Assembly: GCA_017470935.1 (NCBI GenBank)
Contig: JAFUXG010000024.1
Location: 1-48,468 of the forward strand
Length of the DNA: 48,468 nucleotides
Direction: 5' to 3'
From: Lachnospiraceae bacterium
GTDB taxonomy: Bacteria; Bacillota; Clostridia; Lachnospirales; Lachnospiraceae
Of this stretch, positions 1 through 48,468 are shown in pieces (the stretch's first letter is position 1; the number at the start of each line of letters is the position of its first letter). Made by a program: the position numbers and the translations under genes. The notes under the pieces were generated by a model. It ran no database searches. It was given only the letters and a program-made list of their open reading frames with translations, and was not told the origin of the DNA.

Positions 1-6
1 AGTGCT

Positions 7-1668
7 TCATACATAATGATCCCCTCCTTCATACCTGTACTGTGGCAGCTTCCTTGTACAAAGTACATTGTACCGCTTTATAAGATCAGTGAACGCATAT
101 ATACCGCACAGCGCACTTAAAAATATTGCCAGATACATCACCGCAGCCTCCACAGGAAGCCAGAACACAATAAATGGTCCCAACACACCTGCAAGCGTAA
201 CAAGATAGCCTAAGAATCTACCCTTGGCTGTTATGCGCAGCATACGCCTCAATCCTATAACAGATGTGCTCAAAAGTCCTGATATCAGACTTAGTCCAAA
301 CAACAGAAAAATTATGTTATAACCACCTATTGTGTATCCTGACAATGGAGAAAGTCCAATTGCAATAACCCCAATAAAACAAACAGCGCCTATTATCCAT
401 GCAGTGCTGCTTATTGCATTATCCAGCTTCTCCTTTTTCAGAATACCTCTCCATTTCATCGCGAACGAGTAAGCACCCTTCTGTACATAATCCTTTCCAA
501 GGTCACCATAACGGTTTTCTCTTTCCCATATCCAATACATATCATTGGTATATATGCTCATAACGATAACCGCAAGCCATGCTACAATATAACCCAGTGC
601 CTGAATTCCAAGCTCCGAAAACGTTGTGTGTTCCGTAGCAGTCAGCACCCATTTAATTAACGCAAATACAGGAAGCGAAAATATAAATGAACTTATTATG
701 TATTTGGGAGGACTGATTGGCATATCGGCTGCAATCTTACCTGTCAATCCATTGACAGCAATATATGCTATACGGTTGCCCTTTCGATATGAAAGCAGCC
801 ACACGGGAAGCATTACAAGATCCGCCTTAACCATCCTCGTCTTGAAGTCAAATTCTTCTGACGGATCCTCACCCACAATATATCCATGAAGCATAGGGTG
901 CTGCTTGAGATTTTCAACCGTCACCTGTTCAATGACTCGCGCGATATATCTATTATATACATCAGGATCCACATCCGCAATATCCGCATAAAATCCACTC
1001 AGATATGCCGGTGAAAACTTCTGAAATCTGTCAAGATCATAGGGCAGCAGCTGTTCACCTATATCATCCTCCAATGCACCCGATGCATCATGTAATGCTC
1101 CATAATAATCACAGTCGAGAATTCCTGATACTTTATATGTATATTTCATCTTCCCACGGAATTCATCTTTATACTGAACAGCCTGAAATGACACCAAATC
1201 ATCCTGCTTTGCCTTATATACCCAGAAAGGCACATATATTCCGCGAAAGCTTTCTATAGAATTCTCATCCCGAAACTCCTTAGGGATAAATTTCTTTTGC
1301 TTAATATAATTCCTATATATATCTACACACCTGTTTTTTGTAATACGGAATGGCACAATATACTTAGGACGAACAACATTCTCCAGTCTGCTGTTAAGTA
1401 CTGTAGCCGCACCACAATAACTGCAAAAGCCCGCTGCCTGAGTATCCATACTGTATATCCTTCCACCACACTGGGGACAGGTAAACATAGTCACTTCATA
1501 TTCTTCGTCAAATTCCTCATCAAGCTCATCGGCTCTCCGCTCATCAGCCATACCTCTGTCATCCTCAAGCTTATATATATCAATAAGCGTAGAGCAGCTG
1601 TCGCATTTCATCTTCTGCGTCTGTATGTCAAATTTTAAACTTCCCGCACAGTTCGGACAATCGTACAT
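7..1668 (-). CDS. Double zinc-ribbon, multi-pass membrane protein
   Basis: A 553-residue protein of unknown function. Two CXXC...CXXC zinc ribbons are visible at the N-terminus: C4/C7/C22/C25 and C64/C67/C82/C85, resembling TFIIB-type ribbons. An acidic linker (about residues 35-60) separates them. A soluble middle part follows, and the C-terminal third (about 320-530) carries several hydrophobic stretches that look like five or six membrane spans. Proteins with this layout are common in Clostridia, but their role is not established. The ATG lies a few bases after an A/G-rich AAAGG-type site. It is probably transcribed alone, since the pckA terminator lies between it and the next gene. The ribbons probably face the cytoplasm (inference). 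Confidence 0.75.
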   Translation of the reverse strand: MYDCPNCAGSLKFDIQTQKMKCDSCSTLIDIYKLEDDRGMADERRADELDEEFDEEYEVTMFTCPQCGGRIYSMDTQAAGFCSYCGAATVLNSRLENVVRPKYIVPFRITKNRCVDIYRNYIKQKKFIPKEFRDENSIESFRGIYVPFWVYKAKQDDLVSFQAVQYKDEFRGKMKYTYKVSGILDCDYYGALHDASGALEDDIGEQLLPYDLDRFQKFSPAYLSGFYADIADVDPDVYNRYIARVIEQVTVENLKQHPMLHGYIVGEDPSEEFDFKTRMVKADLVMLPVWLLSYRKGNRIAYIAVNGLTGKIAADMPISPPKYIISSFIFSLPVFALIKWVLTATEHTTFSELGIQALGYIVAWLAVIVMSIYTNDMYWIWERENRYGDLGKDYVQKGAYSFAMKWRGILKKEKLDNAISSTAWIIGAVCFIGVIAIGLSPLSGYTIGGYNIIFLLFGLSLISGLLSTSVIGLRRMLRITAKGRFLGYLVTLAGVLGPFIVFWLPVEAAVMYLAIFLSALCGIYAFTDLIKRYNVLCTRKLPQYRYEGGDHYV

Positions 1669-1865
1669 AACCTTTTCCTTTCCAAATAAGTATACTCCAT
1701 GATCTACATCTTGAGTTTAAGTCCCGTTGATTAGATGTATTAATTTTACAATCCCTCACATAACACAATTATATAATTATAATGGTGTAAATACTCTTAA
1801 CAAGAAGAATTCTAGCATATAAATATATATATAATCAACCAAAACATTCCTATTAGACTATGAAA

Positions 1866-1902
1866 GCAAAAAGCCCATGTGACATAATCATCACATGGGC
1901 TT
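1866..1902 (-). terminator. Intrinsic terminator of pckA
   Basis: Perfect 12-bp inverted repeat (1871-1882 with 1891-1902) and an 8-nt loop. On the minus strand it is followed by a run of five T. It lies 68 nt past the pckA stop. Its stem resembles those at 24214 and 30461. Confidence 0.85.
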
Positions 1903-1969
1903 AACATTTACAATTAATATGATACATTCATCCCTGCAGCACCTTCAAGCCACAGCCTGAATATATATC

Positions 1970-3583
1970 TTACAGCTGGGGACCTGCTGAAACAAGTGCC
2001 TTACCTGCCTCATTAGTCTCATACTTCTTGAAGTTCTTGATGAATCTCTGGGCAAGATCCTTAGCCTTCTCTTCCCACTCTGAAGCATCAGCATATGTAT
2101 CTCTGGGATCAAGAATCTCTGTGCTGACTCCCGGAAGCTCTGTAGGAACCTCGAAATCAAAGTAAGGAATCTTCTTGGTAGGAGCGTTCTTGATGTCACC
2201 GTTAAGGATTGCATCAATGATTCCACGGGTATCAGGAATTGAGATACGCTTGCCTGTTCCGTTCCAGCCTGTGTTAACAAGGTAAGCCTTTGCTCCGCTC
2301 TTCTCCATCTTCTTAACAAGCTCCTCAGCATACTTTGTAGGATGAAGCTCAAGGAATGCCTGTCCGAAGCAGGCTGAGAATGTAGGTGTAGGCTCTGTGA
2401 TTCCACGCTCTGTACCTGCAAGCTTAGCAGTAAAGCCTGAAAGGAAGTAGTACTTTGTCTGCTCCGGTGTAAGGATTGATACAGGAGGAAGTACACCAAA
2501 TGCATCTGCTGAAAGGAAGATAACATTCTGCGCATCCGGACCTGAGGAAATTCCATTAACATTCTTCGCAATATTCTTAATATGCTCAATAGGGTAAGAA
2601 ACACGGGTATTCTCTGTTACGCTCTTATCCTTGAAATCGATCTTTCCTGCACCATCAACTGTAACGTTCTCTAAGAGTGCGTCACGCTTGATTGCATTGT
2701 AGATATCAGGCTCATTCTCCTTAGAAAGGTCGATAACCTTAGCATAGCATCCACCCTCGAAGTTGAATACGCCGTTGTCATCCCAGCCGTGCTCGTCATC
2801 ACCGATAAGAAGTCTCTTAGGATCTGTAGAAAGAGTAGTCTTACCCGTTCCTGAAAGACCGAAGAAGATTGCTGTGTTCTTACCATCCATATCAGTGTTA
2901 GCTGAACAGTGCATTGAAGCCATGCCCTTAAGAGGCAGGTAGTAGTTCATCATAGAGAACATACCCTTCTTCATCTCTCCGCCGTACCATGTATTGATGA
3001 TAACCTGCTCGCGGCTTGTGATGTTGAATACAACCGCTGTCTCTGAGTTAAGACCAAGCTCCTTATAATTCTCTACCTTAGCCTTAGAAGCATTATATAC
3101 GATGAAATCAGGCTCGAAGTTCTCAAGCTCGGATGCTTCCGGCTGGATGAACATGTTCTTAACAAAATGTGCCTGCCATGCAACCTCCATAATAAAACGA
3201 ACAGCCATTCTTGTATCCTTGTTAGCACCACAGAAAGCATCTACAACATAAAGCTTCTTGTCAGAAAGCTCCTTCTTGGCAATTTCCTTAACCGCATCCC
3301 ATGCTTCCTTAGTTGCTACATGGTTGTCGTTAGGATACTCATCAGATGTCCACCATACAGTGTCCTTGGAATTCTCATCCATAACGATGAATTTATCCTT
3401 AGGAGAACGTCCTGTATAGATACCAGTCATAACGTTGACAGCTCCGAGCTCTGTCTCCTGACCCTTCTCATAACCCTCAAGCTCAGGCTTCATCTCCTCT
3501 GTGTAGAGATCCTCAAAGCTGGGGTTGTACACGATCTCAGTTGTTCCTGTGATACCATACTTTGTCAAATCAATGTTTGCCAT
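1970..3583 (-). CDS. pckA: Phosphoenolpyruvate carboxykinase (ATP)
   Basis: Cytoplasmic enzyme that interconverts oxaloacetate plus ATP with PEP, CO2 and ADP. In rumen and gut anaerobes it often runs toward oxaloacetate for succinate formation (established for the family; direction here is inference). The 537 residues match the usual length of the ATP-type enzyme. Visible motifs are [10 protein letters not shown] (56-65), the P-loop GLSGTGKT (242-249) and the metal-binding GDDEHGW (261-267). The ATG follows an AAAGAGGT ribosome site at 3593-3600. A strong promoter sits about 290 nt upstream, giving an unusually long leader, and an intrinsic terminator closes the single-gene unit. Confidence 0.97.
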
Positions 3584-3865
3584 CTTTCACATACCTCTTT
3601 CTTTATATATTTTTTCAAAGTCCTGTAAGTATTATCTGTACTCTCACAGCCATCGTTGTTATCGCCATAGCATAACGGGTATCACCATAGTTTCAGGCTT
3701 ACCATCATCGCATACGGACTTCACCATAGCATTGGAATCATCATAATCATTCTCATCAGGACTTTGCAAAGTGCTTTATTGTTCCTTATATATGTATCCG
3801 ACCGAACCATTCAATATGATATTAAATTATATCAAATCTTATATATTCCGCACAAAACCGCACAA
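3584..3865 (-). other. Long 5' leader of pckA
   Basis: The stretch between the predicted transcription start (about 3865) and the pckA ATG is about 280 nt. It holds several short imperfect copies of the minus-strand motif CTATGGTGA/CTATGGCGA. A 22-codon minus frame (3659-3727) starts MVKSV and ends VMLWR, but has no ribosome site. No known riboswitch was recognised. Confidence 0.4.
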
Positions 3866-3872
3866 CACTAAT

Positions 3873-3901
3873 AGTATAATTATAAATGCGTTATAAGTCA
3901 A
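3873..3901 (-). promoter_or_regulatory. Sigma-A promoter of pckA
   Basis: On the minus strand, TTGACT (3896-3901), a 17-bp spacer and TATACT (3873-3878). This is the best promoter match upstream of pckA. Confidence 0.75.
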
Positions 3902-4001
3902 GACGATAGTATTTTAATTTATCAAGGTTTTTCCATAGATGTCATTTATTTTAAGTGATTGTGAAACTCAATATCTTCCTTAAATCCCTGTTACCGATCG
4001 A

Positions 4002-4790
4002 TCATTTATCCTTTGAAAGATATACGAAGAAATATCCCATACCCACAATGCAGGCACCGCCCACCACATTGCCAAGGGTAACGGGGAGCAGGTTATTCAC
4101 GAAAAATGATCCCCACGTAAGACCATCCACTTCCAATCCATATTCATGGGAAGCTAAAATTCCCGCCGGAATGAAATACATATTGGCAACACAGTGTTCG
4201 TATCCTGAGATTACAAAGAGCATGATAGGAAGAAAAAGTCCGATTATCTTCCCTGCTGCCTCCTTGGCGGAAAATGATATCCATACGGATATACATACCA
4301 GTACGTTACACAGAATTCCCCGCAAAAACGCGTCCGAAAATGACAGCGATACCTTTGAGGCAGCGGTATTGACAACTGACACCGCCACAGCCTTGTCAAA
4401 CAGATTAAAGCTGTGGCTGTATGTAAGCAATAACGCTATTAATATACTTCCGAGCAAATTGCCGATATACACAACAACCCAGTTCTTTAACATTCCCTTG
4501 ACGGTCGCTTCCTTTGCCAATACCGGAATAACAAGCAGACTGTTACCCGTGAAAAGCTCTGCTCCTGCCATAAGCACCATCATAAGTCCTACCGGAAACA
4601 CTAACGCAGACAGGAATTTCCCAAGTGAAGCACTGTCAATGCTCGCTCCTGCCACCTGACTGCCAAATGCACCAAAGGCAATAAAAATGCCTGCAAACAA
4701 TGCAAGCACAAACATCTTTGCCACAGGAAGCCTTGTCTTATTAGCTCCTGCCTCTTTATAACGCTCTGCTATCTCTGCCGGTGAATACAT
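4002..4790 (-). CDS. Formate/nitrite transporter family channel
   Basis: A 262-residue inner-membrane channel of the FNT family (FocA, NirC, hydrosulfide channel), which passes small monovalent anions. Both family signatures are present: AGAELFTGN and RGILCNVLVC. The pore histidine motif SGYEHCVANM is also present, and six hydrophobic spans are visible. In an anaerobe with a mixed-acid lifestyle formate is the likeliest substrate, but nitrite or hydrosulfide cannot be excluded. The start is the ATG at 4790, placed 10 nt after AAGGAG; a longer GTG start at 4811 lacks a ribosome site. It is divergent from a LysR gene, which may control it. Confidence 0.88.
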   Translation of the reverse strand: MYSPAEIAERYKEAGANKTRLPVAKMFVLALFAGIFIAFGAFGSQVAGASIDSASLGKFLSALVFPVGLMMVLMAGAELFTGNSLLVIPVLAKEATVKGMLKNWVVVYIGNLLGSILIALLLTYSHSFNLFDKAVAVSVVNTAASKVSLSFSDAFLRGILCNVLVCISVWISFSAKEAAGKIIGLFLPIMLFVISGYEHCVANMYFIPAGILASHEYGLEVDGLTWGSFFVNNLLPVTLGNVVGGACIVGMGYFFVYLSKDK

Positions 4791-4816
4791 ATATCTAACT
4801 CTCCTTATCACTTAGT

Positions 4817-4845
4817 ATTATATCATTTACACTTTCTCATTGTAA
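4817..4845 (-). promoter_or_regulatory. Promoter of the FNT channel gene
   Basis: Minus strand TTACAA (4840-4845), 17-bp spacer, TATAAT (4817-4822). The -35 lies in one arm of an inverted repeat, ATTGTAA (4839-4845) and TTACAAT (4862-4868), a possible operator. Confidence 0.65.
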
Positions 4846-4874
4846 CACAGCACAAAATCATTTACAATAATTAA

Positions 4875-4953
4875 TTGATATGTTAAAAATATAAACATCA
4901 AGGATGATATACCAATGTGATATAAGCATATTAAGGAGACAGACGATATACCA
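4875..4953. repeat. Dyad and direct repeats between FNT and LysR genes
   Basis: An imperfect dyad (TTGATATGTT at 4875 facing AACATCAA ending near 4901) is followed by two copies of GAYGATATACCA (4903-4914 and 4942-4953). The copies are 39 bp apart, close to four helical turns. They may be regulator sites; no family assignment can be made. Confidence 0.35.
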
Positions 4954-4983
4954 TATTGCTCCATCATTATACAGATGAATAAT

Positions 4984-5002
4984 CCCTTACCGGCTGTAAG
5001 GG
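4984..5002. promoter_or_regulatory. Candidate LysR box
   Basis: Perfect inverted repeat CCCTTAC-CGGCT-GTAAGGG containing a T-N11-A core (T4987, A4999), the general LysR-type recognition pattern. It ends 40 bp before the LysR start codon, a usual place for autoregulation. Confidence 0.5.
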
Positions 5003-5042
5003 TATTAACCATAAATATATTGCAGCAGAAAGGAGCCCACCC

Positions 5043-5948
5043 ATGTCCATATCATATGAATACTATAAGATTTTTTACTATGTTGCCCAGTACAAGAGTT
5101 TTTCCACAGCTTCCAAGATACTCTCCAACAGCCAGCCCAACATCACACGAATCATCAATAATCTGGAATCCGAGTTAGATTGCAGGCTGTTCGTGCGTTC
5201 TAACCGTGGTGTGGCTTTAACAGAGGCGGGAGAAAAGCTTTTTGAGCACGTTCAGAATGCGCACAAGCATTTTCAGATGGGCGAATCAGAAATAGTCCAA
5301 TTAAAGGAAAACCACAGGGAACATTTATCCATAGGCTTCTCCATCGGTATCAATGAGGTACTTCTGCATGACAAGATATTACCTGTCCTGCATGACTATC
5401 ACACCCTATACCCCAACGTGCGGATCCGAATAATAAATGATTCCACCCCACAACTGATTTCCAATATTAACGAAGGATTGACAGACATGGCAATAATCAC
5501 ATCTGTTGAAGGTGATAAAGCCCACCCCAAAGAGATTGTACTTAATTCTTTCAGGGACGTATTAGCCGGAGGTCCATCCTATGCGAAGCTCACCAGAAAA
5601 AAGCTCCATTTATCCGACCTTATTGATTATCCGATAATCAATCTTTGGCAGGGAACCGAGACCTATTCCTTGTACAGTCATCTGTTTATGGAACATGGTC
5701 TGTCCTTTGAACCAGAAATCGAGACTGCCACTACTAATCAGGTTTTATCATTTATTGCAGGCGATATGGGTATCGGATTTATGTCTCCGGCATATGCCAA
5801 AACAGCAATGAAGGAAAAGAAAATATACCGAATCCCCCTCGCAGAGGAGCTCCCCACACGACAGATACGGCTTATTCAGAATCCAAAAAGCAAAAATGAC
5901 TCCAACACCGCAATCCTTTCTGAGATGATATGCCGGGAAAGCAAGTAA
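5043..5948 (+). CDS. LysR-type transcriptional regulator
   Basis: A 301-residue cytoplasmic regulator of usual family length. The N-terminal winged helix-turn-helix (about residues 5-65) contains the typical FSTASKILSNSQPNITR helix pair and RLFVRSNRGVALTEAG wing. The rest is a substrate-binding-like effector domain (about 90-295). The start follows AAAGGAG (5029-5034). It is divergent from the FNT channel gene; LysR proteins commonly control the divergent neighbour and themselves, so it may respond to an anion or acid handled by the channel (inference). No clear terminator follows. Confidence 0.93.
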   Translation: MSISYEYYKIFYYVAQYKSFSTASKILSNSQPNITRIINNLESELDCRLFVRSNRGVALTEAGEKLFEHVQNAHKHFQMGESEIVQLKENHREHLSIGFSIGINEVLLHDKILPVLHDYHTLYPNVRIRIINDSTPQLISNINEGLTDMAIITSVEGDKAHPKEIVLNSFRDVLAGGPSYAKLTRKKLHLSDLIDYPIINLWQGTETYSLYSHLFMEHGLSFEPEIETATTNQVLSFIAGDMGIGFMSPAYAKTAMKEKKIYRIPLAEELPTRQIRLIQNPKSKNDSNTAILSEMICRESK

Positions 5949-6253
5949 TCACTTTGCTGTATCATATCATCTGCATGGGCATGAGTCGGGGTACTAATAT
6001 CTTGCGGAGATACAATATTATAACCCAGGTTCGCCATACCATAATAGTATAGCAGTATATTAAATATATCTTTTACAATCTGTCATAATATATATATAAT
6101 TATATACATATATAATATGGGTCATAAGATCAAACTATCCCTCTCCGTTTATTTAATAACAGGCAGTCGCGAGATGTCTTAATATATTCAAAGCCTATAG
6201 CAAATAACGCAGAGTTGATATCTGACACTTACGTGACCATATCACAAAAGTAT
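5949..6253. other. Intergenic region before the chemoreceptor
   Basis: About 300 bp, very AT-rich around 6060-6120, with runs of TATATA. I see no convincing terminator, sigma-28 promoter or small gene. Confidence 0.5.
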
Positions 6254-6269
6254 AAGGAGGATAACCATA

Positions 6270-8072
6270 ATGAATTCAAGCGAGAAAGGGTCTTCGGCAA
6301 GCATATCACGCCGACTGCTTTTACTTACCTTTGGCCTGATGCTGCTTACATGTATCATATTAGGCGGAATCAGCATTTACTTTCTAAGAAGCACCATGAA
6401 CAGCAGCATTGATATTTACGAAAATGCCATGTATGAGGGCTATCGCACAGAGATCAAATCCCAGGTACAGTCTTCAATCGCCATTGTTCAGTCATTCTAT
6501 GACAGAAGCGCTGCAGGCGAGCTGTCAGAGGCTGATGCAAAAAAGGCCGCGGCAGAAGCTGTACGGGCATTGAGATACCGTGATGACGCCTCAGGCTACA
6601 TGTGGATTGATGCAACAGATTACACCCTGGTAATGCATCCTATCCTGCCGGACCAGGAGGGCAATAACCGATATGACCTTACCGACCAGAACGGTGTCAA
6701 GATCATTCAGAATATCATGAAGGAGGCTCAGGCAGGCGGTGGATATAACGAATTCTACTTCACAAAGGCAGATGGTGTGACAGTGGCACCTAAGCTTGCA
6801 TACTCAGAGCTTTTCGAGCCTTGGGGCTGGGTAATAACCACAGGTAATTATACAGACGACATGGATGCAGAGATGGAGGAACAGGAGAAGGGCATTACAT
6901 CCCGTTTCGGCAGTATGTTCACAGCATTTATCATCTGTGTCATTATTCTTCTCGTAGCCGGAGGATTTCTTGCAGTCATCTTTGGTAACAGAATTGCAGG
7001 CGGAATCAAGAAGCTGGCAAATGTACTTTCCGGTATGTCAGACGGTGATCTTTCTGTATCCATTCCTGACTCAGAGGCAAACCGCAGGGATGAGGTCGGA
7101 ATGATAGCACGCTCCGTTCTTTCTCTCAGGGAGAAAATGAACTCCATATTATCAGATATCAACGAACAGAGCCGGCATATCTCTTTGACTAATGATGATT
7201 TCACACAGCGTTTTGCAGATATCACAGAGAACGTCCAGAATGTCAACAATGCGGTTGAGGATATTGCCAACGGAAGTACCTCCCTGGCAAATGAAGCTAC
7301 CAGCGCAGGTGCACAGGCTGTGGCAATTGGAAAGGTAATCGAGGAGAACTCACAGAGCATCCAGCGCCTTGAGGAGACAGTACAGCGCATGAACAACGAA
7401 GTGTCAGCTGTTAATGATGTGCTTGAGAATCTTCTTAGCAGTAATGAGAAATCAACAGAGAATATTGGTATGGTTTCTGAAAAGACCATTTCCACCAATG
7501 ATTCCGCAATTAAGATCAAAGAAGCAGTTGCCCTTATTCAAGGTATAGCATCACAGACCAATCTGCTTTCCTTAAATGCTTCAATAGAGGCAGCCCGTGC
7601 AGGTGAGGCAGGGCGCGGATTTGCGGTTGTGGCAGAGGAGATTCGTAACCTTGCCGATGAATCATCATCAAGCGCCAAGACCATTAACGAAATTGTGGAA
7701 GAGCTTATTAAGAATTCCAATGAATCCGTTTCCAAGATGCAGGAGGTTTCCGAGGGTGCCAATGACCAGAGAACTAAGCTGGAGCAGACTGTCAACAGCT
7801 TCGCTTCTCTAAAGGACGGCGTCAGCGAGGTATCTGCTGTTTCCGACAGCATATTGGAACAGATTGACAGACTTGAGCACCAGAAGGACGCAATCACCTC
7901 CGTTGTGGAATCTCTTGCTGCCATATCTGAAGAAAATGCCGCAAGCACTGAGGAGACATCCTCAAGCATGCAGCTTCTCACCAGTGTTGTTGACGGCTGC
8001 AAGGCTGATACAGAGGAATTAAATGAGCTTTCAAGTGCACTGCACAGAGATGTGGAGATATTCAGATTCTGA
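6270..8072 (+). CDS. Methyl-accepting chemotaxis protein, single Cache sensor
   Basis: A 600-residue membrane chemoreceptor. TM1 is at about 14-40. The extracellular single Cache (sCache_2) domain at about 45-200 is recognised by [16 protein letters not shown] and [14 protein letters not shown]2 is at 213-240, a HAMP domain at 240-292, and the cytoplasmic signalling coiled coil continues to the C-terminus. The conserved hairpin tip (about 425-465) reads [20 protein letters not shown], which contacts CheA and CheW. sCache domains often bind small carboxylates; the ligand is unknown here. The start follows AAGGAGG (6254-6260), and the gene ends before a strong terminator. It implies a complete chemotaxis system elsewhere in the genome. 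Confidence 0.96.
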
Positions 8073-8113
8073 TAAGTCCGATTGACAGTTAAAAATCAAA
8101 TAATCATTAAAGC

Positions 8114-8156
8114 AGGAAGCCTATGAATACATAACTTATTCATAGGCTTCCTTTTT
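8114..8156 (+). terminator. Terminator of the chemoreceptor gene
   Basis: A 16-bp perfect inverted repeat (8114-8129 with 8137-8152), 7-nt loop, then a T run on the plus strand. Confidence 0.9.
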
Positions 8157-8236
8157 CCCGTTATCTTATGTTTAGCTCTGTCACAGCTTATGTTTTCTTG
8201 TGAAAAGAAAGCACCCACATCAATATGAATGCTTTA

Positions 8237-8524
8237 TTAATCTCTAAACAGATCATCAAGAACAACTTCCTTCCCTACTATGCTCCGATATTTATTATTT
8301 TTGACTCCGTAGGTAGTAATCTTTTTTTCGTAAAATGAGTATTTTCTTAGAAAACCGGAATCAACCAGATCTTGTAAAACCACTCCTTTTTTCATTGATA
8401 GTCTCAACTATTTGAATATATTTCTGCTCTCAAGATATTGCTCAACTTCATATAGATTAAATGGTTTCAAATATATTAACAATGACCATAAAGCATAGAT
8501 ATAAAAACAGAAAGAATTCAACAT
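8237..8524 (-). pseudogene. Decayed small gene with an internal amber codon
   Basis: Reading the minus strand from an ATG at 8524 gives a coherent, protein-like frame interrupted by one TAG at 8408-8410 (codon 39). The segment before it ends YEVEQYLESRNIFK; the segment after it (8395 down to 8237) starts MKKGVVLQDLVDSGF and ends VVLDDLFRD. Together they look like a winged-helix fragment of about 95 residues. No ribosome site precedes either ATG. I read it as a truncated, inactivated gene. The family is not recognised. Confidence 0.4.
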
Positions 8525-8587
8525 AAACAAAAATTGCAATTTTCGCATATAATATTATGAACATCAAAATGGGTGCCAATACATAAT

Positions 8588-9070
8588 ATGCCAAAACAAT
8601 ATCCGTTAAATATAGCCGCCGAAATTGAATATGCCGCCAAATGGGCATACTCCAGAAATCCCCGTTATTATAACTTTGACGGGCTTGGAGGGGACTGTAC
8701 CAATTTCATATCCCAGTGCATATATGCAGGCGGAGCGGCAATGAACTACACAAAGGATACAGGCTGGTACTACAGCTCACCGGAAAGCCGTGCTGCCGCC
8801 TGGACCGGAGTGGAATATTTCTATAAATTCATGATCCGTAATAAAGGTATCGGCCCCTTCGGAATAAACATTCCGCTCAAGGAAGTAAGAGTCGGTGATG
8901 TCATACAGCTTGGAAACCATAATTACTTCTATCACACACTGCTGGTAGTAAATATTATGGGCGGCATACCATTTGTTGCCGCCCACACCATTGATACATT
9001 TAATACGCCCCTTACCGCCTATCAGTATGAGCGTGCCCGCTGCATACATATTGTGGGGAGCAGGAGATGA
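8588..9070 (+). CDS. Amidase_6-type putative cysteine peptidase/amidase
   Basis: A 160-residue protein recognised by the Amidase_6 (PF12671-like) pattern YAAKWAYSRNPRYYNFDGLGGDCTNF. The Cys in GGDCTNF is the likely nucleophile, and the later HTLLVV and AAHTIDTF histidines are candidate partners. Family members are thought to hydrolyse amide bonds, perhaps in cell wall peptides, and often sit at the C-terminus of secreted proteins. Here the domain stands alone with no signal peptide. The start is uncertain: ATG at 8588 and GTG at 8573 both lack a good ribosome site, so expression may be weak or the gene may be a surviving fragment of a larger protein. Confidence 0.7.
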   Translation: MPKQYPLNIAAEIEYAAKWAYSRNPRYYNFDGLGGDCTNFISQCIYAGGAAMNYTKDTGWYYSSPESRAAAWTGVEYFYKFMIRNKGIGPFGINIPLKEVRVGDVIQLGNHNYFYHTLLVVNIMGGIPFVAAHTIDTFNTPLTAYQYERARCIHIVGSRR

Positions 9071-9191
9071 ATACTGAAATACATTACTTAGTCTATCATA
9101 GACACATGTGTTAATAAAGATTCGACGACAATATTAATATTATCCATCAATATACATAAACTATTACTATATATATAATCTAGTTTTCGGC

Positions 9192-9297
9192 AATTTTGCA
9201 TTTATCCGCATTTTTTGCGATTACATATTGACTTTGTTACTAATTAGTGAAATAATCACATTAGATAATTTTGCGTTTATCCGCATTTTTACCGATT
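9192..9297. repeat. Pair of 31-bp direct repeats around the ATPase promoter
   Basis: Two near-identical copies (9192-9222 and 9267-9297) share the core TTTATCCGCATTTTT and lie 75 bp apart. The first ends just before the -35 box and the second covers the likely transcript start. This is a typical arrangement for an operator pair. Confidence 0.6.
9228..9256 (+). promoter_or_regulatory. Promoter of the DUF4143-type ATPase
   Basis: TTGACT (9228-9233), 17-bp spacer, AATAAT (9251-9256), framed by the 31-bp repeats. Confidence 0.6.
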
Positions 9298-9309
9298 GGA
9301 GATGATATA

Positions 9310-10599
9310 ATGATAGAACGACCGAAATATCTGGACAAGTTGATTCGAAAAAAAGAAAACGGACTTGTGAAGGTCATAACAGGAATACGCCGCTGCGGAA
9401 AGTCATACCTGCTTTTTGAGATTTACCATAAGTATCTTAATTCCATTGGTGTTGACGATTCACACATAATCGAACTCGCATTAGATGATGATGAAAATAT
9501 CAGATACCGTAATCCATTGGAGCTTGGAAAACACATCCGTGAAATAATAACCGACAAGAACAATATGTACTATATCTTTTTGGACGAGATACAAAAAGTC
9601 TCAGAAATCAATAATCCATATCTGCCTGATGGCAGTGAAAAGGTAGGCTTTGTTGATGTTGTTCTTGGACTTATGAAAATCAAAAACGCTGATATATATG
9701 TTACCGGCAGCAACTCAAAAATGCTCTCATCTGACATACTTACAGAATTTCGTGGAAGAGGCGATGAGATCCGTGTCAATCCTCTGTCTTATTCTGAATA
9801 CTACTGCGCCTATCAGGGTGATAAGAGCGATGCATGGAAGGAATATTTCACCTATGGCGGTATGCCTTTAGTTCTGATGCAGAAGACCCATGAAGACAAG
9901 AGCCGGTATCTTAATGATCTTTTTAACAAAATATATATCGACGATATAATGGCACGCAACAGCATCGGTTACGACAAAAGCATATTAGAAGACCTGCTTA
10001 ATATCATTTCCTCTTCGGTGGGATCGCTGACAAACCCGTCGAAGCTTTCCAAAACATTCAAAAGTGTCAGGAATACATCTGTCAGCGATGAAACGATTGC
10101 AAAATATCTGGATTATTTCATCGATGCATTTATGATCTATAAATCAATGCGTTACGATGTCAAAGGACGAAAATATATAGGATCTCCCCTCAAATATTAT
10201 TTCTCGGATATCGGACTTAGAAACGCACGGCTGAATTTCCGCCAGCAGGAGGAGAATCATATCATGGAAAATATCATTTACAACGAACTGCTATATCGGG
10301 AGTTTGACGTTGATGTGGGTATTGTGGAGTACAACCACAAAAATACCGAGAACAAAAATGTCCGCACACAGCTTGAGATCGACTTTGTGGCAAACAAGGG
10401 TAGTGTACGATATTATATCCAGTCTGCTCTTAATGTTTCCAGTGAAGAGAAGCGTCTGCAGGAAACCAATTCCCTGCGGCGTGTAAATGATTCATTTAAA
10501 AAAATTGTCGTTGTAAAGGATGATATTATTCCTTGGTATGATGACACCGGAATATATTATATCGGAATCGAAAAGTTTCTGTTAGAGGAAACGCTTTGA
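9310..10599 (+). CDS. AAA_14/DUF4143 family ATPase
   Basis: A 429-residue cytoplasmic P-loop ATPase. Walker A is GIRRCGKSYLL near the N-terminus and Walker B is YIFLDEI. The C-terminal third has the DUF4143 pattern including a LEIDFVANKGS strand, which resembles a restriction-endonuclease fold. Such proteins are abundant in anaerobes and usually unassigned; links to mobile elements and defence have been suggested. The start at ATG 9310 follows GGAG (9298-9301); a longer TTG start would run through one of the direct repeats. It is a monocistronic gene, convergent with the HigB/HigA-like module. Confidence 0.88.
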   Translation: MIERPKYLDKLIRKKENGLVKVITGIRRCGKSYLLFEIYHKYLNSIGVDDSHIIELALDDDENIRYRNPLELGKHIREIITDKNNMYYIFLDEIQKVSEINNPYLPDGSEKVGFVDVVLGLMKIKNADIYVTGSNSKMLSSDILTEFRGRGDEIRVNPLSYSEYYCAYQGDKSDAWKEYFTYGGMPLVLMQKTHEDKSRYLNDLFNKIYIDDIMARNSIGYDKSILEDLLNIISSSVGSLTNPSKLSKTFKSVRNTSVSDETIAKYLDYFIDAFMIYKSMRYDVKGRKYIGSPLKYYFSDIGLRNARLNFRQQEENHIMENIIYNELLYREFDVDVGIVEYNHKNTENKNVRTQLEIDFVANKGSVRYYIQSALNVSSEEKRLQETNSLRRVNDSFKKIVVVKDDIIPWYDDTGIYYIGIEKFLLEETL

Positions 10600-10627
10600 A
10601 CACCCTGTTATTAATTATGATAGAGTT

Positions 10628-10915
10628 CTACTTTGCATGCTTGGGTATGAATTCAAGCCTTAATATCATATCCATACCTTCTGCCAATCGCTTTAATGTG
10701 GATAAAGAGGGGTTTGCATTTCCTGTTTCTATCTTACTGATATCCGACTGATCGATCCCGGTTCTCTCAGAGAGTTCCTTCTGCGTCATATTCATGCTTT
10801 TTCTTGCATCAATGATTGCCTGAATCGCATTGAATTCCGGCTCTGATTGATCCCATTCCTTCTTGAATTCCGGATCTTTCATCTGCTCATTCAAATAATC
10901 TCTAAAATCACTCAT
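10628..10915 (-). CDS. XRE-family antitoxin, HigA-like
   Basis: A 95-residue helix-turn-helix protein. The HTH is at about residues 30-85 and includes MTQKELSERTGIDQSDISKI. It is the downstream partner of a Gp49/HigB-like toxin, the toxin-first order typical of HigBA. Three ATGs are possible (10924, 10921, 10915); the last has an AAAGG site at a sensible distance and overlaps the toxin gene by 8 nt, implying translational coupling. It should neutralise the toxin and repress the shared promoter. Confidence 0.85.
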   Translation of the reverse strand: MSDFRDYLNEQMKDPEFKKEWDQSEPEFNAIQAIIDARKSMNMTQKELSERTGIDQSDISKIETGNANPSLSTLKRLAEGMDMILRLEFIPKHAK

Positions 10916-11276
10916 CCTCATCATCCTTTCTTTTACTTCTACTTAAATAATCTTCCCTATATTTCTTAGCCAGCTGTATTTCGCCCGTAGGTGTCTTCAT
11001 TGTTTTCTTAACAAAACCGTTAGTCAGTATAATCTTTTGTCCAATCATGAAAAAATATAATACTCTCGTTATGTTTGTTCCCTGTTTAATTCTTAATTCA
11101 TAAATACCATCCTCTAAATGCTTAGAATACGGCTCACGTAATTCATTACCATTCTGCTCTAACAAATGCACCATTCTCAGTACTTTCGTACGCATTTTAA
11201 TATTCAGAGAGTCAAGAAATTCTATAATCGGACAACTCTTGTCCTCCGTCCTGTAAAATTCCACATCATATCTCAA
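10908..11276 (-). CDS. Gp49/HigB-like (RelE superfamily) toxin
   Basis: A 122-residue protein of the phage-derived Gp49-like (PF05973) family. The pattern LEDGIYELRIKQGTNITRVLYFF, with a later VKKTMKTPTGEIQLA, is typical. Members cleave mRNA at the ribosome. The frame starts with TTG (11274-11276), 10 nt after AAGGAG (11287-11292). An ATG better spaced from that site opens a two-codon frame whose TGA overlaps the TTG, so translation may start by reinitiation and be kept low. A perfect sigma-A promoter lies just upstream. Confidence 0.85.
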   Translation of the reverse strand: MRYDVEFYRTEDKSCPIIEFLDSLNIKMRTKVLRMVHLLEQNGNELREPYSKHLEDGIYELRIKQGTNITRVLYFFMIGQKIILTNGFVKKTMKTPTGEIQLAKKYREDYLSRSKRKDDEDE

Positions 11277-11296
11277 TTCATATGTTCTCCTTGCTT

Positions 11297-11348
11297 ATTA
11301 TAGGGTATATATCCCATACTGTCAATCTAAAAAATTTAGAAATTTTTT
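11297..11348 (-). promoter_or_regulatory. Consensus promoter and palindrome of the HigB/HigA-like operon
   Basis: Minus strand TTGACA (11320-11325), 17-bp spacer and TATAAT (11297-11302), a perfect consensus. Directly upstream is a 20-bp palindrome, AAAAAATTT-AG-AAATTTTTT (11329-11348). It could be an antitoxin operator or an AT-rich UP element. Confidence 0.8.
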
Positions 11349-11642
11349 GCAAAATATATTCTATAAATAGGGAAAAATCGGAATTAGAAAAATAATGACA
11401 TCATGCGTGTGTTTCAAACTTACAGCCGGCATATATAATTGTCAATATCATATATCTAATTTATTGTCAATTATTAAAAAATATAACAGGCAAAATCAAA
11501 CGAAAAAGAATCTGAAAATGTTGCATGACATCCCTTAAAAATTCGGATTTATACTTTTTGCTTGTGCTATTATGATAAATGATTTATTATCATTCAAACC
11601 CATAATGCCTATGTTTGTTATTAACATGCATATACCGAAAAT

Positions 11643-11678
11643 AATACAAAAATTCCGGCTCACAATCTGAGCCGGAAT
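11643..11678 (-). terminator. Terminator after the ART toxin operon
   Basis: 10-bp GC-rich perfect stem (11652-11661 with 11669-11678), 7-nt loop, followed by TTTT on the minus strand. The plus strand also has T-rich sequence, so it may act both ways. The rest of the 440-bp gap between the two toxin operons holds the promoter described above and nothing else I recognise. Confidence 0.8.
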
Positions 11679-11718
11679 CTAATTTTTATACATTTTAAAT
11701 TTTTCAGTTTATACAATG

Positions 11719-12330
11719 TCAAGGGATTCTATATTGTGTATCTTTTTCTATCGGTGCAAAATATCCCTTTATACAATTGGGATTTACTATACATATCTGT
11801 GTATGCGTTTTTTCAATAAATCCTGCACCCGGATATACTTCGTCACCTTCCGTAAACACTCCACGAATTGAATCATAAGGTTCATAACCCATCTCGGCAT
11901 TATATCTGTGTATCTGTTGTATTACGGCACAATCCAGATTCCGAAGCAATAAATCAGTCTTCGATCTTCCATTTTTGTTTTCAGGCATTGCAGTTCCGGA
12001 TAACATATTATAAGTCTCTAACAAAGAATATCCTAATTTCAATACCTGTGTACTTTTATAGTCTGTCATATTCAAGCAATATCCCAAATCTAAAACTGCC
12101 CCTATTACCTTTGCCTCATCTCCATATTTTGCACTCGCCCAATCATATGCCCGCTCGTAACTATTTTCCCAAAAATATATACCATTACCAAGCCAATCAT
12201 AATCATTCTCACTAGGTTTTAAATGCCTGCCTTCTGTTACGACCATGTTATATATGCTTTTGTGGCACCCATGAAAACCAAATACAAGGTTTGGCAATTT
12301 CGCATACATTTCATTAGTAATATCTGCCAT
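11719..12330 (-). CDS. Predicted ADP-ribosyltransferase-like toxin
   Basis: A 203-residue protein with the pattern FHGC...WLGNGIYFWENS...ERAYDWA. It resembles the H-Y core of PARP-like and DUF3990-type ADP-ribosyltransferases, where His and Tyr hold NAD+; the third catalytic residue is not assigned. Known relatives modify RNA, nucleotides or proteins. This assignment is inference from motif shape. ATG 12330 is six nt after AGGAG, which overlaps the stop codon of the upstream small gene, so the two are translationally coupled. The pair looks like a toxin-antitoxin module. Confidence 0.6.
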   Translation of the reverse strand: MADITNEMYAKLPNLVFGFHGCHKSIYNMVVTEGRHLKPSENDYDWLGNGIYFWENSYERAYDWASAKYGDEAKVIGAVLDLGYCLNMTDYKSTQVLKLGYSLLETYNMLSGTAMPENKNGRSKTDLLLRNLDCAVIQQIHRYNAEMGYEPYDSIRGVFTEGDEVYPGAGFIEKTHTQICIVNPNCIKGYFAPIEKDTQYRIP

Positions 12331-12339
12331 ATACATCTC

Positions 12340-12531
12340 CTACCACCCAAAAAAATCTCCAGTCACAATGTTTTCCTTAGTATTGCCATTTTCATCTAAA
12401 ACACCCGTTTGTTTTAGTGCATCAATTGAAATCTTTTTTGCCTCTTCAGGATCCATATTTTTCAATTTTTCAATGTATTCCTTTATTCCTGAGGAGAATT
12501 CCTCAATAGTAGGTCTTTTTGTTGTTGTCAT
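12340..12531 (-). CDS. Small protein, possible antitoxin for the ART-like toxin
   Basis: A 63-residue charged protein beginning MTTTKRPTIEEF, with a predicted helix rich in E and K and the ending IVTGDFFGW. Small proteins with a similar DALxxTGVLDENGN segment occur in Firmicutes, usually next to toxin-like genes (recollection, not checked). ATG 12531 follows GAGGG; the longer frame to 12567 has no ribosome site. Its TAG stop overlaps the ribosome site of the downstream gene. The antitoxin role rests on size, order and coupling only. Confidence 0.6.
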   Translation of the reverse strand: MTTTKRPTIEEFSSGIKEYIEKLKNMDPEEAKKISIDALKQTGVLDENGNTKENIVTGDFFGW

Positions 12532-12751
12532 GCAATCACCCTCACTTCTATTTATAAGCCTATTCAATGCTTATGTATTTTCGCATTATGCCGGTTCGTA
12601 CAAACATGACCATTACTATGCTCATTTTCATAAACCTCTTATCACTATCAAATTATTAAAAACAGTATAACTTATATTTGACAATTTGTCATCAGATATC
12701 TGTTATTATTTCTGTATGTGACAAAATATATCATACGATCATATTTACCCA

Positions 12752-13714
12752 TTATAGATTCTTAAGCTTTGAAAGAAATGTCGTATAGAACTCCCGCTCC
12801 CGCTGTGCCGTCGTCTCATAGATCTCCTGATCCGCTCTCGGAATCTCCCGTATCGGATTGTCAATTCTATCAAGAATCTTTCTTGTCGCCTCAATAGCAC
12901 TTTCCACTGAATCCCCAAACAACTGGTCATTTCCTCCGGTGGCAAAATCCTGCTCCACTGCCATCAAAGCAAGTGTGTTACCGTATTTGTTGACAAAGGG
13001 ATTTGCTCCTGTTTCCTCTAATGTTTCATTCCAAAGATTCTTCACCTCATCCGGAACGGACTGAAGATAGTATCTGCTTTTATACCGGACTTCCTTTTGG
13101 GTACGATCATCAGCAAGAGAATATGTACGATTATTAGCGATCTGCATCTCGTATGCTGTTTTCGCATCTGATTCACGCTGAGATATTAATCGTCCGTCAT
13201 TTCCTCTTATAAACTTCATACCATTAAATGTGAAGTCTTTTGTAATATCAATTCCATATTTAGATAATATCTTTGTAATATTAGATTCCCATTTGCTGTA
13301 ATCTCTTAAATTGTATGATATTTCTGATATAGTATCTTTTTCAGCATTTTTTAACAACCTGTTCATAGCGCCACGCATAACGCAAGCTTCCTCGAAATAT
13401 CTTTCATCCCCCAGCTCACCGGATAATTGAAATCCTGTTTCTGCAGATAATACTAACCTGTATCCACCATTTAAACTAATCGTCGAACCTGCTGCGAAAC
13501 TTATGGAGTTATTTGAACGATCCACAAAACTTGAACTCGGAAGGCTCTTAAATGCTCCCGTCAGGCTTTCCACAGGGCGTAGCTTTTGTGACATTGCCTT
13601 CAATGCCTCTCTGTCAAAAGGAATCGAGTTTTTATTATTAGATGTTGCCTGCCCTGTATTGGGGTTAAAATAATATCCGGTCGCAGCTGCATTTATAGTA
13701 TTATTCATATCCAT
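12752..13714 (-). CDS. Conserved-looking hypothetical protein, possibly flagella-associated
   Basis: A 320-residue protein that I do not recognise. It begins MDMNNTINAAATGYYFN, has no signal peptide or membrane span, and has an Asn/Ser-rich N-terminal 70 residues that look disordered. A mixed alpha/beta middle and a helical, charged C-terminus follow. The ATG at 13714 follows GGAGG (13723-13727); the longer frame lacks support. It lies next to another protein with a flagellin-like N-terminus and a LytTR regulator, so a motility role is possible but unproved. Confidence 0.6.
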   Translation of the reverse strand: MDMNNTINAAATGYYFNPNTGQATSNNKNSIPFDREALKAMSQKLRPVESLTGAFKSLPSSSFVDRSNNSISFAAGSTISLNGGYRLVLSAETGFQLSGELGDERYFEEACVMRGAMNRLLKNAEKDTISEISYNLRDYSKWESNITKILSKYGIDITKDFTFNGMKFIRGNDGRLISQRESDAKTAYEMQIANNRTYSLADDRTQKEVRYKSRYYLQSVPDEVKNLWNETLEETGANPFVNKYGNTLALMAVEQDFATGGNDQLFGDSVESAIEATRKILDRIDNPIREIPRADQEIYETTAQREREFYTTFLSKLKNL

Positions 13715-13741
13715 AATCGTATCCTCCGTTCTAACAATCAT

Positions 13742-14127
13742 TTTTAATATCCTGCAATATTTTCTTATGCTTAATCAGTTTCTAAACACATATATTATTT
13801 TCCCAATCTACTCATATTCAAAAATAACATTGTGATAAACATTTATTTTTTCGTAATATCCTTAAATTATCATTGCAGCTCCTCTGTCGTTCAGAACTGC
13901 ACCGCTCTCCTGTCAGGTCCAAGCGTATTATTTCCTCTTTTGTCGTTGAAAATAATTTCTCCTTTTTAATAATATCCACGATCTTACCAACCGTGGATAT
14001 TATACATTTTGAAGTATCTTTACACATTAAAGTAATTTCACAATTATAATTTCACTTTTTACAATTATCTTATCTTTATCTCAGATGAATTTCTTCATCT
14101 GAATGTCACCCGCTTATCTTCTCCACA
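13742..14127. other. Intergenic region with a 12-bp hairpin
   Basis: No gene is supported here. A perfect 12-bp inverted repeat (13969-13980 with 13992-14003; half ATAATATCCACG) with an 11-nt loop could form a hairpin in RNA. It has no T run, so it is not a standard terminator. A 69-codon minus frame over it lacks a ribosome site. Confidence 0.5.
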
Positions 14128-14997
14128 TCACCCCCTGAAATTATACCGGTTGCCCGCATTGTAATAACTTTTGCCTGTGGCACCGTACTGGGTGGACACA
14201 CTGTTAAGGTTCGCAGATGCATTGTCCGCCACATGCTCTGAGATAAATGACAGCTTATTCGCAATCGGCTGTAACTTTTCCTTAAGCTCCTCCACTGTCA
14301 GATCCTTCTTCATCTTGTCGGCATCAAATGACAGTGTACCCGACTTAGAAAGAGTCAAGCCCAGATCCTTCGCACCGTCCTTTATCGCCTTTGTAAGTTC
14401 CTGGCGATAGAACTGATTCATGGTGTTCGCATCCTTTAATAATGCATTACTTGTTTCATTGTAGGCTTTTGCAAGCTGTTCTAAGACGGAAGCAACTTCC
14501 TTTCTTGCAGCGGTGTCAAGTACTGTCTTAACTGTTTTTGAAGCATCCTCTGCCACCATAGAATCTGCTGTTCCTGACTTCTCTGTCGTCGCTAAAGCCT
14601 CTGCATTCTTATCATTCTTTGACGTATCAGTTGAAGACGTTGCTTCTGATGACTTCTTCCCATCCTCCACATTTGATTCTATCGATGATTTCTTATCCTT
14701 GTCCTCGATTACTTTCTTGTCTTCTATGGCTTCCTTGGCAATCTTCTCCTCCGCAGTCTTTGCCAGACTGTCATACCACGAATCCTCAGATACCTTTTCC
14801 GCACTGTCCATCAGCTTCTCAGCCGCCTTTTTCAGATTCCCATATCCTGTGGTCTTCATGATCTGATTTCTTGACTTTAATGCATTTGTCATCAGATCAT
14901 TACTGTCATTGTTTAAATGATCCAGCAGACTTGAATGTGTCAGCGGAAGTCCTGATGAAAGACTTGCCTGCTTTAACATTGTATTAGTTATCCGCAT
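14128..14997 (-). CDS. Hypothetical protein with flagellin-like N-terminus
   Basis: A 289-residue protein with N-terminus MRITNTMLKQASLSSG, similar in style to flagellar hook/filament proteins that start MRITN. A long Ser/Lys/Glu-rich low-complexity region (about 85-150) follows, then a helical segment, then the end SEHVADNASANLNSVSTQYG...YNFRG. No signal peptide is visible. ATG 14997 follows GGGAGG (15004-15009). Its promoter at 15119-15147 separates it from the LytTR gene. Export by the flagellar system is a reasonable guess from the N-terminus, not shown. Confidence 0.6.
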   Translation of the reverse strand: MRITNTMLKQASLSSGLPLTHSSLLDHLNNDSNDLMTNALKSRNQIMKTTGYGNLKKAAEKLMDSAEKVSEDSWYDSLAKTAEEKIAKEAIEDKKVIEDKDKKSSIESNVEDGKKSSEATSSTDTSKNDKNAEALATTEKSGTADSMVAEDASKTVKTVLDTAARKEVASVLEQLAKAYNETSNALLKDANTMNQFYRQELTKAIKDGAKDLGLTLSKSGTLSFDADKMKKDLTVEELKEKLQPIANKLSFISEHVADNASANLNSVSTQYGATGKSYYNAGNRYNFRG

Positions 14998-15118
14998 CTG
15001 ATTCCTCCCTTCACTCCTAATTTTCATGTGTGATTATTCCAATTCACAACAATTCAGATTTCACTTGCAACTGCTTCACTGTACACAAAGCTTCTATATC
15101 TTTTCTTATGGTCGTGTC

Positions 15119-15147
15119 ATATCAATACGGAATATGCACCCTTGCAA
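15119..15147 (-). promoter_or_regulatory. Promoter of the MRITN protein gene
   Basis: Minus strand TTGCAA (15142-15147), 17-bp spacer, TGATAT (15119-15124), within the gap after the LytTR gene. Confidence 0.5.
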
Positions 15148-15167
15148 AGCTCTGTGTGATCTGAACT

Positions 15168-15485
15168 TTACTCATCATGCTCATTACGATACTTCCGATA
15201 TATCTCATCAAAAGCATGAAACCTGTACTTGGAGATCAGTACTGTGTCTCCTCCTGTCATACATACACCTTTCCTGTCATAGCTTTCCACGCAGCTGAGA
15301 TTTACAAGAAATCCTCTGTGTGTACGGAAGAAATCATTTCCTAGCATACGTTCCAGATCTTCAATCTTATCGTAGTACTCAATCTCTTCCTTTGCAGTAT
15401 GCAGCGCAACCTTGCGGTTACGACTCTCTACATATATGATACTGTCAATCCTGACCGGAATCTCCCGCTTTCCAATTGACACCAT
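15168..15485 (-). CDS. LytTR DNA-binding domain regulator
   Basis: A 105-residue stand-alone LytTR domain: VRIDSIIYVESRNRKVALHT, then EDLERML...FFRTHRGFLVNLSCVESYDR, the usual core of AlgR/AgrA/LytR output domains. No receiver domain is attached, so activity may depend on abundance or a partner. The ATG at 15485 has an excellent GGAGGAG (15492-15498) six nt upstream. A longer frame to 15587 has no ribosome site, but its extra residues look protein-like, so 139 residues remains possible. LytTR proteins bind paired direct repeats spaced about two helical turns; such repeats occur upstream at 15773. Confidence 0.88.
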   Translation of the reverse strand: MVSIGKREIPVRIDSIIYVESRNRKVALHTAKEEIEYYDKIEDLERMLGNDFFRTHRGFLVNLSCVESYDRKGVCMTGGDTVLISKYRFHAFDEIYRKYRNEHDE

Positions 15486-15739
15486 CAGATTCTCCTCCAT
15501 GATCCTGCTCTTTGACCGCACATCCCTTTGCTGTCCATCATGGATCTCATCAATCAATACGCGTTCCCCCTGTCCTATTATGTGCATAAGTAATCAAACC
15601 ATCCGATACAAAGCCTTCCGAACTGCACATATGCACCAGTCAGACATACTCACACAATCCTTTACAACATCTTAATATCAATTGTGTTGATGAAGATGTT
15701 CGCCTCTTACCGGATAATTTCATATACTCTACACATCTT

Positions 15740-15765
15740 GTATCGGCATTTTACAAAAGAAATTA
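15740..15765 (-). promoter_or_regulatory. Sigma-28-like promoter before the LytTR gene
   Basis: Minus strand TAAT (15762-15765), 14-nt spacer, GCCGATAC (15740-15747). This fits the flagellar sigma-28/SigD pattern TAAA-N14-16-GCCGATAT with one mismatch in each element. It points toward the LytTR gene about 250 nt away. Confidence 0.5.
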
Positions 15766-15772
15766 TCCTAAA

Positions 15773-15809
15773 TGTAGCCAATAGCCACCTAATTGTAGCG
15801 AATAGACAC
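15773..15809. repeat. Two 16-bp direct repeats with a 21-bp period
   Basis: TGTAGCCAATAGCCAC (15773-15788) and TGTAGCGAATAGACAC (15794-15809) match at 14 of 16 positions and start 21 bp apart. That is the spacing LytTR dimers recognise. They lie just upstream of the sigma-28-like promoter. Confidence 0.55.
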
Positions 15810-15838
15810 AAAAAGGGCTGTGGTCATTGCCACAGCCC
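15810..15838 (-). terminator. Terminator of the aldo/keto reductase gene
   Basis: GGGCTGTGG (15815-15823) pairs with CCACAGCCC (15830-15838) over a 6-nt loop. TTTTT follows on the minus strand. Confidence 0.85.
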
Positions 15839-15981
15839 ATACATCAACATACTCTTGGAAATTATTCTCTTTTATTATGTCTTTTTCATAGTCTTTCTAT
15901 AATTGCAGCATTAGTTTGAATATTATCTATAACTCTTATATAACTTAAAAATCTTATATAGCTTTGCTAAGAATTTTCCTC

Positions 15982-17073
15982 TCACACTGTCACCCGTCCA
16001 GCAAGAATATCCTTATAATCCTCCAGGTTCTTCCTTAGCAGTTCCGGAGTCTTCAGCTCATAAGGGCAATGCTTCATGCACGCCCCACAGTTGATACAAT
16101 TCTCTATCTTCATCATCTCTGCCTGCCACTGTTCGGACAGCCAGTTAGCAGAGGGGCTTCTACGGATAAGCTGTGCCATTCTTGCACATTGATTGATCTG
16201 GATTCCCACGGCACAAGGCATGCAGTAACCGCAGCCCCGGCAGAAATCTCCAAGAAGCTCTGCTCTGTCCTTATCTATGATGGCTTGAAGCTCCGGCGTC
16301 ATAGCTATACCCTTCTCAGATTCTGCCACATCCTCAGTAGTATTATTTAAACCATCCACGTCACTTGATGAAGCTTGTGTATTATCAAAAAACGCCAGCC
16401 ACTCATCAAGTTCCTCTTCACTCTGAATTCCCCATATAGGAAGTACATCATACTGGCTCATAAATGCCATACAGGCTTTTGAATTATTAAGCAAACCACC
16501 CGAAAGCCCCTTCATAGCAATAAATCCCATGCCTGCATCAGCACACGCCTTCACCAACGCAATATCCCTGTCGGTTGCAAGATATGAAAATGGAAACTGC
16601 AAAGTCTCATACAGATTACTTTCCACAATCTCCTCTGCAATACCAATCTTATGTGCGGTAATTCCAATGTGACGGATCTTCCCCTGAGCCTTCGCCTTAA
16701 GCATCGCCTCATACATACCTGTTCCATCTCCCGGGCGGTAGCACTGGTTGACACAGTGGAACTGATATAAGTCCAGGTAATCCGTCCTAAGATTATTCAA
16801 TGTCGTCTCGAGATCCTTCTCAAATGCTTCCGGTGTCTTTGCCATAGTCTTTGACGCTATGTATATCTTGTCCCTCATTCCATCAAAAGCTGCTCCCAGC
16901 TTCTCCTCGCTGTCTGAGTATGCCCTAGCCGTATCGAAAAATGTCATGCCACCCTCATATGCCTTGTGCAGTATCTTAACCGCTGTCTCCATATCAACTC
17001 TCTGAATCGGAAGAGCGCCAAATGCGTTCTGTGGCGTTGTGATTCCTGTTTTACCTAATGTGATCGTTCTCAT
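15982..17073 (-). CDS. Aldo/keto reductase with C-terminal 4Fe-4S domain
   Basis: A 363-residue cytoplasmic oxidoreductase. The TIM-barrel aldo/keto reductase domain (about 1-270) has the catalytic tetrad D47, Y52, K75 and H106 in FFDTARAY, ASKTM and LYQFHC. A ferredoxin-like tail follows with CRGCGYCMPC...NQC and CINCGACMKHC (C325, C328, C331, C335). This fusion is common in anaerobic Firmicutes; the substrate is unknown, and the clusters suggest electron exchange with ferredoxin as well as NAD(P)H (inference). The ATG follows AAGGAGG. It is a single gene with its own terminator. A weak promoter (TATAAT on the minus strand at 17112-17117) has its -35 inside the neighbouring palindromic element. 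Confidence 0.92.
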   Translation of the reverse strand: MRTITLGKTGITTPQNAFGALPIQRVDMETAVKILHKAYEGGMTFFDTARAYSDSEEKLGAAFDGMRDKIYIASKTMAKTPEAFEKDLETTLNNLRTDYLDLYQFHCVNQCYRPGDGTGMYEAMLKAKAQGKIRHIGITAHKIGIAEEIVESNLYETLQFPFSYLATDRDIALVKACADAGMGFIAMKGLSGGLLNNSKACMAFMSQYDVLPIWGIQSEEELDEWLAFFDNTQASSSDVDGLNNTTEDVAESEKGIAMTPELQAIIDKDRAELLGDFCRGCGYCMPCAVGIQINQCARMAQLIRRSPSANWLSEQWQAEMMKIENCINCGACMKHCPYELKTPELLRKNLEDYKDILAGRVTV

Positions 17074-17129
17074 GGATGTCCTCCTTTATATTATCCTTAA
17101 ATACTCATATTATTATACACGGACGTATA

Positions 17130-17190
17130 TATAGCATAAGCGAGCGGGTTTTTGCGCCACAGATGGCGCATTTGTGAAGCTTATGCTATA
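17130..17190. repeat. 61-bp nested palindromic element
   Basis: Outer perfect 12-bp inverted repeats, TATAGCATAAGC (17130-17141) and its complement (17179-17190), enclose an inner hairpin TGCGCCA-CAGA-TGGCGCA (17153-17170). It has no T run, so it is not a clear terminator. The right arm supplies the stop codon of the small gene at 17181. It looks like a small mobile palindrome or a processing hairpin. Confidence 0.55.
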
Positions 17191-17333
17191 ATATCGGCAA
17201 CAAACTTGGGCGTAACAATATCCACTCCCTCAAATGGCAGTCTATATCTGTGCCACATACCATACATATTCCTGATCAGCGCAAACAATTTTTCTTCTGC
17301 CCTTCTTCCGAACACCCATATATTCTCCACCAT
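17181..17333 (-). CDS. 50-residue protein at the end of the phosphatase operon
   Basis: A small gene starting MVENIWVFGRRAEEKLFALI and ending VTPKFVADIIA. ATG 17333 has AGGGG six nt upstream and lies 12 nt after the stop of the small phosphatase gene, so it is probably co-translated. The body is rich in aromatic and basic residues, with no signal peptide. The last codons and the stop are part of the palindromic element, so it may be a larger protein cut short by that insertion. Function unknown. Confidence 0.6.
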   Translation of the reverse strand: MVENIWVFGRRAEEKLFALIRNMYGMWHRYRLPFEGVDIVTPKFVADIIA

Positions 17334-17345
17334 TTCCTTCCCCTA

Positions 17346-17666
17346 TCAGTTAATATATTCCTCAACACATCCTTTCAAAATATCAATAAGCTCCTCATCC
17401 ATATATTCGAAATCGTCCGGTATATTCAGACATACAATCCGCTTACCCTCTGCCTCTTCCGCATACTTATCTCTTATTCTCCGCACATGCTTCTTCTCCA
17501 TACAGAAAATAATATCTGCCCATCCGATCATCCCGGCAGTAATCTTAACTCTGGAATTCGATTCTGTTCCCGCAGAGCGTGCCTCACATCCATTATAGCC
17601 CTGAAAGATTTTTTCCGCAGTCAAACTTCTTCTTCGATTTTGACTGCAGATAAATAATAATTTCAT
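17346..17666 (-). CDS. Low-molecular-weight phosphatase-like protein
   Basis: A 106-residue cytoplasmic protein with the P-loop CSQNRRRS, fitting CX5R(S/T), right after the first beta strand MKLLFI. The late motif IPDDFEYMDEEL holds the candidate general-acid Asp of low-molecular-weight tyrosine phosphatases. It is shorter than the 150-residue classical enzyme but matches a compact bacterial subfamily. ATG 17666 follows AGGGA; the frame extends upstream to 17687 with weaker support. It is third in a four-gene operon. Confidence 0.8.
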   Translation of the reverse strand: MKLLFICSQNRRRSLTAEKIFQGYNGCEARSAGTESNSRVKITAGMIGWADIIFCMEKKHVRRIRDKYAEEAEGKRIVCLNIPDDFEYMDEELIDILKGCVEEYIN

Positions 17667-17710
17667 ATCAATCCCTAATCCTACCATTTTAATCTCTAAT
17701 CAGTTTGTAT

Positions 17711-18850
17711 TCATATCCCCCATATCACAAACCGCTCATACTCCTCAAAGCACTCCTCGGCCCAGGGTTTAAGTTCGGCAAATAATTCCTTCACCTGCCC
17801 GCCCGTTTCATATGCTCTGTTGAATATCTGTTGCCATTGTTCCCTTTCCACATATGTGATCCCGTAATAATCAAATTCGGGTACAGCATCTTTAATATAA
17901 TCAGGAATCTTCAAGTCATCAAATATATCCATGTTAAGCAGAAGCGAATCATCCTTCCAGCATTTATCTGCGGTATCTCCTTTTTGAAACTCAAAATAGC
18001 AGCTTCCCCCAATCATTTTTCGTTCTTCCTCTGTGATAAAATATTTCATTGTCATAAGCATTTTACTCCGAAAGTCCTCTATCATTTCTTCAGGAATACG
18101 CAGCCCGTCACGGATATAATTCTCCATGCCGCCATATTCCTTATCAATTGCCGCAAATGCCGCATTCAGATATTCCTCCTTTGCAAGAAATGCATCCTTC
18201 ACAGAAAGTGCCACTTCCTCTGGCTGTCCTGATTCCAGCACCTTATTATAATACATCTCTGCTTTGGGACCATTTACCTCATTGGTAAGCAGATAATCTT
18301 CCATGATTATATTTTTATCCACAGATAAAATTGCAAGAATAAATGCTGCCACCAGTCCACAGCGGTCCTTCCCCTCGGTACAGTGCCATAATACACTGCC
18401 GCTGTTGTAATCATGGGTAAGTATAAGCCGTATTGCCTTGCCTAGATTATCACGGCACGCCTCCTCTATCACCATTCTTTTGTATAGATTTCCCATAACG
18501 GGTATTATATCCGCAGGATTTTCACCCGCAGAAGAAAGACCGGAATCTGTCTGCTTTTCATGAGAAATTCCAATCATTCTTTCGTCAAATATAGGATTAT
18601 GTATATACTCCACCCCATCGATCTTCACATCCGGCTTTTGTTCCCTTTCCATTGTGGTACGCAGGTCAATTATCTTCTTAAGATGATAATACTCCTTAAG
18701 TTTGACTATATCCGATTCCGCAGCCTCAGAGAGATTTGCTGAGCGAAGCAGTCTCTTGCGACGGATATATCGCCCATCACTTGTTGCTATACTACCCAGA
18801 TCTCTGCAATTTTGTATTTTCTCAAATGTTATTTTTCTTGTATTATTCAT
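17711..18850 (-). CDS. Tyrosine/serine phosphatase (Y_phosphatase3) with C-terminal extension
   Basis: A 379-residue protein. Residues about 1-260 match the PF13350-type dual-specificity phosphatases. NCRDLGSIATSDGRYIRRKRL opens the domain and HCTEGKDRCG holds the catalytic CX5R loop. Relatives dephosphorylate phosphotyrosine, phosphoserine or lipids. Residues about 265-379 form an additional acidic domain (FEFQKGDTADKCW...YYGITYVEREQWQQ) not expected in the family. Its ATG overlaps the end of the ATPase gene by 8 nt, and a longer start at 18868 is possible. Tight coupling suggests it works with the ATPase. Confidence 0.82.
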   Translation of the reverse strand: MNNTRKITFEKIQNCRDLGSIATSDGRYIRRKRLLRSANLSEAAESDIVKLKEYYHLKKIIDLRTTMEREQKPDVKIDGVEYIHNPIFDERMIGISHEKQTDSGLSSAGENPADIIPVMGNLYKRMVIEEACRDNLGKAIRLILTHDYNSGSVLWHCTEGKDRCGLVAAFILAILSVDKNIIMEDYLLTNEVNGPKAEMYYNKVLESGQPEEVALSVKDAFLAKEEYLNAAFAAIDKEYGGMENYIRDGLRIPEEMIEDFRSKMLMTMKYFITEEERKMIGGSCYFEFQKGDTADKCWKDDSLLLNMDIFDDLKIPDYIKDAVPEFDYYGITYVEREQWQQIFNRAYETGGQVKELFAELKPWAEECFEEYERFVIWGI

Positions 18851-20213
18851 AGAGCATACCACCATCAACTAAAGTATATTTATCAGAATCTTCAAATGCA
18901 AAACCGGAAACACTTATAAATCCTATATTAGAAACCTTAATCTCATTAACCTTCTTTATCTGTTCTTCTTCCTGAATACATTCATCCAAGGTCATTTTCC
19001 TGTCATAAAATTTGCATTCATAGAATTCATATTTGCCACCGTTTTTCTTCAAAACACAGTCAAACTCACCATTAGTCTTTGTGGAAGGATCATCATACCA
19101 ATAACTGCCAAAATCTTCTATCCCGTTTAATTTACCGCTGATTGCCCTTCTATGAAAAAACTGAAGGGCTATGTCCTCAAATCTGTGACTAATAAATTCA
19201 CGAAGCTGTTCATCCATATTATTTCTAAAATATTGTTCCGGACCTATCCTTGTAATTCTCCCTGCATTTCCAAATATAAAAGCAAAATAGAAACGCATAA
19301 GATTATCCACGATCTCATAGAATTGTTTTTTCTTATCGCCCTGCCGATTAATTGGTTCCACCTTCCTGACAGCCTCCATATCAAGCAGTATCTTGAGCTG
19401 TTTATCAAGAAGCCCATTTTCAGTTCCTTTCATCCAATTACTGATCTCACTATACCGTTTCTTTCCATTACCCAATGCTTCCAGTATTCGCGAATCAAAA
19501 GATTTCTGTATCTCTTTAATCATTATATTTTCTACATGTGTCCTTATTATTCCTGTTTCAGGCATTAACTGTTTTATAATATTGTCTCTTAGGGAGATTG
19601 ATGTATCAATATTTTCCAAAACATACGGAGATCCGCCAAAGACAGCATACATACTTACCTTGTCACGAGGTGAAAGATTCGGATAGAATTTGGATGAGTC
19701 ATAATAATCGAATTCCCTGATGTGCAATATAAGTGAAAACCTTCCAAAAAGGGGATTACTTTCTTCAAGCAACTCTTTCATTACAGTAATATATGAACCA
19801 CACAAAATTATCTTAACATTATCCGGAAGTCTGTCTATTACTGCCTGAAATACCGAGTCCACCTCTCCCTGCTTTTTCGTCTGCTTTAGATATGGATATT
19901 CGTCCAGAATCAGAAGAATTTTTTTATCCAAAGTGCCAAGATAATCCATCATTGCGTATATAGACTCAAAACTCATTAATGGAAGCGACAATGCAGTTGC
20001 AACACTCTTATAAATCATTTCAAGATTGCCTTCAAACGAACTTGAAACACATAAGTGATTGACAACAATCCCATCAAATGAATCAGCGGCTTTATTAACA
20101 AGAGTGGATTTGCCTACTCTTCGTTTGCCATATACAAGAACAGCCGTCTTATGACTCCAGTTCAACAACTCCCTCTCAAGTTCGATTAATTCTTTCTCAC
20201 GTCCTACAAACAT
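18843..20213 (-). CDS. P-loop ATPase, AAA_2/DUF234 type
   Basis: A 456-residue ATPase of the archaeal/bacterial ATPase group. It starts MFVGREKELIELER; Walker A is YGKRRVGKST and Walker B is ILLILDEYPY, followed by an arginine-bearing sensor region. The C-terminal DUF234-type part contains GEFDCVLKKNGGKYEFYECKF, resembling a nuclease-like core. The ATG follows AAAGGAG. It is first gene of an operon with two phosphatases and a 50-residue protein, behind a strong promoter with two palindromes. Function unknown; association with two phosphatases is unusual for this family in my knowledge. Confidence 0.85.
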   Translation of the reverse strand: MFVGREKELIELERELLNWSHKTAVLVYGKRRVGKSTLVNKAADSFDGIVVNHLCVSSSFEGNLEMIYKSVATALSLPLMSFESIYAMMDYLGTLDKKILLILDEYPYLKQTKKQGEVDSVFQAVIDRLPDNVKIILCGSYITVMKELLEESNPLFGRFSLILHIREFDYYDSSKFYPNLSPRDKVSMYAVFGGSPYVLENIDTSISLRDNIIKQLMPETGIIRTHVENIMIKEIQKSFDSRILEALGNGKKRYSEISNWMKGTENGLLDKQLKILLDMEAVRKVEPINRQGDKKKQFYEIVDNLMRFYFAFIFGNAGRITRIGPEQYFRNNMDEQLREFISHRFEDIALQFFHRRAISGKLNGIEDFGSYWYDDPSTKTNGEFDCVLKKNGGKYEFYECKFYDRKMTLDECIQEEEQIKKVNEIKVSNIGFISVSGFAFEDSDKYTLVDGGMLYE

Positions 20214-20229
20214 AAAAGTCTCCTTTACT

Positions 20230-20258
20230 GAAAATATTTTCTCTGAAATTAATTTCAG
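20230..20258. promoter_or_regulatory. Adjacent palindromes, candidate operator
   Basis: Perfect palindromes GAAAATATTTTC (20230-20241) and CTGAAATTAATTTCAG (20243-20258) lie between the -10 box and the ATPase start codon. Both carry a TGAAA half-site. This location suits a repressor. Confidence 0.6.
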
Positions 20259-20269
20259 TATTATTGTCT

Positions 20270-20298
20270 ATTATAATTATTATGTAATAAAACGTCAA
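20270..20298 (-). promoter_or_regulatory. Promoter of the ATPase-phosphatase operon
   Basis: Minus strand TTGACG (20293-20298), 17-bp spacer, TATAAT (20270-20275). Confidence 0.75.
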
Positions 20299-20436
20299 GA
20301 AAAATGCTCATGGTTTTTTGACCTTGATTCTCATCCTCTTCTTTTAATAGCTGTTTTACAATGCTGCACTATTAACACCCTGGGCATCGAATTGCGCCGA
20401 ATCCTCATTATAGCTGAAAATCACTTCAAGCTCTGC

Positions 20437-20664
20437 TTACACTCTTACAAACCCATTCTGCCAAAGCATCTCCCCGATTTTATACCGGGATGTCGTCCAC
20501 TCTTTTCTCTCAATCACCTTTTCCATCGCCCCTTGAACAATTTTAGCAGCGGTGTGATCTGTATATAAATCGCTTTCCCATATATCCACTTCATCCATAT
20601 ATTCATTCTCATTCCAGCCACAAATCAATGACACAGAATTAGATTCGTCTAATTCTCCTATCAC
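20437..20664 (-). pseudogene. Doubtful 75-codon frame, possible fragment
   Basis: A minus frame with protein-like composition (CGWNENEYMDEVDIWESDL) but only a GTG start and no ribosome site. The frame stays open upstream of the GTG, which suggests the 3' end of a lost gene. Family not recognised. Confidence 0.3.
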
Positions 20665-20690
20665 TTCTTTTGCAATAATTTCATATTCGC

Positions 20691-20930
20691 ATGGATAATC
20701 CTATAAATGATACATATGATGACAACATTCAATTGACGATCAACGATATTACAGAAACAATGATACGCACAGGGAACACAGAAAATGGATACAGCATTAT
20801 TCCTGCCTGGGTATTTTCAGGGAATGTATATCGGGAAAATGAGTTTTTAACCGCAGATAAATTTGCGGTAGTCAATGCACTTGACGGAACAATAATTTCC
20901 GAAAGCCAATCGGATAATTCTATTGAATAA
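20691..20930 (+). pseudogene. C-terminal fragment of a lipoprotein-like protein
   Basis: A 79-codon plus frame reading TMIRTGNTENGYSIIPAWVF...FAVVNALDGTIISES. This resembles the end of Lachnospiraceae secreted lipoproteins of the DUF6034 type (recollection). It lacks signal sequence, ribosome site and the N-terminal domain, so it is probably a remnant. Confidence 0.4.
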
Positions 20931-21002
20931 AAGGCTTTATCAATATACATAAGTTCCAAAAAGCACTGTTCTTAACACTATACCTGGCAAAACCATGCGA
21001 AT

Positions 21003-21030
21003 AGAAAAGGGGCATGCATGCCCCTTTTCT
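21003..21030. terminator. Bidirectional terminator
   Basis: A perfect 28-bp palindrome with GGGGC core stems flanked by A and T runs, 12 bp past the stop of the 72-residue gene. Suits termination on the minus strand and possibly on both. Confidence 0.8.
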
Positions 21031-21041
21031 AACAATATTCT

Positions 21042-21260
21042 TTAGAACAGTTTCTTTATCGCATCCACAGCACCGCCGACCTTATCGCCTGCAACCTTCG
21101 CTTTAACTCCAGCAACCACCTGGTCTACTGCTCCATCCGGAATATCCACCCCAAGCACCCCTTCTACTGCTTTTTCAGGATTGCTCTGAAACTCCTTCAT
21201 AAATGCAGGATCATTCTTTACCTTGTTGACAATACTCTCAATACTTGATTTGATATCCAT
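21042..21260 (-). CDS. Small helical protein, leader-peptide-like
   Basis: A 72-residue protein beginning MDIKSSIESIVNKVKNDPAF after a good AAGGAGG site. The pattern NDPAFMKEFQSNPEKAVEGVLGVDIPDG resembles Nif11/NHLP-type leader regions of ribosomal peptides, and similar small proteins are frequent in Clostridia. The C-terminal half is Gly/Ala/Lys-rich and amphipathic. No peptide-maturation enzyme is adjacent, so this is more likely a conserved small cytoplasmic protein. Function unknown. It is a single gene between its own terminator and the YbaK gene. Confidence 0.75.
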   Translation of the reverse strand: MDIKSSIESIVNKVKNDPAFMKEFQSNPEKAVEGVLGVDIPDGAVDQVVAGVKAKVAGDKVGGAVDAIKKLF

Positions 21261-21416
21261 AATGTGCCTCCTTATTAATTAGTTTTTTTCGGATATGTGT
21301 ACTCATAATCCGTATGATTTTTCAAATAACATATAGAATTATAACACAACTTTTTTCAATCGTGCAACAATGTCATTATACCAATACTGTTATACCCATA
21401 TACCTGTGTCCTTCTA

Positions 21417-21896
21417 TTAATTACTAACCACATCATGAAGCTCAAACCGTATCACCTTTGCAACATCCCCGGGCGCCATCTCCACCTGATAACCCACCTT
21501 CCCTGCACTGAAGAAAATGGTATCGTAATTCATGGCAGTCTCATGTATCACTGTCGCAAACTGTTTCTTCATTCCGATGGGTGAACACCCTCCGTGAACA
21601 TATCCCGTAAGCGGAAGCAGCTCCTTCTGCTTGATCATTTCAATTGATTTCTCACCCACAGCCTTTGCGGCCTTCTTAAGATCCAGCTCGCACTCCACGG
21701 GTATTACAAACACATAGTTTGTCCCGGTCTTACCCTTAGTTACCAGCGTCTTGAAAACCCTCTTCGGATCCTCTCCGAGAATCCTTGCTATCTCATCACC
21801 TGGTGTTGTTGCATCCTGAGTATATGTGTGGGGCGTGTAGGACACCTTCTTCTGTTCCAGTACACGCATAACATTAGTCTTTTCTTTCTTGTCCAT
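21417..21896 (-). CDS. ybaK: Cys-tRNA(Pro)/Cys-tRNA(Cys) deacylase, YbaK/EbsC family
   Basis: A 159-residue cytoplasmic editing protein that hydrolyses Cys-tRNA(Pro) formed by prolyl-tRNA synthetase. Family features are FKTLVTKG, VIPVECELDLKKAAKAVG with the conserved lysines, and GYVHGGCSPIGMKK near the C-terminus. Length is typical. ATG 21896 lies nine nt after AAGGAG; a longer TTG start at 21923 is less likely. It lies 47 nt after the AbiEii gene on the same strand and could be cotranscribed with it, though functionally unrelated. Confidence 0.92.
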   Translation of the reverse strand: MDKKEKTNVMRVLEQKKVSYTPHTYTQDATTPGDEIARILGEDPKRVFKTLVTKGKTGTNYVFVIPVECELDLKKAAKAVGEKSIEMIKQKELLPLTGYVHGGCSPIGMKKQFATVIHETAMNYDTIFFSAGKVGYQVEMAPGDVAKVIRFELHDVVSN

Positions 21897-21943
21897 TTCT
21901 TTAATCTCCTTTGTTGTCTGCAAATATTTTTATCAATTTCCCT

Positions 21944-22648
21944 CTAACAATCCTTTAGAAGTATGTCACCGGTATTTCTTTTCTTCACAGTATTTATAAA
22001 TGCATTTTGAAGATTCACAATATCCAAACTATTCCCATATAAGTTATAAAACTTATATAAATCATAATAATCTCTTATTCTTGTTGTAGCAACATTTCTA
22101 CTTATAATTGTTTCAAATTTTTCTGAAATAATTGTTTCAATGTTGTATGCCATTACATGTATAGTCTTCTCATCAAGAAAGCTCTTATAGTAATACTTTA
22201 TTGCCGACGGAGTTATAACATCTCCGGTTGTTATATCTATTTTCATCGGATTATTAATCTTTTCAAATCTAGCATAGAAATATACTCTGAAATTATTATA
22301 ATCGTCATTTTCATGAATTGGCTCAATCTTATCAAAAACAAATTCAATACCATCATTAACATTAATTGATAATATTTTCTTTATAGCATTAACGATTTCC
22401 TCTTCATTCATATCAAGTCCTGTTACTGTTGTGTCCATATCCATGGTCGTTCTTTCAGAAATACCAAACATAGATGATATAAGCATACCACCCTTTAATA
22501 TAAAATTCATTACATAATCCGATAAGGCAAGTCTTTCAAGAACGCGTTCAAACATATACATTTGCAATACTTCCTGTGGCATTAATCCTTTTTTCTTTGC
22601 AAATACCCGTATCTTTCCTTTCAATTGTTCGGCTGTCCTATATCCCAT
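21944..22648 (-). CDS. abiEii: AbiEii-type nucleotidyltransferase toxin
   Basis: A 234-residue nucleotidyltransferase of the AbiEii (DUF1814) family, the toxin of the type IV AbiE phage-abortive-infection system. The core reads FILKGGMLISSMFGISERTT followed by MDMDTT, giving the GG and metal-binding Asp pair. MKIDITTGD and a late RDYYDLYKF motif also fit. Family members add nucleotides to tRNA 3' ends. ATG 22648 shares a base with the TGA of the antitoxin gene and has GGAGGTG five nt upstream, so translation is tightly coupled. Confidence 0.92.
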   Translation of the reverse strand: MGYRTAEQLKGKIRVFAKKKGLMPQEVLQMYMFERVLERLALSDYVMNFILKGGMLISSMFGISERTTMDMDTTVTGLDMNEEEIVNAIKKILSINVNDGIEFVFDKIEPIHENDDYNNFRVYFYARFEKINNPMKIDITTGDVITPSAIKYYYKSFLDEKTIHVMAYNIETIISEKFETIISRNVATTRIRDYYDLYKFYNLYGNSLDIVNLQNAFINTVKKRNTGDILLKDC

Positions 22649-23241
22649 CACATCACCTCCATGTACACCCTGACCTTATCCTCAATATTAAAAATCTTTG
22701 CATATTTCAATAATTTTCTATGATCATAGCTTCCGTAAAAATATTCCTTTATTGCCTGAACATAAATCTGCTTATCAATATTTTTCCTGTTTTTGATAAT
22801 GTCACAAATGCAACGTTCTTTATCATAAGCATTAACCTTAAATCCTTGTGGTGTGGTAACAGTGGTAAGTCCCAAGTCCCACAAATCCTTCTTACAGTAA
22901 TGAAAATTAATCTCCGAATGGTCTCGTTTGATCCTCGAAACATTGTCACCCTGAGGAACAGTAACATCTAATATATGCGGGACACGATCACACATTCCAT
23001 GAAAAAACAATGCAGTGGCATAAGAAAAAATAATCTTTTCCGACCTGCACTGAATACTCTTGTATTCGTCAATACATATTTCAGGAAGTGTGTATGTTCC
23101 CCATTTCTCCCTTATAAGAAAGCCTTTCTGAACATAATCCTCAATCTGCATTTTGTTATATCCAAGCTCTAATAACTGCTTTGTTAAAATGATTCCATCC
23201 TGTTTTTCTACTATATTAGAAACATTTTTATCTCTCTTCAT
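22648..23241 (-). CDS. abiEi: AbiEi-type antitoxin and repressor
   Basis: A 197-residue AbiEi family protein. The N-terminal winged helix (QDGIILTKQLLELGYNKMQI...GFLIREKWGTYTL) binds DNA, and the C-terminal part neutralises the toxin. ATG 23241 has AGGAGG upstream; the longer frame lacks support. The ribosome site is embedded in a small hairpin, and two interleaved inverted repeats lie at the promoter, consistent with the known cooperative autorepression by AbiEi. Confidence 0.92.
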   Translation of the reverse strand: MKRDKNVSNIVEKQDGIILTKQLLELGYNKMQIEDYVQKGFLIREKWGTYTLPEICIDEYKSIQCRSEKIIFSYATALFFHGMCDRVPHILDVTVPQGDNVSRIKRDHSEINFHYCKKDLWDLGLTTVTTPQGFKVNAYDKERCICDIIKNRKNIDKQIYVQAIKEYFYGSYDHRKLLKYAKIFNIEDKVRVYMEVM

Positions 23242-23259
23242 TACGAGCACCTCCTCGTA
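23242..23259 (-). promoter_or_regulatory. Hairpin enclosing the abiEi ribosome site
   Basis: On the minus strand TACGAG-GAGGTG-CTCGTA forms a 6-bp stem with the ribosome site in stem and loop, directly before the ATG. It may dampen translation of the operon. Confidence 0.55.
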
Positions 23260-23291
23260 TAACAATAGGATATATGATTTTTCTTTCTTAT

Positions 23292-23355
23292 AATATATCA
23301 GATTAAAGAACGATTGTAAATACTTTTGTTCTTTAATTCTCGAAAACAAAAGTAT
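23292..23355 (-). promoter_or_regulatory. abiE promoter with interleaved inverted repeats
   Basis: Promoter: TTTACA (23315-23320), 17-bp spacer, TATATT (23292-23297). Inverted repeat A: ATACTTTTGTT (23320-23330) with AACAAAAGTAT (23345-23355). Inverted repeat B: ATTAAAGAAC (23302-23311) with GTTCTTTAAT (23328-23337). The repeats share their middle segment and flank or overlap the -35, fitting a compound AbiEi operator. Confidence 0.7.
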
Positions 23356-23358
23356 GTT

Positions 23359-23386
23359 AAAAAGGCAGAATCATACTGACTCTGCC
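23359..23386 (-). terminator. Terminator after the superoxide dismutase gene
   Basis: GGCAGA (23364-23369) pairs with TCTGCC (23381-23386), with an inner TCA/TGA pairing, then TTTTT on the minus strand. It lies about 220 nt past the sod stop; the stretch between them shows nothing recognisable. Confidence 0.7.
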
Positions 23387-23607
23387 CGTTACCATTTCTT
23401 ATACTATTATGTTTTTCCCATAAGATACAACCGGTGGAATAAATGAGAAATAAGAAATCATCATATATAATCCTTAATCCCTTTCATCCGTTTCTGACTT
23501 TTCCTTAATAATTGCCTAACCCTTTTCCATTATTACACGCAATATTAGAATTATACTAGCATACCATTTTTTCAAAACAATAGATTGTATCTGGAATTAA
23601 GATTACT

Positions 23608-24108
23608 TTAAGATTTGTATATCACGCCGCACCCAAGCTTGGTTCCCGCATCCCCTGAAGGCTGTGTCGTGAAGTCATCCCTGCCATCATGAATGATGAC
23701 TGATCTGCCAAGAATCTCTTCTACGGATATCCTGTCATCATAAAAAGCAAGCCATGCATATCCATCATTGCTTATAAGCGGCGGCATATCTCCCGCATGC
23801 CCGGGATGTGCTGCGCCCTTCGGATTATAGTGCATGCCTGTATTTTCAAATGCACCTTCGCAATCCCCAACCTCATGAATATGCATGGCATAGAAATTAG
23901 ATACCACGCTGTCATTTTCAATTGTCTGTTCATCTTCATCGGGAAGCCCGAATATCTCTGCGTTTACCAGCACTCCTCCCATAGACATGGAGAAAAATCT
24001 AATGATACCATTTAACTCAGGATGCTCTGCATTGCCTCTTATCCATGCGATCGCATCCGGTGAGTCCTCTTTAAGTCTTTCTGCAAATAACGGTGTATAA
24101 CAATTCAT
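23608..24108 (-). CDS. sodC: Cu/Zn superoxide dismutase-like protein
   Basis: A 166-residue protein of the Cu/Zn superoxide dismutase family (superoxide to peroxide and oxygen). Visible ligand motifs are MHIHEVGDC (copper His pair and disulphide Cys), GMHYNP, HPGHAGD and VIIHDGRDD, then SGDAGTKLGCG with the second Cys. It lacks a signal peptide, unlike most bacterial SodC, so it would act in the cytoplasm as in some clostridial homologues. ATG follows an AAAGG site. Probably a single gene, with the sensor kinase gene ending 225 nt upstream behind a terminator. Confidence 0.9.
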   Translation of the reverse strand: MNCYTPLFAERLKEDSPDAIAWIRGNAEHPELNGIIRFFSMSMGGVLVNAEIFGLPDEDEQTIENDSVVSNFYAMHIHEVGDCEGAFENTGMHYNPKGAAHPGHAGDMPPLISNDGYAWLAFYDDRISVEEILGRSVIIHDGRDDFTTQPSGDAGTKLGCGVIYKS

Positions 24109-24204
24109 ATCAAAAACCTTTTTCTTTTATAATATACACATAATCCGTTAATTGTGCAGGTATATATAATATGCAGAATAACGTTACCAACCATGCACTT
24201 GTGA

Positions 24205-24244
24205 TAAAGAATAAGCCTATGTGACATACATAATCACATAGGCT
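24205..24244 (-). terminator. Terminator of the sensor kinase gene
   Basis: 11-bp perfect stem (24214-24224 with 24234-24244), followed on the minus strand by a T-rich TTATTCTTT. Same stem family as 1871. Confidence 0.7.
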
Positions 24245-24332
24245 CATTTTATTAACTCTATAATACATCTCAATCCGATCAAACCTGATCATAACAACCC
24301 CATCTGTTAGGAATAAACACAAAATATCATTT

Positions 24333-25748
24333 TCAGACCTTTCTCACATAGCGAATTCGGAATTCTGTTCCTTTGTCAAGCTGGGATTCCACCGTGATAT
24401 ATCCATTGTCCGCCTCCACTATGCACTTGGCAAGGGACAGTCCAATTCCTATGCTTTCAGCGCCTGCATTTTTTGCCCTGTAGAAACGCTCAAAGATATG
24501 CTTTATGTCTTCCTCGGACATACCTTCTCCTTCGTCACGGACAACAATCTCGGTATAGACATCATTCTTTGAGGCGCTTATCCAAACACGTCCTTCGTCA
24601 TGGCTGTGCTCTACTGCATTTTTAATAATATTGGCGACTGCCTCAAGCTGCCAGTTGTAGTCACCGTGAAACATTATTTTATTAATTCTATCAGCTTTTT
24701 CATTTCTATCAATCAACTCGTCTTTTGAGACAAACTTTATTCTCTCGTCTTTACCAATCCCATCTTCATCTGTATATTGTTTACCCTCTACATTATCAAT
24801 ATCACCATGGCTGTCGGATACTTCGTTTTGTTGCTTTATATTGTCAGTCTCCTTCCAGCCATCATACGCTCTGCCCTGCCCCTTCTCTAGCACAATCTCC
24901 ACATTCCTAAGCTCAATGATCACTGACAGCTTATTAAGCGCATCAGCAATCAGCTTATCCACATCAATCTCCTCGTCCTGCAGCTTGATGGTTCCCGCGT
25001 CGAACTTGGCAAGCTTCAGCATACTGTTGATAAGCGAGCTCATCCAGCTTATCTGCATACTTATGGAATGTATGAAATCCTGACGCATATCCGCCGGCAT
25101 ATCCGGATCGTCATAAATGTTATCAAGCATTATAGTAATGGACGCAAGAGGTGTCCGAAGCTGATGGGAAATGTCCTCCATGGAACGCTGTAAATTCGCA
25201 TTTAACTGCGCCTCATACTCCGAGGTCTCACGAAGGAGCACTGTGGTCTTATATATCTCATTTCGAAGCAAAGACAGCTCATCCTCCGCATTATCGTCAA
25301 GCTTCAATGAATAATCCTTATTGTTAAGCTCATGGAGATATGCGGCAATCTCATCAAGTCTTTCCCGCTGCCTTCTTCTCTGAATCAAAAAAAGGCACAA
25401 TACCACTGCCATCGCAGCGATCATGACCGCACCGTTCCAGACAAGGAACATAAGCCTGCCCTTACTCATATTAAGCTTATAATACTCATCATCATAGCCG
25501 TACTTCTCAAGAAGCTCATGCCCCACAGAAGAGTCCCCAAGCTTTCCCTGAAGGCCCTCCACTATCTCTGTTTCCGAAAGCTCCGGACACCTTTCACGGA
25601 GAAAGCCCACAAGACTTTCAAGCTCCCGGCTTCTCTCTTCTGCCAGCCTGTGACTTATATAAATGTTACCGCATGCCATGATGGCAATGCCTATGACTAT
25701 AACAATGATAACTGAAATTATTGTATGTCTTTTTCTGTTTTTTCTCAT
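24333..25748 (-). CDS. Membrane sensor histidine kinase
   Basis: A 471-residue kinase. Two membrane spans (about 10-30 and 100-123) enclose a small acidic extracellular loop. The H-box ISHQLRTPLASI has the phospho-acceptor H195; the N-box IIKNAVEHSH, DEGEGMSEED and GIGLSLAKCIVEAD glycine motifs form the ATP site. A charged insert of about 60 residues (about 300-360; KETDNIKQQNEVSDSHGDID region) separates the dimerisation and ATPase parts, which is unusual. The start is ATG 25748 with a weak site. It should phosphorylate the response regulator encoded upstream. Context beside an FtsX-type ABC transporter suggests sensing of antimicrobial peptides or envelope stress. Confidence 0.92.
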   Translation of the reverse strand: MRKNRKRHTIISVIIVIVIGIAIMACGNIYISHRLAEERSRELESLVGFLRERCPELSETEIVEGLQGKLGDSSVGHELLEKYGYDDEYYKLNMSKGRLMFLVWNGAVMIAAMAVVLCLFLIQRRRQRERLDEIAAYLHELNNKDYSLKLDDNAEDELSLLRNEIYKTTVLLRETSEYEAQLNANLQRSMEDISHQLRTPLASITIMLDNIYDDPDMPADMRQDFIHSISMQISWMSSLINSMLKLAKFDAGTIKLQDEEIDVDKLIADALNKLSVIIELRNVEIVLEKGQGRAYDGWKETDNIKQQNEVSDSHGDIDNVEGKQYTDEDGIGKDERIKFVSKDELIDRNEKADRINKIMFHGDYNWQLEAVANIIKNAVEHSHDEGRVWISASKNDVYTEIVVRDEGEGMSEEDIKHIFERFYRAKNAGAESIGIGLSLAKCIVEADNGYITVESQLDKGTEFRIRYVRKV

Positions 25749-25834
25749 AACCACACCGCATACTGCCTATTTGTTTTTCCGCTGTATTGAAATCTTTTCA
25801 CCATGTCGCCTGACGACTCTATGTGCTCATTCGC

Positions 25835-25872
25835 AAAAGTGTTGATTATTCGTGCATGCCCGAAATCAACAC
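25835..25872 (-). terminator. Hairpin between response regulator and kinase genes
   Basis: GTGTTGATT (25839-25847) pairs with AATCAACAC (25864-25872) and is followed by TTTT on the minus strand. It lies inside the 211-bp gap between the two genes and could cause partial termination. Confidence 0.45.
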
Positions 25873-25959
25873 CTTTGCTCATTACAACATATTATTACTA
25901 CGTTGACCACTTACACAATTTTCTTCAATCCAACATATGAAGCAACAACACTTTCCAGT

Positions 25960-26622
25960 TCACTCCACCCGGTACCCCACGCCCTTAACAGTCTTGATCA
26001 CATCCGCCTCACCAAGCTTCTTCCTGATACGCTTGATATAAACCGTCAAAGTATTATCCTCTACAAAATTACCCGCCATATCCCATATCTTATCAAGTAT
26101 CTGCTGCCTTGTGACGGTACGCCCCTGATTCTGAAACAGCATGAGCAAAATCCTGTACTCAAGCGCAGTAAATATTACCTCTTTATCATTTACAGTGACG
26201 ATGTCCTTTTCAGTATCCACAGATATCTCACCGACGGTTATAATCTTCTGCGTCTTGCCTGTGCGCCGCATAACATTGTTGATACGGGATATGAGCTCAC
26301 GGTTTCTAAAGGGCTTGATAATATAATCATCTGCCCCCATATCAAGTCCCTGCACCACATCACTTTCTTCATCCTTTGCCGTCAGAAAAATCACCGGAAT
26401 ATTCCTCTCCTCCTTAAGAATCCGGCATATATTCCGCCCGTCCCCATCCGGCAGCATAATATCAAGTATCGCCAGGTCGAAATCCTGCCCCTCGTAAATT
26501 ATATCCTCTGCCATAGCATAGCTCATGGCACTTGTAACATCAAACTGCTCCTGCTCCAAGGTATATACCAGTCCCTTCACGATCATGGGACTGTCCTCAA
26601 CAAGTAAGACCTTCATTTTCAT
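25960..26622 (-). CDS. OmpR-family response regulator
   Basis: A 220-residue regulator. The receiver domain (1-115) has the acidic pocket VED, phospho-acceptor D54 in AILDIMLPDG, T81 and K103 in IIKPF. The C-terminal winged helix (about 125-220) has TALEYRILLMLFQN and VEDNTLTVYIKRIRKKLG. A GGAGGGG site lies upstream of ATG 26622. It follows the permease gene after 34 nt, so ATPase, permease and regulator may form one operon. Likely target: the TGACTT direct repeats before the ATPase gene. Confidence 0.95.
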   Translation of the reverse strand: MKMKVLLVEDSPMIVKGLVYTLEQEQFDVTSAMSYAMAEDIIYEGQDFDLAILDIMLPDGDGRNICRILKEERNIPVIFLTAKDEESDVVQGLDMGADDYIIKPFRNRELISRINNVMRRTGKTQKIITVGEISVDTEKDIVTVNDKEVIFTALEYRILLMLFQNQGRTVTRQQILDKIWDMAGNFVEDNTLTVYIKRIRKKLGEADVIKTVKGVGYRVE

Positions 26623-26656
26623 GCAGCTTCACCCCTCCAATTATAAGATAGTGACT

Positions 26657-29488
26657 TTAATACGTCTGCTTCCTTATCGTCTCAATTATATTCTGCCGTT
26701 TAATCTTTGACAGTGACAGATGCATCGTCATCCAGACAATGATCATAACAAAAACCACAGATATCAGCAACGCCGTCACAGGAATATTATAACCGAGCTC
26801 AATCTCTTTTGAAATCGTTTTATATATAGCATATGATAATATCACACCAAGTGGAAGTCCGATCACAAGGGACTTTGAGCCATACATAATGCTTTCAAGC
26901 CTGATCATACGGTTGAATTCCCTGCCAGTCATTCCCACGGATTTGAGCATTGCGAATTCCCTTGCACGCAGATTCATGTTAGTGTGAATCGTGTTGAAAA
27001 TGTTGGTCACTCCAATAAGAGTTGTTACAATGATAAATCCATATAAGAATATGGAGATCATAAGTATAATTCTTCTCATCTGCTCTCTGTCCTCTGCAAT
27101 ATTCTGAACAGAAAAATCACTTCGCATACCATCATTTTCAAGCACATCATTAATTGCTTCACACAGCTCATCCGGCTTATCCGTATTAATATATAGTCCA
27201 TTAGCGGTCAATAAAACATCCTGGTCAAAATAGTCGTCACACACAATAATATAAGCCTCCGGATACCAGTTATGCCCCACAAGTCCAACCGGTCTTTCAT
27301 CGCTTATCTCGGTTATCTTCACATCTATATCGAATAGCAGCGCATCTGTGTCAACAGCTCCTGTATCCATTGAGCCGCCGGACACCCTGCTGTCCTTCTC
27401 GCCATAGACCTTGACAGGAATGGTATCCCCCTTACTGACATTTAAGTATCTCAACTTTTCATAACTGTTATCTTCCTTCATGGAAAGAAAATCATCCTCT
27501 AATATTGCAACCTTGGAAAGATCATCTGCCTTAACACCAATCTCATCAAGAAACCTTGCAAAATATTCCCTGTCATATACTACAAAAGAACCGTACCATT
27601 CATTATTCGCATAACCTTCTTCTGAATATTCACGGACGACCTTCTCATCAATATAATCCTTGGATATTGTGGCATTTGCCAGCTTTAATAATGTACATTC
27701 ATTTATACCATCAAGGGAGGCCAGCTTCTCATACTCCTGGTAATGCTTTGCCATTTCTTCCGGCGTACCGCCCACATCATCAACCACAATATCGCACTTT
27801 GAATCTTCATACATGAATCCGGAAATATCCTTTCCATATTCGATAAATGATGACACTGCAATGAATGTTGCCACTCCGATAACAAGGGACACCACTGTTG
27901 TTCGATAACTTCTCCTGCTTCTCTTTAAGTTCTTTGCCGCAATCACCCCGCCTATACCGAACAGCTTCCTCGTAATACACGCAGTCTTCAATTTACTGCC
28001 TTTAAGCCTGATCTCCTGATTGCCCCGTATAGCCTCAACAGGGGAGATCCTTGCTGCCGCCCGGGCCGGGATAATACATGCAAAATAAATGGTAACTGCC
28101 GACATCAGGATTACTACAACACTGACCCACCAGGGAAAAACAAAACGAAAGTCGATATTAAGCACATCTCCCACAAGTCTCTGGACAATGACAGTCAAAA
28201 CAGCCACCACAAAAAGCCCAAGGAGTATTCCCAGAGCCGTTCCCACTGCCCAAATATACATCCCTTCCTTAAGCACTATCTTCTTGATCTGTCTCTTTGT
28301 CGCGCCCACACTTGACAGCATACCAAACTGAATCTTTTTCTCTGCAACAGATATACGGAAGCTGTTACTGATTACAAACACGCTGGTAACAACAATAATT
28401 GCAATGATAATACCTGCAAGGGCTTCTACCACCGTTGCGGCAACATCACCTAAGCCCCCAAGAAATTTGACAAGATCATTTTTCACTGTTTCTACTTCTG
28501 GGCGGAATCTGTGCATATTATCTGACAGATATTCTTCGGTGTCACCGTTATAATCAACATTTTCTACATATCCGTAACTGCTATTCCTATCATTTGCAGC
28601 ACCTTCTTCATCAGAAGTATTAGCAGTCTCTTCTTTATTGGATCTGCTCAATTCTTCCTTGATCGCATCTGTATAATTCCCGTAATTTCTAGCGCTGTCA
28701 TAAGTGTAATATACATTTGCGGTAAATGCATCAGTATCCCTATAAGCAGAAAATATACTTGTATCCTTCATTCTTGTAAGACATACACATCCGCCTGTCC
28801 CGTACTCCTGTACCATATCATTAGGATTTTCCATAATACCAACTATTGTGTACTCTCGAGACTCCTTATCCTCAATCTGTTCACTGAATGTATCACTATC
28901 TGCAACATCATTTTCTCCGTCTTCTGAAAATCCCAGGTAATTCTTAATCTCCTCTGGGGAATCATATCCGCCATCACATGCAACATCCGCACCGAACAGT
29001 ACCCTATGCCCCAGATTAAGGGTTATTCTATCTCCGATCTTCCAGTCTTTCGGCATTAGTCTTTCATTTACCAATAGTTCCGTATCATTTTCCGGCAGCC
29101 TTCCGGAAACAACCTTCAGACTCACATCCTCAAACGCCACATCATCAAACGCCCGCAGTTCAATATAAGGCTCATCCAGATACTTGTCACGATAAGCACC
29201 AGCCTCATCAACGAGCGCTGTTCCCACAGGCATGGACACCCCCGCCCTTACAACATGCGCATTATCTGTAACTATAGACAATTTATCCATGGGCAAATTT
29301 GCCATCCTGCCATAAAATGAACCATAATATGTCTCATAATAATTGATCATGCCGTCACGAAATGTTGCCGCCATACCTGCCACAGCACACATCAGTGCCG
29401 CCGACAGCATTACCCCAATTATAGTCACAATGGTACGCTTCCTATTCCGTCCCATGCTCCTCTTGGTAAAATTCTTTATCACATCCAT
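26657..29488 (-). CDS. FtsX-family ABC transporter permease
   Basis: A 943-residue membrane protein with two FtsX/MacB-type halves. TM1 is near residues 18-40, followed by a large extracellular domain (about 45-355) with an acidic low-complexity patch near 290-320. Three spans (about 365-475) carry VAEKKIQFGMLSSVGATKRQ, then a second unit starts near 530 with another extracellular domain and three C-terminal spans with NLRAREFAMLKSVGMTGREF. Such permeases move peptides, lipids or lipoproteins, or transduce signals, rather than importing solutes. It pairs with the ATPase gene 133 nt upstream and with the adjacent two-component system. Confidence 0.92.
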   Translation of the reverse strand: MDVIKNFTKRSMGRNRKRTIVTIIGVMLSAALMCAVAGMAATFRDGMINYYETYYGSFYGRMANLPMDKLSIVTDNAHVVRAGVSMPVGTALVDEAGAYRDKYLDEPYIELRAFDDVAFEDVSLKVVSGRLPENDTELLVNERLMPKDWKIGDRITLNLGHRVLFGADVACDGGYDSPEEIKNYLGFSEDGENDVADSDTFSEQIEDKESREYTIVGIMENPNDMVQEYGTGGCVCLTRMKDTSIFSAYRDTDAFTANVYYTYDSARNYGNYTDAIKEELSRSNKEETANTSDEEGAANDRNSSYGYVENVDYNGDTEEYLSDNMHRFRPEVETVKNDLVKFLGGLGDVAATVVEALAGIIIAIIVVTSVFVISNSFRISVAEKKIQFGMLSSVGATKRQIKKIVLKEGMYIWAVGTALGILLGLFVVAVLTVIVQRLVGDVLNIDFRFVFPWWVSVVVILMSAVTIYFACIIPARAAARISPVEAIRGNQEIRLKGSKLKTACITRKLFGIGGVIAAKNLKRSRRSYRTTVVSLVIGVATFIAVSSFIEYGKDISGFMYEDSKCDIVVDDVGGTPEEMAKHYQEYEKLASLDGINECTLLKLANATISKDYIDEKVVREYSEEGYANNEWYGSFVVYDREYFARFLDEIGVKADDLSKVAILEDDFLSMKEDNSYEKLRYLNVSKGDTIPVKVYGEKDSRVSGGSMDTGAVDTDALLFDIDVKITEISDERPVGLVGHNWYPEAYIIVCDDYFDQDVLLTANGLYINTDKPDELCEAINDVLENDGMRSDFSVQNIAEDREQMRRIILMISIFLYGFIIVTTLIGVTNIFNTIHTNMNLRAREFAMLKSVGMTGREFNRMIRLESIMYGSKSLVIGLPLGVILSYAIYKTISKEIELGYNIPVTALLISVVFVMIIVWMTMHLSLSKIKRQNIIETIRKQTY

Positions 29489-29621
29489 ATCCTATATCCT
29501 CACTTACCATTTTCATTATTGATATCTAATTGCGAAACTCTCCTGTAAACGTATATAATGTTGTGAATATTGTATAGATTCCATAAGCAGGTGCCTTACG
29601 GTGTATATTTAGTTTCGCACA

Positions 29622-30290
29622 TTATATCAATTTTCCATCACGCATAGTCAGCACCCTGTCTGCCTGCTTAGCAATCTCTAAGTCATGGGTTATCATGATT
29701 ATTGTCTGTCCCTGCAACGTATTTGCCTCTTTAAGCAGCTCAATGATCTCATCACTTGCCTTCTTATCCAGATTACCCGTAAGCTCATCCGCCAGTATGA
29801 TGGCAGGATTATTGATAAGTGCCCTGCCTATTGCCACCCTCTGCTGCTGACCGCCGGATAACTGGTTTGGAAGATGCTCCTCCCTGCCCTCAAGTCCTAG
29901 CTGGTCGATTATCTCCTTAACCCTGTCAGGGTCAATTTTCTGCCCGTCAAGATCCATAGGCAATGTAATGTTCTCCTCCGCCGTAAGCACCGGCAACAGA
30001 TTGTAGAACTGATATATGATCCCCACCTGTCTTCTCCTGAACACCGCCAAAGTATCATCATTCATTTTGAATATGTCCTCACCGTCAATATACACACTTC
30101 CGGATGTGGGTCTGTCCACACCGCCTATCAGATGCATGAGGGTCGACTTTCCGCTTCCGCTGGCACCGATAATACACAAGAACTCACCTTTTTCCACAGT
30201 AAATGATATATCATCCACCGCACGTACCTGTGTATCACCCTCACCATAGGTTTTTACAAGATGTTCCACCTTAACTATCTCCACTTTCAT
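29622..30290 (-). CDS. ABC transporter ATP-binding protein, MacB/LolD type
   Basis: About 222 residues. Walker A is GASGSGKST, the Q-loop is IIYQFYNLLP, the signature is LSGGQQQRVAIGRAL and Walker B is AIILADELTGNLD, with the switch His in MITHD. It powers the FtsX permease. The start is uncertain: ATG 30290 has GGAGG only two nt away; GTG 30284 has the same site eight nt away; and an ATG at 30344 opens 18 extra residues of poor conservation. The preceding direct repeats suggest activation by the neighbouring response regulator. Confidence 0.94.
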   Translation of the reverse strand: MKVEIVKVEHLVKTYGEGDTQVRAVDDISFTVEKGEFLCIIGASGSGKSTLMHLIGGVDRPTSGSVYIDGEDIFKMNDDTLAVFRRRQVGIIYQFYNLLPVLTAEENITLPMDLDGQKIDPDRVKEIIDQLGLEGREEHLPNQLSGGQQQRVAIGRALINNPAIILADELTGNLDKKASDEIIELLKEANTLQGQTIIMITHDLEIAKQADRVLTMRDGKLI

Positions 30291-30374
30291 TTCCTCCACA
30301 ATTTTAACATTTTCATTCCCGATCAATGCTTTTGACATAAGCATTAACTCTTGTATTCCTTCAAGCTAACAATA

Positions 30375-30407
30375 CAATACCACACCAAAATGACTTTAAA
30401 GTGACTT
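30375..30407 (-). promoter_or_regulatory. Response-regulator box and -10 of the ABC operon
   Basis: TGACTT occurs at 30391-30396 and 30402-30407, exactly 11 bp apart, the tandem spacing bound by OmpR/PhoB-type dimers. On the minus strand, ten or so bases further on is TATTGT, a plausible -10, with no good -35. This is the layout of an activator-dependent promoter. Confidence 0.6.
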
Positions 30408-30415
30408 ATCATTTT

Positions 30416-30455
30416 TATATAATTAGGAAATTCAATAGATTTTTCTAATTATATA
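30416..30455. repeat. AT-rich inverted repeat
   Basis: Perfect 11-bp arms TATATAATTAG (30416-30426) and complement (30445-30455), upstream of the response-regulator box. May be a second hairpin in the brnTA transcript end or an upstream promoter element. Confidence 0.4.
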
Positions 30456-30490
30456 AATAAGCCTCTGTGACACAAACTCATCACAGAGGC
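30456..30490 (-). terminator. Terminator of the BrnTA operon
   Basis: 10-bp perfect stem GCCTCTGTGA (30461-30470) with its complement (30481-30490), then TTATTTATA on the minus strand, 22 nt past the antitoxin stop. Confidence 0.7.
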
Positions 30491-30511
30491 ATTTATAATT
30501 CCTATAAATAT

Positions 30512-30820
30512 TTATAAGTTTCTTTTTAATATTTCATTATCATTTAATGCATTCTCCAATATTCTGCTTAAAACACTTGTATAACCCTTCCCCAACGACT
30601 TCGCTTTCTGTAAAGCCTGCGGGGACAATCTAAGTGTAACAGTCTGCTTTCTTCGTTTCATACGTTTCTCGTCAGATATTCTCTTAAATTCCTTTAACTC
30701 ATCCGCTGTAAGTTCAGGACAATCTTCGTCAAACTGTATTGGTCTATTCGCAGCAACTTGTAACATCTTTATTTGTTCATCTGTTGGTTTCTGTTTTGGA
30801 TCAGCCTCTACTCTTACCAT
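30512..30820 (-). CDS. brnA: BrnA-type antitoxin
   Basis: A 102-residue antitoxin. The N-terminal acidic region (about 1-45) should wrap the toxin, and the C-terminal ribbon-helix-helix KQTVTLRLSPQALQKAKSLG...ILENAL should bind the operator. ATG 30820 lies nine nt after GGAGG and overlaps the toxin gene by 20 nt, the usual BrnTA layout. The longer frame to 30883 runs through the toxin gene and is unlikely. Confidence 0.88.
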   Translation of the reverse strand: MVRVEADPKQKPTDEQIKMLQVAANRPIQFDEDCPELTADELKEFKRISDEKRMKRRKQTVTLRLSPQALQKAKSLGKGYTSVLSRILENALNDNEILKRNL

Positions 30821-31088
30821 AATAATATTCCTCCTTTTCAAGCTTTGTTGCCAATCTGGCTGAAATGATTCTGATAATCTCATTTCGTTCCGTATATACC
30901 ACCATTATTACTGCTACTATGTCACCTATCTCACCAATAGTAATATATCTGTCTTCATATATACTATGCTTCTTATCATATTTCTCTATACGATTGTCAT
31001 CACCAAAAACCAGTAAGGCTGTATTAAAATCTATACCATGATCAATTATATTCTTCTTTTCCTTATTCTCATCCCATTCAAATAGCAT
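30801..31088 (-). CDS. brnT: BrnT-type ribonuclease toxin
   Basis: A 95-residue RelE-like ribonuclease toxin. MLFEWDENKEKKNIIDHGIDF is the family start; EDRYITIGEIGD, VVYTERNEIIRIISARLAT and a C-terminal EEYYYG complete it. ATG 31088 is six nt after AAGGAG. The first gene of a two-gene operon, it overlaps the antitoxin gene. BrnT inhibits translation by RNA cleavage and is induced by stress in characterised cases. Confidence 0.92.
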   Translation of the reverse strand: MLFEWDENKEKKNIIDHGIDFNTALLVFGDDNRIEKYDKKHSIYEDRYITIGEIGDIVAVIMVVYTERNEIIRIISARLATKLEKEEYYYGKSRG

Positions 31089-31101
31089 ATTCTTCTCCTT
31101 T

Positions 31102-31130
31102 AGTATAACAAATTGTGTTACTTTTCGCAA
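31102..31130 (-). promoter_or_regulatory. brnTA promoter and operator
   Basis: Minus strand TTGCGA (31125-31130), 17-bp spacer, TATACT (31102-31107). A dyad TAACA-N5-TGTTA (31106-31120) overlaps the -10, a good site for BrnA repression. Confidence 0.7.
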
Positions 31131-31245
31131 TACATATAACACTATATTCCATTGACATATTTTATGTTATAATAGACTATCCCAATGGAATTGTCAAGAA
31201 AATTATTATCATATTTATATTTTACTTAATAATTAACAATAATCA

Positions 31246-31287
31246 TTTAAAAAAGAGGCATCCGACCACATGTCAAAATGCCTCTTT
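31246..31287 (-). terminator. Terminator of the leucine-rich repeat gene
   Basis: AAAGAGGCAT (31252-31261) pairs with ATGCCTCTTT (31278-31287); the minus strand continues with T residues. It lies four nt after the stop codon. Confidence 0.85.
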
Positions 31288-31291
31288 CATC

Positions 31292-32881
31292 CTACTTAAT
31301 ATCTATCCAAAACTTAATCTGCATATTACCCTTTTTCAACACCAGATACTGATACATTTCATCTTCGTCATAATAATCATTATAATCATCATATGTATAA
31401 ACAGACCTTGGAATTTTCTTAGAGATTGTTATCTCCTTCTTCTTTTTGTTATATTTCAAATAATTTGACTTACTATAAACCTTATAGCCTTTGCCAATAA
31501 AATTCTTAAGCTTTATCTTAGCTCCCCGCTTTGCCTCATATAATATATAGACATACCCATTTTTTGTTTTAATTTGAGAAAAATCGCATTTCTTAAGCTT
31601 ACTTCCGTAATAACATATTGAAAATAGATTCTTATTCTTTGAAAAATCCGCCTTGCTTACCAAGGTATTATGGAAATCAACCGTGGAAAGCTCTTTGTTC
31701 TTACTGGTGTCAAGCTTCTTGATCCTCGTATTACTGATATTCAACTCTGATAATCGCTTTTGCTTTGAGATATCTATTTTCGAAAGCTTTTTGTTTCCCG
31801 CCAGACTAAGTTCAATCAGTTTTTTGCATTTTCTTACATCAATAGATGTAAGCTTATTATTATCAACATATAAATAACATAGAGGCTTACACTTTGAAAC
31901 ATCCAGCTTCCTTATCATATTGTTCTTCACAGAAAGGGAATCCAGCTTTTTGCATTTACTCACATCAAGAGATGTAAGCTTATTATTATCAACATATAAA
32001 TAAGATAGATTTCTGCAGCCACTTACATCAACAGCCTTCAGATTACAACGGTCGAGGGATAGTCGGTCAATACTGCCAGGCAGCTTAACATCACTAAGAT
32101 TAGTACAGCCATCGCAAAAAAGCCTCTCCAGCTTACTGTTACCGGAAACATCAAGACTTGTAATGCCCAACTCATATAAATCCAGATAATTAAGCTCCGT
32201 AAACCTGCTTACATCCAGACTTGCAAGCTTTCCGTTCTGAATCACCAATTCCTGAAGCGTTTCCAGCCCTGACACTTCAATAGTCTCTCCCGGATAATCT
32301 GCCAAACACAGGCTCTTAAGCTTCACAAGAGATGAAAGTCCCTTAACTTCATTGATGGAGTCATCATAAAATATGTCCAAGTCCTCCACATTACCTGTCT
32401 TCGTCAGATCAACTGATCTGACCTTTCCGTTACCGTACACGTTCAACACGGTAATAAATGGAGCATCAATTATAAGCTCCTCCTTATCTCCTCCAATGGA
32501 AAGCTCCTGCAATCCGTCGTTCTGCAGTGAAATCTCTGTTCCTGTATAATGCATCAGCGTCAGATAATGCAGGTTGGAAAACACCGAAAGACCTGTAATA
32601 TCCACCACTTCGTCCTCAAAAAACAGGTATTCCACATCCTCCGGATTGATATAGACCTTGCAGTCATCATCCATATAGACATATTCCCTAATTGCCTTCC
32701 TGATCTGTGCATCCGGAAATGTGGTTTCCGTAACCTCTATGGCATTGGGAAAGGGAAGCTCTTTATTCTCTTCACCCTCTGCTCCCACTGTAATACCTGA
32801 TGTCATCACAATAAGGATGACTGCACATACTCCGGCAAAGGCCAAAGTCCTTGTCCTCATCTTTGCAATGAACCCTCCCAT
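31292..32881 (-). CDS. Secreted leucine-rich repeat protein
   Basis: A 529-residue exported protein. The signal peptide (about 1-35) ends near VGAEG. Residues about 85-430 are irregular leucine-rich repeats of the LDVSxCxxLxxLxVxxNxLTS type (internalin-like/LRR_4), clearest from 240 to 420. The C-terminal 100 residues are basic and Tyr-rich. No LPXTG motif or membrane anchor is seen. Such proteins usually mediate adhesion or protein binding. ATG 32881 has GGAGGGG seven nt upstream. Single gene with its own terminator. Confidence 0.85.
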   Translation of the reverse strand: MGGFIAKMRTRTLAFAGVCAVILIVMTSGITVGAEGEENKELPFPNAIEVTETTFPDAQIRKAIREYVYMDDDCKVYINPEDVEYLFFEDEVVDITGLSVFSNLHYLTLMHYTGTEISLQNDGLQELSIGGDKEELIIDAPFITVLNVYGNGKVRSVDLTKTGNVEDLDIFYDDSINEVKGLSSLVKLKSLCLADYPGETIEVSGLETLQELVIQNGKLASLDVSRFTELNYLDLYELGITSLDVSGNSKLERLFCDGCTNLSDVKLPGSIDRLSLDRCNLKAVDVSGCRNLSYLYVDNNKLTSLDVSKCKKLDSLSVKNNMIRKLDVSKCKPLCYLYVDNNKLTSIDVRKCKKLIELSLAGNKKLSKIDISKQKRLSELNISNTRIKKLDTSKNKELSTVDFHNTLVSKADFSKNKNLFSICYYGSKLKKCDFSQIKTKNGYVYILYEAKRGAKIKLKNFIGKGYKVYSKSNYLKYNKKKKEITISKKIPRSVYTYDDYNDYYDEDEMYQYLVLKKGNMQIKFWIDIK

Positions 32882-32963
32882 ATATATCCCCTCCTCATAT
32901 GGTAATAATTACATTTTATTACTGTTTCCACAAAACTTCAACTTAACTATTCTTAAGATTTCC

Positions 32964-33494
32964 TTACATCTTCATCCTTGACATATTGTAGAATGCCAGC
33001 ACCGCATTTACCACAAGAACAATTCCTATAATTCGGACTATCATATTGGGAATGTCAAAAGGATTGGCTATTATGAACAGCCCAAGGACAACCACAATAA
33101 TTGAGAAGATTAAGGAATTCTTCCAGCCTGTATCAAGCTTTCTTACCACCGTAACTGAATCATACAGGTTATGGATTCCGTGGATCAGTATAATCACACC
33201 GAACAGCTTGCTTGACACTGCTATGAACCATTCCGGATTCAGGAACAGGTAAAGTCCGAGCACTGCACCTGCTATATCGATTATCAAGGTCACGATTGCA
33301 GATGCTCCCTTATTGCCAAAGGCAAAGTTGATGATTCCAGCCACCGCATACACCATTAGGAAAAAGCCTGCCACTTTGGCAAGGGTTGCCAGTGCGCTGG
33401 TAGGCCAAAGCACAAGCGCCACCCCAAGGCACAGCAGAAGCACTCCTGTTATCATCTTATTTCTTCGTAGTGTTTTGATCATATCCATTTCCAT
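32964..33494 (-). CDS. HdeD/DUF308 family membrane protein
   Basis: A 176-residue integral membrane protein with about six hydrophobic spans, two per repeat unit (LCLGVALVLWPTSAL, then GAVLGLYLFLNPEW, then VVVLGLFIIANPFD). This internal threefold WP/NP repeat is the DUF308/HdeD pattern. HdeD aids acid resistance in E. coli; the role in Firmicutes is not known. Start ATG 33494 follows GAGGTG; a longer GTG start at 33503 is less likely. Confidence 0.85.
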   Translation of the reverse strand: MEMDMIKTLRRNKMITGVLLLCLGVALVLWPTSALATLAKVAGFFLMVYAVAGIINFAFGNKGASAIVTLIIDIAGAVLGLYLFLNPEWFIAVSSKLFGVIILIHGIHNLYDSVTVVRKLDTGWKNSLIFSIIVVVLGLFIIANPFDIPNMIVRIIGIVLVVNAVLAFYNMSRMKM

Positions 33495-33615
33495 ACTTGT
33501 CACCTCGTTACTTTCTCAATTACTGATTATCATTATTGCATTTTAAACCAATCTCCGCATATGCTTCTTTAAAAAAATGCATATTCATCCATATCTTAAG
33601 ATTTAATAGTTTCTG

Positions 33616-34671
33616 TCACAGGTTTTCCATCTCTCCATATATTGAGAGTAAATGTTCTCTCGAAAGATCCGCCTCATTCAATATGGTATATCTTTCAGGT
33701 CTTGTTGCCGATGCCTGCTGCCATGCTCCCACAAAGATATCCTCTGTGATCTTCCACTCTGAAGGATGCACCGGTATCTTGTACTCTTTAAGAAGCCTTG
33801 TTATCTTTCCTATATTCCTTCCCTGGAACTTACAGGCTCCGTAGCTTCCCATGGCAACGGCTATTCCATGAGGGACATTTACACTATCCGCAAAGTTCTC
33901 CTCTAAGGCATGGCAGAACAGATGCTCAGAACCGCTTGAGGGTCTTGAGGAGCCTGCTATCTCCATGGCAAGTCCTCCCATAACAAGAGCCTGAGTCAGA
34001 CGCTTGATGAAGTCCTTGCTCTTTAACTCCTTCATATCATTATAGCAGATTGAATTAAATGCCATCTTAGATATCATATATGCGAAATCGTGAACATTCT
34101 CCCTGCCTTCCTCCGCAGCAATTCTCCAGTCATTAAGTGCCGTATATTTGCTTATTGTATCACCGATTCCCGAAAGCAGCTGCCTTTCCGGCGCGCTCAT
34201 AATGATGTTAACATCCACAAATATTGCGTCGGGAATAGTACACTTAAATGTTTTTCTTGCACGCCCCTCGGTACCAAGCACAGCCACCGGTGAAGCCAGG
34301 CTGTCATTTGAAAGAGTTGTTGGCAGGCAAATATATGAAGCCTTGCTCACAAAGGACGCAAACTTGGCAAGGTCAAGCACAGTGCCTCCTCCAAAGCCTA
34401 TCACCAGCCCAAACTCATGCATGGTGATATATTTTGCAAGATCCACAGCCTCATCATAGGTGGCAGCATTTATCAGGTAGTATTCGCAGTTCCCAAAACT
34501 GCCGCTGATAGTTGACAGTGTATCCTCAAAAAGCTCCTTTAATGCCTTCTCCGTCACAATAATCGTCTTCTTGTACTCCAGGTCCGGAACCACATCCTCC
34601 ATCATGTCAGGAATGTATGAGAAACATCCCTCCTCCACACGAAGGTGATCCGGCAGTCTGAATTGATGCAT
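33616..34671 (-). CDS. egsA: Glycerol-1-phosphate dehydrogenase [NAD(P)+]
   Basis: A 351-residue cytoplasmic enzyme of the AraM/EgsA group, reducing dihydroxyacetone phosphate to sn-glycerol-1-phosphate. NAD-binding motif FGGGTVLDLAKF (about 93-104), PTTLSNDSLASPVAV, and metal ligands D171 (SGIGD), H250 and H254 (SGSEHLFCHAL) and H268 (VPHG) are present. In Bacillus the AraM product feeds heptaprenylglyceryl phosphate; no partner synthase is adjacent here. ATG 34671 follows GGAGGGAT. Single gene between a DUF308 gene and an ATPase. Confidence 0.9.
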   Translation of the reverse strand: MHQFRLPDHLRVEEGCFSYIPDMMEDVVPDLEYKKTIIVTEKALKELFEDTLSTISGSFGNCEYYLINAATYDEAVDLAKYITMHEFGLVIGFGGGTVLDLAKFASFVSKASYICLPTTLSNDSLASPVAVLGTEGRARKTFKCTIPDAIFVDVNIIMSAPERQLLSGIGDTISKYTALNDWRIAAEEGRENVHDFAYMISKMAFNSICYNDMKELKSKDFIKRLTQALVMGGLAMEIAGSSRPSSGSEHLFCHALEENFADSVNVPHGIAVAMGSYGACKFQGRNIGKITRLLKEYKIPVHPSEWKITEDIFVGAWQQASATRPERYTILNEADLSREHLLSIYGEMENL

Positions 34672-34767
34672 GGATATATCCCTCCAATCAAATTTTTATT
34701 ATTTCTAATTCCCTATTAGTTCTCTTGCCGACTTCTATACCCAGCCCGGCTTCTTATTCACTAAGGC

Positions 34768-35826
34768 TTAGATAATACCTTGAACAAAAACATCAAATCT
34801 TGGCAAAGTAATTGAAAGCATGCCATACCCCACAGATTCTACTATTCCCTTTTTTATAAGCCTGTTTCGATATACCGTAAATGTATTGGAATCATAACCG
34901 ATACTATCCCTTATATCCTTTACCTTCATTGCTTCTGCTCCTGAAAGCTTTTCCACAACCTGCCGCTCCTTAACTGATAACTCATCCCATATTTTCTCGT
35001 AAACATACTCCTGAAGCATCTGGTCATATTCCGGCATTATAGTTTCACATAAGCTTCTGTAATCAATATCTGCTTTCTTTTCCCTGCGTTTCCAAACAAG
35101 ATATCCCAAAACCTGAAACGCAAAAGGGTATCCCTTTGTCAATCCCGCCATGTACCTGGCATCCTCTTCTGTGGCTTTGAAAACACGTTTGTAAGTTCCT
35201 GTGATTGCAGATATATTCAGAGCTTCAAGTACCACCTTAGGAGTTCTGTATAAAAAAGTAAGTGATTTATCATTTTGTATAGAATTAATATTCTCATACA
35301 GACCTGTCATTATCAGAAATAAGGGATACTCACTTCTGATAAATATTTGAAAAGCACTGGCAAACTCTCTCACATATTGATTGATGGTCACTTCATCTAT
35401 TGTTACTAAAACCCTTTTTTTCTTTTTTTTAATAACTTCCATCATTGATGAAATAGCCTGCTCTACATCCGATATTTTAACCCCTTTTTCAATCGTTACG
35501 CCCATTCCCAAAAGAGACAGGTCAAGCTTTGCATCTATAAATAACCTATTCATTTCCGGAAGAGCATATAGCTTTGCGGCAAAGCTTTCCAGAATATCTC
35601 TTGTAGGGTTAAGCTCCATTACTATCCAATCAGCATCTTCCCTAAGTTCTTTTGATATATTACTGAGCATAACTGTTTTCCCGGCTCCTCTGACCCCCAC
35701 CACCATATAGGCTTGCGTTGATGGTCTTTCAGAATTGAACATCTCTGTAATTTCCTGCGTAATGCTGATTCTTGATATATATTGTTCCGGTTTCTTTCCA
35801 AAGGAAATAGTAAATGGATTCTGCAT
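34768..35826 (-). CDS. AAA ATPase with C-terminal winged helix
   Basis: A 352-residue P-loop ATPase. Walker A is GVRGAGKTVML (near residue 45), Walker B is VLVTIDEV, and a helical lid domain with GYPFAFQVLGYLVW follows. The last 75 residues look like a winged helix (ELSVKERQVVEKLSGAEAMKVKDI...RNRLIKKGIVES), so it may bind DNA itself. It resembles STAND/ORC-like ATPases of unknown function. ATG 35826 lies nine nt after AGGAG. Its promoter is embedded in a phased array of five TTTACAACT repeats. Confidence 0.85.
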   Translation of the reverse strand: MQNPFTISFGKKPEQYISRISITQEITEMFNSERPSTQAYMVVGVRGAGKTVMLSNISKELREDADWIVMELNPTRDILESFAAKLYALPEMNRLFIDAKLDLSLLGMGVTIEKGVKISDVEQAISSMMEVIKKKKKRVLVTIDEVTINQYVREFASAFQIFIRSEYPLFLIMTGLYENINSIQNDKSLTFLYRTPKVVLEALNISAITGTYKRVFKATEEDARYMAGLTKGYPFAFQVLGYLVWKRREKKADIDYRSLCETIMPEYDQMLQEYVYEKIWDELSVKERQVVEKLSGAEAMKVKDIRDSIGYDSNTFTVYRNRLIKKGIVESVGYGMLSITLPRFDVFVQGII

Positions 35827-35849
35827 TATTTCACTCTCCTGCATGTTAT

Positions 35850-35878
35850 ATCATATCTTCCTTTAAACCTATTTACAA
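35850..35878 (-). promoter_or_regulatory. Promoter of the winged-helix ATPase
   Basis: Minus strand TTGTAA (35873-35878, within the gene-proximal repeat), 17-bp spacer, TATGAT (35850-35855). Confidence 0.6.
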
Positions 35879-35938
35879 CTTTTCTTTCCGTTTACAACTG
35901 TTTACAACTTTTAAATTATTTTACAACTGTTTACAACT
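35872..35938. repeat. Five phased TTTACAACT repeats
   Basis: Exact 9-bp copies start at 35872, 35891, 35901, 35920 and 35930, with start-to-start distances 19, 10, 19 and 10. It is an iteron-like array filling the gap between the HipA-like gene and the ATPase. Confidence 0.9.
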
Positions 35939-35956
35939 TTTTTCAAGACTGAAATA

Positions 35957-36772
35957 TTATTGCCTCATTCTGTCAAAATGCTGCCATCTCTTCCATATCA
36001 TATCCCACATCTTCTCTCTGTATCTATTTGATATAATTCCCTCAAGACCCTCAAACAATTCAGATTCGCTATTCCGGTCAAGATTTCCTATCTGTCTCAT
36101 GATTTTAACGGGCACCAGAGACAGATTATCATTAGCTGAACATCCGGCTACAAATGATTGTATCTTTACATCCCTCATTATATCAAACTCCTCAAGCTCA
36201 CGCTCTTTCTTACATTCGCAAACCAATGATAAACCATGATCATATAATGGCGCAAGACGGACCTTATGGGTATTCCTGTTATATAGCACTTCCACATTAG
36301 CCCCATGTCTGTCCCGATTAAGGATTATATAGTCCACAATAAACATCTTATATATGGTCTGTGCCCATCCCATGCGAATGCAGAACTCCAAAGGCTCTTC
36401 CTTCTCTCTATGGTTATCTCTATAATAAGTCTCCATGGATATGGCAGACTCTCCCTCCTTCTTGTAGTCCTTCGAGGAACAAAGATACGTCTTATATTCC
36501 TTATTTCCGATCTTCACCCTTGCATGTATAAGATTATAGTCAAGATGTTCGATTCCCAACACACCCATCAGCCTTGCCGCCAATATCTCATTTACACACT
36601 CATGACCTATAAAGCCGTGAACACTGCTGTAATCCGATAGCTTGTAGTATATTTTTGTGTTATCCATGATTCGATATGATTTCAAAATGGAGCCACCCAT
36701 TCCTGATGAATGTGTTAACTTGGACCATTCCAAATGTCTATAATCCTGCAATCTGTGTATTACCTTAGCCAA
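35957..36772 (-). CDS. HipA-like kinase domain protein
   Basis: A 271-residue protein with the HipA C-terminal kinase pattern: VDYIILNRDRHGANVEVL holds the catalytic Asp and Asn, and VRLAPLYDHGLSL the metal-binding Asp. KIYYKLSDYS could be the ATP-lysine strand. HipA kinases phosphorylate a translation factor and cause dormancy; targets of this stand-alone type are unknown, and no HipB gene is adjacent. The start is probably TTG 36772, seven nt after GGGAGG; an ATG overlapping it in another frame stops after four codons. An upstream TTG at 36793 is the alternative. Confidence 0.75.
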   Translation of the reverse strand: MAKVIHRLQDYRHLEWSKLTHSSGMGGSILKSYRIMDNTKIYYKLSDYSSVHGFIGHECVNEILAARLMGVLGIEHLDYNLIHARVKIGNKEYKTYLCSSKDYKKEGESAISMETYYRDNHREKEEPLEFCIRMGWAQTIYKMFIVDYIILNRDRHGANVEVLYNRNTHKVRLAPLYDHGLSLVCECKKERELEEFDIMRDVKIQSFVAGCSANDNLSLVPVKIMRQIGNLDRNSESELFEGLEGIISNRYREKMWDMIWKRWQHFDRMRQ

Positions 36773-36803
36773 TGCACATCCTCCCTCGCACAATTCTTTT
36801 GAT

Positions 36804-36846
36804 TGAAAAAAGGTGTAATGCCTCGCAAATATATTGAGACATTACA
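36804..36846 (-). terminator. Terminator of the 1075-residue protein gene
   Basis: GGTGTAATG (36810-36818) pairs with CATTACACC (36838-36846), extended by an inner CTC/GAG pair, then TTTTTT on the minus strand. It lies 28 nt past the stop. Confidence 0.85.
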
Positions 36847-36874
36847 CCCTATCTAATAATTACTTAGCTCCTAA

Positions 36875-37430
36875 TTATTTCTTCTTTTTGAACTTGTACT
36901 TAACATTCTTAGCTCCGGACTTCTTGATAAGCTTAACAACCTTGTTGTAGGTCTTCTTATCCTTTGCATTAACTGTTATAGTAGCATTCTTCTTAACTCC
37001 CTTGAATGCATTCTTTCCTACCTTAGTCAAGCTGTTACCATTGATCTTAATTGTCTTAAGCTTCTTATCACCGTTAAATGCATTCTTGCCAATAGTCTTA
37101 ACCTTGCTCTTTGAAAGGTCAATAGATGTAAGTGCCTTATCACCCTTGAATGCTGATTCAGCAACCGTTGTTATCTTGCTGCCTGATGCCGTTACCTTCT
37201 TAAGCTTTGAACATCCCGCAAATGCATTCTTGTCAATAGTAGTAACATTGTTACCTAATTTGACCGTGGTCAATTTCGTTGCATTCTGGAATGCACCCTC
37301 ACCTATCTCAACAATGTTGTTACCGACTGTCACTTCCTTAACTGTTGTGTTGCCTTTAAGTGCATTATCAGCAATCTTGGTAACCTCATAAGTTACTCCA
37401 TCACTTCCTGTAATGGTATCAGGGATTGTA
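36875..37430 (-). repeat. C-terminal surface module, copy 1
   Basis: Coding repeat shared with 40762-41215 and 42645-43190. The three copies are clearly alike at DNA level, for example around the segment encoding GKNAFNGDKKL. Confidence 0.75.
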
Positions 37431-40102
37431 ACGCTTGTTGCCGTACTTCCTGCACTCTCACCGGAATATGTAACTTCTCCGGCATCACCCGCGCCTGTTG
37501 ACTTATCACTTACAGTATATGTTGATGTAGAAGCTGCACCTGCGCTGCTTGTATCTGTTACTGTTGCTCCAACCTCTTTAGGTGCCTCTGTTGTCTTTGG
37601 AGCTTCTGTTGTGGCAGGAGCCTCCGTTGTGGCAGGTGCCTCTGTTGTTTTAGGTGCCTCTGTTGTTGCAGGCTTGGCAGCTACAGTAATTGACTGTGTG
37701 GCAGTTTTTCCAAGGTAAGAGATAGATACTGTCTTATCGGTTGCTGCAAGCTTTGCATCAGCTTTCTTACTTCCAATTGTAATCGTATAATCCTTAGAAT
37801 CAACAGCGAATGTCTTTTCATCTTTGTATTTTGCCTCAACAACAAGTCCGGAAGCATCAAATGTATCTCCCTCTGTATACTTCACTTTAGTTGGAGCAGC
37901 TTTAATAGAAATGCTGTCTATAGGTATACATTCAACGCCAATATCATTTATATCATCATCAAGATCTTCGCCGACCCTCTCACCGATCATTCGAAGTGTG
38001 AAATCCCTGTCAATTTTATCTGTAAATATAAGCTTATAACCAATTATGTTTTCATCTTTTTTAACAGGCGAATCTTTATCCAGCTTAATAAATCCATCAA
38101 TTTCATCATAGGTCTCATCAACCCATCCATCATCACCCCAATAGCTGTCCTTATAATTTTCGATTGACTTAACCTGAACCTGCCCCGGTTTTATAGAATT
38201 TGGATTATCATCAGCAACATCTAAAAGAACATACCCTTCCTGTTCACGTCCCTGATAAACTCTTGTACCAAGAAGATAATTATCCAACGCCTCTCCCAGT
38301 TCCGGTCTTTCTGATGTACTGAATAGTGCTGTAGCCGGAAGCGCAAACATAACACTTATATCCTGCGAACCGTCACTGAGCACATATACTCCTTCACGAT
38401 AACCCGTCAAGCTTAAGATTCCTTCTTCAGAATTTTCAATGTTGAAAGCCGCAATATCAGGATCAGCCTCCTCGTCAGTTTTTGCCAATATTGTGTGCTC
38501 TGTTGTAGTGTACAATTTGAAATTATTTAACGCATTACCTGTAATAGGCTTCAAATCCTTTTCATCTGAATCCCACTTAAATATCTGGAATTCGTATGGT
38601 ACAATCACTCCTACCAATCCCCAGTACTCGTCTCCATCAGTTCCCTTAACAATATAGTCATCTGCACGATCTAAAATACTAACATTTAAAAATCCGCCAT
38701 ATTCATATGGACCATCCGTATCTACGAAAATCTCAAAACTGTTATAATTCGTATCGTCAATAACAAACTCATACCAATTTGTATTACCAACTTTACTTAT
38801 ATATGGATCTGCCTCAATCTTATCTGCTGTAACATCATCCACTCTCTCAGCATCCCCTTCTTTTGGATATAAGGCATAACCACAAGATCCAAAGGAATAA
38901 TTTTGTCCATCGTCCTCACATTCTTCGTTGATATAGAAATAGACTGTCTGCTCACCATTCTTCCTGACCAAATAATAATTATTGTCTTTAATTAATTCAT
39001 TATTCGATTGTGCACTAAAGAAGTTCACCGGTGATGCCATAACTGAAACAATCACAGCATACTTTGCAGTATACCCATCGCCTGTATAAATTATATATTC
39101 ACCAATCTGATTAAATCTGTATGAAAGTACTCCGCCTTCCAAAGTTTGTGTACTAGTGCTTTCATCCGGCTCTATAATGGTAACCGTCTCATCATCCAAA
39201 GGATTCATACTCTCCATTGTTCTATCGAAAAACTTTAATTCTGTGTCACCAAACAAATTAACCCATATATCCAACTTCTTATCCGACCAGTCATCATTTG
39301 TGACATCTTGATTTGCAGTTAGACCTGTTAACGGTTTTGCCAAAGAAACATAAGGTTGTTCATCCCACGTCTCTCTGGTTTTCCCTTGTCCGTCCTCCTC
39401 ATATGTCTCTGTCTTCTTAATAGATGCATTAACAAATATATCTTCTTCAAGAATATTGCCAGGTATAGTTATCTTCCATACCTTATATTGGGGCTCTCCG
39501 CCGGCATTCAAAGCAGTCTCTTCCTCTGTATCCTCGACACATGATGCCGTTGGATATTCAGCAAATAATGATACATAACTCTCTTCATCATTTTCCCAAC
39601 GGCTAATATATAATCCCATTCCCTCTACGCCTGTACGATCATCAACCTGTGGGTTATTATCTTCATCTATATATTCATCATGCATCTCCCATCTTTCAAA
39701 TGTAGAATTTGCATCTCCCGGCTGAAAATCCAAAGTAACGCCATCATCTCTTTCAGGTTCATAGATTAAGTATGCAACTCTGTCTTCAGTATCATTATAA
39801 TAATCAAATGTTATCCGACGATAATAATTATCTTCTCCATCATCGTTCAATCCCCAATACTGATTGTATACAAATGCAAATTTACCAAGTTTATCCGCTT
39901 CATTTGTGTTTTCATCAGCCAAAGTATAAAAAGCCGGTGTATATGGTTGTTCACCATTATTCTCTCTAGCCCCAATTTCTGTTGCTTTGACTACACCCAC
40001 ATTGTTAGAAAAAAATCCTCCTGCAGGCAATGCCATAGCAACTGTAAGCAGCCATGCCAACCCACGTTTCAAACCTCGCCTTCCAGTTCTCATTTTCCTC
40101 AT
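36875..40102 (-). CDS. Large secreted protein with BspA-like C-terminal repeat module
   Basis: A 1075-residue exported protein. Signal peptide about 1-41, cleaved near VKA. The 690-residue ectodomain (about 45-735) is acidic and Tyr/Asn-rich and not recognised. A bacterial Ig-like (Big_3) domain follows at about 740-805, starting ISIKAAPTKVKYTEGDTFDASG, then a Thr/Pro linker with TTEAPx repeats (about 810-842). BspA-like LRR_5 repeats fill about 890-1040, and the tail reads VKYKFKKKK. ATG 40102 follows AAGGAGG. The C-terminal module is shared with the genes at 40762 and 42645 and may attach the protein to the cell surface. Confidence 0.85.
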   Translation of the reverse strand: MRKMRTGRRGLKRGLAWLLTVAMALPAGGFFSNNVGVVKATEIGARENNGEQPYTPAFYTLADENTNEADKLGKFAFVYNQYWGLNDDGEDNYYRRITFDYYNDTEDRVAYLIYEPERDDGVTLDFQPGDANSTFERWEMHDEYIDEDNNPQVDDRTGVEGMGLYISRWENDEESYVSLFAEYPTASCVEDTEEETALNAGGEPQYKVWKITIPGNILEEDIFVNASIKKTETYEEDGQGKTRETWDEQPYVSLAKPLTGLTANQDVTNDDWSDKKLDIWVNLFGDTELKFFDRTMESMNPLDDETVTIIEPDESTSTQTLEGGVLSYRFNQIGEYIIYTGDGYTAKYAVIVSVMASPVNFFSAQSNNELIKDNNYYLVRKNGEQTVYFYINEECEDDGQNYSFGSCGYALYPKEGDAERVDDVTADKIEADPYISKVGNTNWYEFVIDDTNYNSFEIFVDTDGPYEYGGFLNVSILDRADDYIVKGTDGDEYWGLVGVIVPYEFQIFKWDSDEKDLKPITGNALNNFKLYTTTEHTILAKTDEEADPDIAAFNIENSEEGILSLTGYREGVYVLSDGSQDISVMFALPATALFSTSERPELGEALDNYLLGTRVYQGREQEGYVLLDVADDNPNSIKPGQVQVKSIENYKDSYWGDDGWVDETYDEIDGFIKLDKDSPVKKDENIIGYKLIFTDKIDRDFTLRMIGERVGEDLDDDINDIGVECIPIDSISIKAAPTKVKYTEGDTFDASGLVVEAKYKDEKTFAVDSKDYTITIGSKKADAKLAATDKTVSISYLGKTATQSITVAAKPATTEAPKTTEAPATTEAPATTEAPKTTEAPKEVGATVTDTSSAGAASTSTYTVSDKSTGAGDAGEVTYSGESAGSTATSVTIPDTITGSDGVTYEVTKIADNALKGNTTVKEVTVGNNIVEIGEGAFQNATKLTTVKLGNNVTTIDKNAFAGCSKLKKVTASGSKITTVAESAFKGDKALTSIDLSKSKVKTIGKNAFNGDKKLKTIKINGNSLTKVGKNAFKGVKKNATITVNAKDKKTYNKVVKLIKKSGAKNVKYKFKKKK
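37581..37670 (-). repeat. 18-bp tandem repeat encoding a Thr/Pro linker
   Basis: About five imperfect 18-bp units, each encoding TTEAP plus one residue. The linker connects the Ig-like domain to the LRR module; the tract may vary in copy number. Confidence 0.7.
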
Positions 40103-40128
40103 ATAACATCCTCCTTAACTAAATCGTA

Positions 40129-40147
40129 CAGTGCAACTGCTGCACTG
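40129..40147. promoter_or_regulatory. Hairpin in the leader of the 1075-residue protein gene
   Basis: Perfect CAGTGCA-ACTGC-TGCACTG inverted repeat, 27 bp upstream of the start codon. It could be an operator for the divergent XRE regulator or an mRNA hairpin. Confidence 0.4.
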
Positions 40148-40313
40148 CCATAAACCTCTTGATGGATGTTTACTATTCTAACATTATTTGTTTCAGTTTG
40201 CAACAGTATTTGTGCTAGTCTGTGGTGAAAAATAACAGTATTACTTTCTTTTTATCGTACAGAATATAACAGACAATATATAAAAGTAAAAGCACAGATC
40301 ATGGAGGCATCTT

Positions 40314-40652
40314 ATGGAATTAGACTACAAGACAATAGGACACAGAATACAGAATCAGAGAAGATTGAAGGGGATTACCCAGGAGAAGCTGGCGGAAGCC
40401 CTTGATTTTTCTGTGGGCTTTATAAGCCAAGCAGAAAGGGGAGTCACAAAGCTTTCTTTGGACTCCCTCTATAGTATCACACAATATTTGGACTGCCGTG
40501 TGGCAGACATTATAGATGATGCAAATGTTGAACCTTCCCCCTATCATTTTGCTGAATTTGAAGCATTATACCGCAGGCTCTCATCTACGGATCAGAGACT
40601 GTTCTTCTCAATGCTCAAAGAATATGTCAGAAACCGGGAGGAAAATGTATAG
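40314..40652 (+). CDS. XRE-family transcriptional regulator
   Basis: A 112-residue protein. The helix-turn-helix covers about 8-62 (IGHRIQNQRRLKGITQEKLA...GFISQAERGVTKLSL). The C-terminal 45 residues are helical and may dimerise. ATG 40314 follows GGAGG. It is divergent from the 1075-residue protein gene, with 211 bp between, so it may control that gene; the CAGTGCA dyad is a candidate site (inference). Confidence 0.88.
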   Translation: MELDYKTIGHRIQNQRRLKGITQEKLAEALDFSVGFISQAERGVTKLSLDSLYSITQYLDCRVADIIDDANVEPSPYHFAEFEALYRRLSSTDQRLFFSMLKEYVRNREENV

Positions 40653-40761
40653 CCTGCATCCCATATCATACACTGACCACATTATATATACCTAAGCAAC
40701 CGGTTGGAAAACCTGATATGCACCACCTCAAGGTGTTTCTCCCGTGCCTTGTATATTGTCA

Positions 40762-41215
40762 TCATTTTTTCTTCTTATACTTGTATCTGACGTTTTTCAC
40801 TCCGGATTTCTTAATGAGCTTGACCGCCTTGTTATATACCTTTCTGTTCTTTGCATATATTGTTATCAGAGCATTCTTCCTGATCCCCTTAAATGCGTTC
40901 CTGCCTACCTTCTTAAGCTTATTGCCGTTAATCTTAATGCTCTTAAGCTTCTTATCACCGTTAAATGCATTCTTGCCGATCGTCATAATGCTGCTATTAG
41001 AAAAATCTGCTGTCTTAAGAGCCTTATCTCCCTTAAATGCTGCATTTCCTATGATTTCCAGGCTCGTTCCTGATTTGACCGTGGTCAATTTTGCCGCATT
41101 TTGAAAAGCACTTGTTCCAATCTCTTTAATATTATCATCAATTGTCACAATTTTTATCTTATTATTATTTTTAAATGCATTATCAGCAATCTTAGTGACC
41201 TGATACGTCACTCCG
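40762..41215 (-). repeat. C-terminal surface module, copy 2
   Basis: Second copy of the module described at 36875-37430; slightly shorter, having lost one repeat unit relative to the other two copies. Confidence 0.7.
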
Positions 41216-42405
41216 TCATCTCCTGTAATGGTACCAGAGATTATGACACATGCCTCATTACCGCCACCTGTTTCACTGGTGTATATGACCTCATTTGCAG
41301 CCTTAGATTCTGCCTTCTTCGCATTCTCTAAAGCAGTCTTGGCAGCACTTAATGTATTATTAGCTGTTGCAAGCTCTGCTTCCGTACTGCCAATCTTATT
41401 ATTAATCTCAGCCAAGTCACTTTGTGCCTTAGTCACAGCAGCTGTCACTTTATTATAATATGCTATGAAATCCTTCTCGTAGCTGTCAACATCAACACCT
41501 GTTCCGGTCCTGCCATAGGAATCAAATTCCTGGGCGTGAACCTTTACAGAGGAATTAACAGCGTAGCCTGTAACCGGGGTTTCGCTGACAATAATATTGA
41601 GATAATGTCCAACCTGATGATAGAAATCAGGATAACTCTGCGACAGCTGATAGGCTGACAGAGAGGAAGCCCCATCATAATTTCCTACATTATTCTGGTA
41701 AATAGTTTTCTCTTCCGTATACCATCCCACATAAGGATCAGCGATCCTCCCGGTGCCTCCGTACTTCACATTATATCCCTTGGCTAAATTCTCTGCCACA
41801 TTATAATAACTGGCATGTCCCCATTTATTAGCAGAATAATTGGCATCTGTCTGAGCCATGGCCATTGCCACATCATTGACAGTACATGGATTCAAGCCTT
41901 CATTTACTCGGATCTGATTGCACTCCTTGATCCAGTCAAGGGTAAGCTTCATATTCTCAAGGCTTGTGGCATCCCCCTCCTGTCCGATATTAGTGTATCC
42001 AATGAAACCGTCAGGAGCGGTTGTGCCCCTAAGATAAGAGCTCTTCACATTAGTACCTGTCAGAATATTCATGGCATCAGTGGAATTCTTGGATTTGAAA
42101 TACCCGTAGCTTCCCAGAGAAACCACTGCAACAGCCGCTGTAACAGCAGCCTCCTTTGTGACAGCTTCCGCCTTATATTCTTCAAGCTGTTTCTTCAAAA
42201 TGTCCACATTACTCTGTGCTGCATCCACCGCATTCTGGCATCTTATAACATCATCGCTTTCGCCAGATGCATTCACGTCTTGAACTGCTATACTATTTGT
42301 TAAATTCTCTGCCGCATATATAACATTGGGATTGTGACCTGTAACCACAGGGGCACTCAGTACAGCACACATTATTCCGGCTATAATCTTTCTAGTTATT
42401 CTCAT
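40762..42405 (-). CDS. Secreted CAP-domain protein with C-terminal repeat module
   Basis: A 547-residue exported protein. Signal peptide about 1-32, ending near VIYA-AEN. A helical segment is followed by a CAP/SCP-like domain (about 130-305): NQIRVNEGLNPCTVNDVAMAMAQ, WGHASYYNVAENLA, VGWYTEEK and HQVGHYLNII. A coiled coil lies at about 318-365, then LRR_5 repeats from about 395 to the lysine tail VRYKYKKKK. CAP domains bind or cleave cell wall or lipid ligands in other proteins; the role here is unknown. ATG 42405 follows AAGGGAG; the longer frame to 42450 is not supported. Confidence 0.85.
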   Translation of the reverse strand: MRITRKIIAGIMCAVLSAPVVTGHNPNVIYAAENLTNSIAVQDVNASGESDDVIRCQNAVDAAQSNVDILKKQLEEYKAEAVTKEAAVTAAVAVVSLGSYGYFKSKNSTDAMNILTGTNVKSSYLRGTTAPDGFIGYTNIGQEGDATSLENMKLTLDWIKECNQIRVNEGLNPCTVNDVAMAMAQTDANYSANKWGHASYYNVAENLAKGYNVKYGGTGRIADPYVGWYTEEKTIYQNNVGNYDGASSLSAYQLSQSYPDFYHQVGHYLNIIVSETPVTGYAVNSSVKVHAQEFDSYGRTGTGVDVDSYEKDFIAYYNKVTAAVTKAQSDLAEINNKIGSTEAELATANNTLSAAKTALENAKKAESKAANEVIYTSETGGGNEACVIISGTITGDDGVTYQVTKIADNAFKNNNKIKIVTIDDNIKEIGTSAFQNAAKLTTVKSGTSLEIIGNAAFKGDKALKTADFSNSSIMTIGKNAFNGDKKLKSIKINGNKLKKVGRNAFKGIRKNALITIYAKNRKVYNKAVKLIKKSGVKNVRYKYKKKK

Positions 42406-42565
42406 ATGTAACACTCCCTTCTGCTGCCTATTCAAATTCTCCAAGTACAAGAAAATTAACCCATGTATATTATAAAGCCATTCCAGAGGTTTGTCATTAT
42501 TTTATTTATATAAATTCGACCTATAAAGCTTTAGCCAATAGCATTATTAAATAGCTGTCCCCATA

Positions 42566-42610
42566 ATAAAACAGGCGGAAAGATCTAAAATCTATGATCC
42601 CTCCGCCTGT
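42566..42610 (-). terminator. Terminator of the GH16 gene
   Basis: ACAGGCGGA (42571-42579) pairs with TCCGCCTGT (42602-42610), followed by TTTTATT on the minus strand. Confidence 0.8.
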
Positions 42611-42644
42611 CTGATTCCTGATATTTTATAGCTATATTCTACCC

Positions 42645-43190
42645 TTACTTTTTCTTCTTGTACTTATACTTAACGCTGCTTGCCCCTGACTTCTTAATGA
42701 GCTTAACAACCTTGTTATAGGTCTTTTTATCCTTCGCATATATGGTTATGGTCGCTTTCTTCTTAATGTTCTTGAAGGCTCCCTTGCCAACCTTTGTGAT
42801 GGCATTACCATTAAGCTTAATAGTATTTAACTTCTTATCACCGTTAAATGCATTCTTGCCTATGGTCTTGACCCTGCTCTTTGAGAAATCCACTGATGTA
42901 AGAGCCTTATCACCCTTAAATGCAGACTCGCCAATCGATGTCACTGCACTGCCTGATGATATGACCTTCTTGAGCTTTGTACAGCCTGCAAATGAGTTCT
43001 TGTCTAGCTTAGCCACACTCTTGCCTAATTTGACCGTAGTCAAATTTGTTGCATTCTGGAAAGCGCCATCCCCTATCATTTTGATGTTAGCACCTATTGT
43101 AACATTCTTAAGAGCTGCGCCCTTAAATGCATCCTTAGGAATCTGTGTTACAGCCACATCCTGTCCATCAATCTTAACTATTGCAGGAAT
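42645..43190 (-). repeat. C-terminal surface module, copy 3
   Basis: Third copy of the module, very close to copy 1 over the last 150 residues, including FNGDKKLxTIKxNGN and the KVVKLIKKSGA segment. Confidence 0.75.
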
Positions 43191-46100
43191 CACAACACTT
43201 TCACTATTCTTTGCCAACTCAGATGGTGTATAGACAGCCTCTGTTGCACTTACTGCAGTATATGTGCCCTGCTCAGCAACTGCTGTTTCACCTGCTTCTA
43301 CAACACCATTGTTATTAGAATTGCCATCCTTTGCAACAGTCACAACAGGTTCAGCTGTTTTCTTTTCATCTTCCTTTTTCCGATCATCCTTCTTTTGATC
43401 ATCCTTCTTTTGATCATCCTTCTTGGCATCTTCAGCAGCCTTATCAGCTACAGCCTTTGCATCCTTATATGCCTGCTTTGCATCAGTAAGCTTCTTAACA
43501 ACACCCTTATCTACTAATGCCTTCTGACCATCTGTCAAAGCGTCATATGCCTTATCAGCTGTATCAATCTTTGCCTTACATGCCTCTGTGGCATTAACCT
43601 TACCGATCGCATTGATCAATTTAGCTACTGCATCTGCTGCATCCTTGTCTGTAGTATCCTCCACAGGTTCCTCATCTAATACCTTTTCCAGCTTAGGCTC
43701 AGATATTGTAATTGTTCCCGGTGCATTTTTGCCGCTTTCCATCTTACCCATCGAGATATAGAATGAAGTCATTGTATCATCATCCGGCATAGTAAAAGTA
43801 TCTGTCACAACCTTTTCACCTGATGTTATACCAATCTCCTCACCACCGCAATATCCTGTATAATCATTTGATCCGTCCAATCCTCCATTATGCTGGATTC
43901 CCCACATAATGTTGCGGTCAGTTGTTGAGCTGATCTTAAATGAAACCTGATATTTCTCTCCCTTCTTTAATACTACAGGTGACTGTTTTATCTGGACATG
44001 CCATACGTCTGAACCTACATCTTCTATTTCAAATGCAGCCTTGCCATCATTAAAAGCAATATCCGCAGCTGCTGTCTGCCCCTCATCGGGATTCCAATTG
44101 GCTACCGTTGTTTCCCAATCTGGCACAACATCCTCCTGTTTTTCAAAGGATGCATTCTTCAAAAGATTTACCCCGACAGGATTTGCCGGAACTGCCTGAT
44201 TCTCAGGAATATCCGCCTCAGCCTCATCAATTTCCTCAAGTGAAATATTATCTATAAATATACGGTGCTGTGTTGTTATCCGCTCATCAATCTTACCCAT
44301 TGCAAATCCGAATCTTGCCACCGGGTCTGAATCACTCTTCATCTTGAAGTCTTTGGTAAATGTCTTCCACTCACTTGTAAGATCCGCCTTTATGGCACTG
44401 AAATATGGTGTCCAGTCATCATCAGCACTGCCATTTCTCTGGATCACACATGTAATATTTCTGTCCAGAAGAGGTGACTTTGCATCAAATTTCAATCTGT
44501 AGCACTTATCCTTCTCAAGACTTATTCCATCTTGGTATAACTGCACATGCCAGTCCTCTGTTCCTGTATCCTTAATGGTAATATCAAAAGCATTATCTTC
44601 CTGCTGGCTGTCAATTGTATATTCTGAAACTGCCGTATCATAGGTGTACTGGGTAAATCCTGCAAGTCCTGCATCAAATGATCCGTTCTTGATCATTGCA
44701 TCCTCACATATCATAATGTCATCAACATAATAGGTTCCGGGAGCAGTGAAGCTCATTGTAAATGTTGTGGCATCATTTTCACTATACCCGAACTTGCTGT
44801 CATAAGCTTTTTCTTCTTCTGTAATCACATCATTTACCATCACCTTACCTACAGTTATAACAAGTGATCGGTCGTCTTCTGAAGCATTTTCCTTGTACGC
44901 TTTATATGATAACGAATATTTTCCTGTAACAAGCGGGAGATTACTCTGCTTAACAACCACAGGATTTTCTGCTGTTGTTCCTTCAGGAGCAACAATCTTA
45001 AGTCTTCTCTCATTGTTGGCATTAGTTACAGATATCTTCGTCTTATCATCATCGGAAATCTCCCAATATCCAAGACGTCCTGCACCCTCCTGAAACGAGC
45101 CATTATACACATAATTACCATCTGCACGAACCTCATGAAGCTTACTCTCATCAACCTTGCCACTTTCATCCTTCACCTTAAGCGAAACATTACTGATAGT
45201 TACCGGTGTTGTGGAATCCTGCTTACCTAAGTTAAATTCCAATGAACAGTTTGCATCTGTTGCTGCATCCATTGTAAAATCATATGTAAATAAATGGTTT
45301 TCTGTAGTAAGGTCTACCGTTGTGTCCTTAAAATATCTGGTCCAGTTCTTGTCCGGTCCCTCAATATCTACTACCATTGTTCTAGCTGCATCAGCCTTTG
45401 CATTAAATGAAAGAGTATATTCTACTCCCCTATAGAGAGGAAGACCTGCCTGCTTAAGCTGAATACTATGTGTCTGGGCACCTGCTGATGCCGAAGTAAT
45501 CTTAATAGAATTATCAGCGACAGCACATGTGGTGCCCTCAGCATCGCTCTCCAGATGAAGTGTCCAGTCATTTTCACTGTCAATCTCTGCTGCAAAATTA
45601 CCATTTGTCACATAATTTCCATTAGCATCTGCTTCCTTATATGTAACGATCTTTTCCGGTTTTACGGCATTTGCTTCCTTTTCTTCATAATATGAAGCTT
45701 CTTTCTGATAAACCCTTACCGAATCAATTACAAATGCGCTGTCCTCACCATATGTAGTTGTTTCGTCCGGATAACCAACCCAGCTTCCACCTACCGCAAG
45801 GTTCAATATCATATAGAACGGCTGGTCAAATGGTGCGGGGTACGCAACCTCACCACCGCCCTCAACTGCTGAAAACCAGTCATTTGCTTCATGATACTTA
45901 ACACCATCCACATACCATGAGATATGATCAGGCTCCCACTCAACAGAAAATGTATGAAAATTATCAGCAAAGCTGTCCACATTTGTAAATGTGTAATTAC
46001 CATTAATATCATTCCCTGAATCACTGTCAACCTTTACATATCCACTGTTATTGATAACTACTGTCCCCTGTTTCTGTCCATGTGGAGCGCCATAATGGAT

Positions 46101-46679
46101 TGTTCCGTACAGCTTATTGGTATTCTGACCCATAACCTCCATAGCATCAATCTCACCACACTTAGGCCACTGACCATACAGATTCTCATTGGTGGGCATC
46201 ATCCAGAATGCAGGCAGATATCCCATGCCTTTCGGAACTTTTACCTTTGCCTCAAACAGACCATACTTAAAATCATGCTTATTCTGTGTATTCACACGTC
46301 CTGATGTATAATGAGCATCTTTTCCCTCACCCTCTTTAATCGGAATAAGATAAAGCTTCCCATCCTTAACCACAATATTCTTATTACTATCATTGTTTTC
46401 CGAATCAACATACTCCTGAAGCTCTGCATTTACCCAGCCGGGTTCATGTAATTCTACATTCCAGTCATTACGGCTTAATGAAGTTCCATTGAATTCATCC
46501 TCCCATTTCATTGTATAACCGGCGTAGGATAATTCTACCGGTGTTTTAACAGCCGGAGTGTCACCACCTGCTGCCTCAGCAGTTGTTGCCGGAACCATCG
46601 TTCCCATAGCCATAGCCAGCGAAAGCATTACCGCACACGCTCTCTTTGCAATCTTCTTGTTCTTGATTGTCATTTTCAA
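42645..46679 (-). CDS. Secreted GH16 beta-glucanase with four CBM4/9-like domains and LRR module
   Basis: A 1344-residue extracellular hydrolase. Signal peptide about 1-37. The GH16 domain (about 50-326) has the catalytic motif GEIDAMEV (E176 nucleophile, E181 acid/base), implying beta-1,3 or mixed-linkage glucan hydrolysis. Four CBM4/9-like modules start near 352, 520, 661 and 838, each with an N-G-x-F type opening. A three-helix FIVAR-like segment (about 1010-1085, AYDALTDGQKALVDKG) and a Lys/Asp linker lead into LRR_5 repeats (about 1160-1310) and the tail VKYKYKKKK. ATG follows AAAGGAG. GH5 lies just upstream in the same orientation with no obvious terminator between, suggesting an operon. 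Confidence 0.93.
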   Translation of the reverse strand: MKMTIKNKKIAKRACAVMLSLAMAMGTMVPATTAEAAGGDTPAVKTPVELSYAGYTMKWEDEFNGTSLSRNDWNVELHEPGWVNAELQEYVDSENNDSNKNIVVKDGKLYLIPIKEGEGKDAHYTSGRVNTQNKHDFKYGLFEAKVKVPKGMGYLPAFWMMPTNENLYGQWPKCGEIDAMEVMGQNTNKLYGTIHYGAPHGQKQGTVVINNSGYVKVDSDSGNDINGNYTFTNVDSFADNFHTFSVEWEPDHISWYVDGVKYHEANDWFSAVEGGGEVAYPAPFDQPFYMILNLAVGGSWVGYPDETTTYGEDSAFVIDSVRVYQKEASYYEEKEANAVKPEKIVTYKEADANGNYVTNGNFAAEIDSENDWTLHLESDAEGTTCAVADNSIKITSASAGAQTHSIQLKQAGLPLYRGVEYTLSFNAKADAARTMVVDIEGPDKNWTRYFKDTTVDLTTENHLFTYDFTMDAATDANCSLEFNLGKQDSTTPVTISNVSLKVKDESGKVDESKLHEVRADGNYVYNGSFQEGAGRLGYWEISDDDKTKISVTNANNERRLKIVAPEGTTAENPVVVKQSNLPLVTGKYSLSYKAYKENASEDDRSLVITVGKVMVNDVITEEEKAYDSKFGYSENDATTFTMSFTAPGTYYVDDIMICEDAMIKNGSFDAGLAGFTQYTYDTAVSEYTIDSQQEDNAFDITIKDTGTEDWHVQLYQDGISLEKDKCYRLKFDAKSPLLDRNITCVIQRNGSADDDWTPYFSAIKADLTSEWKTFTKDFKMKSDSDPVARFGFAMGKIDERITTQHRIFIDNISLEEIDEAEADIPENQAVPANPVGVNLLKNASFEKQEDVVPDWETTVANWNPDEGQTAAADIAFNDGKAAFEIEDVGSDVWHVQIKQSPVVLKKGEKYQVSFKISSTTDRNIMWGIQHNGGLDGSNDYTGYCGGEEIGITSGEKVVTDTFTMPDDDTMTSFYISMGKMESGKNAPGTITISEPKLEKVLDEEPVEDTTDKDAADAVAKLINAIGKVNATEACKAKIDTADKAYDALTDGQKALVDKGVVKKLTDAKQAYKDAKAVADKAAEDAKKDDQKKDDQKKDDRKKEDEKKTAEPVVTVAKDGNSNNNGVVEAGETAVAEQGTYTAVSATEAVYTPSELAKNSESVVIPAIVKIDGQDVAVTQIPKDAFKGAALKNVTIGANIKMIGDGAFQNATNLTTVKLGKSVAKLDKNSFAGCTKLKKVISSGSAVTSIGESAFKGDKALTSVDFSKSRVKTIGKNAFNGDKKLNTIKLNGNAITKVGKGAFKNIKKKATITIYAKDKKTYNKVVKLIKKSGASSVKYKYKKKK
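43382..43426 (-). repeat. Three 15-bp tandem repeats in the GH16 linker
   Basis: GATCATCCTTCTTTT (plus strand) repeated three times, encoding KKDDQ units of the charged linker. Probably variable in copy number. Confidence 0.85.
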
Positions 46680-46769
46680 ATTTCTCCTTTCTTAATCCGA
46701 ACCATACTTTTTCTTCAATCTAATTTGTTATTATTGCGGGGGCATCTTCTTTTATCTATAACGGCACTA

Positions 46770-47792
46770 TTACTTGCCGTTCCATGTTCTTATCAGTTCA
46801 TCCCTGATGCTGTCGTAGTGTGCATCTGCAATCCCGAAATCCTTCTCCTTGTAATTCCATACACAGTAACGGATATCGTACTTTGAGAACACCTCATTTA
46901 CATCATCGAACCATCTCTTTGTATCTTCAACGGGTGCACGGTCTATAACGCCAAACTCTCCACAGTAGAGACCTACACCCGCATTCTTTGCTGCATTTAT
47001 GGCATCCTGTACCAGATCATCAATCAGCTGCTTTCCTATGTAATCAAGTCCACACTCATATACTGCCTTGCCCTGGTCACCAATAGTCTTGGACTTATCC
47101 ATGTATTCCCCCATTGTTCCCGGATATGCAATATCCCAGCCAGGATCCATGGCAGGTACCCAATAGGCCTTCTGATGGGTGAACAGTAGCGGCTCATAGA
47201 AATGAAATGTGAATATGATCTTATCATCATTAGGCTTTTCCAGAAGCTTTAATGTCCTGGCACTGTTCCACTGAATGCCGCCGTAAATGATATATGCCTC
47301 AGGTGCATTCTTTCTTATGGCACCCACCGCCTTCCTGATCAAGGCATTCCACGCATCAGCATTGTCTTCCTCTACCACCTCATTTAACAGCTCAAATGCT
47401 ACATTTTCATGACCTTTGAAGCTTGAAGAAATCTTATCCCAAAGTGCTACAAATCTGTCCTTTAACTTTTCATTCTGAAAGAGATTATTCTTGTCAGAGT
47501 CTCCTGCGTCATTGAAGTCGTACCCATAAGCCTTGTGAAGGTCAAGCACCACATTAAGCCCAAGCTCCTTGCACCAGCCTATCACACGCTCTACAATGGA
47601 ATAACCCTCCTGCCGGGGATAGCCTCCGTCGTCTTCCAGTACCTCATAATCTATAGGAAGTCTGATATGGTCAAATCCCCATCCTGCTATCCTTGAGATA
47701 TCTTCCCTCCCTATAAATGATTCATAATGCTCCTTGCTGTGCTCACACTGTGAAAGGTAACCTCCAAGATTGATTCCTCTGTTAAGCTTCAT
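46770..47792 (-). CDS. Intracellular GH5 beta-glycosidase (cellulase family)
   Basis: A 340-residue TIM-barrel hydrolase. HIRLPIDYE, DLHKAYGYDF, FELLNEV (acid/base E138), FHFYEPLLFTHQ and YCGEFGV (nucleophile E279) are the GH5 landmarks. No signal peptide, so it probably acts on imported beta-glucan oligosaccharides; exact linkage preference is open. ATG 47792 follows AAAGGAGG. It precedes the GH16 gene by 90 nt. A hairpin over its stop codon (AACGGCA 46760-46766 with TGCCGTT 46775-46781) lacks a T run. Upstream a TATAAT-like box (47895-47900) lacks a clear -35. Confidence 0.92.
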   Translation of the reverse strand: MKLNRGINLGGYLSQCEHSKEHYESFIGREDISRIAGWGFDHIRLPIDYEVLEDDGGYPRQEGYSIVERVIGWCKELGLNVVLDLHKAYGYDFNDAGDSDKNNLFQNEKLKDRFVALWDKISSSFKGHENVAFELLNEVVEEDNADAWNALIRKAVGAIRKNAPEAYIIYGGIQWNSARTLKLLEKPNDDKIIFTFHFYEPLLFTHQKAYWVPAMDPGWDIAYPGTMGEYMDKSKTIGDQGKAVYECGLDYIGKQLIDDLVQDAINAAKNAGVGLYCGEFGVIDRAPVEDTKRWFDDVNEVFSKYDIRYCVWNYKEKDFGIADAHYDSIRDELIRTWNGK

Positions 47793-47941
47793 AATTATGC
47801 TCCTCCTTTCTGCAGATAACCGGTACTGTCCACCAGCTAAAATATCTGCGTGATCTCTTGCTGTTAAGGGGAGTATATAAAATTCCCTGCCCAGATTATA
47901 TCTTTTTCATTTCACTTTTATCGTTTTTATGATATTATTAA
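47793..47941. other. GH5 upstream region
   Basis: About 150 bp between the GH5 start and the terminal-repeat element. It holds the candidate -10 on the minus strand and no clear catabolite-control site. Confidence 0.4.
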
Positions 47942-47972
47942 ATTACTGTTTAGTTAAGTTTTGAAACCGTAC

Positions 47973-48084
47973 GCGTAATGCCATCGATATGCCCGAATAT
48001 GTATGGCTGTTTGGACAGGCTTGAACTTCTAAGCCCTTTCCAATATGCCATACATATCCGGGCATATTCGACTGGCATTTACGC
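47973..48084. repeat. Left long hairpin of the element
   Basis: The 21-nt arms 47987-48007 and 48047-48067 match at 20 positions. Outer arms GCGTAATGCCA (47973) and TGGCATTTACGC (48073-48084) pair with one bulge. Inner TTGGA/TCCAA and GGCTT/AAGCC pairs continue the stem. Confidence 0.85.
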
Positions 48085-48132
48085 TGTTCGTTGGCAAAAG
48101 ATACTGATCAAACGTAAGTATCAGACAATCAT

Positions 48133-48161
48133 TTGTATGATTAGAATTTATAAAGTATATT
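48133..48161 (+). promoter_or_regulatory. Candidate promoter inside the element
   Basis: TTGTAT (48133-48138), 17-bp spacer, TATATT (48156-48161), pointing into the large right-hand stem. Transcript would start near 48168. Confidence 0.4.
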
Positions 48162-48167
48162 GTGTTA

Positions 48168-48428
48168 TAGTTTCGGTATCCACGTACAGCAGGTAAGCTG
48201 ACAGTATGGTGCGTTTTGTATGACATCTGGGAGGTGATTAGAGTTTCTTAGTATCCCTAAAATCACCAGCGGATGCGAGGCATGGATGCCGAGCAGGTGC
48301 GCCGGAGCCATGGATGGCGACTAAGCACCTTGCCGCGTACGTCATCATAGCTTTAACGGGATACTTAGAAACTCTTATCACCGTACAGAAAGTCATACAA
48401 AACGCACCATGCTGCCAGCTTACCTGCG
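48168..48428 (+). ncRNA. Candidate structured RNA
   Basis: Arms 48189-48257 and 48358-48427 pair at about 61 of 69 positions. The 100-nt apical region holds hairpins GGC-ATGGAT-GCC (48279-48290) and GCC-ATGGAT-GGC (48307-48318). The second is enclosed by GCAGGTGC (48293) and GCACCTTGC (48325). Strand and ends are uncertain; no terminator is seen. It could be a DNA-level palindrome only. Confidence 0.45.
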
Positions 48429-48468
48429 TCCGCCATACAAAAACAAAAGTTAACTAAACAGTAATATA

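Follow-up and report, generated by a model that had tools for sequence, protein, structure and literature searches.

TwoAYGGAY (RF01731) is rated in the table of Weinberg et al. 2010 (PMC2864571) as a probable RNA that is probably not cis-regulatory, and its type in Rfam is Cis-reg. From motif matches, Gardner et al. 2014 (PMC4333381) proposed that this RNA binds CsrA, a hypothesis which they considered testable and were in the course of validating; according to the same paper, the CsrB-type class had at that date been identified only in Gammaproteobacteria. Judging by sequence, TwoAYGGAY would share with CsrB/CsrC and RsmX/Y/Z the GGA hairpin loops of CsrA-binding type, more than one per RNA, although its two loops are placed on one long stem and its many copies are dispersed. 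Small RNAs are also known to arise from QMITE1 and QMITE2 of Coxiella burnetii (PMC5896051), which are likewise MITEs, with ~50 copies, QMITE2 being found for the most part in 3' UTRs and between genes; however, the organism is a different one, and the abstract mentions neither a link to CsrA nor an Rfam family. Passages of the Rfam 12 paper (PMC4383904) caution that miRNA families can be confounded by MITEs; TwoAYGGAY is not mentioned in them. Among the matches listed in searches of the literature on TwoAYGGAY, on CsrA sponges and MITEs, and on MITEs, sRNAs and Lachnospiraceae, which mostly leave subscription papers outside, there was no report of TwoAYGGAY mobility.

The window, i.e. the whole stretch of 48,468 nt analysed here, ends with a 524-bp element (47942-48465) which stops 3 bases short of the contig end. 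Its second hairpin matches RF01731 in sequence and structure over the full model (positions 1-168 of 168), at twice the gathering score (89.2 bits against 43). Compared with the TwoAYGGAY entry of Weinberg et al., as far as that entry goes, the RNA is found here in many copies per genome, resides (in this genus) in a terminal-repeat element and has long arms outside the model. The best reading of the element is a MITE-like carrier of TwoAYGGAY RNA. We therefore deal with an already known RNA family that is carried by a MITE-like element and for which the function of a CsrA decoy, predicted from the loops, is a well-motivated hypothesis. CsrA binding had already been proposed (Gardner et al. 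2014), whereas the mobility, the copy number and the co-occurrence with CsrA are new here.

Layout of the element and its copies

The window copy consists of the following features:

47942..47963, + strand: left terminal inverted repeat, ATTACTGTTTAGTTAAGTTTTG; 67 genomic matches at ≤3 mismatches, reversed-pattern control 0
47977..48079, no strand: first palindrome, in place of the left half of complete elements, which is the site of their minus-strand TwoAYGGAY hairpin
48090..48188, no strand: AT-rich spacer, largely conserved in two aligned complete elements of the same genome; weak promoter-like sites
48189..48225, + strand: outer arm of the TwoAYGGAY hairpin, 5' side (palindrome search and RNA fold)
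48226..48389, + strand: TwoAYGGAY RNA (RF01731), 89.2 bits, full-length match 1-168
48281..48288, + strand: putative CsrA-type site 1, C-AUGGAU-G, hexaloop 48282-48287 (sequence and loop statistics in relatives)
48309..48316, + strand: putative CsrA-type site 2, C-AUGGAU-G, hexaloop 48310-48315 (sequence and loop statistics in relatives)
48390..48427, + strand: outer arm of the TwoAYGGAY hairpin, 3' side (palindrome search and RNA fold)
48444..48465, - strand: right terminal inverted repeat, 1 mismatch vs the left repeat

Most of this architecture had been recognized in the earlier note and is confirmed. The 22-bp terminal inverted repeats with one mismatch lie at 47942-47963 and 48444-48465, the arms of the first, imperfect hairpin (47987-48019 and 48035-48067) are 85% complementary, and the long stem of the second hairpin pairs 48189-48224 with 48392-48427 (94%) and then 48226-48257 with 48358-48389 (84%). 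What had been described as a GC-rich ordered apical core is Rfam TwoAYGGAY, at 48226-48389. Folded as RNA, the whole 524 nt reach -245.2 kcal/mol (z -18.9; 0/100 shuffles as stable) and the second palindrome, 48189-48427, reaches -135.6 (z -14.8; 0/200 shuffles as stable). By contrast, the promoter considered plausible for the spacer turned out to be weak. A scan of 47780-48468 returned 5 promoter matches vs 1.8 expected in shuffles, with minus-strand matches in the spacer (48182-48154, 9/12) and across the left end (47957-47929); on the plus strand there were two matches at 47904-47938 and none inside the element, where TTGTAT-17-TATATT at 48133-48161, noted in the spacer by eye, fits at just 8/12. 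Elsewhere in the window, at 40762-47792, there are genes for two large proteins, of 562 and 1344 aa, which have by eye a similar C-terminal repeat region and adjoin a 340-aa gene that looks glycoside-hydrolase-like.

In the window's own genome (G000; 75 contigs, 77.75% complete), 67 element ends are found at ≤3 mismatches (35 in forward and 32 in reverse orientation), as opposed to 0 for the reversed pattern, and the copy number estimated from these counts is thirty-odd, ~34. Most of the ends are a few hundred bases or less from a contig end, as would be expected if the assembler was unable to cross the repeat. In the congeners G300 and G307, a slightly different pattern yields 63 and 68 ends, respectively (control 1 per genome), and matches to RF01731 number 19 in G000, 25 in G300 and 21 in G307. 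The original end pattern was matched in 6/26 genomes of the genus, in three of these once each. Multiple copies with the same ends are therefore present in the own genome and in both congeners, and the suggestion of the earlier note, a non-coding RNA gene carried by a non-autonomous element, is supported by the ends shared among many copies together with the curated RNA family inside. Several features of a MITE are there: a length of 524 bp, many copies, terminal inverted repeats, internal ORFs of 72 aa (the longest) and 65 aa, and no transposase gene inside.

Complete elements of the own genome, e.g. C18:41600-42257 and C2:14933-15589, have two TwoAYGGAY hairpins on opposite strands, which point outwards and flank an AT-rich spacer of ~100 nt. 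Closely spaced hairpins are divergent in 7/7 pairs of the own genus (all G300 matches and the two complete G000 elements) and in 13/14 pairs of four other genomes. Aligned to the complete elements, the window copy has kept the right hairpin, whereas on the left the RNA core is absent and the stem is a different one; the Rfam search gave no RF01731 match in the first palindrome (47977..48079), and we infer that its RNA core was lost. Rfam matches of miRNA type in this hairpin are all far under the gathering scores and most likely chance matches to a hairpin. Other variants were also encountered. Two G000 loci of 40 and 51 bp (C17:59625-59664 and C54:93270-93320; L107 and L105) are barely more than two end repeats, and in one complete element of G300 (L163, C7:40224-40985) ~150 nt of different sequence stand in place of the left RNA core or break it up.

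Outside the genus, a search of named genomes with the exact stem pattern produced 59 stretches, of which 50 are titled Lachnospiraceae and none is titled another family, the other nine being titled Clostridia, Clostridiales or Eubacteriales (6) or only 'bacterium' (3). Four related genomes reached from these stretches (G323-G326) contain 39, 49, 28 and 33 RF01731 matches, 49 being the maximum per genome.

CsrA-type loops and the company of CsrA

A hexaloop ANGGAN with a C-G closing pair is a known site of the CsrA/RsmE type. Both terminal loops of the window copy have the sequence AUGGAU (48282-48287 and 48310-48315), with C and G flanks able to pair, although the single-sequence minimum-energy fold forms the hairpin of loop 1 and not that of loop 2. 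For statistics on loops, core stems and outer arms we used 153 related cores, comprising 124 copies from G323-G326 and 29 loci from a sample of 299 genomes of the window's own family; the 59 stem-pattern stretches were kept apart, since they were chosen by stem pattern and come partly from the same genomes. A hexaloop ANGGAN on a closing stem of ≥4 bp is present in 138/153 cores and missing in 15; a less strict criterion, which accepts loops of 4-7 nt that contain GGA if there are ≥5 Watson-Crick pairs, leaves 9/153 cores without any. Altogether, 182 such hexaloops are found on the RNA strand, 154 of them with a C-G closing pair, compared with 7 on the other strand and 0.8 in mononucleotide shuffles. 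The stem positions around the loops vary through all four Watson-Crick pairs while the loops stay. Both apical loops thus look like predicted docking sites for CsrA.

The distribution of the RNA was analysed in the 299-genome sample, in which 45 genomes are RF01731-positive and 254 are not; at most 9 candidates per genome were scored under strict filters, so that copy numbers are minimum values and some genomes may be false negatives (the own genome gave at least 9 matches under these filters vs 19 in the fuller search). CsrA, which in the host itself is encoded at C25:47665-47823 (E 7.8e-26 in a search of the own genome), is present in 44/45 RNA-positive and in 110/254 other genomes (Fisher p 1.7e-13, phylogeny ignored). 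Flagellin, again with phylogeny ignored, is found in 45/45 and 111/254 genomes, respectively, whereas SpoIVA, a patchy sporulation gene, displays no association with the RNA (26/45 vs 168/254, p 0.31). The sole RNA-positive genome without a CsrA match, G168, has flagellin; its RNA (L072, C18:235-401) is located close to the start of a contig, so that the assembly may simply lack CsrA. Since the sets of genomes with CsrA and with flagellin differ by just 8 genomes, CsrA and motility are inseparable here, and the association of the RNA with CsrA may reflect motility or lineage. The RNA is thus associated with the motility/CsrA module, of which CsrA is the member indicated by the loops.

These data bear on whether the element is anything but selfish, in which case the RNA family would just reflect the success of a palindromic transposon, without any role for CsrA. 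Up to 49 matches per genome, common ends and the absence of a preference for G-U, also in the core stems (see below), fit such an origin. Against it speak a loop sequence and closing pair that are held on one strand while the stems vary, as well as the presence of flagellin in 45/45 and of CsrA in 44/45 RNA-positive genomes, and we consider this explanation unlikely.

How the stems stay matched

Arms were measured for 89 matches (29 from the 299-genome sample and 60 in the 59 stem-pattern stretches), and L072, L097, L232 and L237 are among the few loci without a proper arm. For G323-G326, the arm, ortholog and context analyses covered 124 of the 149 matches, 119 of them with genes on both sides. 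In these genomes, the arm has a median length of 64 nt, and non-orthologous copies align with each other for a median of 21 nt past the model on the left arm; yet the outer pairs within each of the 124 copies are Watson-Crick in 7157/7640 cases. The outer stems are therefore largely copy-specific and nevertheless self-complementary. In one filled/empty pair of sites (G323 vs L223), the empty site already contains, with two differences, the sequence of the ~12 outermost nt of the right arm, and the left arm carries an inverted copy of these ~12 nt, as if in this case the palindrome grew by copying its flank; a second empty site was left out, as it was not clean. The possibility that the arms are copies of coding sequence was dismissed, given that just 5 left and 10 right arms out of 119 overlap with mechanical ORFs.

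Orthologous loci of the same four genomes, which are outside the window's genus, reveal how the arms change. The comparison comprises 23 locus pairs and 1040 outer stem pairs, with 83 non-Watson-Crick and 17 gapped pairs set aside. Divergence per site is 5.9% in the core, 6.1% in the arm and ~7.1% in the flank. Double changes number 38 vs 3.9 expected under independence (~10x), next to 51 single changes, and the outcome is Watson-Crick in 33/38, through transitions in 17 cases and transversions in 16; the ts/tv of these compensated changes is similar to the flank ratio of 1.65 (p 0.21). The double changes are uneven, with 9/23 locus pairs having any and one pair supplying 15/38. The single changes are divided into 16 G-U, 14 A-C and 21 other mismatches. 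In the outer arms of the 124 copies, A-C even exceeds G-U on the RNA strand (146 vs 98, p 0.0026), which could stem from strand-biased mutation or from selection on the opposite strand. The core stems, in an alignment of 150 of the 153 cores (after removal of duplicates and odd lengths), have 52 G-U and 48 A-C. In 13 distinct tRNAs taken as a control the numbers are 20 G-U and 0 A-C, a weak comparison, as ARAGORN itself likely favours G-U over A-C.

If a folded RNA were under selection, G-U would be expected to outnumber A-C on its strand, and this preference is absent in the single changes, in the outer arms and in the core stems. The covariation which the earlier note had put forward as a check is strong, but without a G-U preference in the related genomes it is by itself no proof of RNA function. 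If the stems covaried simply because the RNA fold is selected, template switching would be unneeded, and two observations are in line with this: 4414/4629 ungapped cells of the core alignment are Watson-Crick or G-U, and the part of the Rfam 15 paper concerned (PMC11701678) reports an R-scape improvement of TwoAYGGAY with 2 additional covarying pairs. However, the single-step states lack a G-U bias (16 vs 14), 16/33 compensations are transversions, a type of change not attainable by way of G-U intermediates, and G-U and A-C are about equal in the core stems (52 vs 48). We thus regard ordinary RNA selection as doubtful, although strong selection with fast compensation may be an alternative source of matched stems.

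The concerted changes of the two arms point to DNA template switching as the simplest explanation. According to Monttinen and Loytynoja 2022 (PMC8794818), this process, studied in microbes, is proposed to maintain RNA hairpins, and the changes they describe are likewise concerted between the two arms of a stem, without need of G-U intermediates. Their compensatory analysis concerns rRNA genes, whereas here the long outer arms, which differ largely from copy to copy, drift at approximately the flank rate.

Gene neighbourhood, insertion sites and a possible decoy role

Insertion sites were inspected for 20 complete elements, namely, 15 from G300 (out of 17 complete pairs) and 5 from G000, with the window copy considered apart. 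In 11/20 elements, one end is 0-4 nt from the stop codon of a gene reading towards the element, and in 4/20 TA is found two bases beyond both ends; the window copy follows the same stop-codon and TA pattern, as far as its short right flank reaches. Target duplications, which the earlier note had envisaged, are thus blurred at best and not uniform. At one G300 element, the left neighbour, presumably a glutamate-synthase-like gene (gltB/gltD), ends with GGATAA directly before the element in both G300 and G307, whereas at the same site in G313, G312 and G304 its sequence runs on into the next gene. The right flank of this element is on another contig in G307, beside another element. Exchange between copies or misassembly would explain both the split flanks and the blurred duplications. 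The region behind the glutamate-synthase-like gene is a possible insertion hot spot (G300:C16 and G307:C5, perhaps also G325:C27:259038 and G326:C33:9856), and flank matches to this gene in distant genomes (L365, L368, L369) are weak, ~67-73%.

The search with the end pattern in G000, G300 and G307 (for G307, among the matches listed) detected no partner transposase between matching ends. Inward-facing end pairs among the matches listed for G000 and G300 are <1 kb apart, and the assemblies break at the repeat. Widely spaced divergent pairs were also considered as possible hosts of a transposase, but the ORFs in nine such loci resemble ordinary chromosomal genes by eye. Carriage by phages or plasmids was rejected as well: there was no DNA match in the phage or plasmid collection, the core stem pattern had 0 exact matches in viral contigs, and the 11 end-pattern matches in viral contigs, having no inward-facing and rightly spaced partner at ≤4 mismatches, were taken as chance.

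The position of the copies relative to genes suggests yet another role. In 74/119 copies from G323-G326, the gene (mechanical ORF) met by the 3' side is on the opposite strand, and in 47 of these 74 the distance to its stop codon is 5-50 nt. Because copies sit near stop codons of the opposite strand, a terminator or 3'-UTR role stays a serious rival: the palindromes would end or protect the mRNA of the abutting gene on either strand, and the GGA loops would be incidental or would serve that mRNA. The 11/20 complete elements of the own genus with an end 0-4 nt from a stop codon agree with this, and the A-C excess in the outer arms (146 vs 98) is in the direction expected if the other strand folds. 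On the other hand, the ANGGAN loops favour the RF01731 strand by 182 to 7, the scan of the element region called no intrinsic terminator in the window copy, and the A-C excess is small and could be mutational. We assign this alternative, too, a low probability.

Overall, we lean, with modest confidence, towards a MITE-like element without a transposase, the cargo of which is TwoAYGGAY RNA acting as a CsrA decoy and the arms of which are kept matched by template switching. In such an element, the RNAs would start in the spacer and be read outwards, and each would fold into a long hairpin offering two ANGGAN loops to a CsrA dimer. CsrA would then be titrated as it is by RNAs of the CsrB/RsmZ type, with the copies scattered round the genome representing the decoy dose. 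The long stems would at the same time be DNA palindromes whose arms change in concert at approximately the flank rate, and template switching during replication (quasipalindrome correction) would let the stem sequence drift while the loops are fixed. The broader proposition is possible but more tentative: motile Lachnospiraceae would possess dispersed, mobile CsrA decoy RNAs, with transposition and copy number determining their dose, and the covariation of these RNAs would come from template switching and not from selection on RNA pairing.

A mobile, multicopy antagonist of CsrA would, if true, represent a new way to set the dose of a regulator, and it makes the motif-based proposal of Gardner et al. 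directly testable. Furthermore, stems that stay matched while drifting at approximately the flank rate without a G-U bias imply that strong covariation is possible without evidence of selection at the RNA level. If this is true, TwoAYGGAY would be a natural warning case for covariation-based discovery of RNAs.
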